A DNA stretch of 64,000 nt from Allobaculum mucilyticum (GTDB lineage Bacteria; Bacillota_I; Bacilli_A; Erysipelotrichales; Erysipelotrichaceae): the NCBI RefSeq assembly GCF_022701195.1, contig NZ_CP078089.1, positions 2,232,001 through 2,296,000 on the forward strand, read 5' to 3'. The notes beneath the pieces are model-generated. The model was not told the DNA's origin, ran no database searches, and worked only from the letters and a program-made list of their open reading frames with translations. Positions 1-64,000 of this stretch are shown piece after piece. The position numbers and the translations under genes were made by a program. The first letter of the stretch is position 1; every line of letters starts with the position of its first letter.

Positions 1-494
1 ACCGGAAGACGTATATCGATTTTGACTACATCGTCCAGGCACTCAGTCACACGAAGAAGATTCAGAAAGTCGATCCGAGCGACTACACCGTTGCGCCGAT
101 TGTCTTTCTCAATTCCAGACAGTCTGGCCAGGCAGACATTCTGCCAAGCGAGCGTGAAGTTCTTGTGTATCTGACCGATTCCAAAAAGATGCCAAATGAA
201 GTCGTCAACACGATTATCGAATACGCCATGAAGCAGAATAACGGCGCCATCACGCCGGCTTACATCCGGGCAATTGGCAACAATATGCTGCGCTCCCATA
301 TCACAACCCGCGAGCAGGCGCTTGCCTGGCTGGAGAACACGTCTTCTTCACGCCGCAGCACGAAGAAAACAAATGCGCCTCTGCCGCAGAGCTATACAGA
401 GACGGATAATGAAAAAGCCTCGCAGCAGGAAATCGATGAACTTCTTGCTCTGCAGGAAAAAATCTTAGGAGGCGAAAGCCATGGAACATCTTGA
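1..494 (+). CDS. dnaB: Replication initiation/membrane attachment protein DnaB, C-terminal part (5' truncated)
   Basis: The reading frame is open from base 3 to the stop at 494, about 163 residues, so the gene begins before the window. The visible part resembles the C-terminal DnaB/DnaD-type domain of the Firmicutes replication restart protein: a helical stretch that includes KMPNEVVNTIIEYAMKQNNG and YIRAIGNNMLRS, then a polar Ser/Lys-rich tail. In this family DnaB works with DnaD to load the replicative helicase at oriC and at stalled forks. The stop overlaps the start of dnaI by 14 bases, the usual dnaB-dnaI coupling, which strongly supports the call although the N-terminal half is not visible. 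The first ATG/GTG inside the window (165) is not the real start. Confidence 0.85.
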   Translation, partial: RKTYIDFDYIVQALSHTKKIQKVDPSDYTVAPIVFLNSRQSGQADILPSEREVLVYLTDSKKMPNEVVNTIIEYAMKQNNGAITPAYIRAIGNNMLRSHITTREQALAWLENTSSSRRSTKKTNAPLPQSYTETDNEKASQQEIDELLALQEKILGGESHGTS

Positions 495-1404
495 CCTTCA
501 CTTCTCGCTTGACCAGGAGGCCCTGGATTACCGGGCAAAGACTAAAGAGGCACTCACGAAGAATGTCTATGTCAAAAGGCTTCTCAAAGAAAACGGACTG
601 CCTGAAGCGGTCATTGACCGCAATCTCAGTCTGCTAAACCGCTATGCCAGAGAAAAAGACGGCTGCGCTAAATGCAGAGGCCTGACGCAATGCACCCATG
701 CCTTGCGCGGTCAGACAACACAGCTGACTGCTGATGAGACTGGCATTTTTGAAACGCGCTTTGTGCCATGCCGCTATCAGCAGGAAAAGCTCGAAGCCAT
801 TGCACACCGCAAGTACTTTACGATTTCGCATATGAGCGAAAACGAGTACGCCATCAGTCTGCAGCAGATCGCAAAAACGCTCAGCAGCGAGGGTGCGGTT
901 TACGTTGCAGCGTACAGAGCCATGCTGACATCGCTTGAAGGCAATGGTGCCTGCTATCTTTACGGTCCTCCGGGAACCGGCAAAAGCACGCTGCTGATGG
1001 CAGCAGCCAATGCACTGGCCAAACGCAAAGTGCGCGTTGCCTTTGTGCGCGTTCCGCTGCTGATGAATCAGATCAAGGAAAACTTTGATGATGAAGACTT
1101 CCGGCGTGATACGCTCAACCGTCTGCGTCATGTCGACGTTCTTTTCCTGGATGATCTTGGCAGCGAGATGGCGACCGCCTGGACGCGGGATGAAATTCTG
1201 TTCCCGCTGCTCGATTACCGCATGAACGCCCGCAAGAAGACCTACTTTGCTTCCAACGTAGAACCGGGCGATCTTAAAGAGCGCTACACGATGCAAAGCG
1301 ACAAGTACGGAGAAGTCGCTTCGGGGCGTCTGGTTGACAGGATCCGCACGCTTGCAGCACCGCATCGTGTGGTCGGCGATTCGCGCAGACAGACGATTCA
1401 GTAA
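481..1404 (+). CDS. dnaI: Primosomal protein DnaI, helicase loader
   Basis: This 307-residue AAA+ ATPase loads the replicative helicase onto DNA together with DnaB/DnaD. The N-terminal part has a Cys cluster (C62, C65, C71, and C97 further on) matching the zinc-binding helicase-interaction domain of DnaI. The C-terminal part has Walker A GPPGTGKS at 162-169 and Walker B DVLFLDDLG at 219-227, followed by a sensor-type segment TYFASNVEP. Length and domain order fit Bacillus DnaI. The start has a GGAGG-type site (ttaggaggcgaaagcc) and lies inside the end of dnaB, so the two are translationally coupled. A terminator follows at 1472-1518. Confidence 0.94.
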   Translation: MEHLDLHFSLDQEALDYRAKTKEALTKNVYVKRLLKENGLPEAVIDRNLSLLNRYAREKDGCAKCRGLTQCTHALRGQTTQLTADETGIFETRFVPCRYQQEKLEAIAHRKYFTISHMSENEYAISLQQIAKTLSSEGAVYVAAYRAMLTSLEGNGACYLYGPPGTGKSTLLMAAANALAKRKVRVAFVRVPLLMNQIKENFDDEDFRRDTLNRLRHVDVLFLDDLGSEMATAWTRDEILFPLLDYRMNARKKTYFASNVEPGDLKERYTMQSDKYGEVASGRLVDRIRTLAAPHRVVGDSRRQTIQ

Positions 1405-1471
1405 GCCAGAGAGCCAAATGCCAGCAAGAAAAAAACAGAAAGAAAAAAAGACAAACCATCAAAGAACATGC

Positions 1472-1518
1472 AAACGCAGGAGTGCACCCGACATACCGGG
1501 ATGAACTCCTGCGTTTTT
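1472..1518 (+). terminator. Rho-independent terminator after dnaI
   Basis: The 11-12 bp arms AACGCAGGAGT and ACTCCTGCGTT enclose a 20-base loop and are followed by a T-run. It closes the dnaB-dnaI transcript. Confidence 0.85.
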
Positions 1519-1569
1519 GTCCTGAACGGCCTGTTTTCACTCGCAAAACATGCCACAATAATGAAAAGC

Positions 1570-3152
1570 CAATGTCATTAAGTTAGATAAGGTAGGTCCA
1601 CTCAAACGTTAAGCTTACATGTGATTTTTGGCGTCCAGATTTCTGTCGAGCACGACGAAAAGGGTGATTATTTACCTGTTTAAAAAAATCACCTGGTGGC
1701 TTTCTCGATTCTCAGAACTTTTGGTCAGCGCTTCTTTTTGCGCTTATCCGCTCGCCCTGGACGAACGGACTGCGTCTTATGAAGGATCAAATTGATCAGC
1801 TTGTCTGCGGTATAAACTCCGCTGTCCCATAGAAACGCGTGAACCGCAGTGATCAGAAATGCGTAATCTGCCTTCTGTTCCCACTTCCTCTTCATGGCAT
1901 TTCGGCAGCGTTCAGCGAATTCCTGACTGTTTTCAACCTTGTTTCTGATCCGGGAATACAGGTTGTAGAGCGTCATTTTCGCGAAGACTTCTCCAATGAC
2001 CAGTTCCTTCTTGCGTCCATGCACATCCTTCAGTCCAATCCGCTCTTTGATATCTCGATACGAGAGCTCAATTTGCCAGCGGAGTCGGTAGATTTCACAG
2101 AGATCCTCGGTGGTGAATTCATCAAACGGCAGGTTGGTAAAAAGTGTGATGAAAGACTCAATCCCTTCGCAGACCGTTTTATAGCGTACGACTCTGCCGT
2201 GGAGCGGCAGTTCAGTCACTCCATTCTGGAATTCCGGATGTTTTGAATAGGACGAGATGTATTTGTAGGTTTCCCAGTTTGCCTTGACATGGGAGTTGTT
2301 TTTACACGTCAAAGTCACATCGAATGGAATGTCATATTCTTCAGTATCTGGTGTTGGATAGTGCTTCAGAATACTGGTAGAGGAAGATTCGTCCTTGATT
2401 CGGATGACGAAATGCTTATCGGTCTGATTCAGACGATAGAAAGTCATAAGCGCTTCATAGCCTCTGTCGCAAATGAAGATCGCCTTTTCTCCTTCGTATC
2501 GCTGAGCCAGCTCCAGAAAAGCTGAGTCCTCGTTCTTCTGAGAACCTGGCTGCATCACCAGATCGAGATAAACATGGTTGAGCACGTCATACAGCGGATT
2601 CGCAAGGTAAAAATGGTGCTTGGATCCCTTTTTCGATCCGCCATAGGTAGACATGTCATTCCCATCGGGGCTGACTGATAGTTCAGAACCGTCGACGCTC
2701 AATAGTCGCCATCCATGAAACGTTTTGTCATCCTCCGAAGAGAACAAATCGTTCATGCGATAGAAGACGTGAGAGTAAAGCAAGAACCTGATTTTCTGTC
2801 TGCCCTGGGAAATGGCAGATAAAGAAACGTCGGACAGAGAATCAGGAAGAATGGGAAGAGATCGGTTGATCGAGCGATCTTCCGTCTGGTAGGCCACGGC
2901 TGCCAGATCGACAGCGGAAAGCCTGCGGGAGCGAGAGAAGTCAGAATCCGGGTGGAGCAGATTGTCAGAATTGGATGCTTCTTCTTTGATGAAGCGCTTG
3001 AGAGCAGCCGACTGCAGGTTGCAGAATGTGTTAAGTGAGGGCATAAGATTTTTCCTTTCCGTCACTTAACGGGCCGCGAAGCGGCCGCACGATTTGAGTT
3101 ATAAAACAACCTGATATTCCCGAAAAACCGAATATTACAAACAAATAACCGA
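1570..3152 (-). mobile_element. IS4-family element, copy A (right end deleted)
   Basis: The left terminal repeat CAATGTCATTAAGTT is intact at 1570. The element matches copy B until about 3152 and then jumps into an IS256-type transposase sequence, so the last roughly 90 bases, including the other terminal repeat, are missing. A minus-strand terminator hairpin (1657-1695) follows the transposase gene. A GC-rich hairpin (3070-3090) precedes its ribosome binding site, as in the other copies. Confidence 0.85.
1725..3044 (-). CDS. IS4-family transposase (copy A)
   Basis: This 439-residue DDE transposase would cut and paste the element. Catalytic Asp residues are visible in SVDGSEL (D118) and FICDRGYE (D193). 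The IS4 signature Y-(2)-R-(3)-E-(6)-K is exact at Y319-K333 (YRLRWQIELSYRDIK). I chose the ATG at 3044, with GGAAAGG nine bases upstream, rather than the GTG at 3065. The frame is intact. It is closely similar to copy B and clearly related to, but distinct from, the transposase of copies C and D. Because its element has lost one end, it can act only with the far end of copy B. Confidence 0.93.
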   Translation of the reverse strand: MPSLNTFCNLQSAALKRFIKEEASNSDNLLHPDSDFSRSRRLSAVDLAAVAYQTEDRSINRSLPILPDSLSDVSLSAISQGRQKIRFLLYSHVFYRMNDLFSSEDDKTFHGWRLLSVDGSELSVSPDGNDMSTYGGSKKGSKHHFYLANPLYDVLNHVYLDLVMQPGSQKNEDSAFLELAQRYEGEKAIFICDRGYEALMTFYRLNQTDKHFVIRIKDESSSTSILKHYPTPDTEEYDIPFDVTLTCKNNSHVKANWETYKYISSYSKHPEFQNGVTELPLHGRVVRYKTVCEGIESFITLFTNLPFDEFTTEDLCEIYRLRWQIELSYRDIKERIGLKDVHGRKKELVIGEVFAKMTLYNLYSRIRNKVENSQEFAERCRNAMKRKWEQKADYAFLITAVHAFLWDSGVYTADKLINLILHKTQSVRPGRADKRKKKR

Positions 3153-3366
3153 TGCGATCGAGTCGGTTAACTCCAGGCTGCGAAAAGTAACAAAAAAGGG
3201 CTCGTTTCCAAGTGAGGATTCAGTTTATAAGGCCTTGTATCTGCGCATTGTGGAGCTCGAGAAGAAATGGCAGGGACGAAGGGTTCCAAACTGGTCAATG
3301 GTACGTAATCAGCTCCTGTGTGAGGAGGAACTGAGCGCTAGATTGGAGAAGTACTCAGCCAGGTAA
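3148..3366 (+). pseudogene. IS256-family transposase, C-terminal remnant
   Basis: An open frame of 72 residues begins at the breakpoint with IS4 copy A. It reads TDAIESVNSRLRKVTKKG to LSARLEKYSAR, the C-terminal end of the transposase interrupted at 43118-46024; only one of the shared residues differs (SRLRKV against SSLRKV). The N-terminal 80% is missing, so this is a relic. The change ACCAAT to ACCGAT at 3148-3153 marks the fusion point. Confidence 0.9.
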
Positions 3367-3638
3367 GCAGCAGATCTGGAATCCGCTTATGAAATTTTCC
3401 TGCGCTTAACCCCTTTACAGCGGGTCCTCGCTCCCCCTGCACCCCCAAGAGACGTCCCCACCGTCGAAAAAATGCCATCCTGGCAGGGACGTCACCAGTC
3501 TAGCAGGGGGCGCCCGCTATAAAGGGCAGCTCCAGAAAATTTCACTCGCTCATCGTCCGGCGAGGTGTTTTGAACCTACGAAACGGCCAAATGTTTCAAC
3601 TACCAAAAACGGATTTACACAAAATATTTGACATACCC
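3149..3638 (+). mobile_element. IS256-family element remnant (3' part and one terminal repeat)
   Basis: This carries the transposase tail, the roughly 270-base noncoding 3' region and the terminal repeat ending in TTTGACATACCC. The 3' region appears identical to that of the full element at 42846-46115. It includes a long nested hairpin at 3411-3526. The element ends only 14 bases before the start codon of the protease gene, so insertion here would have separated that gene from its own promoter. Confidence 0.85.
3411..3526. repeat. Long nested hairpin in IS256 3' region
   Basis: Three sets of arms nest: CCCTTTACAGCGGG (from 3411) with CCCGCTATAAAGGG (3513-3526), then CCCCCTGC with GCAGGGGG, then GACGTCCCC with GGGACGTC. 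The same structure lies at 42958-43074 in the second copy. It falls between the transposase stop and the terminal repeat. Confidence 0.8.
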
Positions 3639-3652
3639 AGAAGGGAAACGTT

Positions 3653-4298
3653 ATGAGAGTAAAAGAATTGTCTTTTGGTTTAACCTTAGCTTTTTCGTTT
3701 CTGTCTATCTCCCCTTATCAAAATCAGGTTTTAGCTGCTGAATTTAGCGAGACGGAAGATATTAAAGAAGATTACAGTTTTGAATTAGAGCACTCTGATC
3801 GAACTGAAGTAGTTGAGGGAAGTGAAATCACTAATACTGAAATCTCCAGCTCAGATAATTTGCTTGAACCAAATAGTATTATTGGTGGAGACAATAGAGT
3901 AAAAGATCCTTCGCCAAGAAGTTTTCCAGCTTTAGCTACTGTCTATCTTGAGATTACTTGGGAAAACGGGAAAAATACATGGATGACAGGGGCGATGATC
4001 GGCAAAGATTTGGTTATGACATGTGGGCATGCTGTTTTTAGTGTCAATAACTATGGCTGGGCAAAGAAAATCACTGTCCATGCAGGAGTGGTAAATAGTG
4101 CATCCCTTTATATTTCGGAAGGACGCACTGTCATGACTCCAAGGGAATGGAAAGACAGTAAGAGTGCAAATGATGATATAGCTTTGATTAGATTGAACAG
4201 TGATTTGGGATCAAAGACTGGTTGGTACGAAGTTATTAAAGAGGTTGCAGTTGGTGATAATTTTGTAACTCGTGGCTATCCTGAAGATCGCTATTTAC
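3653..4298 (+). pseudogene. Secreted V8-like serine protease, N-terminal half (interrupted by IS4 copy C)
   Basis: A signal peptide (about residues 1-29, ending LAA) is followed by a polar propeptide and the first part of a trypsin-fold, glutamyl-endopeptidase-like (S1B) domain. Catalytic His is in TCGHAV (H126) and Asp in NDDIALI (D175). The frame enters the IS at 4299 and stops after a few foreign residues. Removing the IS and one copy of the 10-bp duplication CGCTATTTAC joins this exactly in frame to 5959-6599 and gives a 428-residue protein. RBS AGAAGGG precedes the ATG. An exported proteolytic role is inferred; the gene is now broken unless the IS leaves precisely. Confidence 0.9.
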
Positions 4299-4323
4299 CA
4301 ATGTCATTAAGTTAAGATTTCTC

Positions 4324-4361
4324 AGACCACATCAGCGTTAAGCAGTGATGTGGTCTTTTTT
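4324..4361 (+). terminator. Protective terminator at the 5' end of IS4 copy C
   Basis: AGACCACATCA pairs with TGATGTGGTCT and is followed by a run of six T. It lies between the IS end and the transposase gene, where it would stop outside transcription from reading into the transposase, a known way for IS4/IS231-type elements to limit their activity. Copy D has the same at about 43569-43606. Confidence 0.8.
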
Positions 4362-4487
4362 CTACTCTTCAAGTCAAATCTCGAATGATTCGAGTTTTTT
4401 CACTTTTTTCTAAAAATCTATTGACAAATTTCTGCCGCCGCGCGGCTGCTTCGCAGCCGATGGGGAGAACTTAAAGGAGTTTTCCCT

Positions 4488-5798
4488 ATGACTGCTATCG
4501 CCAAAGAATGTTCTTTCTTCAGAAACACCTTCCTCAATATCATCAGCTCAGAAACGGCGAACCCTGCCAATTTTACTTCTCAGTCCGCCTTCACCCGTAA
4601 GCGGCAGATTGACCTGCATGAGCTTGTCCTTCTTCCGTTTCAGCTGACAGAGGAATCCCTCGCTGCTTCCTTTCCCTGGATCCTGTTTAAGGGCGGATCA
4701 TCTGTTTCAGCCTCTGCTGTGTCTCAGGCCCGTTCCAAAATCAACTCTTCACTTTATAAAAACGTCTTCAATCGGTTTAACAAGGCAACTTCCAGCTCTG
4801 ATGTTAAAACCTTCAAGGGTTATCGCCTCCTCGCTGTAGATGGAAGCGAGATTCAAGTTCTTCCTGAACAGGACAATGACATCACCTATGGCGCTTCTAA
4901 AAAAGGCAAGAAGAGGCACTTTGTTCATTTGAATGCCGAATTCGACGCCCTCAACTCCGTCTTTACTGACGCGCTGCTTCAACCCGGCTCTGAGAAGAAT
5001 GAAGATTCAGCTCTTCTTGAACTCGCTCAGCGTTCTTCATTTCAGAAAGCCATCTTCATCGCTGATCGGGGATACGAAGCTCTTATGTCTTTCTATCGCC
5101 TGCAGAAGGAACATGTCCCTTTTGTCATACGTATCAAAGACGAGACATCATCTACAAGCATTCTCAAGTACTATAAGACTCCCGAGTCAGAAGAGTATGA
5201 CATTCCTTTCAATGTGATTCTGACCAGTAAAAACAACAGGCATGTCAAAGACCATTGGGATGTCTATAAGTACATCTCTTCGTACAGGAAGCAGCCTGAA
5301 TTTGACGGTCAAACGACTGAACTCCCTTTAAATATCAGGGTTGTGAGGTTCAAAGCTGCCTGCGAAGGGAATGAATCATTCATTACCGTCTGCACCAATC
5401 TGTCGGAAGCTGAGTTTGGGACCGAGGACATCAAGCAGATCTACCGTCTGCGCTGGCAGGTTGAAGTCGGCTTCAGGGGACTGAAACGAAACACCGATCT
5501 TGAATGGACTCATTCAAGGAAGCTTGATCTGGTCCAGGCAGAGATCTATGCCAAAATGACTCTCTACAATCTTTGTTCCCGTTTGCGCAACAAGGTAGAA
5601 AGATCTCGTCAGCACCAGAAGCGCATCGCTCAGGCCAAAAAGCACAAGCAGAAGGCAGATTTCGGATTCATCATCAAAACGATTCAACAGTGGCTGTTCA
5701 AAAAAGCCAGAATCAGCTTGAGTACACTGGAAGATCTTCTTCTGGCCAGGATATCTCCGATCAGAGAAGGAAGAGCTGATACCAGAAAGAAGAAGTGA
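4488..5798 (+). CDS. IS4-family transposase (copy C)
   Basis: This 436-residue intact DDE transposase has D118 in AVDGSEI and D193 in FIADRGYE, with the IS4 signature YRLRWQVEVGFRGLK near residues 319-333. RBS AAAGGAG precedes the ATG; a GC-rich hairpin (about 4440-4460) sits just upstream of it. The protein is the same as that of copy D and related to, but distinct from, copies A and B. It is likely active, judged by the intact frame, perfect ends and fresh target duplication. Confidence 0.95.
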   Translation: MTAIAKECSFFRNTFLNIISSETANPANFTSQSAFTRKRQIDLHELVLLPFQLTEESLAASFPWILFKGGSSVSASAVSQARSKINSSLYKNVFNRFNKATSSSDVKTFKGYRLLAVDGSEIQVLPEQDNDITYGASKKGKKRHFVHLNAEFDALNSVFTDALLQPGSEKNEDSALLELAQRSSFQKAIFIADRGYEALMSFYRLQKEHVPFVIRIKDETSSTSILKYYKTPESEEYDIPFNVILTSKNNRHVKDHWDVYKYISSYRKQPEFDGQTTELPLNIRVVRFKAACEGNESFITVCTNLSEAEFGTEDIKQIYRLRWQVEVGFRGLKRNTDLEWTHSRKLDLVQAEIYAKMTLYNLCSRLRNKVERSRQHQKRIAQAKKHKQKADFGFIIKTIQQWLFKKARISLSTLEDLLLARISPIREGRADTRKKK

Positions 5799-5823
5799 CA
5801 GATTTGAAAACCGAAAAGTCATC

Positions 5824-5860
5824 AGGATGATTTTTTCAACAGGTAGAAAATCATCCTTTT
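5824..5860 (+). terminator. Terminator after transposase of IS4 copy C
   Basis: GGATGATTTT pairs with AAAATCATCC and TTTT follows. The same hairpin is in copy D at about 45069-45105. Confidence 0.8.
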
Positions 5861-5958
5861 CGTCATGCCTGAGACGCAAAATATAAGAAATGACAACGCT
5901 CACGAACAGGGTATACGATTTTTATCCCTCCTTAACTTAATGACATTGCGCTATTTAC

Positions 5959-6599
5959 AAGAAAAAAAACACAACCTTTGGAAATCGACTGGAACAGTTA
6001 CTCAGATCACCCAGAAGAGGATTTTTCATAATGCAGATACTGTTGGCGGTCAAAGCGGCAGTCCTCTCCTTAAAGATAACAAATTGTTCGGGGTTCACGG
6101 CTATGGTGTAGGAGGTAATGTATCATATAATGGAGCGACAAGAATAAACGATAGAGAACTAAATTGGATAAAAGGATATGCTCATGATGCTCTTCCCGTA
6201 TATAGTGTTTATAGTCAAACAACTGGAGAACATCTGTATACCTCTAAAATGGTTGAAGTGAATAGCTTGGTTACGATGTATGGCACACCATGGAAGTTTG
6301 AGAAAGCAGCTTGGAGCGGAGCAACAACAGGGACTCCAGTTTATCGTTTATATAACCCAAATGCTGGAGACCACCATTACACCATTTCAGCAAGTGAACG
6401 AGATTCTTTAGTTCGCCTCGGCTGGAAATATGAAAACATTGCTTGGAATGCCCCAAACGCTTCTTCGAAACCGGTTTATCGCCTATATAATCCAAATGCG
6501 AAACAGGGATCCCACCACTACACTCTGGATTCTGGGGAGCGAGATGTTCTGGTACGCTTAGGTTGGACTTATGAAGGAATTGCATGGTACAGCGCATGA
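5959..6599 (+). pseudogene. V8-like protease, C-terminal half with three DUF5648 repeats
   Basis: This continues the gene begun at 3653. The catalytic Ser motif GGQSGSPL lies 30 residues after the junction (Ser about residue 248 of the restored protein). Three DUF5648-type repeats of about 40-48 residues follow, built on PVYRLYNPN..GDHHYT...ER..LVRLGWKYE.IAW; the first is degenerate. DUF5648 repeats are common at the ends of exported Firmicutes proteins and may bind a surface or wall ligand; that role is inference. The open frame can be read back into the IS (to 5865), but nothing there resembles a start of this gene. The stop overlaps the next gene. Confidence 0.9.
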
Positions 6600-7468
6600 A
6601 AAAGATTACCACTGGATTTATTACGACTGCTTTTGGCATTTTGACTGTTTTTCATACTCCTGTCTATGGCCAGGAACAGTTTGACGCACCGATCCCGGAA
6701 ATTGAAGCCTTTGATCTGGTTGAATATGTAACAGTCGGCGAGTCAGGAACTTATAAAAGCAGTGTTGAAGAATGGTGCAAAGAGAAAGTAGAGTACAGTC
6801 TGGCCATTGGAAGCTCGGATAATTCTGTTCTTCAGGTCAATGAGAATAATGAATTTATCGCTGTAAAAGAAGGAAAAGTCCTGTTGATCTGGTCTTATAC
6901 ACTGTCAGAGGAAACGACAGACCGGCTTCACAGAAAATGGCCGAATGTCGATTTCTCTCTTCCTGAGGAGGTCATTTGTCAGACAGTTTATGTGACGAAT
7001 AATAAGCCGGTTTATCGCTTATACCATCCGGGGTCGGGTGAACATCTTCTGACGACAGATAAAAACGAGTATCGTCTCCTGTATAAAAATGGCTGGAAGG
7101 CTGAACAGAGCAGATGGCTATCCGACCAGTCTGATACTGCAAAGCTGGACGTTCACCGACTGTACAATCCCAATGCCAGTGACCATCACTACACAGCAGA
7201 CATGCAGGAAATTGCATATCTGTTATCCGCCGGATGGAAAGACGAGGGTGTGGCTTTCCATTCCGGCACACTGGGCGGACAGGCAGTTCCAGTCTATCGT
7301 CTGTATAACCCGAATGCCATAACCGGATCCCACCACTTCACTGCAAGTCTTGAAGAATGCAAAGCACTGCAGCGGGCCGGATGGATCTTCGAGGGGATCG
7401 GCTTCAATGTTCTTCCTCTGAGAACAGATCAGGCAGATCTGGGTATAACAGGTCCGGAAGCTGAATAA
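6584..7468 (+). CDS. Exported DUF5648-repeat protein
   Basis: The protein has 294 residues. An N-terminal signal peptide (MKKITTGFITTAFGILTVFHTPVYG) leads to an Ig-like or unknown acidic domain of about 110 residues, then three DUF5648 repeats (PVYRLYHPGSGEHLLTT, VHRLYNPNASDHHYT, PVYRLYNPNAITGSHHFT). The ATG at 6584 has AAGGA five bases upstream; the ATG at 6596, which overlaps the previous stop as ATGA, is the alternative. It is translationally coupled to the protease and probably works with it outside the cell. A paralogue with the same layout is at 41878-42783. No catalytic motif is seen. Confidence 0.85.
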   Translation: MVQRMKKITTGFITTAFGILTVFHTPVYGQEQFDAPIPEIEAFDLVEYVTVGESGTYKSSVEEWCKEKVEYSLAIGSSDNSVLQVNENNEFIAVKEGKVLLIWSYTLSEETTDRLHRKWPNVDFSLPEEVICQTVYVTNNKPVYRLYHPGSGEHLLTTDKNEYRLLYKNGWKAEQSRWLSDQSDTAKLDVHRLYNPNASDHHYTADMQEIAYLLSAGWKDEGVAFHSGTLGGQAVPVYRLYNPNAITGSHHFTASLEECKALQRAGWIFEGIGFNVLPLRTDQADLGITGPEAE

Positions 7469-7670
7469 ACTTACAGAGCGAAAAAATTTGTCGCTTGAAA
7501 ACTATGACTCTTCAAAAATATTGAGGTTTTGATTCTTATGAGCTTTCCAAAGGTTCTTACGCAAACTTTGTTGGCGCTCTAAATTTTGTTGAGGTTTTGA
7601 TACCTACGAGCTTTTCAAAAGCTTGAGGTTTCAAAACCTCATTTTTGCTTAAAGGGAACCTGGACTGTCA
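7469..7670 (+). repeat. Subterminal repeats and terminator left of the ISL3 unit
   Basis: Two copies of a motif like CTAAATTTTGTTGAGGTTTTGA occur (about 7512-7533 and 7578-7600; 68 bases apart). Each is followed by a small hairpin (AGCTTTTCAAAAGCT at 7609-7623). A strong terminator with arms TGAGGTTT and AAACCTCA and a T-run is at 7624-7646 and would end the DUF5648 transcript. Inverted relatives of the repeat lie at 9856-10033 on the other side of the ISL3 unit. Confidence 0.6.
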
Positions 7671-9113
7671 TTACGTTCCCTTGTCTTCTTTCTCGAACGG
7701 CTCCAATCTAAAGGCTGGCCGATTCAATACGTACAGGACGCGATTTCTGAATCGCTTCCAGTTCGTGTATCCATTCGCGTTGTTCTTGATCTGTTTCACG
7801 AGTTTGTTTCGATTTTCGATCATAGAAGAAGTCAGCCGGTGATCCTTTCTTCGAGCTTTTCCGTTCTTCTTGTCAACGACGTACTCCGTCTTGACGATCT
7901 CGAAAAATTAACGATCTCCCTGAACCAGTTGACTACAGTCTGTCCGAATGCGTTAAGTTCCTTAACCTGGGACCGGTTAAGATCTGCGAGAATGACCTGC
8001 AGCCGATCGGCGGCATCCGCCTTTGTTCCATTTCTAAAGAACTCGCTCAGGGTATTTCGCATTTCACAGGCTTCCGTAAGATCATCGCTGATACTCAGCA
8101 GAAGCTCACGGAGCTCAACTCGTTTAACCACGTCTTGAAGTGGGCATTGCAGGTGCGTTCACCGTTCGGATCAAATACGTTTACCCAAATATCTTTCTTC
8201 TTTGAATATGGATCTGGATTTTTAAGCCTCTTTTGCATTGGGCTTAACTCCGAGAAGGTGATTCTGGTGTTTCAGAAGGTAATATTCATCGGACCCTTTC
8301 AGGGTGCCTTTCATCGTCCGGATGCGGACCTCAGTCAGTCGCCTGTTGAATTCCTGCATCACATGGAACCTGTCACGGGCATAGATCGCGTCTGGAAAGA
8401 ACTTTTACAGACAACCCTGTAAGTCTCGTACATATCCGCTGCAATAAACCGAACATTTGTCTCTCTTCCAGCGGGAAACTGCTGAAGAAGTCGATAAGAT
8501 CCTGCTTTTTCCGGCTGGGAAGCAGATCAACAGCGGTCTGTGTGTCGTAGTCCAGAAGCATGCATACATAGACTGAGGTTCCCGACTTAAAGGAATAAGT
8601 CTCGTCAAGCTGCAGCACGCGGGGAAGCGTTGTCGCTTTGGGGATCTGGACATGATCGTCGAAGATGTGCTGAACAGTCGCAGGCGAGAGATTATAGCGC
8701 TTGGCGACTGATGTAAATGTTACGGCTGGGTCTCTCATTTCCTCGAGGACGCATACGACAGTAGAGACCGAGATCCTCTGCTTCTTGAAAACGAAGGGAT
8801 TAAATTCATACCAGGTACGATTACATACCGGACATTTATAGCGGCGGGCATGATAGTTAATCTGACAGCGGCAGTTATGAAGAATTGAATGAGTTATTGT
8901 TTTGTCCACGTAGTTACAGACATTCGGATGCTCATGTCCGCATCTTGGACAGGGTGGATAATCCGGTTTTAAAGTGACGTTGATAATGACTAAATCACCC
9001 AGATTGGTAGACGAAAGACTCTCGACGGCGTTCTGATCTAGTCCATAGAGCTCAAGAACGGAATTTTCGAGAGAAGTTATCGGTACATTACGGGTTTCTG
9101 CCTTCTTGCGCAT
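7671..9113 (-). pseudogene. ISL3-family transposase, frameshifted
   Basis: Read from 9113 down: N-terminal zinc-finger part (PPCPRCGHEHP, then YKCPVCNRTWYEF), an HTH region (FTSVAKRYNLSPATVQHIFDDH) and the start of the DDE domain (VLQLDETYSFKSGTSVYVCMLLD). The C-terminal part is in other frames (ELRELLLSISDDLTEA; VVNWFREIV; IKNNANGYTNWKRFRNRV) and ends at the stop at 7671. AAGGAGG precedes the ATG at 9113. At least three frame changes between 8400 and 7840 make it inactive as written. Total span, about 480 codons, fits the family. Confidence 0.88.
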
Positions 9114-9170
9114 AGTCCTTCCTCCTTAGTGATGGCAGATTCTCATAGGAGGGAGAAATGACGCGTCACG

Positions 9171-9717
9171 TTATAGGTTGAAAAATCGAAAATGCAGAAA
9201 TCCAGGAGAAATCATCAGGTAAGGACCGATTTTTACTGCGGAACATGTGAATAGATCGTTGAAAGTGCGCAGTCGTTTAAGAACGGCAGAAAAGCGCTTC
9301 TTCATCTGGTTTAGAAAGCGGTAGGCCGTCGATGCATCAACCAGTCCGTTGGACTGCTTGGAAACTGGCTTTCCACTGTTGTGAAGCTGAATGATTTCAG
9401 CAGCGGTGTCGCTGCAGATCTGGAAGCTGGGAATGACGAAAAGCGGCAGAACACGATGGGTTCTGCCGCAATGTGGGCAATGGACTCGGTGGATAGTGAG
9501 GCTTACTACGGTTTTGTGCCGATTGGATCTTAACACTTCGGTTGCATGTGTCATGGCGGTACAGTCGATGTCCGCAATCAGGGCGAACAGGATGACCAGC
9601 CATAAAATGATCGTAGTCCTGGTTGTATTCAGACTGAAGGTGATATTGGATAGCAGTCGAATCCAAATCTGTATTCTTAAGGAGATCGTTGTTAAGGGCC
9701 TGCCCTATTGTTATCAT
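9171..9717 (-). pseudogene. Zinc-ribbon ORF (DUF6431-like), frameshifted
   Basis: Two overlapping minus frames make one decayed gene. The first (from 9717) gives ITIGQALNNDLLKNTDLDSTAIQYHL and PDCGHRLYRHDTC. The second carries on with SLTIHRVHCPHCGRTHRVLPLFVIP and a helical tail. The paired C-x2-C motifs and the THRVLP segment resemble DUF6431-type proteins found beside transposases in Firmicutes. A frame change near 9530 separates the halves. It sits directly upstream of the ISL3 gene and probably belonged to the same mobile unit. Function unknown. Confidence 0.6.
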
Positions 9718-9736
9718 ATAGATGCCTTTCTGGGCA

Positions 9737-9786
9737 GGACGAAACCTTTTGAGTGGCCAACTTCAAATGGGGTTTCGTCCTTTTTT
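9737..9786 (+). terminator. Terminator-like hairpin with T-run
   Basis: GGACGAAACC pairs with GGTTTCGTCC across a 24-base loop and six T follow. It lies just upstream of the minus-strand zinc-ribbon ORF, so on the plus strand it would block reading into the unit end. Confidence 0.65.
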
Positions 9787-9855
9787 ACACTTTGTTACTC
9801 TAACTGTATTTCGTGGAAAGCTCTTTCAATACCCTAAGTCTCAGAGAGGCGAAAA

Positions 9856-10033
9856 CCTCAAGAAAATGGATAGGGGGAGGTGTCAGCTTCCAGGGGGCAT
9901 GGTCCGAGCTATGTCTAATGCCCCCTTCAGCTGGCACCTCCCCCAGCCTCAGAAACTTTAAAGGTCGCCTTAGCCTCTTGAGGTTCGCACCTCAGAAAAC
10001 TTTATAGGCCTGTGCCCACCTCAAGAAATTTTA
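9856..10033. repeat. CCTCAAGAAATTTTAG-type repeats at the right end of the ISL3 unit
   Basis: Four related copies read CCTCAAGAAAAT (9856), CCTCAGAAACTTTAAA (9947), CCTCAGAAAACTTTATA (9990) and CCTCAAGAAATTTTAGA (10019). They are in inverted orientation to the two at 7512-7600. A short inverted pair CCTCTTGAGG sits at 9974-9983. Confidence 0.55.
9873..9944. repeat. Strong 72-base hairpin
   Basis: The outer arms GGGGGAGGTG and CACCTCCCCC continue as CAGCT with AGCTG after a one-base bulge on each side. Inner arms GGGGGCAT (9893-9900) pair with ATGCCCCC (9918-9925). It is embedded among the CCTCA repeats and overlaps no recognised gene. It could be a mobile-element end structure or a small RNA. 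Confidence 0.75.
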
Positions 10034-10230
10034 GATTGTCTTTTTTGAGGCTGTTGTAGTACCTGTGGGTAGTCAATGTCATTAAGTTAGATAAAAGGTA
10101 GGTCCACTCAAACGTTAAGATTACATGTGATTTTGGCGTCCAGATTTCTGTCGAGCACGACGAAAAGGTGATTATTTACCTGTTTAAAAAAAAATCACCT
10201 GGTGGCTTTCTCGATTCTCAGAACTTTTGG

Positions 10231-11547
10231 TCAGCGCTTCTTTTTGCGCTTATCCGCTCGCCCTGGACGAACGGACTGCGTCTTATGAAGGATCAAATTG
10301 ATCAGCTTGTCTGCGGTATAAACTCCGCTGTCCCATAGAAACGCGTGAACCGCAGTGATCAGAAATGCGTAATCTGCCTTCTGTTCCCACTTCCTCTTCA
10401 TGGCATTTCGGCAGCGTTCAGCGAATTCCTGACTGTTTTCAACCTTGTTTCTGATCCGGGAATACAGGTTGTAGAGCGTCATTTTCGAAGACTTCTCCAA
10501 TGACCAGTTCCTTCTTGCGTCCATGCATCCTTCAGTCCAATCCGCTCTTTTGATATCTCGATACGAGAGCTCAATTTGCCAGCGGAGTCGGTAGATTTCA
10601 CAGAGATCCTCGGTGGTGAATTCATCAAACGGCAGGTTGGTAAAAAGTGTGATGAAAGACTCAATCCCTTCGCAGACCGTTTTATAGCGTACGGCTCTGC
10701 CGTGGAGCGGCAGTTCAGTCACTCCATTCTGGAATTCCGGATGTTTTGAATAGGACGAGATGTATTTGTAGGTTTCCCAGTTTGCCTTGACATGGGAGTT
10801 GTTTTTACACGTCAAAGTCACATCGAATGAAATGTCATATTCTTCAGTATCTGGTGTTGGATAGTGCTTCAGAATACTGGTAGAAGAAGATTCGTCCTTG
10901 ATTCGGATGACGAAATGCTTATCGGTCTGATTCAGACGATAGAAAGTCATAAGCGCTTCATAGCCTCTGTCGCAAATGAAGATCGCCTTTTCTCCTTCGT
11001 ATCGCTGAGCCAGCTCCAGAAAAGCTGAGTCCTCGTTCTTCTGAGAACCTGGCTGCATCACCAGATCGAGATAAACATGGTTGAGCACGTCATACAGCGG
11101 ATTCGCAAGGTAAAAATGGTGCTTGGATCCCTTTTTCGATCCGCCATAGGTAGACATGTCATTCCCATCGGGGCTGACTGATAGTTCAGAACCGTCGACG
11201 CTCAATAGTCGCCATCCATGAAACGTTTTGTCATCCTCCGAAGAGAACAAATCGTTCATGCGATAGAAGACGTGAGAGATAAAGCAAGAACCTGATTTTC
11301 TGTCTGCCCTGGGAAATGGCAGATAAAGAAACGTCGGACAGAGAATCAGGAAGAATGGGAAGAGATCGGTTGATCGAGCGATCTTCCGTCTGGTAGGCCA
11401 CGGCTGCCAGATCGACAGCGGAAGCCTGCGGGAGCGAGAGAAGTCAGAATCCGGGTGGAGCAGATTGTCAGAATTGGATGCTTCTTCTTTGATGAAGCGC
11501 TTGAGAGCAGCCGACTGCAGGTTGCAGAATGTGTTAAGTGAGGGCAT
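10231..11547 (-). CDS. IS4-family transposase (copy B), with two internal out-of-frame stretches
   Basis: The 438-residue frame is open from the ATG at 11547. It matches copy A except in two blocks read in the wrong frame and then restored: residues about 42-90 (PLSIWQPWPTRRKIARSTD and on, where copy A has SAVDLAAVAYQTEDRSINR), and a block after the RDIK of the IS4 signature (RADWTEGCMDARRNW, where A has ERIGLKDVHGRKKEL). Each is explained by small opposite indels. Catalytic D, D and E lie outside the altered blocks. It is probably inactive as written, or the indels are sequencing errors. Confidence 0.8.
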   Translation of the reverse strand: MPSLNTFCNLQSAALKRFIKEEASNSDNLLHPDSDFSRSRRLPLSIWQPWPTRRKIARSTDLFPFFLILCPTFLYLPFPRADRKSGSCFISHVFYRMNDLFSSEDDKTFHGWRLLSVDGSELSVSPDGNDMSTYGGSKKGSKHHFYLANPLYDVLNHVYLDLVMQPGSQKNEDSAFLELAQRYEGEKAIFICDRGYEALMTFYRLNQTDKHFVIRIKDESSSTSILKHYPTPDTEEYDISFDVTLTCKNNSHVKANWETYKYISSYSKHPEFQNGVTELPLHGRAVRYKTVCEGIESFITLFTNLPFDEFTTEDLCEIYRLRWQIELSYRDIKRADWTEGCMDARRNWSLEKSSKMTLYNLYSRIRNKVENSQEFAERCRNAMKRKWEQKADYAFLITAVHAFLWDSGVYTADKLINLILHKTQSVRPGRADKRKKKR

Positions 11548-11679
11548 AAGATTTTCCTTTCCGTCACTTAACGGGCTGCGAAAACGGCCGCACGATTTGA
11601 GGTATAAAACAACCTGATATTCCTGAAAAACCGAATATTACAAACAAATAACCGATATGTTCTGCTAAGAAAAAAGACA

Positions 11680-11720
11680 AAGAAAAGAGACCTCTCCTCC
11701 AATCAAGGAGGAAAGGCCTC
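11680..11720 (-). terminator. Protective terminator upstream of copy B transposase
   Basis: GAGGCCTTTCCTCC and GGAGGAGAGGTCTC form the stem on the minus strand, with a T-rich stretch after it. It has the same position relative to the gene as the 4324 hairpin in copy C. Confidence 0.65.
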
Positions 11721-11799
11721 AATCAACTAAACTTAATGACATTGATGAAAAGCAAATAAAAAAATATAACCGGCTGAAGCCTGAGAAAGGAGATATCCA

Positions 11800-12909
11800 A
11801 TGCCTGCATCTTTTCGAAAATCCGATCACTCCACAGAACAAGCGAGAATCATTCATTCCGGCATGATCGGTACAGCCAAGTGGACCATTGATGAAGACGG
11901 CCTTCTTGTGATTGGTGAAGGAATGCTCAATACAGATGATCTGCCCGCTTCAGCTCATCCTGAAGGGGCGAGCAGCGATCGCTGGCCATGGTATGCGTAT
12001 CATCATGAAATTGACGCGGTCGATGGAAGTGCGCCATTTAAAATCATCGGCGATTTAAGCTATGCCTTTGGCGGCGATGAGCCAAAATCCATCAGCAAGC
12101 GCGGTCTGTACACGTCCATTGAAACGATGGATCTGTCCGGCTGGGATACAAGTGAAGTGACATCCATGCGAGGCCTGTTTTATGACTGCGGCGGAATGAC
12201 GCATGTCAACGTGAGCAGCTTTGATACCGGTAATGTAAAAGATTTCTCGGATCTGTTCAGCGGCTGCTTCAGTCTGCATGAACTCGATGTCACAAATTTC
12301 AGAACAGGTCTGGCAGAAGATATGTCCGGCATGTTTTCAAGCTGCTATCTGATTACAGAACTGGATGTCAGCCGCTTTAATACCGCACAGGTTAAAAACA
12401 TGAATGGCATGTTTTCGTTCTGTCACCGCCTTGAAGAGCTCGATCTTTCCAGATTTGATACCTGGCAGGTTGAAAACATGAGCTTCATGTTCTGCGGATG
12501 CAGGGGACTGCGAAAAATCGATGTTTCCAGCTTTGAAACAGAACGGGTGAAGAGTTTTGATTTCATGTTTTCCGACTGCAGTTCGCTCCGTTCCCTGGAT
12601 TCAGGAAAGTTTCATACAGGGCAGGCGACGACGCTCTTTAAGATGTTTTCCGATGCGTTCATGCTTGAAGATCTGAATGTGGCAGATTTCAATACGCAGA
12701 ACGCCCGCTATACGCAGAAGATGTTTGATGGCTGTCAGTCACTAAACAGAGTGGTCTATGGAGCCGGTCTGCACAAAACGTTTAAAGCCTTCCGGACTAA
12801 GTTTCCAAGAGGTAAGTGGTACCAGAAAGGCAAAGGTCCGTATTCCGTCTCTTCACTGCCAGTTCCTGAACAGGGAGAAAAGGCAGTGCTGACGCGCAAA
12901 GAAAAATAA
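11800..12909 (+). CDS. BspA-type leucine-rich repeat protein (DUF285 repeats)
   Basis: The protein has 369 residues. After about 105 N-terminal residues, including a GTAKWTIDEDGLLVIGEG motif typical of BspA-family starts, come eight or nine repeats of about 24 residues of the form LDVS.F.T..V.NM..MF..C..L. Family members are usually surface or secreted proteins that bind host or cell components. This one has no signal peptide or LPXTG motif that I can see, and in-frame stops lie just upstream, so the start (RBS AAAGGAG) is firm. It either stays inside or leaves by another route. It lies just right of the composite element. Confidence 0.85.
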   Translation: MPASFRKSDHSTEQARIIHSGMIGTAKWTIDEDGLLVIGEGMLNTDDLPASAHPEGASSDRWPWYAYHHEIDAVDGSAPFKIIGDLSYAFGGDEPKSISKRGLYTSIETMDLSGWDTSEVTSMRGLFYDCGGMTHVNVSSFDTGNVKDFSDLFSGCFSLHELDVTNFRTGLAEDMSGMFSSCYLITELDVSRFNTAQVKNMNGMFSFCHRLEELDLSRFDTWQVENMSFMFCGCRGLRKIDVSSFETERVKSFDFMFSDCSSLRSLDSGKFHTGQATTLFKMFSDAFMLEDLNVADFNTQNARYTQKMFDGCQSLNRVVYGAGLHKTFKAFRTKFPRGKWYQKGKGPYSVSSLPVPEQGEKAVLTRKEK

Positions 12910-13191
12910 AAAACGATGAAAGGGCATTCATAACTTTACCCGCAGACTGCCAAAGAACTGAAACGGACAGGAGCGCCAGGGCCCCTGGAAGCGTCCAGCA
13001 GGCGAACAGACAGAAAAACTTTTCGGAAGAGATGAAAAAATCCAGTTCAACAATAATCCAAGGGCAAAAAATCGAAACCCGGGCAGAGCAGGTGAACTGT
13101 TCGAATCTTTAGGGGCGGCAGTGAATTGCCTTTGAATTGTGTGAGAACTAGCGTAAACTAGAGACGTTAATAACAAGGAGGAATTTGAATC
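12910..13191 (+). promoter_or_regulatory. Intergenic region with likely fba promoter
   Basis: No gene is seen in this 280-base gap. A candidate promoter has TTGAAT (13132-13137), a 16-base spacer and TAAACT (13154-13159), about 30 bases before the aldolase start. AAGGAGG precedes that ATG. Confidence 0.55.
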
Positions 13192-14058
13192 ATGTTAGTT
13201 TCTGCAACTGAAATGATCAACAAAGCCCATGAAGGCCATTACGCTATTGGAGCCTTCAATATCAACAATATGGAATGGATCAAAGCCATTCTGCTCGGCT
13301 GCGAAGCCAAAAAATCCCCTGTCATCCTCGGTGTTTCTGAAGGTGCTGCTAAATACATGTGCGGCTACAAAAACGCTGTTGACATGGTTAAAAACATCAT
13401 GGATTTCTACAACATCACTGTACCTGTAGCTATCCACCTCGACCATGGTTCTTACGAAGGTGCTAAAAAAGCCATCGAAGCTGGTTTCACATCCGTAATG
13501 TTCGACGGAAGCCACTATCCAATCGAAGAAAATATTGAAAAATCCAAAGAACTCATCGAGCTTGCTCATTCCAAAGGCATCTCCATCGAGTGCGAAGTCG
13601 GCGGTATCGGCGGCGAAGAAGACGGCGTTATCTCTTCTGGCGAAGTTGCAGATCCTGCTGAATGCAAAGCTGTATCCGACCTTGGCGTAGACTTCCTTGC
13701 TGCTGGTATCGGCAACATCCACGGCAAATATCCGGAAAACTGGGCTGGCCTGAACTTCGACGTTCTTGCTGAAATCCAGAAAGTTACTGAAGGCAAACCG
13801 CTCGTTCTCCACGGCGGAAGCGGAATCCCTCAGGAAATGGTTAAAGAAGCCATCGTTCTTGGCGTTTCCAAAGTAAACATCAACACCGAATGCCAGCTCG
13901 TATTTGCTGATGCTACCCGCAAATATATCGAAGACGGCAAAGACCTCACCAACAAAGGCTGGGATCCAAGAAAACTGCTCAAACCAGGTGCTGAAGCAAT
14001 CCAGAAACTGGTTGAAGACTATGTAACAGACTTCCTTGGCTCTGCAAACAAAGCGTAA
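13192..14058 (+). CDS. fba: Class II fructose-1,6-bisphosphate aldolase
   Basis: The enzyme of 288 residues splits fructose-1,6-bisphosphate into dihydroxyacetone phosphate and glyceraldehyde-3-phosphate in glycolysis. Zinc and substrate motifs are visible: IHLDHGSYEG (H82, D84, H85), ECEVGGIGGEEDG, GNIHGKYP and LHGGSGIP, then the NINTE loop. Length fits the bacterial FbaA type (about 285). It is monocistronic, with a strong RBS (AAGGAGG) and a terminator directly after. Codon choice is strongly biased (many GCT, AAA, GAA), as expected for a highly expressed gene. Confidence 0.97.
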   Translation: MLVSATEMINKAHEGHYAIGAFNINNMEWIKAILLGCEAKKSPVILGVSEGAAKYMCGYKNAVDMVKNIMDFYNITVPVAIHLDHGSYEGAKKAIEAGFTSVMFDGSHYPIEENIEKSKELIELAHSKGISIECEVGGIGGEEDGVISSGEVADPAECKAVSDLGVDFLAAGIGNIHGKYPENWAGLNFDVLAEIQKVTEGKPLVLHGGSGIPQEMVKEAIVLGVSKVNINTECQLVFADATRKYIEDGKDLTNKGWDPRKLLKPGAEAIQKLVEDYVTDFLGSANKA

Positions 14059-14086
14059 GTCTTACATACAGAAAGAAGATAAAAAC

Positions 14087-14119
14087 TGCGGCATGGATGA
14101 AAATCCGTGCCGCTTTTTT
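14087..14119 (+). terminator. Terminator after fba
   Basis: GCGGCA pairs with TGCCGC and additional bases of the arms (CGGCATGGAT/ATCCGTGCCG) extend the stem. Six T follow. Confidence 0.85.
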
Positions 14120-14315
14120 GTGCTCTGAGGATGTTGTCTTATTATTTCGAACAGTTCGGTCGGATTGGCTTTTATCCTGAAACGGTCTAAAAATCAACGG
14201 AATCGGATACAAATTGGAAAACAGAATCGGAATGGATATAATGAATTCATTACGATTCAGATTCAATGCGAAAGTGATGGTGTGCGCATTGCCGGCACCA
14301 TCCCGGGAGGTAACT

Positions 14316-16256
14316 ATGAAACCTGTTGAGATTTCCGATCTGTATTCGTTCAGATTCTTCGGCGGACTCAAAGGCAAGGGCAGAAACATCGTCTTTGTTC
14401 GCGGACAGCTCGATGAAAAGGCCAACGACATCCGCTGCGATCTCATGCTGTGCCGGGATAAAAAGATCCGGCAGCTGACATCAAGAGGCAATGTAAGAGC
14501 CTTTGCCTTTGAAGATCCAAAAACAGTCTGGTTCTTCTTAAGCGGTGCGAGTGAAAAAGAAGATAAGTCAGAGAAAACTGCGGCAAGCCGTCTGTATTCG
14601 CTCTCGCTTAAAGGCGGAGAAGCCATTCAGGAAGATGAATTCCCATTTGCCGGCTGCACGCCGGTGGGCTTTGCGGATGATCATCTGCTCGTCTTTACAG
14701 CAGTAAAAGATCTCAATGAAGAGGCAGGAAGCCGGCCAGGCGATGTTGAAGTGCTCGACGAGACGCCATGGTATGCCAACAACGTCGGCTTTACTTCAAA
14801 GAAACGCCAGATCATCTGTGTCTATGACACACAGAAAAAAGAAACAATCGCCCGCTTTGGCGAAGAGTTCTTCATTTCCGCAATTACGATTCACCAGAAC
14901 CGGGTTTATTTCTCGGCATGCAAAGCCGGTCCGGTTCACCCGCTTCATGAAGATGAAATCTTCGAATTTGATCCGAAGACCGGACTGCTCGTCAGCCTGG
15001 CCAAGACAAATCTGGATATTTACACCCTCAATGGCGTGAAGGATACGCTGCTTTACTTTGGCAGCGACGGAAATCCGATCGGTCTGAATTCCAATGCCAA
15101 TCTCTATGAACTCAGTCTGGACAGCCGCAAGCAGAAATGCGGCATGCGCTGGGATGAATCGATCGGCAATACTGTCGGTACGGACTGTGCAGTGCTTGGC
15201 GGAAACATGACAGCAGTCAGCGAGGACCGTCTGTTCTTTACTGCGACGATCGTCAACCACGTCACGCTTTTCTGCTTTGAAGACGGTGCTCTGCATCAGG
15301 TGCTCGAATGGCCTGGAACAATTCATTCGTTTGGGTTTGCGGATGGAAGACTGTACTTCATCGGCGCTGAACCTTCCGGACTGCAGGAACTGTATGTCAT
15401 GGATGAAGGGGATCCGAAGAAGATTTCCGATTTTCAGACTGGTCTTGAAGATAAGTATGTCGCCAGAGCCAGACCAGTCTTCTTTACCGGATCAGAGGGC
15501 AGTTCACAGCTTGGCTGGGTGCTGTATCCGATGGATTTCCATGAAGATGAAAAGTATCCGGCAATTCTCGATATTCATGGCGGCCCGAAAACGGTTTATG
15601 GTACGGTGTTCTATCATGAGATGCAGGTCTGGGCATCGAAGGGTTATTTTGTCTTCTTCTGCAACCCGTTTGGCAGCGATGGACAGGGCAATGCCTACGC
15701 AGACATGCGCGGACGCTATGGAACAGCTGACTGCGATGATCTGATGCGCTTTACCGATGCGGTTCTTGAGCAGATTCCGCAGATCGATGAAAACCGCCTG
15801 GGCGTAACTGGCGGAAGCTATGGGGGATTCATGACCAACTGGATCGTTACCCATACCAACCGCTTTAAAGCAGCGGCCACACAGCGTTCGATTTCCAACT
15901 GGATTTCCTTCTGGGGAACCAGCGATATCGGCCCGGAGTTTACGCTTGATCAGCAGGGGGCGGATCTTTCCAGTCCGGATGTTCTCTGGGAGCATTCTCC
16001 GATGAAGTACATCGCGAACGCAAAAACGCCGACGCTGCTGATTCATTCCGATGAAGACTACCGCTGCCCGCTTGAGCAGGGCTATCAGATGTTTAACGGA
16101 CTTCTGCACAATGGAGTCGAGGCCCGAATGGTCCTCTTCCATCATGAAAACCACGAACTGTCCCGCTCCGGACGTCCACAGAACCGCGTACGCCGCCTGG
16201 AAGAAATCACAGACTGGATGGACAGCCATTTAAAAGGAAAAGAAAATGAAGCCTAA
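14316..16256 (+). CDS. S9-family serine peptidase (acylaminoacyl/dipeptidyl peptidase type)
   Basis: The protein has 646 residues from the ATG at 14316, chosen for GGGAGG seven bases upstream; the open frame continues back to 14214 without a good site. The N-terminal two thirds look like the beta-propeller domain of this family. The C-terminal alpha/beta-hydrolase domain has the nucleophile motif GGSYGG (S501), an Asp in HSDEDYRCP and a His in HENHELSRSGRP. No signal peptide, so it is cytoplasmic and likely trims imported peptides. It overlaps the next gene by 11 bases, implying cotranscription. Confidence 0.92.
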   Translation: MKPVEISDLYSFRFFGGLKGKGRNIVFVRGQLDEKANDIRCDLMLCRDKKIRQLTSRGNVRAFAFEDPKTVWFFLSGASEKEDKSEKTAASRLYSLSLKGGEAIQEDEFPFAGCTPVGFADDHLLVFTAVKDLNEEAGSRPGDVEVLDETPWYANNVGFTSKKRQIICVYDTQKKETIARFGEEFFISAITIHQNRVYFSACKAGPVHPLHEDEIFEFDPKTGLLVSLAKTNLDIYTLNGVKDTLLYFGSDGNPIGLNSNANLYELSLDSRKQKCGMRWDESIGNTVGTDCAVLGGNMTAVSEDRLFFTATIVNHVTLFCFEDGALHQVLEWPGTIHSFGFADGRLYFIGAEPSGLQELYVMDEGDPKKISDFQTGLEDKYVARARPVFFTGSEGSSQLGWVLYPMDFHEDEKYPAILDIHGGPKTVYGTVFYHEMQVWASKGYFVFFCNPFGSDGQGNAYADMRGRYGTADCDDLMRFTDAVLEQIPQIDENRLGVTGGSYGGFMTNWIVTHTNRFKAAATQRSISNWISFWGTSDIGPEFTLDQQGADLSSPDVLWEHSPMKYIANAKTPTLLIHSDEDYRCPLEQGYQMFNGLLHNGVEARMVLFHHENHELSRSGRPQNRVRRLEEITDWMDSHLKGKENEA

Positions 16257-16737
16257 TTTTAAACGCAATAAGGAACGCAGAGCGCCGGACCGAAGACTGT
16301 ATGCGCCGATCTCCGGCAAGATTCTGCCGCTCAACTCGGTCAGCGATCCCGTATATGCAGCCAAGATGTATGGCGAGGGCGTTGCCATTGTTCCTAACGA
16401 AGACTTAGTTGTTTCTCCTGCAGCCGGTACGCTTGTTCTCATTTCGGTCAACCGCAATTCCTTTGGCATTGAGACCGAGTCAGGCGAGAAAGTCTATGTC
16501 CATGTCGGACTTGGCGCGCCGGAAACACGTGCGCGCGGTTTTGAAGTCCTTCTGCCAGAGGGAAGCAAAGTCCGTCCGGGTCAGCCGATTTTTAAGATTG
16601 ACCGAAAGTTTTTTGATAACAGCGCACTCGATATGACGACTGTCATGATCGTCACGACTTCAAAAGGCGGCGAGTACCGCGTGCTTGAAGGCGACATGGC
16701 AAGCGCTGGAAAAACGCCGGTTCTCGAGCGGAAGTAG
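16246..16737 (+). CDS. PTS glucose-type EIIA domain protein
   Basis: The 163-residue single-domain protein resembles the glucose-family EIIA (Crr) fold: an N-terminal APISGKILPLNSVSDPVYAAKMYGEGVAI stretch, the PAAGTLV segment, and the phospho-His region VYVHVGLGAP. The phosphorylated His (equivalent to E. coli Crr H90) is present. The second active-site His (Crr H75, usually in a HA.GI context) is replaced by Asn (NRNSFGIE), and the usual DTV after the HVG is GAP. It may therefore be regulatory or have altered phosphotransfer. No EIIB/EIIC partner is nearby; it is coupled to the S9 peptidase. Confidence 0.82.
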   Translation: MKPNFKRNKERRAPDRRLYAPISGKILPLNSVSDPVYAAKMYGEGVAIVPNEDLVVSPAAGTLVLISVNRNSFGIETESGEKVYVHVGLGAPETRARGFEVLLPEGSKVRPGQPIFKIDRKFFDNSALDMTTVMIVTTSKGGEYRVLEGDMASAGKTPVLERK

Positions 16738-16775
16738 ATCACGGCAGAGACAAAGAAAATCAGTTAAACTGAACG

Positions 16776-16809
16776 AAAAGAGAACAGACAACCCGCTCTG
16801 TTCTCTTTT
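16776..16809 (+). terminator. Terminator after the EIIA gene
   Basis: AAAAGAGAACAGA pairs with TCTGTTCTCTTTT across an eight-base loop. A second hairpin (16857-16895; AAACGGATGCG with CGCATCCGTTT) follows, so termination is doubled. Confidence 0.85.
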
Positions 16810-16903
16810 CAGTCTGATCTGTCCTGCATCTGCTCTGTCCGAAAGCATACGATTAAAAACGGATGCGATCTTCTGATGTGAGCGCATCCGTTTTTGTGCT
16901 CGC

Positions 16904-17258
16904 TTTACACGTTATAAAAAGCTTGTATAATTGCCTACGGGATAAACTGAAAAAATGAGGGAAAAAGCTTTTTCCTTTCGCACTTTACGCATGTCCGCGA
17001 AGTGACATGCACGGGAAGATTCTGACTGCCTGAAGCAGGTCACCGGTCTGAAAATCAAACCAGACCGGAAAAGCGCGGGAAAAGGATATGATCGATACAA
17101 AAGACAGCCGATATGCCGGCTGCTTTTCTATCCCGCAGTCTTCTGCAGAATCTTCCGCATTTCTGTCCTTAGAGAAGAAATGCATAACATGAACTACGAC
17201 GAAACAGACTTACTTAGAACTGAACGGTCATCTGACCGTAACGAAGGGGGCGCACGCA
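16904..17258 (+). promoter_or_regulatory. Promoter and long leader of murA
   Basis: TTTACA (16904-16909), 16 bases and TATAAT (16926-16931) make a good sigma-A promoter about 320 bases before murA. The leader contains an internal terminator-like hairpin (17105-17127, CAGCCG/CGGCTG then CTTTT) and a GGTCATCTGACC hairpin (17222-17233) close to the RBS. I could not match it to a known riboswitch class. Confidence 0.5.
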
Positions 17259-18548
17259 ATGGAAGAAGTCATCAAGATCAGAGGAAACAGGCGGCTTAAC
17301 GGAACTGTGCGAATCTCCGGAAGCAAAAATTCAACGGTTGCTCTGATTCCGGCTGCTGTACTTGGCAGCGAACCGGTGACCATTTACGGCGTTCCGCAGA
17401 TTTCCGATGTCCGCGCACTGATTGAACTTCTGCGCGAACTGGGCGTAAAAGTCGATCAGCCAGACGAAGAAACGCTGGTCATTGACCCGCGGGGCATGGA
17501 AGACCGGCCGCTCATTTCTGATGCGGTCACCAAACTGCGCGCTTCCTATTACTTCATGGGCGCTCTGCTTGGCAAATTCGGCCGTGTGCTGATCCGCATG
17601 CCGGGCGGCTGCTATCTCGGACCCCGTCCGATCGACCTGCACATCAAAGGCTTCGAGGCCCTTGGTGCAAAAGTTTCCTATCCGGAAGACGGATCGCAGG
17701 AATACACGCTTCTTGAGGCACCGGAAGGCGGCCTGAGAGGAACACGGATCTTCCTGGATATTTCTTCGGTTGGCGCAACCATTAACATCATGATGGCTGC
17801 CGTATTCGCACAGGGAAAAACGGTCATTGAAAACGCAGCAAGAGAACCTGAGATTATCGACATTGCCACGATGCTCAATAAAATGGGAGCCAAGATTCAC
17901 GGCATGGGTACCAATACCCTTGTTATCGACGGCTGCCAGGAGCTGAAGGGCTGCTTCCACGAGATTATTCCAGACCGCATTGAAGCGGCTACATATATTC
18001 TGATCGCTGCGGCGATGGCCGATGACATGTGGATCACCAACGTGATTCCGCAGCATCTTGAAGCCATCATCGCTAAACTCGAAGACATCGGCATCAACCT
18101 GGATACAACCAACGATGCAGTCCATGTCTTCAACAACCTGCCAAACAAGATTCTTAAAGCAACGGACATCACCACAAAACCTTATCCAGGTTTTGCGACT
18201 GACGTTCAGCAGCCGTTCTCGGCACTGCTGACCCGCTCAAAAGGCCGTTCGACCATTACAGAATCGATCTATGCACAGCGTTTCAAACATCTGCCTGAGC
18301 TGGCCCGCATGGGAGCCAATACGGATGTATCGGGTGCTACCGGCATTATCGTCGGACCGACACCGCTCCATGGTGCAAGAGTAACCGCGACGGATCTTCG
18401 CTGCGGTGCCGCTCTGGTCATTGCAGGCCTGATGGCTGACGGTGAAACCGAAATTCACGAAATCAAACACATCGACCGCGGCTATGACCGCCTCGATAAG
18501 AAACTCAAAGCGCTTGGCGCCGATATTCGAAGAGAGATTGTTGACTGA
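17259..18548 (+). CDS. murA: UDP-N-acetylglucosamine 1-carboxyvinyltransferase
   Basis: MurA of 429 residues adds enolpyruvate from PEP to UDP-GlcNAc, the first committed step of peptidoglycan synthesis, in the cytoplasm. The substrate loop GSKNS (residues 21-25) and the catalytic cysteine in PGGCYLGPRPIDLH (C118, the fosfomycin target) are present, so it should be fosfomycin-sensitive by this criterion. The inside-out alpha/beta barrel repeats and length fit the family. RBS is AAGGGGG. Low-GC Gram-positives often have two paralogues; which one this is cannot be told. Confidence 0.96.
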   Translation: MEEVIKIRGNRRLNGTVRISGSKNSTVALIPAAVLGSEPVTIYGVPQISDVRALIELLRELGVKVDQPDEETLVIDPRGMEDRPLISDAVTKLRASYYFMGALLGKFGRVLIRMPGGCYLGPRPIDLHIKGFEALGAKVSYPEDGSQEYTLLEAPEGGLRGTRIFLDISSVGATINIMMAAVFAQGKTVIENAAREPEIIDIATMLNKMGAKIHGMGTNTLVIDGCQELKGCFHEIIPDRIEAATYILIAAAMADDMWITNVIPQHLEAIIAKLEDIGINLDTTNDAVHVFNNLPNKILKATDITTKPYPGFATDVQQPFSALLTRSKGRSTITESIYAQRFKHLPELARMGANTDVSGATGIIVGPTPLHGARVTATDLRCGAALVIAGLMADGETEIHEIKHIDRGYDRLDKKLKALGADIRREIVD

Positions 18549-18699
18549 TTCTCTCTTCTTTTTTGCATATCCGCCTGATCGCCTTTTCCATTTCAGGCCA
18601 ATCTGTTTTAAAATGAATACCATGTCGATTCCTGAACCGCTTACATCCATCAAATGGAGTTAAGCTGGGCGGGAACAGAAGACGAAAGGATGGTCTGCC

Positions 18700-19431
18700 T
18701 TGATCCGAATTGCGATTCTTGAACATGAAAAGGAAACCAAGGACATTGTGTTTCTTCTCGCGGAATTTTTTAAAACGACAGACTGGACCTTCCGCCATTT
18801 TTACAAGGCGTCCGATCTGGCCCGCGCCATGAAGGAAGAAAAGTACCAGATTTTCTTTTTTGATGAAATGTTTGATACGCCCCGTCTTGAGAGCGTATTT
18901 GTCCACGACAACCCGACCGCGATGGTTGTCTATCTCTACGGCGACCCGCAGCCAAGACGTGCTGGCGAAACCAGCAACCGCATCTTCTATCTCTCCAAGA
19001 GTCATCTTGTCGAAGACCTCAAAGCCATTGAGAGCGACCTGAAAACCCAGGCTGCACAGAAGGAAGTCTATTCGCTGGTTTACCAGGGCGTAAAAATCGA
19101 TATTCCTGTCGAAGACATTTTCTATCTGGAAAAAGTCGGCAAGAATGTCCACTTCCACACCCGCAAGGGCGAATTCCACCGCCGGCTCAACCTTACCGAT
19201 CTTGATGCGGAGTTTGAACGCTATGGCTTTCTGCGCGTTCATATCTCCTATCTTGTCAACGGCAAGTATCTGACCGGCATCTACAAAGATGAAGTCGAGC
19301 TCAACCACTCCATGCGTGTTCCGCTCTCCCGTGCTCAGAAGAAAAAGCTCGGTCTGACTGTGCGCAGCTCTTCCAGACACGAAGACGCTGCCCATTCGGC
19401 AAGAATGACTGGTGCTGCAGCGAAGGAATAA
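18700..19431 (+). CDS. LytTR-domain DNA-binding regulator with receiver-like N-terminus
   Basis: The protein has 243 residues. Residues 1 to about 110 look like a divergent receiver: only LEHEKE at the acidic pocket, D55 in FFFDEMFDT, and K in YLSKSH. Residues about 125-218 are a LytTR DNA-binding domain (VPVED-type start IPVEDIFYLEKVGKNVHFHT, then FLRVHISYLVNGKYL). LytTR proteins bind direct repeats upstream of virulence, bacteriocin or wall genes. The start is a TTG at 18700 with GAAAGGA nine bases upstream. No kinase gene is adjacent; its signal is unknown. A terminator follows at 19569-19605. Confidence 0.8.
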   Translation: MIRIAILEHEKETKDIVFLLAEFFKTTDWTFRHFYKASDLARAMKEEKYQIFFFDEMFDTPRLESVFVHDNPTAMVVYLYGDPQPRRAGETSNRIFYLSKSHLVEDLKAIESDLKTQAAQKEVYSLVYQGVKIDIPVEDIFYLEKVGKNVHFHTRKGEFHRRLNLTDLDAEFERYGFLRVHISYLVNGKYLTGIYKDEVELNHSMRVPLSRAQKKKLGLTVRSSSRHEDAAHSARMTGAAAKE

Positions 19432-19568
19432 CGGTCATTCCGGACTTGCTTCAGGAATGGTCTGTTTATACTGTTCGTGTTGACAGGTTCTGCCTGCGAA
19501 TCTGCCCGGTCGGGCAAACCGGATATCCCTGCATGCTTTCGTACCTGTCTTCTCATGTTTTACCTTGC

Positions 19569-19605
19569 AAAAAATCCGCATGACCTCAACCATGCGGATT
19601 TTTTC
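19569..19605 (+). terminator. Terminator after the LytTR regulator
   Basis: AAAATCCGCATG pairs with CATGCGGATTTT across an eight-base loop, with more T after it. It could serve both strands. Confidence 0.85.
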
Positions 19606-19676
19606 TGTTGATAAATGAATGGATGGACCGGTTTATAACTGAACCGGCAAAACGTCAGAGTGTACAGAAGCTTTCA

Positions 19677-19895
19677 TTAAGCGTCAGCCTGATCGCTGAC
19701 TGTGCTCTGTTCTGCAGTCGCGTCTTTTGCGGTTTTCAGACGGCCTGTTTCTTTGAGCTGCTTAACCCATCCAAGGCAGAGCATGCAGCATCCAAGGGGG
19801 AAGAAGACCATATCTTTGAAGAAGAAGCATGAGGCAAAGAAGAGCACCGTCATGACATAGTAAGCGTGATACGCTTTGAGTTCACTGAGTTTCAT
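19677..19895 (-). CDS. Small membrane protein, unknown function
   Basis: The 72-residue protein starts at an ATG (19895) with AAAGGG eight bases upstream. A hydrophobic region at about residues 12-45 (YVMTVLFFASCFFF and MVFFPLGCCMLCLGW) would form one hairpin or two short membrane spans, followed by a polar tail. Not recognised. It precedes the plus-strand terminator of its convergent neighbour by about 70 bases. The alternative TTG start at 19928 lacks a good site. Confidence 0.65.
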   Translation of the reverse strand: MKLSELKAYHAYYVMTVLFFASCFFFKDMVFFPLGCCMLCLGWVKQLKETGRLKTAKDATAEQSTVSDQADA

Positions 19896-20069
19896 ACAGA
19901 TTTCCCTTTCCGATTTGAACCGCTTCAAACTGCTGCCTAAGGCAGCGATCGGCGTGGTTCATGCAGAGTTCAATCTCTCTCCTGCTATTTTAACAAGCGA
20001 TCCGGCCGTATTCTATCTTTCTCAGGATTTTATGAAAACGGAATCATTCAATACGGGCGATCTGCCAGA

Positions 20070-20921
20070 TTAAAGAAGAGTGCTGGCCTTTACAGGTACA
20101 AATCCATCCTCTGCCAGAACATAGAACGTATCAATGCCGGCTGACTGCGCCAGGCGGATCGCTTCTTCATAGCTCTGTGCAATGTCTTTTGCGTTATGGC
20201 AGTCTGTACTGATGCAGAATTTTGCACCGGCATCCGCCATGCGCTTGAGCAGAGCAGGGTGAGGATAAGGAAGCGTGCGGTAGCCCCTTGAAATCGCGCC
20301 AGTGTTGATTTCAAAGATCAGCCCGCGATCAATTCCGGCTTTGACGGCATCCATGGCCAGGTCAAGGACTTCTGGATCATCGAAGCGGAAGAAAGTTTCT
20401 TCTTCGTTGTATTTCGAGATCAGATCAATGTGACCGACGACTTCAAAACCTCTTCGATCACTGGCTTCAATCATCTTTTTCACCGTCGCATAGTAGGCGG
20501 CAAGCATGGCATAGATGTCATCATCGAATCCTTCAGAAAGCAGGGATTCAAAGATTTCCCTGGATTCATCAATGGCCATCTCTTTTCCTTTTGCATTCAG
20601 ATAATGGACGCTTCCGATCATGTATTCAAAAGGACCTGATTTTCGCAGGTTCTCATCACTGAGCGAATCAAGTTCAAGCCCAAGATGCAGATCGATCTGA
20701 TCGCCGTATTTTTCCTTGAGTGCAAAGAAGTCGTTGATATATTTTTTCTGACTGTCCGGCGTCATGGAGCCGGTATCGAGCGGCTGCCAGGAGTGGGAGG
20801 AAAAGCCTAAAGATGAATAGCCATGTTCAATGGCGAAAAGGATCATCTCTTCCATCGTGCTTTTTCCGTCGCAGTACTGCGTATGGGTGTGCAGATTCTG
20901 CCGGAAATGGGTGTTATTCAT
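20070..20921 (-). CDS. PHP-domain histidinol-phosphatase-like phosphoesterase
   Basis: The protein has 283 residues. PHP metal motifs are visible: NLHTHTQYCDG near the N-terminus, FSSHSWQP, LGLELD, a GSVHYL segment, VVGHIDLISKY, and CISTDCHN near the C-terminus. The family (HisK type) hydrolyses histidinol phosphate in histidine synthesis, but no other his gene is in view, so substrate is uncertain. It overlaps the upstream phosphatase gene by eight bases and is likely cotranscribed with it. Confidence 0.87.
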   Translation of the reverse strand: MNNTHFRQNLHTHTQYCDGKSTMEEMILFAIEHGYSSLGFSSHSWQPLDTGSMTPDSQKKYINDFFALKEKYGDQIDLHLGLELDSLSDENLRKSGPFEYMIGSVHYLNAKGKEMAIDESREIFESLLSEGFDDDIYAMLAAYYATVKKMIEASDRRGFEVVGHIDLISKYNEEETFFRFDDPEVLDLAMDAVKAGIDRGLIFEINTGAISRGYRTLPYPHPALLKRMADAGAKFCISTDCHNAKDIAQSYEEAIRLAQSAGIDTFYVLAEDGFVPVKASTLL

Positions 20922-21357
20922 GAGTCAGTTCCTCAAGACGTTCTTTGCAGGCGGCTTCAATCTGAGCAAAGGCTTTTTCAAAATTGCGGGTATACCACGG
21001 GTCGGCGATTTCGCCGTCTTTTTTTAACGGTTCAACTTTGGAAAGAAGGGAATGAGGAAGCATCTGTTCAAGCTTCCAGAGGTTTTCTTCATCCATGTAA
21101 TAAATGCGGTAAGCCTCCTGGGCTTCCCGGATCGTAAGCTTTCTGGCACGGTGATCTCCATAGGGAATATGGTGTTCACGAAGTACCGCTGCAGCAGGCG
21201 GGTAGATCGGGCTGCCGATTTCATCGCTGAACAGAGCAGCGCTTTCGCTGGCAAATTCATCTTCCAGACCGGCTTTTTCAACCAGATCCGCAAAGACCCA
21301 TTGTGCCGTAGTGGAACGGCAGATATTGCCATGGCAGACAAAAAGGATAGTTTTCAT
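20914..21357 (-). CDS. Low-molecular-weight protein-tyrosine phosphatase
   Basis: The 147-residue enzyme has the P-loop CHGNICRS at residues 8-15 and the catalytic Asp in DPWYTRNFEKA near residue 117 (the family usually has DPYY or DPF). It would remove phosphate from tyrosine residues of proteins or from small substrates. The ATG at 21357 has AAAGGAG seven bases upstream; the longer frame to 21486 has no support. It forms a two-gene unit with the PHP phosphatase. Confidence 0.92.
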   Translation of the reverse strand: MKTILFVCHGNICRSTTAQWVFADLVEKAGLEDEFASESAALFSDEIGSPIYPPAAAVLREHHIPYGDHRARKLTIREAQEAYRIYYMDEENLWKLEQMLPHSLLSKVEPLKKDGEIADPWYTRNFEKAFAQIEAACKERLEELTHE

Positions 21358-21911
21358 CGCAGACTCCTTTTCTTGATTGTTCTGATTTTGACTGTACTGA
21401 TGTCCTCTGCTTATGCTTGCGGGCGTTTTGCAGAGTGATTTTATTGTAGAAGTCAGCCGCAGAGCAGAAAAGAGAGAAGGGAGCATTTATATTCGGTGGT
21501 GAAGTCTCGAATGGGTTTTATCCTGTTCTCCGCTCTTCTTTCCGCTCTTCTTCCTTGTGTTCATTCTGATGTTCATTCTGGGCGTGTATCTCTTTTTCTG
21601 AACTGCCATAGCGATTTGTTCAGAAGCAGGGGACAGAGTGGAGCCAGCCGGATTGAAAGAAAGACCGGCGTATTCTATGATGGTTCTGTCAGCCGCTGAA
21701 AGCGATTACAGCAGCGGCGCATTTCGAACAGATTCTGCAGATCCAAAGCAGAATAGTCTGGTCCGAATTCGCTAAGTCCCGCAAGGCAGCAGGAAAGGTG
21801 CCGGAATCGGATGAGAAAATCTCCAGATGAAAAACGCTGTCGATTAAAAAACAGTTCGAATGATATACTGAAAAAGAATGCAGATCCTAACGGAAGAGAA
21901 AGAGGAAAACA
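21358..21911. other. Divergent intergenic region, no confident gene
   Basis: This 550-base gap separates the minus-strand phosphatase unit from the plus-strand HAD gene. A TATACT box at 21864-21869 may be the -10 of the HAD gene; its -35 is weak. A 67-codon frame at 21496-21699 has no convincing RBS or family and is not annotated. GTTCATTCTG occurs twice in tandem near 21558-21581. Confidence 0.4.
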
Positions 21912-22679
21912 ATGAAGCTACTCGCATCTGACTATGACGGCACGCTGAAGTTCGGCGGAAAAGTCATGCCGGAAGATATTGAAGCCATTCGCCGCTGGCG
22001 CGAAGCAGGCAATCTTTTCGTTATCGTTACCGGCCGTTCCAAAGAATCCATCACAAGAGAACTGAATGAGTTTAACATTCCTGTCGATTACTACGTCACC
22101 AACAACGGCGGCATGGTTTTCGATAACAAGGACGCTGTTCTGCTGTCGACATCGCTCGACACCATTACCGCGATTGACCTGATGTATGCTTCCCATGAGC
22201 ATCCGGAAGTTGTCAGCTACGTTGTCAACGACGGCGTTCACCGTCACAAAGTCAACGTTCATCCAAACCTCCCGGATCACCGCTATCCGACCCTTGAGCC
22301 GGACTGGACGGAAGAAGAAGTTATGGACTCCGGACGCTTTGCCCAGGTTGTCTTCTCCTGCAATACGCCTGAAGCCGCTCTTGAACTGGCCAGCCAGATC
22401 AACCACTACTTTGGTGAAACGGTTGTCGCCTATGCCAACAACTTTGTTGTTGACGTTGTAAACAAAGGTATCTCCAAAGCCAGCGGTCTTGACTTCGTGT
22501 GCGCATACACGGATGTCGATGAAGACGACACATTTGCGATCGGCGATTCCTACAATGACATTCCCATGCTCGAAAGCGTGGAGAATTCGGCATGCGTAGC
22601 TGCTGCACCAGCTGAAGTGCAGGATGCTGCCGGCCGTGTTGTCATCTCTGTAGGCGAACTGATCGCCAGCAATCTCTAA
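21912..22679 (+). CDS. HAD-superfamily Cof-type phosphatase
   Basis: The 255-residue protein has HAD motif I DYDGTL (residues 7-12), motif II VTGRS, and a C-terminal motif III/IV with K189-type Lys and GDSYNDIPML. The cap is of type IIB (Cof). These enzymes dephosphorylate sugar phosphates, FMN or other small metabolites in the cytoplasm; the substrate here cannot be inferred. RBS is AGAGGA. A terminator with arms AGACCTCA and TGAGGTCT follows at 22692-22716. Confidence 0.92.
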   Translation: MKLLASDYDGTLKFGGKVMPEDIEAIRRWREAGNLFVIVTGRSKESITRELNEFNIPVDYYVTNNGGMVFDNKDAVLLSTSLDTITAIDLMYASHEHPEVVSYVVNDGVHRHKVNVHPNLPDHRYPTLEPDWTEEEVMDSGRFAQVVFSCNTPEAALELASQINHYFGETVVAYANNFVVDVVNKGISKASGLDFVCAYTDVDEDDTFAIGDSYNDIPMLESVENSACVAAAPAEVQDAAGRVVISVGELIASNL

Positions 22680-22689
22680 ACCTGAATCA

Positions 22690-22720
22690 TCAGACCTCAT
22701 CTTGACGGTGAGGTCTCTTT
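22690..22720 (+). terminator. Terminator after the HAD gene
   Basis: AGACCTCA pairs with TGAGGTCT and CTTTAT follows; the T-run is weak. Confidence 0.65.
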
Positions 22721-22867
22721 ATAATAAGAACGAAACGTCCTGTCCGTCTTCTAAGCCTCTGGCAAAGAAACTTCAGCTTCTGCGCTTACATTAAAAACGG
22801 ACTACATCCCCCAGTTTCCGCAATCCGGAAAAACCGGGAAAATCTGCAGACAGAAAGAAGGATGCCC

Positions 22868-23806
22868 ATGCAGTTTTCCAGCTTCGAACTTGTTTTACGT
22901 CTCATTCTTGATATCTGCGTCATGTGGACGCTGATTTATGCCGGACTGCACATCGTCCGGAACAATTCACGGACGATCCAGATCGTCAAAGGCATTCTTG
23001 CCCTGTTCCTGTTCAAAATCATCGCGGACATGCTTCAGCTCAAATCAGTCAGCTATATTCTCGAATACATCCTGCGCTGGGGAATTGTCGTCGTGCTGAT
23101 CGTTCTGCAGCCGGAAATCCGTTCCATGCTTGAAAAAGTCGGAACGACCAATTCCAACTACGTTCCTAATCTGCCGGCTTCCCGGATGAAAAATCTGGTC
23201 AACCAGCTCGTTCAGGCGGTCTCCGACATGTCGAAGACCAAAACCGGCGCCCTCATCTCGCTGCAGATGGGACAGAGTCTGCAGGACTATGCCCGTACCG
23301 GCATTCCGCTGGATTCCGATGTCACCAGCGAACTGATCGAGACCATTTTCCAGTACGGTACGCCGATGCATGACGGCGCAATGATCATCGATGGCGACAA
23401 GGCAACCTGTGCAGCGGCGTATTTTCCATCGACCGCCCAGGAGCTGCCCTCGAAATACGGCGCCAGGCATCGGGCTGCTGTCGGCATTTCGGAAGTTTCA
23501 GATTCCATCACGCTGGTGGTCTCCGAAGAGACCGGTGCGATTTCAATAGCGCAGAAAGGCGTACTGACCCAGTACACCCCTGAAAGCCTGCGGCGGTATC
23601 TGACTAACCGGCTAGTTCCGGATGAGTCATCCAGACCCGGCTCCATGTTCCGTCCAGTGATCGACACCGCAAAGAACCTTTCAAATACCCTGACCAACCG
23701 GTCCAGCAGTAAAGAAATGCCAAAAGAGAAAAAGGACGATCGCGTCAAGCCCCTTGAAGTCGTCGTCACGCTCAACCAGGAAGAGGGGGATCGCAATGGA
23801 AAATAA
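22868..23806 (+). CDS. cdaA: Diadenylate cyclase CdaA
   Basis: The protein joins two ATP into cyclic di-AMP, a second messenger controlling potassium and osmolyte balance and wall homeostasis. Three N-terminal membrane helices (within residues 8-85) are followed by the DAC domain with HDGAMII (DGA at 171-173 of the longer frame) and ARHRAA (RHR at 202-204). ATG at 22868 has AGAAGG at suitable distance; the ATG at 22862 is too close to it. The C-terminus is Ser/Lys/Asp-rich and overlaps cdaR by 11 bases. cdaA-cdaR-glmM is the standard Firmicutes order. Confidence 0.95.
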   Translation: MQFSSFELVLRLILDICVMWTLIYAGLHIVRNNSRTIQIVKGILALFLFKIIADMLQLKSVSYILEYILRWGIVVVLIVLQPEIRSMLEKVGTTNSNYVPNLPASRMKNLVNQLVQAVSDMSKTKTGALISLQMGQSLQDYARTGIPLDSDVTSELIETIFQYGTPMHDGAMIIDGDKATCAAAYFPSTAQELPSKYGARHRAAVGISEVSDSITLVVSEETGAISIAQKGVLTQYTPESLRRYLTNRLVPDESSRPGSMFRPVIDTAKNLSNTLTNRSSSKEMPKEKKDDRVKPLEVVVTLNQEEGDRNGK

Positions 23807-24629
23807 GGAACCCCGCAAATTTCACGAATTCCTGATGGCTCTCCGGCGCCTGCTGCAGGCTGGAGCCAGCTACATCTCGAAACTGTTTGACAAGATTGTG
23901 TATTCTGATCGAATGAGCATGATCGCTTCCGGCGTTCTGGCCGTTGTGATCTGTGTTGCGATCAACTACCAGGATCTGTCCTACCAGCTGTTCCGCAAAG
24001 ATGCGACGTCGACCACTCTTTCGGCGATTCCCGTTGAAGTGCTGGTGGATGAGAACAACTTTGAAGTCACCGGCGTACCGGCAACTGCGGATATTGAAGT
24101 CATCGGCGATGCCGCAGATATTCAGCTTGTCCGTACCCAGAACTCGGCTATGGTTACTGCGGATCTGCGCAACGCAGGAGAAGGTTCCAATACGGTGGCT
24201 CTGACGGCTTCCGGTCTTCCAACTGGTCTGGAAGTCAAAGTCAACCCGGAAACGGTCAATGCGGTCCTGGCCAGAAAGTATACGAAGACCTTCTTCATCT
24301 CGGCGGACCTGATCGTCGGCGCCGGCCAGTCGGTCAACGCCTATGCCAAGCCGATCCTTTCAGCCCGGTCTGTAACGATCAAGGCAACCCGCGACAAGCT
24401 CAATTCCATCCGGTTTGTCCGGGCAATTGTCGATACGTCCGGCTATGAAGGTGCCTTTACAGCAGAAGTACCGCTTGTTGCCTACGACAGTAACGGCAAG
24501 CAGGTCTCTGTATCCATTACGCCATCGACGGTTACAGCTGATGTACGGCTTGCCAACGATACATCCCCGCGTGCAGAGCGCGATGGACTGAGCTCGCAGT
24601 CATCACAGGCATCTAAATCCGGAAACTGA
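23796..24629 (+). CDS. cdaR: CdaA regulatory protein CdaR (YbbR-domain protein)
   Basis: The 277-residue protein has an N-terminal cytoplasmic stretch of about 45 residues, one membrane helix (MSMIASGVLAVVICVAINY) and an extracytoplasmic part with two or three YbbR-like beta domains (pattern IPVEV.VDENNFEVTG.P, SGLP.GL.VKV.PETV). In the family it binds CdaA and adjusts c-di-AMP synthesis. The start is the ATG at 23796 (RBS AGAGGGGG), overlapping cdaA. The C-terminal tail is Ser-rich. A terminator follows at 24691-24734, so glmM has its own start or partial readthrough. Confidence 0.93.
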   Translation: MENKEPRKFHEFLMALRRLLQAGASYISKLFDKIVYSDRMSMIASGVLAVVICVAINYQDLSYQLFRKDATSTTLSAIPVEVLVDENNFEVTGVPATADIEVIGDAADIQLVRTQNSAMVTADLRNAGEGSNTVALTASGLPTGLEVKVNPETVNAVLARKYTKTFFISADLIVGAGQSVNAYAKPILSARSVTIKATRDKLNSIRFVRAIVDTSGYEGAFTAEVPLVAYDSNGKQVSVSITPSTVTADVRLANDTSPRAERDGLSSQSSQASKSGN

Positions 24630-24690
24630 GCGGATTTCGACTATATACAAAGGCTTTCACATATTTTTTAGAACAAACGAACACACTGTA

Positions 24691-24734
24691 AGCGGGAGAC
24701 TGAACTTTCAATAGTGAAGAAATCCCGCTTTTTT
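24691..24734 (+). terminator. Terminator after cdaR
   Basis: AGCGGGA pairs with TCCCGCT across a 25-base loop; six T follow. Confidence 0.75.
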
Positions 24735-24831
24735 GATTCAATAGAATAGAGATTCGACTGCCTTTCTGATCCCACAGTGCGGGCAAATGCATGCGTAAGT
24801 CATTTACGCGCACGCCTGAATGGGGGATACA

Positions 24832-24933
24832 ATGAAATCTGAGCGAAAAGAAAAGTCTTTCCGTATGGACTCATTTCACACCGCAAAGACAGAAGAATCA
24901 GAATATAAAAAACGCGAAAAACAGAAAACCTGA
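24832..24933 (+). CDS. Possible small basic peptide in the cdaR-glmM gap
   Basis: A 33-codon frame starts at an ATG with GGGGGAT upstream and encodes a Lys/Arg/Glu-rich peptide (start MKSERKEKSFRMD). It lies in the 430-base gap before glmM. A short hairpin GCGTAA/TTACGC is just upstream (24793-24809). No family is recognised and it could be chance. Confidence 0.3.
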   Translation: MKSERKEKSFRMDSFHTAKTEESEYKKREKQKT

Positions 24934-25056
24934 ATATATACAGTCAGAAAGCCCAGACTTGCCGCAAAGCGCAGGACAGGGAATCAGACTGACTGAAGAT
25001 AAAAAAAACTGATCAGACAAATCAGAGAGAACACTGAAATAGGATGGAGAGTATTT

Positions 25057-26406
25057 ATGGGTAAATATTTCGGAACCGACGGTGTCCGGGGACGCGCCAA
25101 TGAGCAGCTGACTCTGGACATGGCGGTCAGAATCGGCCAGTGGCTTGGGTGGTACTACTCGCAGAAGAAAAAGCATGCCCGCATCCTGATTGGACGAGAC
25201 ACCCGTCTGTCCGGATCCATGTTTGAACTTGGACTGGCTGCAGGTGCGGTCAGCACCGGGGCGGATGTGTACCTGCTTGGCGTCTGCCCGACACCGGCTG
25301 TCTCTTACCTGGTCGGCCAGGAAAACTTCGACTGCGGCATCATGGTCTCCGCATCGCACAATCCTTACTACGACAACGGCATCAAAGTCTTCAATCACGA
25401 GGGCATTAAAATGGAAGAAGAAATTCTTCTGGCCATTGAAGACTACATGGATGGCAAGACAGAAATCCCGATGGCAACCGGAGACAATGTCGGCGAATAC
25501 TTCAGCTGGCATCAGGGCCTTGAGCTCTATGTGTCTTTCTTAAAGAAAACTGTTCCGGTGGATCTGACCGGCATGCGTATCGCGGTCGATCTGGCCAACG
25601 GATCTGCCTGCGCAACTGCAGCTGAAACGCTCGATGCTCTTGGAGCAACCGTAGAAGCGATCAACAGTTCGCCAAATGGTCTGAACATCAATAAGGACTG
25701 CGGATCGACGCATCCCGAAGGTCTGCAGGAATATGTCATTGAAAACGGCTGCGATGTCGGATTCGCGTTTGACGGCGATGCCGACCGTCTGATTGCGGTC
25801 GACTCGGATGGCCGTCTCATTAACGGCGACTATATCCTGTATATTCTGGGCCGATCCATGCGGGATCGCGGACAGCTGACCGATAATATGGTTGTTACAA
25901 CCGTCATGGCCAATCTGGGGCTCTACAAAGCCTTCGAACGCGAACAGATCAGCTGCATTAAAACGCCGGTCGGCGATAAGTACGTATTTGAAGAGATGAG
26001 CCGCAACCAGTACCGTCTGGGCGGCGAACAGTCCGGCCATATCATTTTCTATGGCGACGAAGTCACCGGCGACGGCCTGTTTACTGCACTCAAGCTTCTG
26101 CAGGTCATGCAGGCTGAACGGAAAAACATTCAGCAGCTGAGTGAAGGCCTGCATATCTTTCCGCAGCTGCTTGAAAACGTGACAGTCACCGACAAGGAGA
26201 TTGTGCTTGATGATGAAGAGATCAGCGCAAGAGTCCAGGAAGTGGCCGATGAACTGGGCAGCAACGGACGGATTCTTGTCCGTCCAAGCGGTACCGAACC
26301 GCTGATTAGGGTCATGGTTGAAGCACCGACCCAGGAAGAGTGCGAACGCTGCGTTCACGCTGTAACAGAACTTATTCGAGAAAAAGGTTACGAACAGAAA
26401 GTCTGA
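25057..26406 (+). CDS. glmM: Phosphoglucosamine mutase
   Basis: The 449-residue enzyme interconverts glucosamine-6-phosphate and glucosamine-1-phosphate on the route to UDP-GlcNAc, the substrate of MurA. The catalytic phosphoserine loop is VSASHNPYYDNG (S100), the metal loop is FDGDADR, the sugar loop GGEQSGH and the phosphate loop RPSGTEPLIRVM near the C-terminus. Length fits GlmM. It follows cdaA-cdaR, as in most Firmicutes where GlmM also restrains CdaA. RBS is GGATGGAG. The two-component system starts nine bases after its stop, so it is probably in the same operon. Confidence 0.97.
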   Translation: MGKYFGTDGVRGRANEQLTLDMAVRIGQWLGWYYSQKKKHARILIGRDTRLSGSMFELGLAAGAVSTGADVYLLGVCPTPAVSYLVGQENFDCGIMVSASHNPYYDNGIKVFNHEGIKMEEEILLAIEDYMDGKTEIPMATGDNVGEYFSWHQGLELYVSFLKKTVPVDLTGMRIAVDLANGSACATAAETLDALGATVEAINSSPNGLNINKDCGSTHPEGLQEYVIENGCDVGFAFDGDADRLIAVDSDGRLINGDYILYILGRSMRDRGQLTDNMVVTTVMANLGLYKAFEREQISCIKTPVGDKYVFEEMSRNQYRLGGEQSGHIIFYGDEVTGDGLFTALKLLQVMQAERKNIQQLSEGLHIFPQLLENVTVTDKEIVLDDEEISARVQEVADELGSNGRILVRPSGTEPLIRVMVEAPTQEECERCVHAVTELIREKGYEQKV

Positions 26407-26415
26407 GGAACTTGC

Positions 26416-27075
26416 ATGAAACGTGTGATCAATATTGTAGAAGACGAAAAAGATATCAATAATCTTGTCGCGCAGTATCTCCGTAAAGAGGACTATGAAG
26501 TCAACCAGTTCTATACATACGAAGAAGCCAGCGCCCATACCCATGATGATGACGTTCATCTGTGGATTCTGGACATCATGCTGGATGACAAATCCGGCTT
26601 TGACCTGCTTGAAGAAATCCGCCAGACCAATCCCGATACGCCGATCATTTTCATGTCCGCAAGAGATAAGGAATTTGACCGCATCATCGGTCTGGAAAAA
26701 GGCTGTGATGATTACATCACCAAGCCGTTCTCTCCAAAAGAACTCGTCCTGCGCGTCAACAACCTGATCAAGCGCGCGTATAAAGACTCCAACAACCGCA
26801 TCTTTATCGATGGCTATGAACTCGATGAAGAACAGCGCAAAGTCTATTCCGAATCCGAGGAAATCGAACTGACCACCAAAGAGTTCGATCTGCTCATGAT
26901 GTTCATCAAGAACAAAGGCATTGCCTTCTCCCGTGAGAAGATTCTTGAAAATGTCTGGGATGAAAACTATTTCGGAAGCGACCGTGTGGTCGATGATACC
27001 CTGCGCCGACTGCGCAAAAAACTGCCGAAGCTGAATATCCATACGATCTACGGTTATGGATACCGGCTCGGATAA
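26416..27075 (+). CDS. OmpR-family response regulator
   Basis: The protein has 219 residues: receiver (acidic pair E9 D10, phospho-acceptor D53 in LWILDIMLDD, conserved T/S and K in SARD and TKPFSP) and a winged-helix DNA-binding domain (residues about 125-219) with RIFIDGYELDEEQRKV and the recognition helix region DRVVDDTLRRLRKKL. It pairs with the kinase three bases downstream. Position after glmM suggests a role in envelope or c-di-AMP-linked responses, but that is inference. Confidence 0.94.
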   Translation: MKRVINIVEDEKDINNLVAQYLRKEDYEVNQFYTYEEASAHTHDDDVHLWILDIMLDDKSGFDLLEEIRQTNPDTPIIFMSARDKEFDRIIGLEKGCDDYITKPFSPKELVLRVNNLIKRAYKDSNNRIFIDGYELDEEQRKVYSESEEIELTTKEFDLLMMFIKNKGIAFSREKILENVWDENYFGSDRVVDDTLRRLRKKLPKLNIHTIYGYGYRLG

Positions 27076-27078
27076 GCT

Positions 27079-29379
27079 ATGAAGAAGTTTTTTCAGGGCG
27101 GATTCCGCAAGCTGTCACTGACCCAGCAGGTCATGGTTCTGATCCTGATGATGGTTGTCTTCCTGGTCATGTTTTTCATGTTCTTCCTGTCAGACAGCGT
27201 TGATACGACAATCAACGCGCAGATGTATGACATGCTTGAAGCCCGCCAGAAACCGATCGTTCAGGCCATTGAAGTGGGCAAGAGCGCGCAGAACGACCGC
27301 GAGCTCTTTGACTACATCTCTGCAGATGCCAACATCCGCACCGCAATCGTTACATCCGATAAGTCCATCGAAGTTTCCGAAAAGAATGATCCGGAAGCCG
27401 AAGCATTCCTTGCAACCCTGATCCCGAAAGCCAGAAGACTGCTCGCTGAAAACCCGCGGCCGGCTCCTGCCCTGTCGGAAGAGCAGTCCGCCGTTCTGGC
27501 ACCTGTACCGCCAGCTGATGAAGCTGCCCCGGCGCAGACGCCAAAACCGGCATCCAATCCGGTCAAGGAAGGCTATACAAACTTCCAGAACATGCGCTAC
27601 TACTACCGGATTGAGCGGGTTGACTACCTGGGCAATCCGACGGTCGTTGTTTCATTCATGAACAACACGTACGCACAGGAGATCCGTGCATCGCTGATGG
27701 ATTCGACAATCTACATCACCGTGCTCGTCTTCTTCCTGATGCTCATGGTGCTGCTGTTCTGGGTGTTCTCGATCATTCATCCGCTCAACCAGATCAAGTC
27801 CTATATTTCCCAGATCAAGGAAGGCAAGGATGTCGACCTGTACATCAACCGCGGCGATGAGATCGGCGAAGTTGCAACCGAACTGCGCACGCTCACTTCT
27901 GAGCTTGCCAAACAGCAAAAATCCAAAGAGGAAATGATCCACAACATTTCCCATGACCTCAAGACGCCGATTGCTACCATCAAGTCGTATTCCGAATCGA
28001 TCAAAGACGGCATCTATCCGTATGGTGACCTGGAAAGCAGCGTCGATGTCATCCTCGATAACGCCAACCGTCTCGAGCAGAAAGTCCACTCTCTGCTGTA
28101 CATGAACCGTGTTGAATACCTCGTCTCTTCCGATGCGGAGGGCGTGGTCACCAATATGAAAGAAGTCGTTGAGGAAGTTGTCCTCAATGCCGCTGTGATC
28201 CGTCCGGAAATCCGGCTGATCACCGATCTTGAAGACGTCTACTTTGACGGTCTGCTCGAAGCCTGGCGCGTCTGCATTGAAAACATTCTGCAGAACGCAT
28301 TCCGCTATGCGAAGAGCTACATCAAGATCGAAACCCGTGAAAACGAGATCCGCATCAGCAATGACGGACCGAAAATGGATGAAGACCGCATCCAGTCGCT
28401 GTTCCTGCCTTACATCAAAGGCGAGGGCGGCCGCTTCGGCCTTGGCCTTTCCATCGTCTCCAAAGTCGTTCAGGCCAATAACTACAAAGTTGAAGGCATG
28501 AACACCAAAGACGGTGTCTGCTTCCGCATCTGGCGCGATGTACCGAAAAACCGCCAGAGCCGTTTCAAAACAAACGGAAACTCCGTTCTCAACATGCAGA
28601 ACTGGGGATCACCGCGCCGGGCACAGTCTAACCAGAATAAAAAAGCTGCCCCGGACCAGAAGCAGGAATCCAAACCGTCCAGAAACCGGAACAATGCTGG
28701 ACGGAAGAACCAGAAAAACATCAATGGTTCGCAGCAGGCAAAAAAATCCGGTGAAAAGACAGGCGATCCAGAGACAAAGAGTGAAAACGGATCAGCCGAA
28801 CGTTCAGGCAAATCAGCAAAGAATCAGTCAAACGGTTCCTCCAGACGGAACAAGTCTAATCAGTCTTCAAAGAACAGCCGCCAGAAACAGGCTTCTTCAA
28901 AGAAAAAGGACAGCCGTCCAAAAGAGAATCGAAGCGATCTGCTTGAAGACGGCCTCCTCTTTGAGGAAAAGACGCTGCATCAGCAGGCTCCAGAAGACAC
29001 TTCCATTCAGCCAGAATCTGTAAAAGCAGAATCTGTAAAGGAAGAGACAGTTACGACAGAACAGATCGTTCAGCCGGAAGTCATTACTGAACAGACCGTG
29101 ATCACAGAACACCCAGTCCACGAGACTGACAAACCGGCAACGGACGAACCGGTCGCAGAGAATAAGCCAGCCAAAGAAGAGAAAAAGCTTCTTCCGGCAG
29201 CTATAGCGGTATCCGAAACAACGGTGACTGAAGCTGAACCAGAGCCGAAGGCAGACTCGACTCCAGAAACAAAACTGGATGAAGGTAAGAAACCTGAACC
29301 AAAAGCTGTAACAGAAACCATCACGACGGAAACAGAGATTCTCCCTGAATCCGATCAGAAAGAATCATCAGCTGACTGA
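27079..29379 (+). CDS. Membrane sensor histidine kinase with long low-complexity C-terminal tail
   Basis: The protein has 766 residues. Membrane helices lie at about 18-38 and 211-233, enclosing an extracytoplasmic sensor with a Pro/Ala-rich insert (about 125-163). HAMP follows, then the H-box MIHNISHDLKTPI (H292), the N-box NILQNAFRYAK and the G-box GRFGLGLSIV. The core ends near residue 490. The remaining 270 or so residues are disordered-looking: first Lys/Asn/Ser/Gln-rich, basic, then Glu/Thr/Val/Pro-rich, acidic. Such a tail is unusual for this class; it may bind partners or be an extension tolerated by chance. No frameshift is needed to reach the stop. A terminator lies at 29423-29480. 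Confidence 0.9.
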   Translation: MKKFFQGGFRKLSLTQQVMVLILMMVVFLVMFFMFFLSDSVDTTINAQMYDMLEARQKPIVQAIEVGKSAQNDRELFDYISADANIRTAIVTSDKSIEVSEKNDPEAEAFLATLIPKARRLLAENPRPAPALSEEQSAVLAPVPPADEAAPAQTPKPASNPVKEGYTNFQNMRYYYRIERVDYLGNPTVVVSFMNNTYAQEIRASLMDSTIYITVLVFFLMLMVLLFWVFSIIHPLNQIKSYISQIKEGKDVDLYINRGDEIGEVATELRTLTSELAKQQKSKEEMIHNISHDLKTPIATIKSYSESIKDGIYPYGDLESSVDVILDNANRLEQKVHSLLYMNRVEYLVSSDAEGVVTNMKEVVEEVVLNAAVIRPEIRLITDLEDVYFDGLLEAWRVCIENILQNAFRYAKSYIKIETRENEIRISNDGPKMDEDRIQSLFLPYIKGEGGRFGLGLSIVSKVVQANNYKVEGMNTKDGVCFRIWRDVPKNRQSRFKTNGNSVLNMQNWGSPRRAQSNQNKKAAPDQKQESKPSRNRNNAGRKNQKNINGSQQAKKSGEKTGDPETKSENGSAERSGKSAKNQSNGSSRRNKSNQSSKNSRQKQASSKKKDSRPKENRSDLLEDGLLFEEKTLHQQAPEDTSIQPESVKAESVKEETVTTEQIVQPEVITEQTVITEHPVHETDKPATDEPVAENKPAKEEKKLLPAAIAVSETTVTEAEPEPKADSTPETKLDEGKKPEPKAVTETITTETEILPESDQKESSAD

Positions 29380-29422
29380 ATTTCAGAAATGCATAATCCA
29401 TAGATCACAAACAGACAGGACG

Positions 29423-29480
29423 AATCCGGACACGAAAGGTGTGCGCTACAATAAGGGCGCAAAGCGTGTCCGGATTTTTC
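29423..29480 (+). terminator. Terminator after the histidine kinase
   Basis: AATCCGGACACG pairs with CGTGTCCGGATT across a 30-base loop that itself pairs partly (TGTGCGC with GGGCGCA); TTTTTC follows. Confidence 0.85.
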
Positions 29481-29624
29481 TGTGTTCAAGCTGCTGGACC
29501 AGTTCTCAGAGAGCATCTGAAGAACAGATCCAGATACAGATCTATGATCCCGGCACGCAAACTTACAAAGTACAAGCAGAGAAAAGCCGCTCAACAGTCC
29601 CAAGCGGCAAAGAAAGGAGACCTT

Positions 29625-30623
29625 ATGAAATTAGCAACAATCGGCAGAGGCGCCATCGTCGATCAGGCATACCGGTCGTTTGAAGATCTCGAAGGCATTA
29701 CCCCTGTCGCTGTCTATTCCAGAACCATGGAGCAGGCAGAAGAATTCGCAAAGAAGCACAATGTTCCCCAGGCTTTTGATGATTTAGACACAATGCTGGC
29801 AAGCCCCGATATCGATACCGTCTATATCGCCTCGCCAAACAGCCTTCATGTACCGCAGGCCAGAAAAGCATTGGAGGCCGGCAAGAATGTCATTCTTGAA
29901 AAGCCCTTTGCGGCTACAGTCAAAGAAGGGAAAGAACTGTTTGAACTTGCTGAAAAGAATGGCGTCATGATCTTTGAGGCCATTACAAGCATTCATACGC
30001 CAAACTTCGGACTGCTTAAAGACAACCTGTACCGCGTCGGTCAGATCCGCGAATGTGTCTTCAATTTCTCGCAGTATTCCCGCAAGTACGCCCGCTACAT
30101 GGAAGGCATCGTCGATAATGTCTTCAACCCAGAGATGGATGGCGGCGCACTGATGGATATCAACATTTACAACATTCATCTTGCTGTGGCGCTCTTTGGC
30201 AAGCCGCAGAGCGTTCACTATACGCCGCTGATCGGCTGGAACGGCATTGATTCAAGCGGTGTTCTGCTGATGGTTTATCCGGATAAGATCATTACCGCCA
30301 TCGGATCCAAAGATTCGTCGTGCGATTATCTGGCCGCAATCCAGGGCGAAACAGGAACCATGCGCATTTCCAAAGGCAGTACAGGAAAGATGGAATACGT
30401 CGATTTCGTTACACCGGCTACGGAAAACCAGAATCCGGAACCCGAACAGATTTCCATTGATCAGGGCCTTCATATGACGTATGAGTTCATGGATTTCCTT
30501 ACAGCACTCAACGAAAACAACCAGGAGATGTATCAGGCATACAAAGAAGAAACCCTGGCTGCTCTTGAGATTCTCGAACAGGCAAGGGCACAGATTCCGG
30601 CGTATCAGCAGGAAGCCAAATAA
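29625..30623 (+). CDS. Gfo/Idh/MocA-family oxidoreductase
   Basis: The protein has 332 residues from the ATG at 29625 (AAAGGAG eight bases upstream); the open frame extends to 29439 without support. The N-terminal Rossmann fold begins LATIGRGAIVDQAYRSFE, with IASPNSLHVPQA and the family motif EKPFA (here LEKPFAATVKEG). The C-terminal half fits the substrate domain. It would use NAD(P) on a sugar or sugar alcohol; the substrate is not evident. The usual GxGxxG is GRGAIV, one Gly short, as in some members. Confidence 0.9.
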   Translation: MKLATIGRGAIVDQAYRSFEDLEGITPVAVYSRTMEQAEEFAKKHNVPQAFDDLDTMLASPDIDTVYIASPNSLHVPQARKALEAGKNVILEKPFAATVKEGKELFELAEKNGVMIFEAITSIHTPNFGLLKDNLYRVGQIRECVFNFSQYSRKYARYMEGIVDNVFNPEMDGGALMDINIYNIHLAVALFGKPQSVHYTPLIGWNGIDSSGVLLMVYPDKIITAIGSKDSSCDYLAAIQGETGTMRISKGSTGKMEYVDFVTPATENQNPEPEQISIDQGLHMTYEFMDFLTALNENNQEMYQAYKEETLAALEILEQARAQIPAYQQEAK

Positions 30624-30703
30624 AGAAGCCAGAAAAGCGAAAAAAACGGATTCAGAACAGTTACAGATCACACACAAATTGAAACAGGAGAGAAAAGGGT
30701 TTT

Positions 30704-31789
30704 ATGGAGTTTGAAGAACTGAAAGCACAGATCAATACCGAACGGATGATTGACAGCCTGCAGAAACTGATTGAGACACCCAGCGTTGTCGGCTATGGAA
30801 AAGAAATCACGCCGATGCTGGTAGATTTTGCGATCTCGCACAATCTGCTCTATACGATGGACCGCAGAAGAACGATCTATCTGACCATTACGGGTCTCGA
30901 TCCAAGTCATACCATCTGCTTTGGCGCCCATCTCGATACCATTGGCATGGTTGTCCGCTCGATCACAGAAGAAGGATGGCTGGATGTCCGCAATCTTGGA
31001 GGCGTCAACTTCCATTCTCTGGAAGGTGAAAACGTAACGATTCATACCCGTGAAAACGGCAATTATACCGGTACGGTCATCTGCAAGTCCCATTCGGTCC
31101 ACGTCTTTGACGATGCAAGAAGCCGTGAGCGCGACTTTGCGGAAATGGCTGTTGTGCTGGATGAAGATGTAAACAGCCCGGAAGAAGTAGCAGAGCTTGG
31201 AATTGAACCAGGCGATCTCATCAGTGTCGATCCCCGCTTTGTCCGCACGAAAGCTGGATATATCAAGAGCCGTCATATCGATGACAAAGCCTGCGTTGCT
31301 GCTTTGCTTGAAGCCGTCAGTGTTATGCAGGAGGCTGGTCTGCAGCCGGCATGTGATGTCATGCTCGCTTTCCCGATCAACGAAGAAATCGGACAGGGCG
31401 GACGCTTTGTTCCAGAAAATGTCGATGCCTACATCGCACTGGATATAGGTCTGGTCGGCGGTCTTCAGCATGGATCGGAAAAGAAAGTCACGATTGGTGC
31501 AGCTGACCGGATTTCTCCGTATGACTGGGATCTGACCACAAAGATCCGTTCGATCGCAAAAGAAAACCAGATTGATGCCGTGCTGGACATCTATTACCGC
31601 TATGCTTCGGATGCGACGGCTGCTATGAACGGCGGTGCCAACATCACAGCCGCAACATTTGGCATGGGCACGATGTCGTCGCATGGCTATGAGCGCACGC
31701 ATATCGACGGCATCGTCAATACAGCAGCGCTGGCTCTTGCCTGCATGCTTGAAATTGACGGCGATGCCCTGGATCCACAATTTGGATAA
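30704..31789 (+). CDS. M42-family metallopeptidase
   Basis: The 361-residue protein resembles glutamyl/leucyl aminopeptidases of the M42 family. Metal-site motifs are FGAHLDTIGMVV (H, D), HIDDKACVAALLEA, the catalytic Glu pair in INEEIGQGG and D in IALDIG, with a late His in MSSHGYERTHI. It cleaves N-terminal residues from peptides in the cytoplasm. RBS is CAGGAGAG. The TetR gene starts 30 bases downstream. Confidence 0.92.
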   Translation: MEFEELKAQINTERMIDSLQKLIETPSVVGYGKEITPMLVDFAISHNLLYTMDRRRTIYLTITGLDPSHTICFGAHLDTIGMVVRSITEEGWLDVRNLGGVNFHSLEGENVTIHTRENGNYTGTVICKSHSVHVFDDARSRERDFAEMAVVLDEDVNSPEEVAELGIEPGDLISVDPRFVRTKAGYIKSRHIDDKACVAALLEAVSVMQEAGLQPACDVMLAFPINEEIGQGGRFVPENVDAYIALDIGLVGGLQHGSEKKVTIGAADRISPYDWDLTTKIRSIAKENQIDAVLDIYYRYASDATAAMNGGANITAATFGMGTMSSHGYERTHIDGIVNTAALALACMLEIDGDALDPQFG

Positions 31790-31819
31790 TCTAAAACAGA
31801 AGTCAGAAAGGGTGAGCAG

Positions 31820-32377
31820 ATGAAACCGGCCGCAACGTCAAGAGAAGAGATTCTCAATGCCAGCAGAAAGCTGGTTTCTTCAAAGGGATGGAATGATCTG
31901 AGCATCCGCAGCCTCGCTGCAGAATGCGAGGTCTCCATAGGCTGTCTCTATAATTACTTTCCTTCAAAAAACGAACTGCTCAGTGCCACAGTCACCACAA
32001 TATGGCGGGAGATTTTCCATCTGCCGCCAGGGATGACAGAGCAGAGCGATTTGAAAGCTGTTCTGAGGCAGTGGTATGCGCAGATGGCGGAAGGCTCAAA
32101 AAAGTATCCCGGCTTTGCGGCCCTCCACTCGGCGCTGATTGCTGGGGAAGAGAGAAAAGAAAGTGCCGAACTGATGAAACGGGCCTGGGCGCAGATCATC
32201 CGCACCATTAAAAAACTGGTTGAGACAGATCCTGGCGTAAAGCAGGAACGTCTGCAGGGCGCGTTTGGAGCAGAGCAGGCTGCGCAGGTTCTGTTTTCCA
32301 TTCTTCTTTCATCCGTCATCCGGGAAGACTATGATTCATCGCTGATTCTTCAAACCACAGATCAGCTTCTGTTCTGA
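31820..32377 (+). CDS. TetR/AcrR-family transcriptional regulator
   Basis: The 185-residue protein has an N-terminal HTH (EILNASRKLVSSKGWNDLSIRSLAAECEVSIGCLYNYFPSKNELL) typical of TetR, and a helical ligand-binding domain. A perfect 13-base palindrome TGAACATTGTTCA at 32414-32426 and a 20-base palindrome at 32455-32474 lie between it and the next gene. They are good candidates for its operators, so it may repress the membrane-protein unit downstream. A terminator stem (32369-32404) overlaps its stop codon. Confidence 0.9.
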   Translation: MKPAATSREEILNASRKLVSSKGWNDLSIRSLAAECEVSIGCLYNYFPSKNELLSATVTTIWREIFHLPPGMTEQSDLKAVLRQWYAQMAEGSKKYPGFAALHSALIAGEERKESAELMKRAWAQIIRTIKKLVETDPGVKQERLQGAFGAEQAAQVLFSILLSSVIREDYDSSLILQTTDQLLF

Positions 32378-32404
32378 GTCCGTACAGACTCAGAACAGTT
32401 TTTT
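32369..32404 (+). terminator. Terminator overlapping the TetR stop
   Basis: CTGTTCTGAGTC and GACTCAGAACAG form a 12-bp stem with a six-base loop and T-run; the TGA stop (32375-32377) is inside the first arm. Confidence 0.85.
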
Positions 32405-32413
32405 ACGGCAAAG

Positions 32414-32474
32414 TGAACATTGTTCATTTAATTGGGGCGAACAAATTTCCTGACAGAGTAACATGCGTTACTCT
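32414..32474. promoter_or_regulatory. Two palindromic operator candidates
   Basis: TGAACATTGTTCA (32414-32426) is a perfect odd palindrome. AGAGTAAC-ATGC-GTTACTCT (32455-32474) is a perfect even one. Both lie in the roughly 145-base gap between the TetR gene and the membrane protein gene. The former has the size and symmetry of TetR-type sites. Confidence 0.55.
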
Positions 32475-32522
32475 TGGTTCGGACATGTTCTGTATGAATG
32501 AAAATGGAAAGGAGTTTTTCTT

Positions 32523-33200
32523 ATGCAGGCAGTTATGGAAACCCTGTTTGACATTGTGTATCTGATTACTGTAATCACGATCGGCGTTCTGATGATCCGC
32601 GACTGCAGAGGAATGAAGCAGTATAAGCTGTTTGGCTGGATGGCTGTGATTCTTGGCGCAGGCGATGCATTTCATCTGGTTCCGCGGATGATCGCGCTGT
32701 GCACAACCGGTCTTGACCATTACACAGCAGCACTTGGCATCGGCAAGCTGATCACTTCGATTACGATGACTGTCTTCTATGTACTGCTCTACTACGTATG
32801 GAGAGAGCGTTATCAGGTTAAAGGCGAAAAGTGCCTGACCTGGACGGTTTGGATTCTGGCAGTTCTTCGCGCTGCGCTGTGCCTGTTCCCGCAGAATGAA
32901 TGGACATCGGCTCATGAGCCGCTTTCCTGGGGCATCTTGCGCAACATCCCGTTTGCACTGCTTGGTCTGGTGATCATTGTTCTGTTCTATAAGAGCGCAA
33001 AAGAGCATCACGACAAGGAGTTCAAGTGGATGTGGCTGACGATCGTTCTCAGCTTTGCCTTCTACATTCCAGTTGTTCTGTTTGCTTCCAAAGTTCCGGC
33101 CATCGGCATGCTTATGATTCCAAAAACATGCGCCTATGTCTGGACCGTCTGGATCGGCTTCAGTGCCATGCGCAAACAGCTCAAAGCGAAAAAAGCCTGA
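32523..33200 (+). CDS. Polytopic membrane protein, unknown function
   Basis: The 225-residue protein shows about seven hydrophobic segments with short polar loops, and charged ends (KQLKAKKA at the C-terminus). No known catalytic motif is recognised. RBS is AAAGGAG. It lies after the palindromes and before a DUF2871 gene, which suggests a small TetR-controlled membrane unit. Transport or sensing are both possible; I have no direct evidence. Confidence 0.75.
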   Translation: MQAVMETLFDIVYLITVITIGVLMIRDCRGMKQYKLFGWMAVILGAGDAFHLVPRMIALCTTGLDHYTAALGIGKLITSITMTVFYVLLYYVWRERYQVKGEKCLTWTVWILAVLRAALCLFPQNEWTSAHEPLSWGILRNIPFALLGLVIIVLFYKSAKEHHDKEFKWMWLTIVLSFAFYIPVVLFASKVPAIGMLMIPKTCAYVWTVWIGFSAMRKQLKAKKA

Positions 33201-33234
33201 TCCGGCAGTGATTTGAAAAGAGAGTGAATAAAGA

Positions 33235-33664
33235 TGAAGAAAACAATGAAGTCCTATATGAACACCTCGCTGGTCTATGCCTTTCTGGCGATGATTGGCG
33301 GGTCTGCTTCCGTGAAATTACAAGGTTTACCGGATTTACCGGCAAGACGATGCTGAGCGTCGTTCATCCCCATTACTTCATGCTTGGCATGGTGATGTTC
33401 CTGATTCTTCTGCTTCTGGAAAAGAACTTTGCCTTCAGCACTGAGAAAACCGGCAAAGTCGTACTGGCCTATAATATCGGCCTGAACGTGACGGCAATCA
33501 TGATGTTCATCCGCGGTCTGCTGCAGGTGCTTGAAACACCTCTTTCGAGCGGTGCAAATGCAGCCATTTCCGGTATCGCCGGAATCGGCCATATCATTCT
33601 TGGCGTCGCTCTTGTTCTGCTTCTGATGGAGATTAAAAAAGCAGTCAGCCGCCAGGCTGCCTGA
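33235..33664 (+). pseudogene. DUF2871-family membrane protein, one-base frameshift
   Basis: From the ATG at 33235 the frame gives MKKTMKSYMNTSLVYAFLAMIGG. The family sequence then continues in the next frame as VCFREITRFTGFTGKTMLSVVHPHYFMLGM and three more membrane spans to the stop at 33664. Adding one G in the run GGCGGGTC (33297-33304) joins the two halves without gap. The shift is either a recent loss or a sequencing error in a G run. The start at 33224 in the second frame has no family support. Intact, it would be a protein of about 143 residues with four membrane spans. Confidence 0.8.
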
Positions 33665-33702
33665 AAAGCAGGGAATACAGATCACGATTTATTCGACTGA
33701 AC

Positions 33703-33747
33703 AACGGAGAATCCTTTTCCTTTAGGGAAGAGCGTTCTCCGTTTTTT
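33703..33747 (+). terminator. Terminator before the iron-uptake operon
   Basis: AACGGAGAA pairs with TTCTCCGTT across a 23-base loop; a run of six T follows. Confidence 0.8.
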
Positions 33748-33790
33748 GCGGAATTTTTTCGCTTTCGGACGTTTTTGATGGACGAAAAAT

Positions 33791-33844
33791 GAATGCAGAC
33801 CAATGCATTCCAGTTGAAGTGAGGTTTAAGTTAGTTTAAACTAA
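33791..33844 (+). promoter_or_regulatory. Palindromes upstream of the siderophore ABC operon
   Basis: TTAGTTTAAACTAA (33831-33844) is a perfect 14-base palindrome resembling the core of DtxR/IdeR-type iron boxes (TTAG...CTAA). GAATGCA and TGCATTC (33791-33810) form a second inverted pair. They lie 80-135 bases before the substrate-binding protein start. Iron control is inferred from the operon function. Confidence 0.5.
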
Positions 33845-33924
33845 TCTATCATAGTTGAGGAGTTCAGGGGATTCTCCGTGTGGAGAGAACCTGAATGTTT
33901 ATACAGAAGAAAGAAGGTAAAACC

Positions 33925-34884
33925 ATGACACAGACCAGAACAGAAAACCGGCGGTTTCGAATCGTCCTGTCTTTGATCCTGGCGCTGGTGATGACAATCA
34001 CGCTTGGCGCCTGCTCGTCGTCCAGTTCGACAGAGAGTTCGTCATCGACTGCCATGCGAACAGTAGAAAGCGATAAAGGGGAAGTCGAAATTCCAGTTGA
34101 ACCAAAGCGGATCATCAGCGACTACTATCTTGGCGAATTTCTTGCGGTTGATGTAAAACCGCTGATCGCTTCACCTTATGCGCTGGACAACCCGTATCTT
34201 TCGGGCATGACAGAGGGCATTGAAGCTATGAACATCACTTCAGCTGAAACGACGCTTGAGCAGTTTACAGCCGCAAAGCCGGATCTGATCGTGACCATTA
34301 CGGAAGCGGACTACGACAAGTATTCGAAGATCGCACCGACGGTTTATATCGAAGACGGCAAGCGCAGCGATGAAGAAACATTCCGCTATATTGCGGATCT
34401 CGTTGGTAAAAGCAAAGAAGCGGATGCTTACATCAAGGAATTCAACGAAAAAGTAAATTCGAAAAAAGACGAAATCCAGAACATCGTCGGCGACCAGACG
34501 GTTTCCATTCTGGAAATGTGGCCGCAGCAGATCTACACAATGGGCTCTCACTTTGCCCGCGGCGGCACGATTCTCTATGACATGTGGGGACTGAAAGCAC
34601 CGGAACCAATTCAGAAATCCATGGTTGATGGCGATACAGCCTATGAAGTCATCTCTCTTGAGGCTCTTCCGGAATATGCCGGCGACTTCATTCTCTACGG
34701 CGTTCTGGATGGTACCGATCCGGCATTCGTAACGTCTTCCAATCTCTGGAACTCGCTTCCTGCTGTCAAAGAGGGAAAGACGTTCCCGTATGAACAGGTT
34801 GCATTCATGCACCGCGATCCGATTACGCTCAATAAGCAGGCGGATCTGTTCATTGAGTTCTTTGAGTCCTTCCAGGAGAAATAA
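33925..34884 (+). CDS. Iron-siderophore ABC transporter, substrate-binding lipoprotein
   Basis: The protein has 319 residues from the ATG at 33925 (AAGAAGG upstream); the frame extends ten codons further. A signal sequence ends in a lipobox LGAC, followed by a Ser-rich linker. The rest resembles FhuD/FepB-type (class III) binding proteins: PKRIISDYYLGEFLAV, KPDLIVTITEADYDKYSKIAPTVYI. It captures a ferric-siderophore or haem-like ligand outside the membrane and passes it to the two permeases directly downstream. No siderophore synthesis gene is in view, so uptake of foreign chelates is likely. Confidence 0.93.
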   Translation: MTQTRTENRRFRIVLSLILALVMTITLGACSSSSSTESSSSTAMRTVESDKGEVEIPVEPKRIISDYYLGEFLAVDVKPLIASPYALDNPYLSGMTEGIEAMNITSAETTLEQFTAAKPDLIVTITEADYDKYSKIAPTVYIEDGKRSDEETFRYIADLVGKSKEADAYIKEFNEKVNSKKDEIQNIVGDQTVSILEMWPQQIYTMGSHFARGGTILYDMWGLKAPEPIQKSMVDGDTAYEVISLEALPEYAGDFILYGVLDGTDPAFVTSSNLWNSLPAVKEGKTFPYEQVAFMHRDPITLNKQADLFIEFFESFQEK

Positions 34885-34886
34885 TC

Positions 34887-35891
34887 ATGCAGACCAGTAC
34901 GAAGAAAACAGTCTTCTTTCTGGTGATCTCTCTGATCGCAGTGTGTATTGCTGCGATCCTTTCTGTGTTTCTGGGCAGTACGGATATCTCCTGGCAGACA
35001 GTGCTGAGTGCCCTGTTCTCGCCGGATCTGAGTGATCATCAGCAGATTGCGATTCTTGAACTGCGCCTGCCAAGAACGATCGGTGATCTTCTTGTCGGTG
35101 CCGGGCTGGCTGGTGCCGGTGCCATGATGCAGGGAATGACCCGGAACCCGCTGGCGGATTCCGGTCTTCTTGGCATCAATGCGGGAGCATCGTTTGGTCT
35201 TGCGATCTGTCTGGCGTTTTTAAGCAATGTCTCGTTTGGACTGACGATTATTGTGTCCTTTATTGGAGCTGCAATTTCCGTCTTTCTGGTCTTTGGCCTT
35301 CTGATGATGAAGCGAAGAAAGCTCGACGCATCCAGGCTCGTTCTTGCCGGTCTTGCGGTCAGCATGTTTCTGACGGCTCTGACACAGGGCATTTCGATTC
35401 TGACCAATACCGGACAGAGTCTGACATTCTGGTCAGCCGGCGGAACAGCCGGCATCCGCATGGATCAGCTGAAAATCGCAGCGCCGGTCATGATTGTCGC
35501 TCTTGTGTGCGGAATTCTTCTTTCCAGACAGGTTTCGCTGCTCTCTCTTGGCGATGAAGCAGCACAAGGACTTGGCCTGAATCTGAACCGCTCAAAGCTG
35601 TTCTGTCTGCTCGTTGTTCTGGTTCTTGCCGGAACAAGTACCGCACTGGCAGGACCGGTTTCATTTGTCGGTCTGCTTGTTCCGCATATTGTCAGCCGGT
35701 TTGTGGGCAGCCGGTATGAAGCGATTATTCCGGCATCCATGGTCTGCGGAAGTCTGCTGATGGTCCTTGCAGATCTGGTCGCAAGAACGCTGAACGCTCC
35801 ATCGGAAACACCGGTCGGTCTGATCTTTGCACTGATTGGCGTACCGGCATTTATCATCATCAGCCGGAAGGAGGGGGACAATGAAGCGTAA
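34887..35891 (+). CDS. Iron-siderophore ABC transporter permease (FecCD family), first
   Basis: The 334-residue permease has about nine or ten membrane spans and FecCD-family motifs (LRLPRTIGDLLVGAGLAGAGAMMQGMTRNPLADSGLLGINAGA; GPVSFVGLLVPHIVSRFVG). It starts two bases after the lipoprotein stop and overlaps the second permease by 11 bases. With that gene it forms the membrane channel of the transporter. Confidence 0.94.
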   Translation: MQTSTKKTVFFLVISLIAVCIAAILSVFLGSTDISWQTVLSALFSPDLSDHQQIAILELRLPRTIGDLLVGAGLAGAGAMMQGMTRNPLADSGLLGINAGASFGLAICLAFLSNVSFGLTIIVSFIGAAISVFLVFGLLMMKRRKLDASRLVLAGLAVSMFLTALTQGISILTNTGQSLTFWSAGGTAGIRMDQLKIAAPVMIVALVCGILLSRQVSLLSLGDEAAQGLGLNLNRSKLFCLLVVLVLAGTSTALAGPVSFVGLLVPHIVSRFVGSRYEAIIPASMVCGSLLMVLADLVARTLNAPSETPVGLIFALIGVPAFIIISRKEGDNEA

Positions 35892-36846
35892 ACGTTATGC
35901 ACTCACCTGTACGATTCTCATCCTGCTTCTGATCGCCGGCATTGCACTCGATTTAAATGCCGGGTATGCCAAGATTCCTCTTTCTGAGCTGTTTACCGGA
36001 AATCCGGTTCTTCTGAACCTTCGACTGCCCCGCGTTCTGGCCTGTGTTTTAGTCGGTGCCGGCCTGTCCCTTTCCGGCTCAGTTTTACAGGGTGTAACCC
36101 GCAACGATATGGCTGAACCGGGTCTGCTGGGTATTAACGCTGGTGCAGGTCTTGCGATTGCCGCCTATATTCTGTTTGTACAGGGCGGTCATACAAACTA
36201 TTCCGTCATGATGCCAATCCTGGCTTTTATCGGAAGCGGCACGGTGTTTCTGATTGAATACCGTCTTGCCAGCAAGAACGGAAAAGTCTCCTCCAAAAAA
36301 CTTCTGCTTGTGGGCGTAGCAATCTCGCTGGCCGTTTCTTCGCTGACAACGATCCTGATGCTGCGCATGCCTGATTCGGAATACGCATTTGTACAGAACT
36401 GGATTGCTGGAAATATCTGGGGTGCTGACTGGCAGGGCGTCATCATGCTTACCGTCGGCATTCTGCTCATCGGAAGCGTGATCTACTATTTCAGCCGCAC
36501 GCTCAATGGTCTGATGCTTGGCCATTCGATCGCAGTAGGCATCGGTATTGATCCGCCAAAAGCATCCCGCCGGTTTCTTACCGGAGCGATTGCCTTAAGT
36601 GCTTTATGTGCAAGTGTTGGCGGAGGACTCAGCTTCATCGGTCTGATTGCCCCGCATCTTTGCCGGCGGCTGGTCGGTCCGAACTATCAGAACCTTCTGC
36701 CTGCCTGCGCTTTATGCGGCGGAGTCATTATGGTTTTTGCGGACATCATTTCCAGAACCTGGTTTCTGCCCTATGAAATGCCAGTCGGCATTACAGCAGC
36801 CATCATTGGCGCGCCGTATTTCCTCTATCTGCTGGTGAAGGAGTAA
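35881..36846 (+). CDS. Iron-siderophore ABC transporter permease (FecCD family), second
   Basis: The 321-residue permease starts at the ATG at 35881 (RBS GGAGGGGG within the previous gene). The family motifs are LNLRLPRVLACVLVGAGLSLSGSVLQGVTRNDMAEPGLLGINAGAG and GGLSFIGLIAPHLCRRLVG. It is the heterodimer partner of the preceding permease; both differ enough to be non-identical subunits. The ATPase gene starts four bases later. Confidence 0.94.
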   Translation: MKRKRYALTCTILILLLIAGIALDLNAGYAKIPLSELFTGNPVLLNLRLPRVLACVLVGAGLSLSGSVLQGVTRNDMAEPGLLGINAGAGLAIAAYILFVQGGHTNYSVMMPILAFIGSGTVFLIEYRLASKNGKVSSKKLLLVGVAISLAVSSLTTILMLRMPDSEYAFVQNWIAGNIWGADWQGVIMLTVGILLIGSVIYYFSRTLNGLMLGHSIAVGIGIDPPKASRRFLTGAIALSALCASVGGGLSFIGLIAPHLCRRLVGPNYQNLLPACALCGGVIMVFADIISRTWFLPYEMPVGITAAIIGAPYFLYLLVKE

Positions 36847-36850
36847 GTCT

Positions 36851-37717
36851 ATGAACGAAACAGTCACTCAAGAAGCACAGAACAGTCTTTCTTCGAATCC
36901 GGAAACTTCCACGCCGTATGCCATGCAGGGCATTCAGCTGAAGATCGGCTATTCCCAGAAGACCATCATCCCTGAAATGAGCGTGCGGATTCCCCGGGGT
37001 GCCATTACCAGCATCATCGGCCCAAACGGCTGCGGAAAATCCACACTGCTCAAAGGCCTGGCCAGGATTATTCCTGTCCAGAGCGGAACGGTCCTGTTAG
37101 AGGGCAAGCCGATGAAAGACATGCCGACTAAAATGATTGCCAGACAGCTTGCCCTTCTGCCGCAGGGACCGGAAGCACCAGCCGGATTAAGTGTCCGTGA
37201 ACTGGTGAGCTTCGGCCGCTATCCGTATCAGAAAGGCTTTGGCACCTTAAGCAAAAAAGACCGCGAGATTGTCGAGGAAGCCATGCGGGCAACCCGCACC
37301 GATATGCTGGCCGACCGGGCTGTGGATCAGCTTTCCGGCGGACAGAGACAGCGGGCCTGGATTGCGATGGCGCTTGCCCAGGATACCCCGATCATTCTTC
37401 TCGATGAGCCGACGACGTATCTGGATATGGCTCATCAGCTGGAAATCCTCGAACTTCTCCAGCGCCTCAACAGAGAAAAGAAGAAAACGATCGCGCTTGT
37501 CATTCATGATCTCAATCTTGCAGCAAGGTTCTCCGATTATCTGATCGCCATGAAAGACGGCGAGATTCTTCATGAGGGAACAGCAGAGCAGATCATGACA
37601 CCCTCTGTTCTGCGGGATGTCTTCAGTCTCGATGCGCTGGTCGAACAGGATCCCTGGACAAACAAGCCTACAATGATTTCCTATCGTCTGCTCAAAGACG
37701 AAAATCAGTCCAAATAG
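36851..37717 (+). CDS. Iron-siderophore ABC transporter ATP-binding protein
   Basis: The 288-residue ATPase has Walker A GPNGCGKST, the Q-loop LLPQGPEA, signature LSGGQRQR, Walker B IILLDEPTT and the H-loop VIHDLNLAARF. It resembles FecE/FhuC. The first 25 residues are a polar extension before the ATPase core. It powers uptake through the two FecCD permeases. A terminator (37743-37769) ends the operon. Confidence 0.95.
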   Translation: MNETVTQEAQNSLSSNPETSTPYAMQGIQLKIGYSQKTIIPEMSVRIPRGAITSIIGPNGCGKSTLLKGLARIIPVQSGTVLLEGKPMKDMPTKMIARQLALLPQGPEAPAGLSVRELVSFGRYPYQKGFGTLSKKDREIVEEAMRATRTDMLADRAVDQLSGGQRQRAWIAMALAQDTPIILLDEPTTYLDMAHQLEILELLQRLNREKKKTIALVIHDLNLAARFSDYLIAMKDGEILHEGTAEQIMTPSVLRDVFSLDALVEQDPWTNKPTMISYRLLKDENQSK

Positions 37718-37742
37718 AAAGACCTTTTCTGTTTTAAAAAAT

Positions 37743-37769
37743 GCCCCGGTTTGACCAAAGCCGGGGTTT
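37743..37769 (+). terminator. Terminator after the siderophore operon
   Basis: CCCCGGTTT pairs with AAAGCCGGGG across a short loop, with GTTTCC after it. A second perfect hairpin CATGCAA/TTGCATG (37838-37860) lies between this and the next gene's RBS. Confidence 0.75.
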
Positions 37770-37890
37770 CCGTGCATTGAATAAGAGAAGCAAAGCGAAA
37801 ATCAGAGAAGAGAAAGAAATTTATAAAAAATCGAATTCATGCAAGGATTTCCATTGCATGATCGTGTACTCAGTAAAGGAGGTTCATTTT

Positions 37891-38706
37891 ATGAAACCTG
37901 TTCAGTCTGTTCTTGCCGTCTGCCTGCTTTCTGTTCTTGCAGCCGGCTGTGCGTCACCTGCTTCAAAAAGCGAAACTTCTACTTCGAGTGTTTCAGTGAG
38001 TCAGCAGGAGTCGAAAAAGAAAGATTCAAAGAAGACTTCTTCTGAAAAGAAAGACAAAGAAGACAAAAAAGAAGAGAGCGCCTCTGCAGACAACAATGCT
38101 TCCGCTGCCCAGAATGCAGCTGTCGTGGAGGATTATGATGTCGATTCCGTTTTAGCTCAGGCATCTTCGCTGTATGGGCAGCGCATTTCAGTCATCGGCA
38201 ATCTGCCGCAGGCCGCGATGCCGGATGGAAACGGAGGCTATGCCACATATATTCTTTCCGATGGCGGTAATGCGCTTCGTTTTAACGGCTCTGTAAACTT
38301 CGGTTCGTGCAAAGCACGGCTGACAGGTACTCTGCAAAATGAAAACGGAGAACCTGTTCTCAATGTCGATTCTGCCGAGCAGCTGACATTTGATACTGCC
38401 GGAACGCCGCAGGCAGAACCGGAACCCGATCCTCAGCCGCAGCAGACGGTGTATGACGTCGATACCGTACTGGCGAATGCGCCTTCGCTGGTTGGCCAGC
38501 ATATTGAAGTGACCGGCAATCTGGGTCAGAATGCGCCGATGGATGAACAAGGCCGTCCGATTCTGTGGCTGACATCCAGTACCGGTCAGCGTCTGCGCTT
38601 CGACGGCCAGATTTCGATCGGCGGATGCGCAGCCAAACTTGGCGGAACATTAATCCAGGATGACCGCGGATATGTTCTGCAGCTCGACAGCTATGAACAG
38701 CTCTGA
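37891..38706 (+). CDS. Lipoprotein with two tandem OB-fold-like domains
   Basis: The 271-residue protein starts at an ATG with AAAGGAGG upstream. The signal peptide ends with lipobox LAAGC, followed by a 45-residue Ser/Lys/Glu linker. Two related domains of about 80 residues follow, each starting YDVD(S/T)VLA.A.SL.GQ.I.V.GNL and containing GSCKARLTGTL or GGCAAKLGGTL. The shared pattern suggests a duplication. Fold is suggested by the beta-rich pattern only. It precedes the ECF sigma gene by 34 bases and may be part of its regulon or sensory unit. Confidence 0.75.
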   Translation: MKPVQSVLAVCLLSVLAAGCASPASKSETSTSSVSVSQQESKKKDSKKTSSEKKDKEDKKEESASADNNASAAQNAAVVEDYDVDSVLAQASSLYGQRISVIGNLPQAAMPDGNGGYATYILSDGGNALRFNGSVNFGSCKARLTGTLQNENGEPVLNVDSAEQLTFDTAGTPQAEPEPDPQPQQTVYDVDTVLANAPSLVGQHIEVTGNLGQNAPMDEQGRPILWLTSSTGQRLRFDGQISIGGCAAKLGGTLIQDDRGYVLQLDSYEQL

Positions 38707-38740
38707 TGGAGCTTTGTGTTTGAATTAGACAGGAGTCTTT

Positions 38741-39262
38741 ATGCATGTTCAGCCTTCCGGACTTGTCCGCCAGAAAACTGATGAAGAAATCGAATCAGCT
38801 GTGAGCTGCTGCGCGGATGGAATGTACCGGCTGGCGCTGAACTACTGCGATTGTGCACAGGCGCAGGATATTGTTCAGGAAGCTTTTCTGCGCTACATGC
38901 GATCCGACAGGACATTTGACGATGCAGAGTATCGAAAAGCCTGGCTGTACCGGGTGGTGATCAATCTTTGCAAGGACTATCACCGCAGCTGGTGGCAGAA
39001 GATGCGGGCGGAGTATCCAAAAAATGATCCGGCAATACGAGACGAAGAGCCGGATGAAATTCTGGACGTCATACGAAGCCTGCCATCCAGAGAAGCCAGT
39101 GTCATTTACCTTCATTATTACGAATCTCTGTCCGCCGATCAGATCGCAAAGATTCTGGGATGCAGACCGGGAACAGTCTACTCGCTGCTCTCCCGTGCCA
39201 GGTCGCATCTGAAGAGCATCCTGTGCAATGAGAATAGAAAGGAGGATCCTTATGTACGATGA
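38741..39262 (+). CDS. ECF-type RNA polymerase sigma factor
   Basis: The 173-residue protein has sigma region 2 (MYRLALNYCDCAQAQDIVQEAFLRYMRS, then AWLYRVVINLCKDYHR) and region 4 (LPSREASVIYLHYYESLSADQIAKILGCRPGTVYSLLSRARSHLK). It lacks regions 1 and 3, as ECF factors do. It overlaps the next gene, a single-span membrane protein, by 11 bases. That is the usual layout of sigma and anti-sigma pairs, so activity is probably controlled by that protein. Confidence 0.92.
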   Translation: MHVQPSGLVRQKTDEEIESAVSCCADGMYRLALNYCDCAQAQDIVQEAFLRYMRSDRTFDDAEYRKAWLYRVVINLCKDYHRSWWQKMRAEYPKNDPAIRDEEPDEILDVIRSLPSREASVIYLHYYESLSADQIAKILGCRPGTVYSLLSRARSHLKSILCNENRKEDPYVR

Positions 39263-40424
39263 AGAACAGTTTCTGGACAGCTACAGGGCGAAGATGGATC
39301 AGATCTCTCTTTCATCCGACCAGAAACAGACCATCCTTTCAGCAATGAAAAAAGAAAGAGACATTCAGGCAAAGGAAAGCAGCCGTAAAGCTGCAGACCA
39401 CTACAGAAGCATCTTCTCTTTTCCAGCCTGGAAGCTGGCATTAGCCTCCGGACTGGTTCTTGCGGCCGCAGTTCTGATCGTCTTCTCTTCCTTTCATGGA
39501 AACAGTCCATCTATTGCGCCAGATCCTGCAGCCGATACGGATCAGACTTCATTAACAGCAGATCTTGTGCTGCTGCCAGATCCGGAAGCAAATTCATCCG
39601 CGCCGCATGCCGTTGGCGGTCTTGGATCGATCGGCTGGTACAAACAGACCATCAATCCTGATGCCGAAAAGCCATGGCCCAGGACGCTTCCGGTCTATGA
39701 ATACAATCAGATCGTCGAGGGCCGCCGCGTGGATCCGTATAATCAGAATCTGATGCAGAAAAAACTAGTAGAACTGGCCGGTGCACTGAATATTGATGCA
39801 AAGTGGATCATTGGAGAAGTCGATCCGTACCTGATGAACTCCTCAATCTGGGCGGATACTCCATGGGGACGTCTGGATCTTGTCAATGCGGATGAAGGGG
39901 AACTGTTTGTAAACGGGGCAATCGCCTTTGACGCCAGTACTCCAGACGAAGCTCTCAAACAGGTTGAGACTGTCATTGAGACATATACAAACCTTTTTCC
40001 GCTTGGCAATCCGGTCATTGAAGCCATTCCTGTTCGAACCACAGATCCGCAAAACGCCTTTACCTTCATCCTGTATGAAGAAAATGAAACGGCAGACAGT
40101 AAAATCCATGCCATCAAAGCCAGTCCGATCACGATCTACTGCACGGATGAAGGCATTCAGACTATTGTCTATCCTCTCAATTCCACTAGAGAAGGAACTG
40201 ACTATCCGGTTTTAAGCAAAGAAGAAGCCATAGAGACGTTTCAAACGCCGCAGGGTTATGAAGAGCCGGAAGAAAACCGGATCTGGGTCGTATGGAAAAA
40301 CGATCCGACAGATACCTGGAAAATGCCGTATTACCGGTTCTATTTAAAAAATGAAACATATGGCGGATATGAAGCCTTTGATCTGTGCGCGATCTGTCCT
40401 GAATATTTCGAACACGATCAGTAA
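39252..40424 (+). CDS. Single-span membrane protein, probable anti-sigma factor
   Basis: The 390-residue protein starts at the ATG at 39252 (GGAGG eight bases upstream). Residues 1-60 are polar and cytosolic, with one membrane helix (LALASGLVLAAAVLIVF) at about 66-84. A long extracytoplasmic domain of about 300 residues follows. No zinc-binding HxxxCxxC motif is seen, so it is not the ZAS type. Placement and topology point to an anti-sigma factor for the overlapping ECF gene, with the outer domain as sensor; family identity is not recognised. Confidence 0.7.
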   Translation: MYDEEQFLDSYRAKMDQISLSSDQKQTILSAMKKERDIQAKESSRKAADHYRSIFSFPAWKLALASGLVLAAAVLIVFSSFHGNSPSIAPDPAADTDQTSLTADLVLLPDPEANSSAPHAVGGLGSIGWYKQTINPDAEKPWPRTLPVYEYNQIVEGRRVDPYNQNLMQKKLVELAGALNIDAKWIIGEVDPYLMNSSIWADTPWGRLDLVNADEGELFVNGAIAFDASTPDEALKQVETVIETYTNLFPLGNPVIEAIPVRTTDPQNAFTFILYEENETADSKIHAIKASPITIYCTDEGIQTIVYPLNSTREGTDYPVLSKEEAIETFQTPQGYEEPEENRIWVVWKNDPTDTWKMPYYRFYLKNETYGGYEAFDLCAICPEYFEHDQ

Positions 40425-40443
40425 ATCTCTCAGCAAACCAGTC

Positions 40444-40500
40444 AGCGGTTCTGCATGAATGACTTGTCCCAGGCAGGCAGTCATTGCAGAACCGCTTCTG
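40444..40500 (+). terminator. Terminator after the ECF/anti-sigma unit
   Basis: AGCGGTTCTGC pairs with GCAGAACCGCT, with TGAATGACT and AGTCATT extending inward; the T-run is weak (TTCTGTATT). Confidence 0.7.
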
Positions 40501-40719
40501 TATTTGTTCCGGTAAAGAAATTCAATTTACATAAAATGATGAGCGGACCCGAAGGGAAATAGAAGGGAAAGAAGGAAAACGTAAAGCGGCTGATTTCTGC
40601 ACGAAATCTGCGCTTCTGTTATTGTGGCTGTTAGACTGGCGCACCAGATCTCCAAAGCAATTCAGCTGGTGCAGCCCGATTTAATCCTTCAGTGGATCGA
40701 CTGGAAAGGAACCAATACT

Positions 40720-41592
40720 ATGACTGACCGGCAGAAAGGAATACTCTGCATTGTACTCAGCGCCCTGTCCTTTGCGCTGATGAACGTCTTTGTCCGGATG
40801 GCAGGCGATCTGCCTTCTGCGGAAAAGAGTCTGTTTCGAAATCTGATTGCTGCCTTTGTGGCAGGTGTTGTTCTTGTAAAAGAAGGGAACGGGTTTTCTG
40901 TTCCGAAAAAAGCCTGGCCGGATCTGCTGATCCGCTCAACGCTCGGAACGGTTGGCATTCTCTGCAACTTCTATGCGGTTGATCATCTGCTTCTTGCGGA
41001 CGCCACAGCCATTCAGAAGCTGATCCCGTTTATCACCATTCTGATGAGCTGGCTTGTTCTTCGTGAAAAGCCGATGCGCGTTCAGCTTGTTCTGGTCGGC
41101 TGTGCATTCCTGGCTTCGCTGCTTGTCGTTAAGCCAAGCTTCTCGAATGCGAATCTGGGGGCAAGCCTGATTCAGGTCCTTGGTGCCATCGTATCCGGCG
41201 CTGCGTATGTCTATGTACGCAAGCTGTCTCTGGAAGGCGTAGCGAAGTCAAAGATCATCTTCTATTTCTCAGCATTCTCTTTGTTAGTGTTTCTGCCCAT
41301 GACAATGATCAGCTTTAAAATGCCATCCTTTACCCAGCTGCTCTGCCTGCTGATGGCCGGCGTTATGGCAACCTGCGGACAGTACACAGTTACCTATGCA
41401 TATTCATTCGCTCCAGCCAGCGAGATCTCGATCTGCGACTATTCTCAGATTCTGTTTTCCGCACTGTTCGGCTTTTTCTTCTTTGGTCAGCAGGCGGATC
41501 TGCTCTCCTGGATCGGTTATGGACTGCTGATTCTGTTTGCACTGCTGAACTACATGATTGGAATGAAAAAGAAACAGACCAAAACCGCTTAA
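40720..41592 (+). CDS. EamA/DMT-family transporter
   Basis: The 290-residue protein has ten predicted membrane spans in two EamA repeats (starts GILCIVLSALSFALMNVFVRMAG and LGASLIQVLGAIVSGAAYVYVRKLS). Family members move small metabolites, amino acids or drugs across the membrane. The ATG at 40720 has GGAAAGGA upstream; the open frame reaches back to 40624 without a site. It is a single gene with a terminator at 41621-41667. Confidence 0.92.
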   Translation: MTDRQKGILCIVLSALSFALMNVFVRMAGDLPSAEKSLFRNLIAAFVAGVVLVKEGNGFSVPKKAWPDLLIRSTLGTVGILCNFYAVDHLLLADATAIQKLIPFITILMSWLVLREKPMRVQLVLVGCAFLASLLVVKPSFSNANLGASLIQVLGAIVSGAAYVYVRKLSLEGVAKSKIIFYFSAFSLLVFLPMTMISFKMPSFTQLLCLLMAGVMATCGQYTVTYAYSFAPASEISICDYSQILFSALFGFFFFGQQADLLSWIGYGLLILFALLNYMIGMKKKQTKTA

Positions 41593-41620
41593 TCGATTTA
41601 ACCTGAACAGTTAACTAAAA

Positions 41621-41667
41621 CAGCTGGGATGTACAGATAGAGTTCTGTCACATCCCGGCTGCTTTTT
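41621..41667 (+). terminator. Terminator after the DMT transporter gene
   Basis: CAGCTGGGATGT pairs with ACATCCCGGCTG (one mismatch) and GCTTTTTC follows. Confidence 0.8.
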
Positions 41668-41821
41668 CATTTACCTTCCCTGAAATTGGAATTTACTATT
41701 TCAATTTTCTTTTGCTTTTCCCGGAATGGGAAAAAACGACATAATAGGAAATCGAAAAAACCTCACCGAATTTTGCAGGCCCGATCCCTCAAATCATCAC
41801 ACTAATCTCGAGGGCCAAAGA

Positions 41822-41864
41822 GAAAAAGAACGGAATTGCAGCATCTCGCTGCTGTTCCGTTCTT
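41822..41864 (-). terminator. Terminator of the minus-strand DUF5648 gene
   Basis: On the minus strand AAGAACGGAA and TTCCGTTCTT form the outer stem, CAGCAGC and GCTGC pair inside, and TTTTCTC follows. Confidence 0.75.
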
Positions 41865-41877
41865 AGAAAACTTCAGG

Positions 41878-42783
41878 TTAATCGTGATCTGCAGGTTTGG
41901 GTTCTGCAGGATTCAGGGTCGATACGCGGTCAGATGAAGTGCCATAGAAGGCGATTCCTTCGGGCTTCCATCCGGCTTCGACAAGATAATTGTATTCGGT
42001 TTCGTTTGTGGTGAAGTGATGCGTTCCTGTTGCTGCATTGGGGTTGTAGCAGCGGTAGACAGGGACATCCTTCTCACCTCCACTGAACAGGACCGTCTGA
42101 TCCAGATTCCAGCCGACGCTGGTAAGATACTGGACTTCGCGCTCATCCATAGTGTAGTGATGGTCGCCGGTGTTGGGATTGTACAGACGACGTACCGGGG
42201 TACTGTTTTCGGCACGCGTGTTCCAGGCGATCTGCTCGGCTTTCCATCCAAGTGCGGCAAGCACTTTTCTCTCATTCCGATCGGTTGTAAAGACGTGTTC
42301 TCCGCTGTTCGGGTTATAAAGCCGGAAAACAGAGCAGATCGGACTGACAGATACGAGAATGCTTGACGGCTCTTCCCGGGACTGTAAATCCGCACCAGGA
42401 AATTTCTTGCGGAATGCTTCCAGTGTCTCCTTTGAGTAGGTGCAGGTATAGCCGACAGGGATCTGGCCTTCCTTTTTCGCCGTCCATTTTCCATCAGGAG
42501 TCACCTCAAGATAATCGGGGGCTCCAGAAAAGAATTCGATCGTTCCTTCAGGCTGAATACCGTACATTTCCATGAACTTCACTTCAAACCGCCCGCTTTC
42601 TCCAGGCTGGCAGAAGGCAAAATCATCAGAATCGATCCATTCAATTGCCGGGGTAATATCTACAGCCTCCGGAGCTGCTGCTTCGGCTGCATGAAGTGGA
42701 TCGACATTGCCTGCCACGAACATTCCTGTGATGAATAAACTAAGCACCATAAAACTTTTCAGAATATAATATTTAAGAGTCAT
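41878..42783 (-). CDS. Exported DUF5648-repeat protein, paralogue of the 6584 gene
   Basis: The 301-residue protein has a signal peptide, a middle domain of about 115 residues with a TCTYSKETLEAFRKKFPGADL segment like the SYTLSEETTDRLHRKWPNVDF of the 6584 gene, and three DUF5648 repeats (VFRLYNPNSGEHVFTTD, VRRLYNPNTGDHHYT, VYRCYNPNAATGTHHFTT). The domain order is the same as in the 6584 protein, so they are paralogues. A DUF5648 gene fragment lies upstream (46132). The AAGGAG sits only two bases from the ATG at 42783, so the true start may be inside. Confidence 0.85.
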   Translation of the reverse strand: MTLKYYILKSFMVLSLFITGMFVAGNVDPLHAAEAAAPEAVDITPAIEWIDSDDFAFCQPGESGRFEVKFMEMYGIQPEGTIEFFSGAPDYLEVTPDGKWTAKKEGQIPVGYTCTYSKETLEAFRKKFPGADLQSREEPSSILVSVSPICSVFRLYNPNSGEHVFTTDRNERKVLAALGWKAEQIAWNTRAENSTPVRRLYNPNTGDHHYTMDEREVQYLTSVGWNLDQTVLFSGGEKDVPVYRCYNPNAATGTHHFTTNETEYNYLVEAGWKPEGIAFYGTSSDRVSTLNPAEPKPADHD

Positions 42784-42957
42784 AGCTCCTTTTCATTTAT
42801 TTTTTACAGAATATCAGCATCTATAACCAATTTAATGTTTCGTTGGGGTATGTCAAATATTTTGTGTAAATCCGTTTTTGGTAGTTGAAACATTTGGCCG
42901 TTTCGTAGGTTCAAAACACCTCGCCGGACGATGAGCGAGTGAAATTTTCTGGAGCTG

Positions 42958-43074
42958 CCCTTTATAGCGGGCGCCCCCTGCTAGACTGGTGACGTCCCTG
43001 CCAGGATGGCATTTTTTCGACGGTGGGGACGTCTCTTGGGGGTGCAGGGGGAGCGAGGACCCGCTGTAAAGGGG
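42958..43074. repeat. Nested hairpin in IS256 3' region, second copy
   Basis: CCCTTTATAGCGGG (42958-42971) pairs with CCCGCTGTAAAGGG (43060-43073), GCCCCCTGC with GCAGGGGG, and GACGTCCCTGCC with GGTGGGGACGTC. It appears identical to the copy at 3411-3526. Confidence 0.8.
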
Positions 43075-43117
43075 TTAAGCGCAGGAAAATTTCATAAGCG
43101 GATTCCAGATCTGCTGC

Positions 43118-43534
43118 TTACCTGGCTGAGTACTTCTCCAATCTAGCGCTCAGTTCCTCCTCACACAGGAGCTGATTACGTACCATTGACCAGTTTGGAA
43201 CCCTTCGTCCCTGCCATTTCTTCTCGAGCTCCACAATGCGCAGATACAAGGCCTTATAAACTGAATCCTCACTTGGAAACGAGCCCTTTTTTGTTACTTT
43301 TCGCAGGCTGGAGTTAACCGACTCGATCGCATTGGTTGTATACATCACCTTTCTGACAGCACTGCCGTAGTTAAACAGCTGCCGCACATGATGAAAGTTA
43401 CGTTCCCACACGCCTACCGCACCAGGATAACGGCACCATTTCTCCTTAAATTCATCGAAAGCAGCCTCTGCTTCATTAGCGTTCAAAGCACCGTAGACTC
43501 TCTTGATGTCGTTGCAGAAACCGGCTTTTTCTTT
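43118..43534 (-). pseudogene. IS256-family transposase, C-terminal part (split by IS4 copy D)
   Basis: The frame gives KEKAGFCNDIKRVYGALNANEAEAAF, the RYPGAVGVWERNFHHVRQLFNYG region and MYTTNAIESVNSSLRKVTKKG, the conserved C-terminal block with the last catalytic Glu (E in NAIES). It joins the part at 45194-46024 exactly in frame (LKYIP then TKEKAG) when IS4 copy D and one 9-bp repeat are removed. The whole would be about 415 residues, a normal length for the family. Confidence 0.92.
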
Positions 43535-43543
43535 GGTCGGAAT

Positions 43544-45193
43544 CAATGTCATTAAGTTAAGATTTCTCAGACCACATCAGCGTTAAGCAGTGATGTGGTC
43601 TTTTTTCTACTCTTCAAGTCAAATCTCGAATGATTCGAGTTTTTTCACTTTTTTCTAAAAATCTATTGACAAATTTCTGCCGCCGCGCGGCTGCTTCGCA
43701 GCCGATGGGGAGAACTTAAAGGAGTTTTCCCTATGACTGCTATCGCCAAAGAATGTTCTTTCTTCAGAAACACCTTCCTCAATATCATCAGCTCAGAAAC
43801 GGCGAACCCTGCCAATTTTACTTCTCAGTCCGCCTTCACCCGTAAGCGGCAGATTGACCTGCATGAGCTTGTCCTTCTTCCGTTTCAGCTGACAGAGGAA
43901 TCCCTCGCTGCTTCCTTTCCCTGGATCCTGTTTAAGGGCGGATCATCTGTTTCAGCCTCTGCTGTGTCTCAGGCCCGTTCCAAAATCAACTCTTCACTTT
44001 ATAAAAACGTCTTCAATCGGTTTAACAAGGCAACTTCCAGCTCTGATGTTAAAACCTTCAAGGGTTATCGCCTCCTCGCTGTAGATGGAAGCGAGATTCA
44101 AGTTCTTCCTGAACAGGACAATGACATCACCTATGGCGCTTCTAAAAAAGGCAAGAAGAGGCACTTTGTTCATTTGAATGCCGAATTCGACGCCCTCAAC
44201 TCCGTCTTTACTGACGCGCTGCTTCAACCCGGCTCTGAGAAGAATGAAGATTCAGCTCTTCTTGAACTCGCTCAGCGTTCTTCATTTCAGAAAGCCATCT
44301 TCATCGCTGATCGGGGATACGAAGCTCTTATGTCTTTCTATCGCCTGCAGAAGGAACATGTCCCTTTTGTCATACGTATCAAAGACGAGACATCATCTAC
44401 AAGCATTCTCAAGTACTATAAGACTCCCGAGTCAGAAGAGTATGACATTCCTTTCAATGTGATTCTGACCAGTAAAAACAACAGGCATGTCAAAGACCAT
44501 TGGGATGTCTATAAGTACATCTCTTCGTACAGGAAGCAGCCTGAATTTGACGGTCAAACGACTGAACTCCCTTTAAATATCAGGGTTGTGAGGTTCAAAG
44601 CTGCCTGCGAAGGGAATGAATCATTCATTACCGTCTGCACCAATCTGTCGGAAGCTGAGTTTGGGACCGAGGACATCAAGCAGATCTACCGTCTGCGCTG
44701 GCAGGTTGAAGTCGGCTTCAGGGGACTGAAACGAAACACCGATCTTGAATGGACTCATTCAAGGAAGCTTGATCTGGTCCAGGCAGAGATCTATGCCAAA
44801 ATGACTCTCTACAATCTTTGTTCCCGTTTGCGCAACAAGGTAGAAAGATCTCGTCAGCACCAGAAGCGCATCGCTCAGGCCAAAAAGCACAAGCAGAAGG
44901 CAGATTTCGGATTCATCATCAAAACGATTCAACAGTGGCTGTTCAAAAAAGCCAGAATCAGCTTGAGTACACTGGAAGATCTTCTTCTGGCCAGGATATC
45001 TCCGATCAGAGAAGGAAGAGCTGATACCAGAAAGAAGAAGTGACAGATTTGAAAACCGAAAAGTCATCAGGATGATTTTTTCAACAGGTAGAAAATCATC
45101 CTTTTCGTCATGCCTGAGACGCAAAATATAAGAAATGACAACGCTCATGAACAGGGTATACGATTTTTATCCCTCCTTAACTTAATGACATTG
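43544..45193 (+). mobile_element. IS4-family element, copy D (1650 bp) with 9-bp target duplication
   Basis: The perfect terminal repeats are the same as in copy C. GGTCGGAAT is repeated at 43535-43543 and 45194-45202. Copies C and D have the same length and the same transposase; I saw one base difference near the right end. The copy sits inside the IS256 transposase gene and is thus the younger insertion here. Confidence 0.95.
43733..45043 (+). CDS. IS4-family transposase (copy D)
   Basis: The 436-residue protein is identical in sequence to the copy C transposase (4488-5798) and has the same catalytic D118, D193 and YRLRWQVE signature. The RBS and upstream hairpin are the same. The frame is intact and the element ends are perfect, so it is likely functional. 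Confidence 0.95.
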   Translation: MTAIAKECSFFRNTFLNIISSETANPANFTSQSAFTRKRQIDLHELVLLPFQLTEESLAASFPWILFKGGSSVSASAVSQARSKINSSLYKNVFNRFNKATSSSDVKTFKGYRLLAVDGSEIQVLPEQDNDITYGASKKGKKRHFVHLNAEFDALNSVFTDALLQPGSEKNEDSALLELAQRSSFQKAIFIADRGYEALMSFYRLQKEHVPFVIRIKDETSSTSILKYYKTPESEEYDIPFNVILTSKNNRHVKDHWDVYKYISSYRKQPEFDGQTTELPLNIRVVRFKAACEGNESFITVCTNLSEAEFGTEDIKQIYRLRWQVEVGFRGLKRNTDLEWTHSRKLDLVQAEIYAKMTLYNLCSRLRNKVERSRQHQKRIAQAKKHKQKADFGFIIKTIQQWLFKKARISLSTLEDLLLARISPIREGRADTRKKK

Positions 45194-46024
45194 GGTCGGA
45201 ATGTATTTCAGAGAGTTGCGGAGCAGGTGAACGATGCAGCGCTGTACGGTAACGTTCGGAAATACAGCCTTAGCACCGCTTTCAAGCCCGCTTACGCCGT
45301 CCATGGACAGGAAGAAAATATCTTCTACGCCTCGTGCTCTCAGTTCGTCAAAGATCTCCATCCAAAAGTGCTTGGATTCGCTCTCGCCGATCCAGATGCC
45401 GAGGACATCTTTATAGCCTTCAGTATCGTAAGCAAGAACCACATATACAGCCTGTTCTTTTGCACCGCGATCGGTTTTGACCGATACATAAAGGCAGTCG
45501 ACGAATACGAAGGGGTAGCACTTCTTCAGGGGACGATGACGCCACTCATCGACCACTGGATAAACGCGATCTGTGATGTTTGAGATCGTGTCCGCAGAGA
45601 CAGAGAAGCCGTAGATGTCCTGGATAATATCGGAGATGTCGCGCTGCGACATGCCCTGTCCATACATACGCAGAATTTTATCCTCGATATTGGAAATATC
45701 CCGGCTTCTTTTAGGAACTGCCTGCGGTTCGAATGTACCAAGGCGGTCGCGAGGAATACGCAGATCCAGCTCGCCCTGAGAAGACTTTACAGTCTTTTCC
45801 GAATAGCCGTTGCGGCGATTCTCTGTCGATTTAGGAGCATGCGATCCGCTGGCATAGCCGAGATGCGAATCAAGTTCTCCCTGGAGCATCTCCTCAAGAA
45901 CAGGGGCAAAGATTGTCTTTATGATGTCTGCGGCTTCTTTAAATGTCTGAGGCTTGTATTCCTTAACGATGGTTGAAGCAATCTGTTTCTGAAGGGTTGG
46001 TTCAGCTTTAGCTTTACGTGGCAT
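45194..46024 (-). pseudogene. IS256-family transposase, N-terminal part (split by IS4 copy D)
   Basis: The 277-residue part begins MPRKAKAEPTLQKQIAS and holds the conserved N-terminal region (EMLQGELDSHLGYASGSHA, KSSQGELDLRIPRDR, IEDKILRMYGQGMSQRDISDIIQDIYG) and the first catalytic Asp residues (FVDCLYVSV; FLSMDGVSGL). It ends VQRCIVHLLRNSLKYIP at the IS4 insertion. AAGGAGACC precedes the ATG. It is non-functional while split. Confidence 0.93.
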
Positions 46025-46131
46025 AAGTGGTCTCCTTGTATAAATTTGTCAGGCTCAAGCTGATTGAATCAGCCTGAAATCCTGATGGAATTTACACAAA
46101 ATACCTTACACTCTCTTTCGTTGAGCTGGAG

Positions 46132-46233
46132 TTAGTATCCTAGCCAGGCACCCCCTTCATATTTCCATCCTGCTTTTACAAGTGCATCTCTTTCTTGAGC
46201 ATTTGAGGTAAAGAGAAGTTCGCAGGCGTTTTT
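46132..46233 (-). pseudogene. DUF5648-repeat fragment, C-terminal end only
   Basis: On the minus strand the last 30 or so codons of a DUF5648 repeat are readable (ELLFTSNAQERDALVKAGW, then KYEGGAWLGY and a stop at 46132). Upstream there is a TAA and nothing of the family. Allowing for the IS256 insertion, this fragment ended about 70 bases before the DUF5648 gene at 42783. That mirrors the protease-DUF5648 gene order at 3653-7468, so it is probably the stump of a second such protease gene. Confidence 0.75.
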
Positions 46234-46441
46234 TTAAATAACATATAAATTCTTTCTTTATCGCAAATTACAACCTGATGAGACAAGATCAAAAGATGCA
46301 GCGATGAGCTAATGAGCGAAAACAGTCTACTGTGCATTTTACTTGACTTATCTCGCTCAATAGCTTTCCGATCCTACATTAAAAATTGTCATTTAACAGT
46401 AATTTTTTACGCTGAAGCCAATACCATTCGGTTAACCGGAT
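46234..46441. other. Gap with no recognised feature
   Basis: About 200 AT-rich bases lie between the DUF5648 stump and the 5S rRNA tail. I see no RBS-linked frame or strong hairpin. Confidence 0.4.
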
Positions 46442-46511
46442 AAAAATAGGAAGCTGCTGAACAGAGGAGCCCGATGTCAGAAAAGAGATTCTCAAAGACA
46501 TCGGGCTTTTT
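46442..46511 (+). pseudogene. 5S rRNA 3' end and rRNA-type terminator, stranded
   Basis: The 23 bases at 46442-46464 match the last 23 of the 5S gene at 56975-56997. They are followed by nearly the same terminator (AGCCCGATGTC and GACATCGGGCT with TTTTTCTATT; 46468-46511 against 57002-57045). The rest of the 5S gene and the 23S are absent. It is a scar of a lost or rearranged rRNA operon end, next to a DUF4143 gene as at the intact operon. Confidence 0.8.
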
Positions 46512-46752
46512 CTATTTGTCCGGGAGTGGAGCAACGCCCCATATCCTTACAGGTAAAGGGAATATTGGTTTTTCGCTACAGTCTGAGCGTCAGAAAACCG
46601 AATGAGAAACAAGCTTTTTTCAAAACGTGAAATACAGCTGGCTGAATTCTTCAAAAACGTGAGAACGGAGAAAGAAATAATAAGAAAAACGTGTAAAAAT
46701 AGAGGAGGATAACCTGCCGAAACGTGATTAAAAGAGGCGGAGGAGGAAAACC

Positions 46753-48144
46753 ATGCTCAAGCGAAAAATGACATCTGTCCTGAAGGCCTGGAAAGAAGAA
46801 GGGGCACATGTTGCTCTGAATATTTACGGTGCACGGCAGGTCGGAAAATCGACAGTCGTCCGTGAATTTGGCAGATCAGAGTATGAGGCATATATTGAAA
46901 TCAATTTCATCGATCAGCCTGACGCAGTACAGATTTTTGAAGGGACGAACGGTGCTGAAGAGATTCTCCGAAATCTGACTGCCTTTACAGGGCAGAGCAT
47001 TATTCCTGGAAACACTTTGATTCTTCTGGATGAGATTGAAGAGTGTCCTGCAGCCCGTACTGCGATTAAGTTTCTTGTAGAAGAGGGAAGAGCACACTAC
47101 ATCGAAACTGGTTCGATGCTTGGAATTCATCTGCGAGATATCCGATCTCTGCCGGTCGGCTTTGAACGGAGTCTGCGTATGTACCCGATGGATTTTGAGG
47201 AGTTTCTCTGGGCCCGGCGTGTTCCGGATGAAACGATCGTTCTGCTCCACTCACTTTACGAGAAGCAGGAGCCGGTCCCAGAAGCAGTTCATCAGGTACT
47301 GATGCGCCTGTTCTATGAGTGGCTTGCGGTTGGCGGTATGCCTAAAGCTGTTCAGAGTTTTGTTGAGTTTCAGGATATGGCGAAAGTGTTTCAGATCCAG
47401 AAAGATATCCTGGATTTGTATGAACAGGACATCACCAAGTGCGCCAGAAGTCAGGACCGCCTGAAGATCATGGAAATCTTTCGCTCAATCCCTGCCCAGC
47501 TTGATCAGAAAAACAGGCGCTTTCAGTTTTCGATGCTCAATCCAAACGCCAGATTCCGGGAGCTGGAAAGCAGTTTTCTCTGGCTGAGCGAAGCTGCTAC
47601 AGCTTTACCTTGTTACAACGTACGGCAGCCTCAGATGCCGCTGATCCTGAATGAAAAGCGTTCGCTGTTCCGTCTGTACATGTCGGATACTGGCTTGCTT
47701 TGCGCTGCTTCCTTAAATGATGTGCAGTTTGATCTGCTTAAAGGGCGTACGGAGATCAATGCAGGATCGATCCTGGAAAATGCGTTTGCGCAGGCTCTTG
47801 TTTCCAAAGGAAAAGATCTGTTCTACTACGATTCCAAAGCACAGAATATGGAGCTTGATTTTGTGGTCGGGGATGGAGCCGCTTGCGATGTACTGGAGAT
47901 CAAATCCGGTAATGGATTTAAAAAGCATAAAGCGCTCGACAAAGCTCTTGTTAATCCGGAGTGGGATTTCAAAAAGGCGATTGTCTTCTCAAAATCCAAT
48001 ATAGAAAGAGATGGAGACATTCTTTACCTTCCTTTCTATATGGTGATGTTTTATGGGGAAGAGAAAGAAGAGACTCCGGCATATGAAGGCCCGGATATTG
48101 CAGTACTGAATGCCTGGAGTAATGAGCCCAGATCAGAACATTGA
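46753..48144 (+). CDS. DUF4143-family AAA ATPase
   Basis: The 463-residue protein has Walker A YGARQVGKST near residue 25-34, Walker B LILLDEIEECPAAR, the Arg/sensor stretch ETGSMLGI, and the MYPMDFEEFLWA motif and DUF4143 C-terminal domain (nuclease-fold-like MELDFVVGDGAACDVLEIKSG). The family is widespread, and its role is mostly unknown; some link it to mobile DNA or toxin-like systems. RBS is GGAGGAGG. A homologue is at 57134-58513. A hairpin terminator (48208-48260) follows. Confidence 0.9.
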   Translation: MLKRKMTSVLKAWKEEGAHVALNIYGARQVGKSTVVREFGRSEYEAYIEINFIDQPDAVQIFEGTNGAEEILRNLTAFTGQSIIPGNTLILLDEIEECPAARTAIKFLVEEGRAHYIETGSMLGIHLRDIRSLPVGFERSLRMYPMDFEEFLWARRVPDETIVLLHSLYEKQEPVPEAVHQVLMRLFYEWLAVGGMPKAVQSFVEFQDMAKVFQIQKDILDLYEQDITKCARSQDRLKIMEIFRSIPAQLDQKNRRFQFSMLNPNARFRELESSFLWLSEAATALPCYNVRQPQMPLILNEKRSLFRLYMSDTGLLCAASLNDVQFDLLKGRTEINAGSILENAFAQALVSKGKDLFYYDSKAQNMELDFVVGDGAACDVLEIKSGNGFKKHKALDKALVNPEWDFKKAIVFSKSNIERDGDILYLPFYMVMFYGEEKEETPAYEGPDIAVLNAWSNEPRSEH

Positions 48145-48207
48145 ACACTTTCTTTTTGCAAAGAAGAATCACGAGCCTTGAGGGGTCGAATTGAATATGA
48201 CATAAAG

Positions 48208-48260
48208 CCGGGAGCACAGGACTGGAAGCAGAAGCAGTCCGCTGCTCCCGGTATTGCTTT
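48208..48260 (+). terminator. Terminator after the DUF4143 gene
   Basis: CCGGGAGCA pairs with TGCTCCCGG across a loop of 26 bases with internal pairing; the T-rich tail is short. The 280 bases from here to 48490 hold nothing I recognise. Confidence 0.65.
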
Positions 48261-48490
48261 AGTGCAGGCGGCTGGACGCTGCAGAGTATTGATGCTGTTC
48301 AGATTGCGGATCTGTCAGAGAGGACGAAGGTATGAATCCGGGTCCTTGTTGTTTATTCCACATGTCTGACGGATCTGTTAACGGTTATTTCACCTGATCG
48401 GCGGAAGCAGCTGCGTTCATCAAGGTAAGCAGAAAGAACAGACGCACTGCTTTCTTAATAACATGAAGCGGGCTCCCGACTGCAGGAAGA

Positions 48491-48542
48491 AAAAAGAAGT
48501 CAGAAAACTCCGAATGATGAAGAGGGAATATTCTGACTTTTT
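48491..48542 (-). terminator. Terminator between convergent genes
   Basis: AAGTCAGAA and TTCTGACTT flank a 25-base loop. T-rich tails on both sides suit both directions; it lies just after the kinase stop on the minus strand. Confidence 0.7.
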
Positions 48543-48550
48543 CATTACAG

Positions 48551-49843
48551 TTATTCTGGATTAGCTTCCAGATCTGTCTTTGTGAAGGAACGCTGGAAAC
48601 CTGGTTCCATTGGAATCGTCATCGTCAGTTCGAAATACATATCCTGGGTGATACCAATCTGACCATCCAGCCCTTCGATTAGTCTGCGGATTCTGCGCAG
48701 GCCAATACCATGTTCACTGCCGCCTTTTTCTGTTTGCAGATCTTTCTGTTTAGATAAGGGATTACAGATCGTGCAGACAAGCTTTCCTCTGACTTGATCA
48801 AGACTGACATCGACTTGCTGTGAAAGCTCTGGATGATTTTCGAGTTCTTCACAGGCATTATCTGCAGCAAGAAAAAGAGCTTCGATTATTGGGAATGGCA
48901 AAGCTTGGAGATCTGGATTGATGACCATATTAAAGCGAACATCCGGGTGAGCAAGAACCATCTGATTGAGCAGAGCATTGAGAACAGGATCGCTGCAATA
49001 GAAGAAGTACCGATCACCGCCGCAGTCATTGAGCAGTCTTTGCAGATACTGATCGACTTCCTCATAGTGATTCTGCCTGTGGAGTGTTTGAAGGATCATA
49101 AGATGGTCTTTCAGAGAATGCCGAATTTCCTGCAGTTCCAGGTCTTTTTCTTCTGCGCGTTCCTGGGCCTGTTCGAGAAGCTTGCTGGCATGTTTAAGAG
49201 ACTGCTCTCTTTTATCCAGCTCCGCCTGCCGAAACAGATTTCGAACACCTGCGAAAATCAGGATACTGTACAGACCGGCTGCCAGAATAAAACCAATCCC
49301 GATTTTTCCATTGGAGTTTACAAATCCCTGCGCTATAAGGATGTTGATCCCTGTTACGGAAAGAAGAAGTACAGCGTATCTGGAGTCGAAGGCTGTCTTT
49401 CTGCCCTTCTGAAAGGCGATGGTATAAAACTGCAGAGTTTCCAGAAGCAGACTGACCAGCATGCCCGCGATCACTGGGAATATGTTACCACTGTGGGTTA
49501 AGAGGGAAGAGCTCCACTTCCAGGTGACACAGAAGCTCAAAACCCAGCTGCTTTCCAGCGCAGCAGAGTAAACCAGATGTTCGAGAAAGAGAGCACCGGG
49601 TTCTTTTTCTCCTCGTAAATCGAGAATCATGATCAGATCCCACAGGACCTGCAGAATCCAGGCAAGCCACAGGGGAAAGGACTGAATGGTCCAGGTGTTC
49701 AGTGAAAGAACAGCATTCAGCAGGATGCGGAAGATCGTCATCAGAATTCGTTTCTCCCGGAAGCGGCAGACCTTTTTCAGCAGCAGATAATCGACAACGG
49801 ATTTGGCAATCCAGGCCAGAGTCTGGATCCATCGAAAAGTCAC
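48551..49843 (-). CDS. AgrC-like sensor histidine kinase (GHKL type)
   Basis: The 430-residue kinase has six or seven N-terminal membrane spans, then a coiled segment (KREQSLKHASKLLEQAQERAEEKDLELQ), the H-box IRHSLKDHLM (H242), the N-box LFLAADNACEEL and the G-box HGIGLRRI. This is the architecture of peptide-sensing kinases such as AgrC, ComD and BlpH. It overlaps the regulator gene by four bases. No agrB- or agrD-like gene is in view, so the signal is unknown; it may instead be linked to the divergent exported protein. Confidence 0.88.
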   Translation of the reverse strand: MTFRWIQTLAWIAKSVVDYLLLKKVCRFREKRILMTIFRILLNAVLSLNTWTIQSFPLWLAWILQVLWDLIMILDLRGEKEPGALFLEHLVYSAALESSWVLSFCVTWKWSSSLLTHSGNIFPVIAGMLVSLLLETLQFYTIAFQKGRKTAFDSRYAVLLLSVTGINILIAQGFVNSNGKIGIGFILAAGLYSILIFAGVRNLFRQAELDKREQSLKHASKLLEQAQERAEEKDLELQEIRHSLKDHLMILQTLHRQNHYEEVDQYLQRLLNDCGGDRYFFYCSDPVLNALLNQMVLAHPDVRFNMVINPDLQALPFPIIEALFLAADNACEELENHPELSQQVDVSLDQVRGKLVCTICNPLSKQKDLQTEKGGSEHGIGLRRIRRLIEGLDGQIGITQDMYFELTMTIPMEPGFQRSFTKTDLEANPE

Positions 49844-50508
49844 AGGACACCTCTGCTTTCCAGTTTTCGCCGGTAGCGCCGACTCATATAGAAGAAATGG
49901 CCATTATTCATTACGATCTGGTCTTTATCGATTGTCCGGATCTGATGAAGATTAATGGCTTCGCTCTGGTTGATCCAGATAAAATGATCATCCATCCATT
50001 CTTTGCATTCATCGAACTTCCCGCTTTTTGTCCGAAAGGAACGTCCTGCAACATCGGTGATCCAGACCACCCGGTTCAGTCGGGAGCATGAGCAGATCAG
50101 ATCCGTCCGTATTGGAACCATGCGCTTCTGCTCATCCTGGAGCCAGGCAACAGGAACGCTTTCAAGTCTCTGCTTTGCAAGAAGGAGCTTCTCGCGCAGA
50201 ACGCTTTCTTCTTCACCTTTCTCGACAAAGCCAAGAACATTCGGTCCAAACGAATCTTTCATTCGATGCGTATAGATCGAATGGAACAGAATAGCTGGAA
50301 TTCGTGAACCATATTCTTTCATAAACTGAATTCCGTCCTTTTCTCCTTCGAGCCCAATATCCAGAATCGCAATATCCGGAATGACTTCCAGTGCGGAAGG
50401 AACGGATGGAAGAATACAAATACGGTTCTCGGGAAACACTTCACCAGCAATCCGCGAAACATCTCTGGCAAAGACCAACTCATCTTCAAGAATCAGAATA
50501 TTGACCAT
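49840..50508 (-). CDS. AgrA-like LytTR response regulator
   Basis: The 222-residue protein has a receiver with EDE at residues 8-10, phospho-acceptor D50 (AILDIGLEGEKDG), HSIYTHR and K in VEKGEEE, and a C-terminal LytTR domain (MVPIRTDLICSCSRLNRVVWITD to NLHQIRTIDKDQIVMNNGHFFYMSRRYRRKL). The ATG at 50508 has AGGAG six bases upstream; the open frame continues to 50640 without support. It forms a pair with the kinase (ATGA overlap). An AgrA-like target sequence ACAGTTAG is at 50684-50691, before the divergent genes. Confidence 0.88.
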   Translation of the reverse strand: MVNILILEDELVFARDVSRIAGEVFPENRICILPSVPSALEVIPDIAILDIGLEGEKDGIQFMKEYGSRIPAILFHSIYTHRMKDSFGPNVLGFVEKGEEESVLREKLLLAKQRLESVPVAWLQDEQKRMVPIRTDLICSCSRLNRVVWITDVAGRSFRTKSGKFDECKEWMDDHFIWINQSEAINLHQIRTIDKDQIVMNNGHFFYMSRRYRRKLESRGVL

Positions 50509-50729
50509 ATTAATCTCCTCATCAGAATTATCCCAGACTACTATCCTGTTTACAAAGTTTTCTAAAGAAAGTAGAGAGCAGGACATACTTACAACCATGC
50601 TGCCGAATGAGCATTGAAGGTGACCGCATTGACAATACAACTGTATTTCCAGGCGTTCGTCTGTTTGGATAGAGTCAAGAGGAACAGTTAGTCTGCAGAT
50701 GCCTGTCCAAAAAAGAAAGGGTTGATTTG
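50509..50729. promoter_or_regulatory. Divergent promoter region with possible LytTR site
   Basis: The 220-base gap lies between the minus-strand regulator and the plus-strand exported protein gene. ACAGTTAG at 50684-50691 matches the AgrA-type half-site. A second half-site at the usual spacing was not found, so the assignment is weak. Confidence 0.3.
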
Positions 50730-51272
50730 ATGAAGCACTTGTTTGATCTGATTCTCAAAGCTTCACTGGTTTTCGCGTTCGGAACATCGACTGCTGTCCA
50801 TACAGACCATGGATCTAGCGCAGAGGTTCCTGCCTGCACTGAGCAGTGTACGAATAGTGATTATGCTCAATCGCATGAGATTCTACCCTCCGGTACAGAA
50901 AGAATTGTTTATGAAAGCGGGGTAGAGGTTGATCGAATCAGCGAAGACGAATGGATCATTAGAGATTATCCAAATGTCTTTGAAACAGCTACTGATTCGG
51001 ATTCTGTACAGCCGCGAAGATGGGTTTCTATCGGTCTAGCGATTCTTAAATATACGAATTATGCTTTGACTCTATGTCAGGCTGTCCAATACGTCAGTGG
51101 ACACGATATTTGTCGAATCGTTTTAAGCTATCTTGCTAGTCCGCCAGGGAATGGATCGTTTACTTATGAGCTTACTGGAAACTACATCCCGGGGTACATT
51201 CCTGGTTGTGAACCTGCGCATTCACTTTCTTGTAATTCAGGATATTGGGAATACAGAGTGGTCAGAAAATGA
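50730..51272 (+). CDS. Small exported protein, unknown, next to agr-like system
   Basis: The 180-residue protein starts at an ATG with AAAGGG upstream. The N-terminus MKHLFDLILKASLVFAFGTS looks like a signal peptide. A polar, acidic stretch with two Cys follows (CTEQC), then a segment SIGLAILKYTNYALTLCQAVQYV that is hydrophobic enough to insert in a membrane, and a Gly/Pro/Cys-rich C-terminus (SPPGNGSFTYEL, IPGCEPAHSLSCNSGYWEY). No family is recognised. The next gene overlaps by four bases and encodes a small membrane protein. The pair resembles a bacteriocin-immunity layout, but no exporter is near, so this is only a suggestion. Confidence 0.7.
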   Translation: MKHLFDLILKASLVFAFGTSTAVHTDHGSSAEVPACTEQCTNSDYAQSHEILPSGTERIVYESGVEVDRISEDEWIIRDYPNVFETATDSDSVQPRRWVSIGLAILKYTNYALTLCQAVQYVSGHDICRIVLSYLASPPGNGSFTYELTGNYIPGYIPGCEPAHSLSCNSGYWEYRVVRK

Positions 51273-51508
51273 TTCATGTAAGCAGAAAACTCTTCGGCTG
51301 GTTTCTGTTTCTTGCTTTTCTTCTTCCTTTTGTTCTGAGTGCAACGCATTGGCTGAATGTTCACAGAGGATTCACAGCTGCTGCTGTTGTGGGGATTCTA
51401 TATTTGATTCCGTTCTACATTCTAGAATGGAAAGTGTCTGCCCCTCTTTTTTCTGAACCTCAGGGAGGGACTGACACGGATCCGGTTACCAATAAGAGGA
51501 GTGAGTAA
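51269..51508 (+). CDS. Small two-span membrane protein
   Basis: The 79-residue protein starts at the ATG at 51269, overlapping the previous stop as ATGA, so translation is coupled. Two membrane spans (LFGWFLFLAFLLPFVLSATHWL and FTAAAVVGILYLIPFYILEW) are followed by a polar tail. Size and topology resemble immunity or accessory membrane proteins in peptide systems; the role is inferred from position only. A terminator follows at 51596-51626. Confidence 0.7.
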   Translation: MIHVSRKLFGWFLFLAFLLPFVLSATHWLNVHRGFTAAAVVGILYLIPFYILEWKVSAPLFSEPQGGTDTDPVTNKRSE

Positions 51509-51595
51509 ACAGACCATTTTCCCTTTGTCATCCGTCTAGTCAAACGATACGTCTGGTCAACTGAGGATGACAGCCGTATGGATTATGTCATATAA

Positions 51596-51626
51596 GAGCC
51601 CTCGGCGAGTCTGCTGAGGGCTTTAT
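51596..51626 (+). terminator. Terminator after the small membrane protein gene
   Basis: AGCCCTC pairs with GAGGGCT across a loop of 12 bases, TTTATTC follows. Confidence 0.7.
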
Positions 51627-51780
51627 TCTGAGCGCTAAAAAGCAGCCGGGAAGCTTGGAGCAAAAAACGCTAAAATTTGACAGCCGCCCATTCAGAGGTG
51701 TATAAATAAAAAGCTGTTTTGCGCTTGGCAGAGCAGTGAAATCAACTCGTGAAATTTTTAAATAAAATCACAAATAATGC

Positions 51781-51996
51781 TTGCATCTATTATAGAGCGG
51801 TGTTATTATAGTTGAGCGCTGAGGGAAATCGCTTCTCTCAGACATCAAATCATCTTTACTTATCGCAGAAAACGCTAATTGTGAAATTATTAAAGAAATT
51901 CACATAAAAGTGTTGACGGCTGATAAGCTTGATGATATGATAAACAAGCCTTGTGAGTCACATCGAGTGATTCACAAATGATGGCTCTTTGAAAAC
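51781..51996 (+). promoter_or_regulatory. Tandem promoters and boxA leader of rRNA operon 1
   Basis: P1: TTGCAT (51781-51786), 17 bases, TATTAT (51804-51809). P2: TTGACG (51913-51918), 17 bases, TATGAT (51936-51941). A boxA-like GGCTCTTTGAAAAC lies near 51983-51996. The same layout is repeated before operon 2. Tandem strong promoters and boxA antitermination are standard for rRNA. Confidence 0.85.
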
Positions 51997-52104
51997 TTTA
52001 CAGACAGACAAAGAAATTCGAATATACATTCAAACGTCGATTCTTAAAATCACTGAAAGTACTCGAACAATCATAATCACAAAACGCAATAGCGTTGAGT
52101 CAAT

Positions 52105-53635
<1,531 letters not shown>

Positions 53636-53907
53636 AAGGAGAAAGTACAAGGAAGCCCAGAGATGAGAAAACTTATTTCTGGCAAATGAGTATTGAAGTG
53701 AAGTCTGTCTGTGAGGTTTTGGAAGAGCGATCTTCCAGAAGAATGGATCTTTGAAAAACGAGCATCAGTAAGAAGACATAACAGTAAGGTCTGACGAAAA
53801 GTTGTAAAGATAACCGAAAGTCAAACGAAACAGTTAGAAAACAGTTCTTACGTAAATAAATATCTCGAAACAAGCATAACTAGTAACCATAAGTTATAGA
53901 GAACTAG
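53636..53907 (+). other. 16S-23S spacer of operon 1, no tRNA
   Basis: The 270-base spacer has a boxA-like GGATCTTTGAAAAA near 53744 and stems of the rRNA processing type. No tRNA clover-leaf (GTTCGAATC-type arm with CCA) is visible. Confidence 0.7.
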
Positions 53908-56781
<2,874 letters not shown>

Positions 56782-56887
56782 TAAGATTCGAGAGAGAAAG
56801 CAGCGTAAGCGAAGTTGAATAACTGTAAGCCTGAAGAAGTGTCGGAAGACTGATGTTTGTTTTTGAAAGATCCATTCAATCAATACT

Positions 56888-56998
56888 AGTGCAGTGGCGA
56901 TAGCGAGCAGGATATACCTGTAACATCCCGAACACAGCAGTCAAGCTGCTCAACGCCGACGATAGCCGGAAGGCAAAAATAGGAAGCTGCTGAACAGT
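56888..56998 (+). rRNA. rrf: 5S ribosomal RNA (operon 1)
   Basis: The 5S core GCGATAGCGAGCAGGATA...CCCGAACACAGCAGTCAAGCTGCTCA...GCCGACGATAG and the closing stem are recognisable; length about 111. A terminator follows immediately. The last 23 bases recur at 46442-46464. Confidence 0.9.
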
Positions 56999-57001
56999 GA
57001 A

Positions 57002-57045
57002 AGCCCGATGTCAGAGAAGCAATTCTCAAAGACATCGGGCTTTTT
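57002..57045 (+). terminator. Terminator of rRNA operon 1
   Basis: AGCCCGATGTC pairs with GACATCGGGCT, an 11-bp stem, with five T following. Its near-duplicate is at 46468-46511. Confidence 0.9.
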
Positions 57046-57133
57046 CTATTTTCCAGGACGCCGCTAAAAACAAATTTCTGCAGGTTTCAGAGTTTTCAGT
57101 GTTTTCAGCGTCCAGTGGCTTTGTGGAATGAAC

Positions 57134-58513
57134 TCATTCTGAAAAATCAAATGCCTCCAGATTGAAAACTGGTTCTTCTCCGGATGGCTGCGGCTTCTGA
57201 AGAAGATAGAGCATGTACCATGGGTAATACGTGATTCTGCCATCTGTTTCGACGTTGCCATTGCAGAAGACAATGCCCTGGCTGATCTGCCAGTTTTCCT
57301 GGGCAAGTGCCGAATTCAGTGAAGGGTGTTTGTGATAATCCCTGCCGCTCTTCATTTCAACCGCAATAACCTCCAGACCGAATTCAATCACGAAATCGAG
57401 CTCTCCCATATTTTTAGCGCTGTAATAATAGAGCCGGAAACCGTTTGAAGTCAGAGACTGAGCAGCCGCGTTTTCAAGGAAGGCTCCCCAGTTCAGTGAA
57501 GGGTCCTGCTGGAGAATGGGGAGCGCAATTGATTCAAACTGACTGCAAAGAAGACCAGTATCAAGCGTATAGAGGCGGAACAGTCTGCGCTTTTCGTTTA
57601 ATCGAAGCGGGAATTTTGGCTCGGATGTATTCAGGCAGGGAAGAACGATTCCTGCCTGTGTCAGCCAGGCCAGACTGGATTCGTATTCGCTGAAGCGTGC
57701 TTTTGGCTTGCCGGAAGCCTTTGAAAGAATAAATCGCAAAGACTGACTGTTCAGCTGAGAGGGCACGCTTTCAAAAAGATCGAGAATTCTTGGAACTTCA
57801 GGACGTGCTGCGTATTTAAGAACATCCTGCCGATACAGTTCCCAGATTCTTTTCTGTATGGGAAGGCACTTCTGAACAGATTTGGTTCTGACGTATTCAG
57901 CTACAGCCTGAGGCATTCCTCCGACTACCATCCAGGTACGGAAAAGAAGAAGGAGCTGCTCGTGAGTAAAAGGCGGAACAGGTTTCTTCTCCTCAAAATG
58001 TTTTTGGATCTGATCAATCGATGAATCGGGAATACCCATCGCCCACATGAATTCTTCAAAGTCGAGAGGATACATATTAACCGGTTCTTCAAAACCAACC
58101 GGCAGAGATTCATGCTGATCCGAAGATGCACTCAGGCGTGTTCCAAGAAGCGAACCTGTTTCAACAATATGTACTTTACCGGACTGAACAAGGTATTTAA
58201 CAGCCGTTCTGGCTGCCAGGCATTCCTGGATTTCATCAAGAAGAAGCAGCGTATCGCCTCCGAGAATTGTGGTTCCGGCAAACAGTTCGATCTCACGCAG
58301 AATCTGATCTGGATCTAAGCCGCTTTCAAAGATTGTTTTTGCCTTTGGAGACTGAATGAAGTCGATCTTAATCATCCGGCTGTAGTTCTGCTTTCCAAAC
58401 ATCTCAACGCTGGTTGTCTTGCCGATCTGTCTGGCCCCAAAAATGCAGAGTGCCGTTTCCGGATTCCCGGATTTCCATTTCTGAAGGACTGCATCAATCT
58501 TTCTTTTCAGCAT
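57134..58513 (-). CDS. DUF4143-family AAA ATPase, homologue of the 46753 gene
   Basis: The protein of about 459 residues starts at the second of two adjacent ATG (58513; the other is 58516), with AGGAGG upstream. Walker A FGARQIGKTT, Walker B LLLLDEIQECLAAR, ETGSLLGTR, MYPLDFEEFMWAMG, and the nuclease-like MGELDFVIEFGLEVIAVEMKSGR correspond one by one to the 46753 protein. The two are related but clearly diverged. This one is convergent with the rRNA operon and lies beside its 5S gene; the other lies beside the stranded 5S end. Confidence 0.9.
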   Translation of the reverse strand: MLKRKIDAVLQKWKSGNPETALCIFGARQIGKTTSVEMFGKQNYSRMIKIDFIQSPKAKTIFESGLDPDQILREIELFAGTTILGGDTLLLLDEIQECLAARTAVKYLVQSGKVHIVETGSLLGTRLSASSDQHESLPVGFEEPVNMYPLDFEEFMWAMGIPDSSIDQIQKHFEEKKPVPPFTHEQLLLLFRTWMVVGGMPQAVAEYVRTKSVQKCLPIQKRIWELYRQDVLKYAARPEVPRILDLFESVPSQLNSQSLRFILSKASGKPKARFSEYESSLAWLTQAGIVLPCLNTSEPKFPLRLNEKRRLFRLYTLDTGLLCSQFESIALPILQQDPSLNWGAFLENAAAQSLTSNGFRLYYYSAKNMGELDFVIEFGLEVIAVEMKSGRDYHKHPSLNSALAQENWQISQGIVFCNGNVETDGRITYYPWYMLYLLQKPQPSGEEPVFNLEAFDFSE

Positions 58514-59111
58514 CATTTGTTCCTCCTCTGGACTTATCATAGCAAGACTAAGAAAAAGTGCGGATATAAACACTTCAGCTTCAGAAAAAGTGCTCTAAAC
58601 AACACTTTTTCTGAATTCAGATCACCAATTGCGCAGAGAAAAGATTCCCTGATGTGAAATGCACAATAAGAAAAGCGATAAGATTTCTTCCACAAGCAGC
58701 CTGTAGACCGGAATGTTAACGCGCAATCGCAAGTGATGTGAAGAAAGAAAGGAATCATAACTGAACGGTCAAACGGTTTGGGAGACCGGAACTGTCGCTC
58801 TGTATTCTTTCCCTGATGAGAAGGACACAGGTTATCGAAACTGGAGACTTCCGCATACTTTCTCATTATGGAAAGGAGCTGTTTAAAATGCATGACCAGG
58901 AAGGAAAGGTTTCTGTTGTTACGGGTGGCAGCTCAGGAATCGGCGAAGTCATCGCTAAACGATTTGCAAAAGAAGGTGCAAAAGTTCTGATTACAGGACG
59001 GCACGAAGAACCGCTGAAGAAAGCTGCAGATTCTACAGAAGGCATTGATTATCTCGCTCTGGATATGACTGCGGCCGATGCACCCCAGAAAGTGCTCGAT
59101 ACACTGAATGA

Positions 59112-61007
59112 GATGCGCCCGACAAAAGTAACAAATAGCTGAAGTGTGTTCATAAATCTTGGACTGATCCGAATTTTTCAAAATAATGCTACAATTAATT
59201 AAAATTAATCTCGAATAAATTAATATTAGTAGTATAATATAATTGAATATTTCGGGGGTTTCTTATGTCGCAGTCCAAGTTCAAACCCATTCAGATGAAT
59301 CTCTTCGATCTAACCTACTCACTTTCTGATCGAAAGCTCAGAATGCTTGAATCCGGCTGGCCGGGCTATTTCAACCGTGTCATTATTCCTGAGCTGGTTA
59401 AACTTGAATCGATTTTTGAGCCTCTTTACTCAAAGAACACCAACACCAGACCTTCAACTCCTACATACCTCGTTTTAGCTATGCTTGTTTTGAAAGATCT
59501 GTTTACTCTGACAGACGAAGAACTGGAGAGAAGCGTTACCTTTTCTCTGAAGTATCAGTTCGCTCTTGGAACAACGTCCTTTGAACATCAGCCGGTAAAC
59601 CAGAGAACGCTTAACCGCTTTCGTGCTGCCAATGCCTTTTATATGCAGCAGACTGGCATCGATCTTCTCCATGAATTTGCCGAAAAACTGGCCAAGTCTC
59701 TTAAAGACGCCTATCTTGGCACCAATCTCAAGCGGAGAATGGACTCCATCATGGTCGATAACGGCGCCAGAAAGCTTTCAAGACTGCAGCTGGCGCATGT
59801 GGTCATTAAAAACATGCTCATGGTTTTGGATGAAAACAAAATCGCAATCCCCGAGAATCTTCAACACTATATCGAGGACTTCGATGAGAATAAGGTTACT
59901 TATCACTCCCATACTCCGGCTGCGGCTAAACTGCAGACCGCTTTTCAGGATGCCTGTGCCGTTCGTGATCTGATTCCAGGCACGCTGAATGACTGTGAAG
60001 AAGCACAGATGCTCATCCGCTTTGTTTCCGAGCAGGTCAACACAAACACCGATGGCTCTTTCATTCCGTTCGTGACGGAAAAGAGCTGAACTCGACTGTC
60101 CTGAACAATCCAGTTGAGCCGGAATCGACTTTCCGTAAGAAGGCCGGTGAAAATCACCAGGGATACGTTGGCAATTTCGCTGAAACAGTCGACCTCGATA
60201 CCAACCGAAAGATCATCGACTCATTTGATTTCCAGCCCAATATCTACAGCGATTCCAAGTTCGCCAAAGATGAAATTCAGAAGATGGCTGAAGAAGGAGA
60301 CGAAACAACTTTGGTTGCCGACGGAGCCTACATCAGCGTGGATAACATCAATGAAGCAGCTGAACACGGAATTCAACTTGTAGGAACTGCTATGACGGGT
60401 AAAGAAACACCCGATTTGACTGCTGATTTCGAAATCGATGAAGAAACAAAAACGGTAACCTGCCCAAACGGAAAGACTGCAGATCGAGTAACCTACTACG
60501 AGAAAACCGATTCCTGGAATATCTCATTCCACAAAGAAACAACCTGTAAAGATTGCCCATTCGCTGCAACTGGCCGATGCCCGATGAAAATCACAAAAGA
60601 GTCAGATCTGGAACCATTTCCCAGAAGAAGATCCAAAGAGCACACCTTCAGCGGACCATGAAAAGTGAAGAGGCAATTGCCAATTACCGGTTCAGAAACG
60701 GTGTTGAAGCTATCCCAAACCAGCTAAGAAGGAATCAAAAATTGATACCCTTCCGTTCAGGGGTTAGTGCGCAAAAAATTCGGATATACGTTAGCTATTA
60801 CGGCAATAAACGTAAGACGAGTGCTGAAATACGCACAAGAAGATGCCAAACAGGCATTGGATCTTCTTGTATCTTCGCTGATTCAAGCTATGTATGTGAA
60901 ATATGCCCCAATTTCACATATTGAACTCAATTTAGCTTTTGTTTGTGTTCACTATTGATGAACACCAAATCTGCCGTCAGCAAAATTGGGTATTTTGTCT
61001 GACGCAT
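59112..61007 (+). mobile_element. IS1182-like element in the SDR gene (about 1.9 kb)
   Basis: The ends are inverted: GATGCGCCCGACAAAA at 59112 and TTTTGTCTGACGCAT ending at 61007. The 8-mer CTGAATGA occurs on both sides (59104-59111 and 61008-61015). The boundary could shift by one base. The AT-rich 120 bases before the transposase hold likely promoter sequence (TATAAT at about 59235). Confidence 0.8.
59265..60958 (+). pseudogene. IS1182-family transposase, frameshifted
   Basis: The first 274 residues (59265-60089) are in one frame (KFKPIQMNLFDLTYSLSDRK, VNQRTLNRFRAANAFY). After a frame change near 60085, the ELNSTVLNNPVEPESTFRKKAGENHQGYVGN segment and DGAYISVDNINEAAEHGI follow. Two more changes (near 60650 and 60750) precede the tail GYTLAITAINVRRVLKYAQ. 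The family order is conserved, so the gene is whole but broken by three single-base shifts. RBS is GGGGGTTTC before the ATG, which is weak. Confidence 0.88.
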
Positions 61008-61664
61008 CTGAATGACAAATACAATGGGCAGCTGGATATCCTTGTAAACAATGCAGGATGGTATCCGATTCAGCCGCTCTCTGAAATTACAGAAGCTTCC
61101 TATGATGCTGCTTTTGATCTGGATGTAAAGCTGTCGTTCTGCTTGCCGCAAAACTGCTTCCTCTTGTGAAGAAGTCGAAAGGCAGCATCATCAATATGTC
61201 CAGTGTCGGCAAAGAACATCCGGCACCCAATATTTCTCTCTATGTTGCCGCTAAAGCTGCAGTAGAGAATCATCTGACTAAGTCGCGGGCGAATGAACTT
61301 GCTGGAGAAGGAGTCAGAGTCAATGCGATCGCACCAGGTGCCATTGAAACCAGTATCTGAATGTACCCGGAGCAACGCAGGAACAGATGGATGAAAAACT
61401 GAAACGCGTTGAAGCTGGAATTCGATGAAACGCTTTGGCAAACCGGATAAAGCAGTCAATGCAGCAAACTTCCTTGCTTCCAATGAAGCCAGCTACGTGA
61501 GCGGATCCATTTACGGCGTAGACTGAGCAATGGGAACAAACTGAGTATTCAGAAAATACGGGTCATTTTCTGCCACCGAGTCTTCCAGTATTCATGCTCG
61601 ATCAGGGAAGAAGCGCCAGCTGAACAGATGCTGAGATATCAGGATTCACGGATCAGATCATTAC

Positions 61665-61716
61665 AGAACCGCATTCTGTTTTTCCAGGATGGGAACAGAG
61701 TGCGGTTCTTCTTTTT
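61665..61716 (+). terminator. Terminator upstream of rRNA operon 2
   Basis: AGAACCGCA pairs with TGCGGTTCT, with TTCTGTT and AACAGAG pairing inward; TCTTTTT follows. It would end transcription from the SDR region before the rRNA promoters. Confidence 0.8.
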
Positions 61717-61752
61717 GCAAGTGAAATAAATTTAAAAATCACAAATAATCAT

Positions 61753-61913
61753 TTGCATCCTGCGAAGAGGCGTGTTATTATAGTTGAGCACTGAGGGAAA
61801 TCGCTTCTCTCAGACATCAAATCATCTTTACTTATCGCAGAAAACACTAATTGTGAAATTATTAAAGAAATTCACATAAAAGTGTTGACGGCTGATAAGC
61901 TTGATGATATGAT
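61753..61913 (+). promoter_or_regulatory. Tandem promoters of rRNA operon 2
   Basis: P1: TTGCAT (61753-61758), 17 bases, TATTAT (61776-61781). P2: TTGACG (61885-61890), 17 bases, TATGAT (61908-61913). The spacer of P1 differs from operon 1 while the leader from the -10 on is nearly identical. Confidence 0.85.
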
Positions 61914-62077
61914 AAACAAACCTTGTGAGTCACATCGAGTGATTCACAAATGATGGCTCTTTGAAAACTTTACAGACAGACAAAGAAATTCGAATATACA
62001 TTCAAACGTCGATTCTTAAAATCACTGAAAGTACTCGAACAATCATAATCACAAAACGCAATAGCGTTGAGTCAATA

Positions 62078-63599
<1,522 letters not shown>

Positions 63600-63871
63600 T
63601 AAGGAGAAAGTACAAGGAAGCCCAGAGATGAGAAAACTTATTTCTGGCAAATGAGTATTGAAGTGAAGTCTGTCTGTGAGGTTTTGGAAGAGCGATCTTC
63701 CAGAAGAATGGATCTTTGAAAACGAGCATCAGTAAGAAGACATAACAGTAAGGTCTGACGAAAAGTTGTAAAGATAACCGAAAGTCAAACGAAACAGTTA
63801 GAAAACAGTTCTTACGTAAATAAATATCTCGAAACAAGCATAACTAGTAACCATAAGTTATAGAGAACTAG
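63600..63871 (+). other. 16S-23S spacer of operon 2, no tRNA
   Basis: It is the same as the operon 1 spacer apart from one A fewer in the GAAAACG run. No tRNA is seen. Confidence 0.7.
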
Positions 63872-64000
63872 ATCAAGCAAGGAAGGGCGTACGGAGGATG
63901 CCTTGCCACTCTTGAATGAAGAAGGACGCGCCAGGCTGCGAAAAGCCGCGCCGAGCTGCCAGGGAAGCGACGACGCGCGGATGTCCGAATGGGGGAACCC
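63872..64000 (+). rRNA. rrl: 23S ribosomal RNA, 5' end only (operon 2, cut by window end)
   Basis: The first 129 bases match the start of the operon 1 23S gene; the rest lies beyond the window. Confidence 0.95.

Follow-up and report, generated by a model that had tools for sequence, protein, structure and literature searches.

The block at positions 1570 to 11744 of the window, by which we mean the whole stretch of 64,000 nucleotides of Allobaculum mucilyticum DNA analysed here, is most likely an IS4-family composite transposon that was inserted as a unit (probability about 0.82). Its ends are exact and carry matching 9-bp flanks, the two copies of IS-A that bound it, A and B, have the same orientation, and three further composites occur in the same genome. 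The 9-bp sequence, ATGAAAAGC, lies immediately outside A and B, as established by reading the sequence, computing the flanks and re-reading them, and the block and its surroundings are made up as follows:

1561..1569, no strand: left copy of the 9-bp target repeat ATGAAAAGC (sequence and end reading)
1570..3153, minus (transposase strand): IS-A copy A, IS4 family, positions 1-1584 of 1673, inner 89 bp missing; 0 differences from the 1673-bp consensus
1725..3065, minus: transposase of copy A, IS4 family, open frame of 446 aa (DDE_Tnp_1; NF033592 138.4 bits against a cut-off of 115; YREK motif)
3147..3638, plus: 3' 492 bp of an IS256-family element, now joined to A; on the 5' side ~1,120 bp are lost (sequence comparison)
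3653..4298, plus: 5' part of a gene for a trypsin-like exported protease, broken by copy C (PF00089 E=7e-6; export signal by eye)
4299..5948, plus: IS-C copy C, IS4 family, 1650 bp, with the 10-bp repeat CGCTATTTAC at 4289-4298 and 5949-5958
5949..6599, plus: 3' part of the protease gene, with a DUF5648 domain at its end (PF18885 E=9e-47)
6584..7468, plus: DUF5648 protein, open frame of 294 aa, probably exported as judged by eye (PF18885 E=1.4e-66)
7574..10039, minus: ISL3-family element whose transposase is fragmented, each end placed to within a few bases (copies elsewhere)
10065..10073, no strand: inner left flank of B, GTGGGTAGT (end reading)
10074..11744, minus: IS-A copy B, 1671 bp, both ends kept; 8 substitutions and 12 small indels
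11745..11753, no strand: right copy of the 9-bp target repeat ATGAAAAGC (sequence and end reading)
11800..12909, plus: BspA-like / PARCEL-repeat surface protein immediately beyond the right end; three congeners lack it here

The preliminary description of this DNA had placed the shared repeat correctly to the base, and end reading bears out its statement that A and B point the same way. At the outer junction of A, ...CAATAATGAAAAGC meets CAATGTCATTAAGTTAG, the first base of A being 1570, and at that of B, AACTTAATGACATTG meets ATGAAAAGCAAATA, the last base of B being 11744. The arrangement is that of a composite transposon: two ISs with intact outer ends bound cargo that is not IS, and one repeat is common to those outer ends, the inner flank of B being different and that of A lost. 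As had been described, the inner end of A is deleted, with 89 bp gone at the junction with an IS256-family remnant; because A gives way to this remnant at IS position 1584 of 1673, its right flank is unreadable. The claim that B has no duplication of its own also holds, its left flank GTGGGTAGT differing from its right flank ATGAAAAGC, and copies C and D have the 10-bp (CGCTATTTAC) and 9-bp (GGTCGGAAT) repeats ascribed to them. Presumably GTGGGTAGT is the target repeat from an earlier insertion of B itself; the 85 right flanks read do not include its partner, and among them there is thus no donor scar for B. To call the two outer ends the only working pair was too strong, as B and C keep two ends each and unlike pairs have moved in this genome.

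How unusual such shared flanks are can be judged from a table of 84 left and 85 right ends of the IS group in the one-contig genome, from which six exact ends are known to be missing. A repeat of at least 8 bp is present at 62 of 81 IS-length end pairs (33 of 9 bp, 29 of 10 bp); the other 19, some of which belong to composites, have no matching flanks, and rearranged ends are thus common in this genome. The IS at 1,010,063 is an example of a copy without matching flanks. Among 58 left/right end pairs lying 1.8-20 kb apart, four share a flank of 9-10 bp and the remaining 54 match over 0-3 bp, against ~2x10^-4 matches of 9 bp expected by chance. Elsewhere in the table a flank match of at least 8 bp is found in 1 of 7,001 other end pairs, and this one probably links the donor and the product of another composite.

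The three flank-sharing pairs other than A-B are composites too. Two of them are copies of a 4,523-bp unit, consisting of IS-C, cargo encoding a YjcQ-like protein, and IS-A, at 1,001,671 and 2,059,174; they are 99.93% identical (3 substitutions, 0 indels), each with a private 10-bp repeat. The third is a 6,032-bp unit at 282,273-288,304, in which IS-C and a third IS type enclose genes for a ThrE-type exporter and whose 10-bp repeat is ATCTTATCGC. In a second copy of this 6-kb unit, at 514,822-520,826, the left IS still has its own 9-bp repeat, GTCTACAAC, which is also seen on the inner side of the unit at 282,273-288,304, and the second copy was probably the donor. The two 6-kb units differ by 28 indels and 14 substitutions (BLAST counts 31 gaps and 7 mismatches). 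Both the 4,523-bp (IS-C/IS-A) and 6,032-bp (IS-C/third type) units resemble A-B in their terminal repeat CAATGTCATTAAGTT, their IS group and the logic of their end repeats, and differ from it in having 10-bp repeats, two copies each and other cargo. All three precedents are units of unlike ISs, none with two copies of IS-A.

Since these three composite insertions from the same IS group exist here, entry of the whole block as one unit, as originally proposed, is its most likely history. The preliminary description had also raised another route, recombination of a circle carrying an IS into a resident IS; here a single IS-A would first have inserted at ATGAAAAGC, and a circle with the cargo and one IS-A would later have recombined into it homologously. 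This is possible because A and B are the same IS type in direct orientation, and it would yield the same end structure, two direct copies with a repeat only outside; near-identical copies of IS-A are numerous (19 matches at ≥98% identity, A and B counted), and one-IS circles that insert beside a resident IS have been described for IS26, in the relevant part of PMC7986276. However, IS26 belongs to the IS6 family, not to IS4, and homologous insertion into a resident IS fails for the three other composites because all of them join unlike ISs. It is the substitutions that make the circle the less likely history for A-B: relative to the IS-A consensus A has 0 and B has 8, spread over positions 45-1552, so that a single crossover would have to fall within the first 45 or the last ~120 of 1,673 bp, roughly one tenth of the IS. 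This crossover argument would carry less weight if another copy had later converted A.

Two further readings compete with insertion as a unit. An assembly artefact, with identical IS copies wrongly joined over 10 kb, is very improbable, for a mistaken join would leave the 9-bp match of the outer flanks unexplained, cargo that has no second DNA copy would have to be enclosed by two false joins, and the genome is a single contig; in its favour are the repetitiveness of IS-A, with its 19 matches, and the many small, mostly homopolymer indels (28 between the 6-kb units, 12 in B), as in imperfectly polished long reads. Still more improbable are a coincidental flank match between two independent insertions and recombination of IS copies that lie far apart. 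Several other copies do lack matching flanks, so rearranged ends occur, but the count among the 58 near pairs, set against the ~2x10^-4 expected, rules out a chance match of the outer flanks, and exchange between distant copies, after which outer flanks are normally unmatched, is rejected on the end-pairing table.

For the composite transposon, a plausible course begins with a protease gene and a DUF5648 gene flanked by two copies of the 1,673-bp IS-A. The outermost ends, A's on the left and B's on the right, would have been bound by a DDE transposase, and the whole block would have been cut out and pasted upstream of the BspA-like gene, with 9 bp of target (ATGAAAAGC) being copied. That the IS-A transposase acts by cut-and-paste is suggested by its target repeats: 17 copies of IS-A have both ends, 13 of these have a repeat of their own, and it is 9 bp in 13 of 13 and 10 bp in none (0/13). 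An IS256 element would have inserted upstream of the protease, a later deletion fusing it to the inner end of A, and IS-C would have inserted into the protease gene.

In Tn5 and Tn10 the IS copies are inverted and the cargo consists of resistance genes; one IS copy may be defective, and the outer ends are those used. Like A-B, these transposons have two IS4-family copies around cargo, and in part of PMC2266710 the family is described as moving by cut-and-paste, with IS10 and IS50 forming Tn10 and Tn5 and making target repeats of 9 bp and 8-9 bp, respectively. A-B differs from them in its direct copies, its surface-protein cargo, the loss of an inner end to the IS256 fusion and the further ISs inside. 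Directly repeated ISs around cargo are also a feature of IS26 pseudo-compound transposons and translocatable units, and the outline of A-B would also result if a circle of the IS26 type entered a resident IS. The IS6 family makes 8-bp repeats and forms cointegrates (PMC7986276, in part), and A-B has neither the IS6 transposase nor the 8-bp repeats of an IS26-type pseudo-compound transposon; it has an IS4 transposase and a 9-bp repeat, and the genome has repeats of 9-10 bp and other units with unlike ISs.

Assignment of the flanking ISs to the IS4 family rests on several features. The family is defined by a Y-(2)-R-(3)-E-(6)-K motif and D(60~110)D(100~150)E spacing (PMC2266710, in part), which the IS-A transposase matches with D125, D200, E333 and YRLRWQIELSYRDIK, and the IS-C and third-type transposases with D118, D193 and E326. 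With NF033592, a curated IS4 transposase model with a cut-off of 115, the flanking-IS transposases score 138.4, 151.1 and 153.9 bits, and the 9- and 10-bp repeats are about one helix turn long, as in this family. Of the end signatures given in Table 1 of PMC2266710, those of IS4 (-AATR--------WTW) and IS4Sa (CA------T) are both compatible with CAATGTCATTAAGTTA, and IS size and repeat length are nearer IS4Sa.

The transposases of IS-A and IS-C are 52% identical, and IS-A, IS-C and the third IS type (~1,695 bp) end in the same 15-bp terminal repeat. The target repeats of the three insertions with unlike ends are all 10 bp, a length found in 28 of 44 IS-C copies having a repeat, in 1 of 5 such copies of the third type and in 0 of 13 of IS-A, which suggests that the IS-C transposase cut an IS-A end, at least for the IS-C/IS-A unit. 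It is tempting to speculate, though only tentatively, that the ends are interchangeable among three or more diverged lineages of the IS4 family, so that DNA between any pair of outward-facing ends can be moved, making the genome a cross-compatible mobilisation network. If so, such a network would form composites from unlike ISs and scatter genes for surface proteins and transporters. The marks of composite transposition are seen here in a gut bacterium with surface-protein and transporter genes as cargo, not drug resistance, and the presence in one genome of an apparent donor and product of another unit, together with units of unlike ISs, makes IS end compatibility directly testable. A-B itself adds to a known class of composite transposons; of greater interest is that unlike ISs have their ends in common. 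In a literature search with most subscription journals outside it, we found no earlier description of composites of unlike ISs, or of Allobaculum together with insertion sequence and transposase; the words insertion, transposase and DUF do not occur in the accessible part of PMC8409761 (Allobaculum mucolyticum).

The insertion site had been described as lying between dnaI and the BspA gene. This is not simply so: in the three congeners, of four, where dnaI was matched, dnaI is directly followed by fba and the BspA-like gene is absent at this place, which makes that gene itself an addition. Near relatives, compared as one genome per species, yielded no empty site. An attempt to recognise one by promoter likeness, aligning the joined flanks with the sequence that precedes the BspA ortholog in congener G001, was rejected, as shuffles scored as high: 13 of 500 for the joined flanks, 19 for the last 110 bp, 127 for the left flank, 19 for its last 80 bp and 67 for the right flank. 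A short likeness to the G001 promoter region seen by eye is missing from the best alignment, and no conclusion rests on it.

The same cargo was also sought elsewhere. This genome has no second copy of the A-B unit or of the cargo DNA, the plasmids searched contain no near match to the 10.2-kb block, and a contig scan, from which records of the same or a very near genome were possibly excluded, gave 16 pattern matches to the DUF5648 gene, none confirmed as relatives. The IS-A transposase matches plasmid ISs at <60% identity throughout (~30% among the 10 matches listed), and at E<=1e-60 in a draw of 115 genomes of the family, whose listed members leave out 93 without a match and do not show G001 or G003, it was found in this genome and once in G002 (45%). 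The terminal repeat is present in congeners G001 and G003. The murG-sortase place was considered as a candidate donor site: in G003 a DUF5648 gene (56% identical) lies beside sortase-murG with an IS end just upstream, and the corresponding place of the present genome has no match to that gene.

Within the block, the cargo had been given as an exported protease and DUF5648 proteins; the protease gene is split by copy C and is not intact. A large share of the block is made up of other ISs (IS-C, the IS256 remnant, ISL3). The first five bases of the IS256-family remnant also resemble A, and a copy elsewhere with an open frame is classed as IS256. The ISL3-family element has imperfect 8-bp flanks chosen by eye (CTTTGTTG / CTTTTTTG), and its transposase fragment scores 97.4 bits with NF033550, under the cut-off of 180; elsewhere in the genome there are 18 full-length and 5 nearly full copies of this element.

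The block that lies between dnaI and the BspA-like gene (1570-11744) is bounded by two copies of IS-A, a 1,673-bp IS4-family element with a perfect 15-bp terminal repeat, CAATGTCATTAAGTT, both in the same orientation. Reading from dnaI, it consists of copy A (1570-3153), an IS256-family remnant, a protease gene split by IS-C, a DUF5648 gene, an ISL3-family element and copy B (10074-11744). The shared 9-bp target repeat proposed in the preliminary description is borne out, as ATGAAAAGC is read once beyond the left end of A and once beyond the right end of B. A has no differences from the IS-A consensus across positions 1-1584 whereas B carries 8 substitutions (three at sites that are variable in other IS-A copies too) and 12 small indels; they are therefore two distinct copies and not a recent duplication of one. 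Since small indels outnumber substitutions in parts of the assembly (3,144,153 bp, single contig), sequencing errors may account for part of the damage to the B transposase.

IS-A, IS-C and a third IS type (~1,695 bp) are IS4-family elements with a common terminal repeat. An own 9-bp repeat flanks 13 of the 17 two-ended IS-A copies, twelve of them complete and one cut down to 1,661 bp, and repeats of IS-A are 9 bp long in 13/13 cases; the four copies without one are B, two within the 4,523-bp units listed below and one at 1,010,063. Repeats of IS-C are 10 bp in 28/44 copies and 9 bp in 16/44, and those of the third type 9 bp in four copies and 10 bp in one. The IS-A copy at G000:1,010,063-1,011,735 (L063:10064-11736; G000 is the source genome, and L numbers are loci cut from it) keeps both ends, but its flanks differ and none of the other ends read pairs with it.

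Ends with the common terminal repeat were compared genome-wide (84 left, 85 right). The set includes 71 of the 74 forward and 75 of the 78 reverse exact ends counted by pattern, leaving out six, together with 20 IS-A ends missed by the pattern and three ends with one mismatch. Among 81 IS-length pairs, 62 have a 9- or 10-bp repeat and 19 have none. Outside these, a match of 9-10 bp occurs in five pairs, four of which are collinear and span 4.5-10.2 kb; for left and right ends 1.8-20 kb apart (n=58) the match is 9-10 bp in four and 0-3 bp in the other 54. The fifth pair, left end 514,822 with right end 283,922, is the only one to match over at least 8 bp among the 7,001 other end pairs. Further composite units in the genome are as follows:

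G000:1,001,671-1,006,193 (L063:1672-6194), 4,523-bp unit, site 1, 10-bp CGCAAACGTT on either side
G000:2,059,174-2,063,696 (L064:4175-8697), 4,523-bp unit, site 2, 10-bp TTCTCTACCC on either side
G000:282,273-288,304 (L266:4274-10305), 6,032-bp unit, 10-bp ATCTTATCGC on either side
G000:514,822-520,826 (L146:9823-15827), second copy of the 6,032-bp unit and probable donor, no common outer repeat

The 4,523-bp unit, whose two copies are three substitutions apart, contains IS-C, cargo with a YjcQ-like gene and IS-A; the 6,032-bp unit contains IS-C, ThrE-type exporter genes and the third IS type. Between the 514-kb and 282-kb copies of the latter there are 14 substitutions and 28 small indels. 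The left IS of the 514-kb copy has its own GTCTACAAC on its two sides, and an identical nine bases recur inside the 282-kb copy, as would be expected of the donor and product of composite transposition.

Taken together, the outer ends, the repeat, the orientation and the precedents, all four of them observed, make it likely (with a probability of roughly 0.8) that the block is a composite transposon of the already known IS4 family, inserted as one unit. A circle carrying the cargo and one IS-A could instead have recombined into a resident IS-A. It counts against the main reading that none of the three precedent insertions is made of two IS-A copies, unlike the block here. All three join unlike ISs (two pair IS-C with IS-A, the other pairs IS-C with the third type), an arrangement not accounted for by homologous recombination with a resident IS, and we consider recombination of such a circle unlikely. 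The most notable point is that cargo may have been moved jointly by unlike ISs whose ends are identical, a suggestion based on three insertions of two units; the 10-bp repeats of the IS-C/IS-A unit would point to the IS-C transposase.

If the block did transpose as a unit, the transposase would have paired the left end of A with the right end of B, and the block would have been excised and then inserted through a 9-bp staggered cut. The inner flank of B, GTGGGTAGT, is presumably a remnant of its own former insertion; none of the 85 right ends read is flanked by it. An IS256-family copy may once have sat upstream of the protease start (8-bp repeats are present at 6/7 IS256-family copies tested elsewhere in the genome), and a later deletion would have taken 89 bp of A, ~1,120 bp of IS256 and anything between; the two sides of the joint show little sequence likeness (AACCGAT vs AACCAAT). 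Before or after that deletion, IS-C split the protease, leaving a 10-bp repeat behind. What counts against transposition as a unit is that neither an empty site in a near relative nor a second copy or donor scar was found for the block.

Insertion between dnaI and the BspA gene, as originally described, holds for the present position of the block, but the BspA gene is itself absent from the corresponding interval in three congeners. The gene called dnaI (DnaI is its best NCBIfam match, below cut-off; DnaI_N is at the Pfam cut-off) has DNA-level matches in G001, G002 and G004 out of four congeners; in each of these three, fba (fructose-bisphosphate aldolase) follows directly with neither block nor BspA gene between. 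The BspA gene would thus also have been gained here, or lost in all three; its closest homolog, 59% identical, lies at another location in G001. The block may have cut the gene off from a promoter. The BspA-like gene (11800-12909) has PARCEL-type repeats (TIGR02167, five stretches).

The cargo had been described as protease and DUF5648 proteins, and both genes are present, but the protease, which has a terminal DUF5648 domain, is broken by IS-C. The genus shows a strong expansion of DUF5648; of 35 relatives searched, its five genomes have 59, 34, 40, 19 and 38 matches and the remaining 30 have none. For 40 loci of the source genome, collapsed from 51 of the 59 matches, the fraction within 2 kb of IS-group ends is 0.33 vs 0.14 after circular shifts (reached by 1/2000), and within 5 kb 0.45 vs 0.26 (5/2000), a closeness that could mean insertion tolerance as well as mobilisation. 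At a paralogous locus (2,964 kb; L070:5898-6953), the opening part of a comparable protease gene is joined to a similar DUF5648 gene in what looks like a fusion, and two large serine recombinase genes adjoin it.

In the region 42846-45193, copy D of IS-C sits inside an IS256-family copy at the target ATTCCGACC, which is also used beside IS256 sequence by an IS-A copy (L004, G000:3,018 kb); the 19-base site is found in 7/7 IS256 copies checked, making it a repeated target site.
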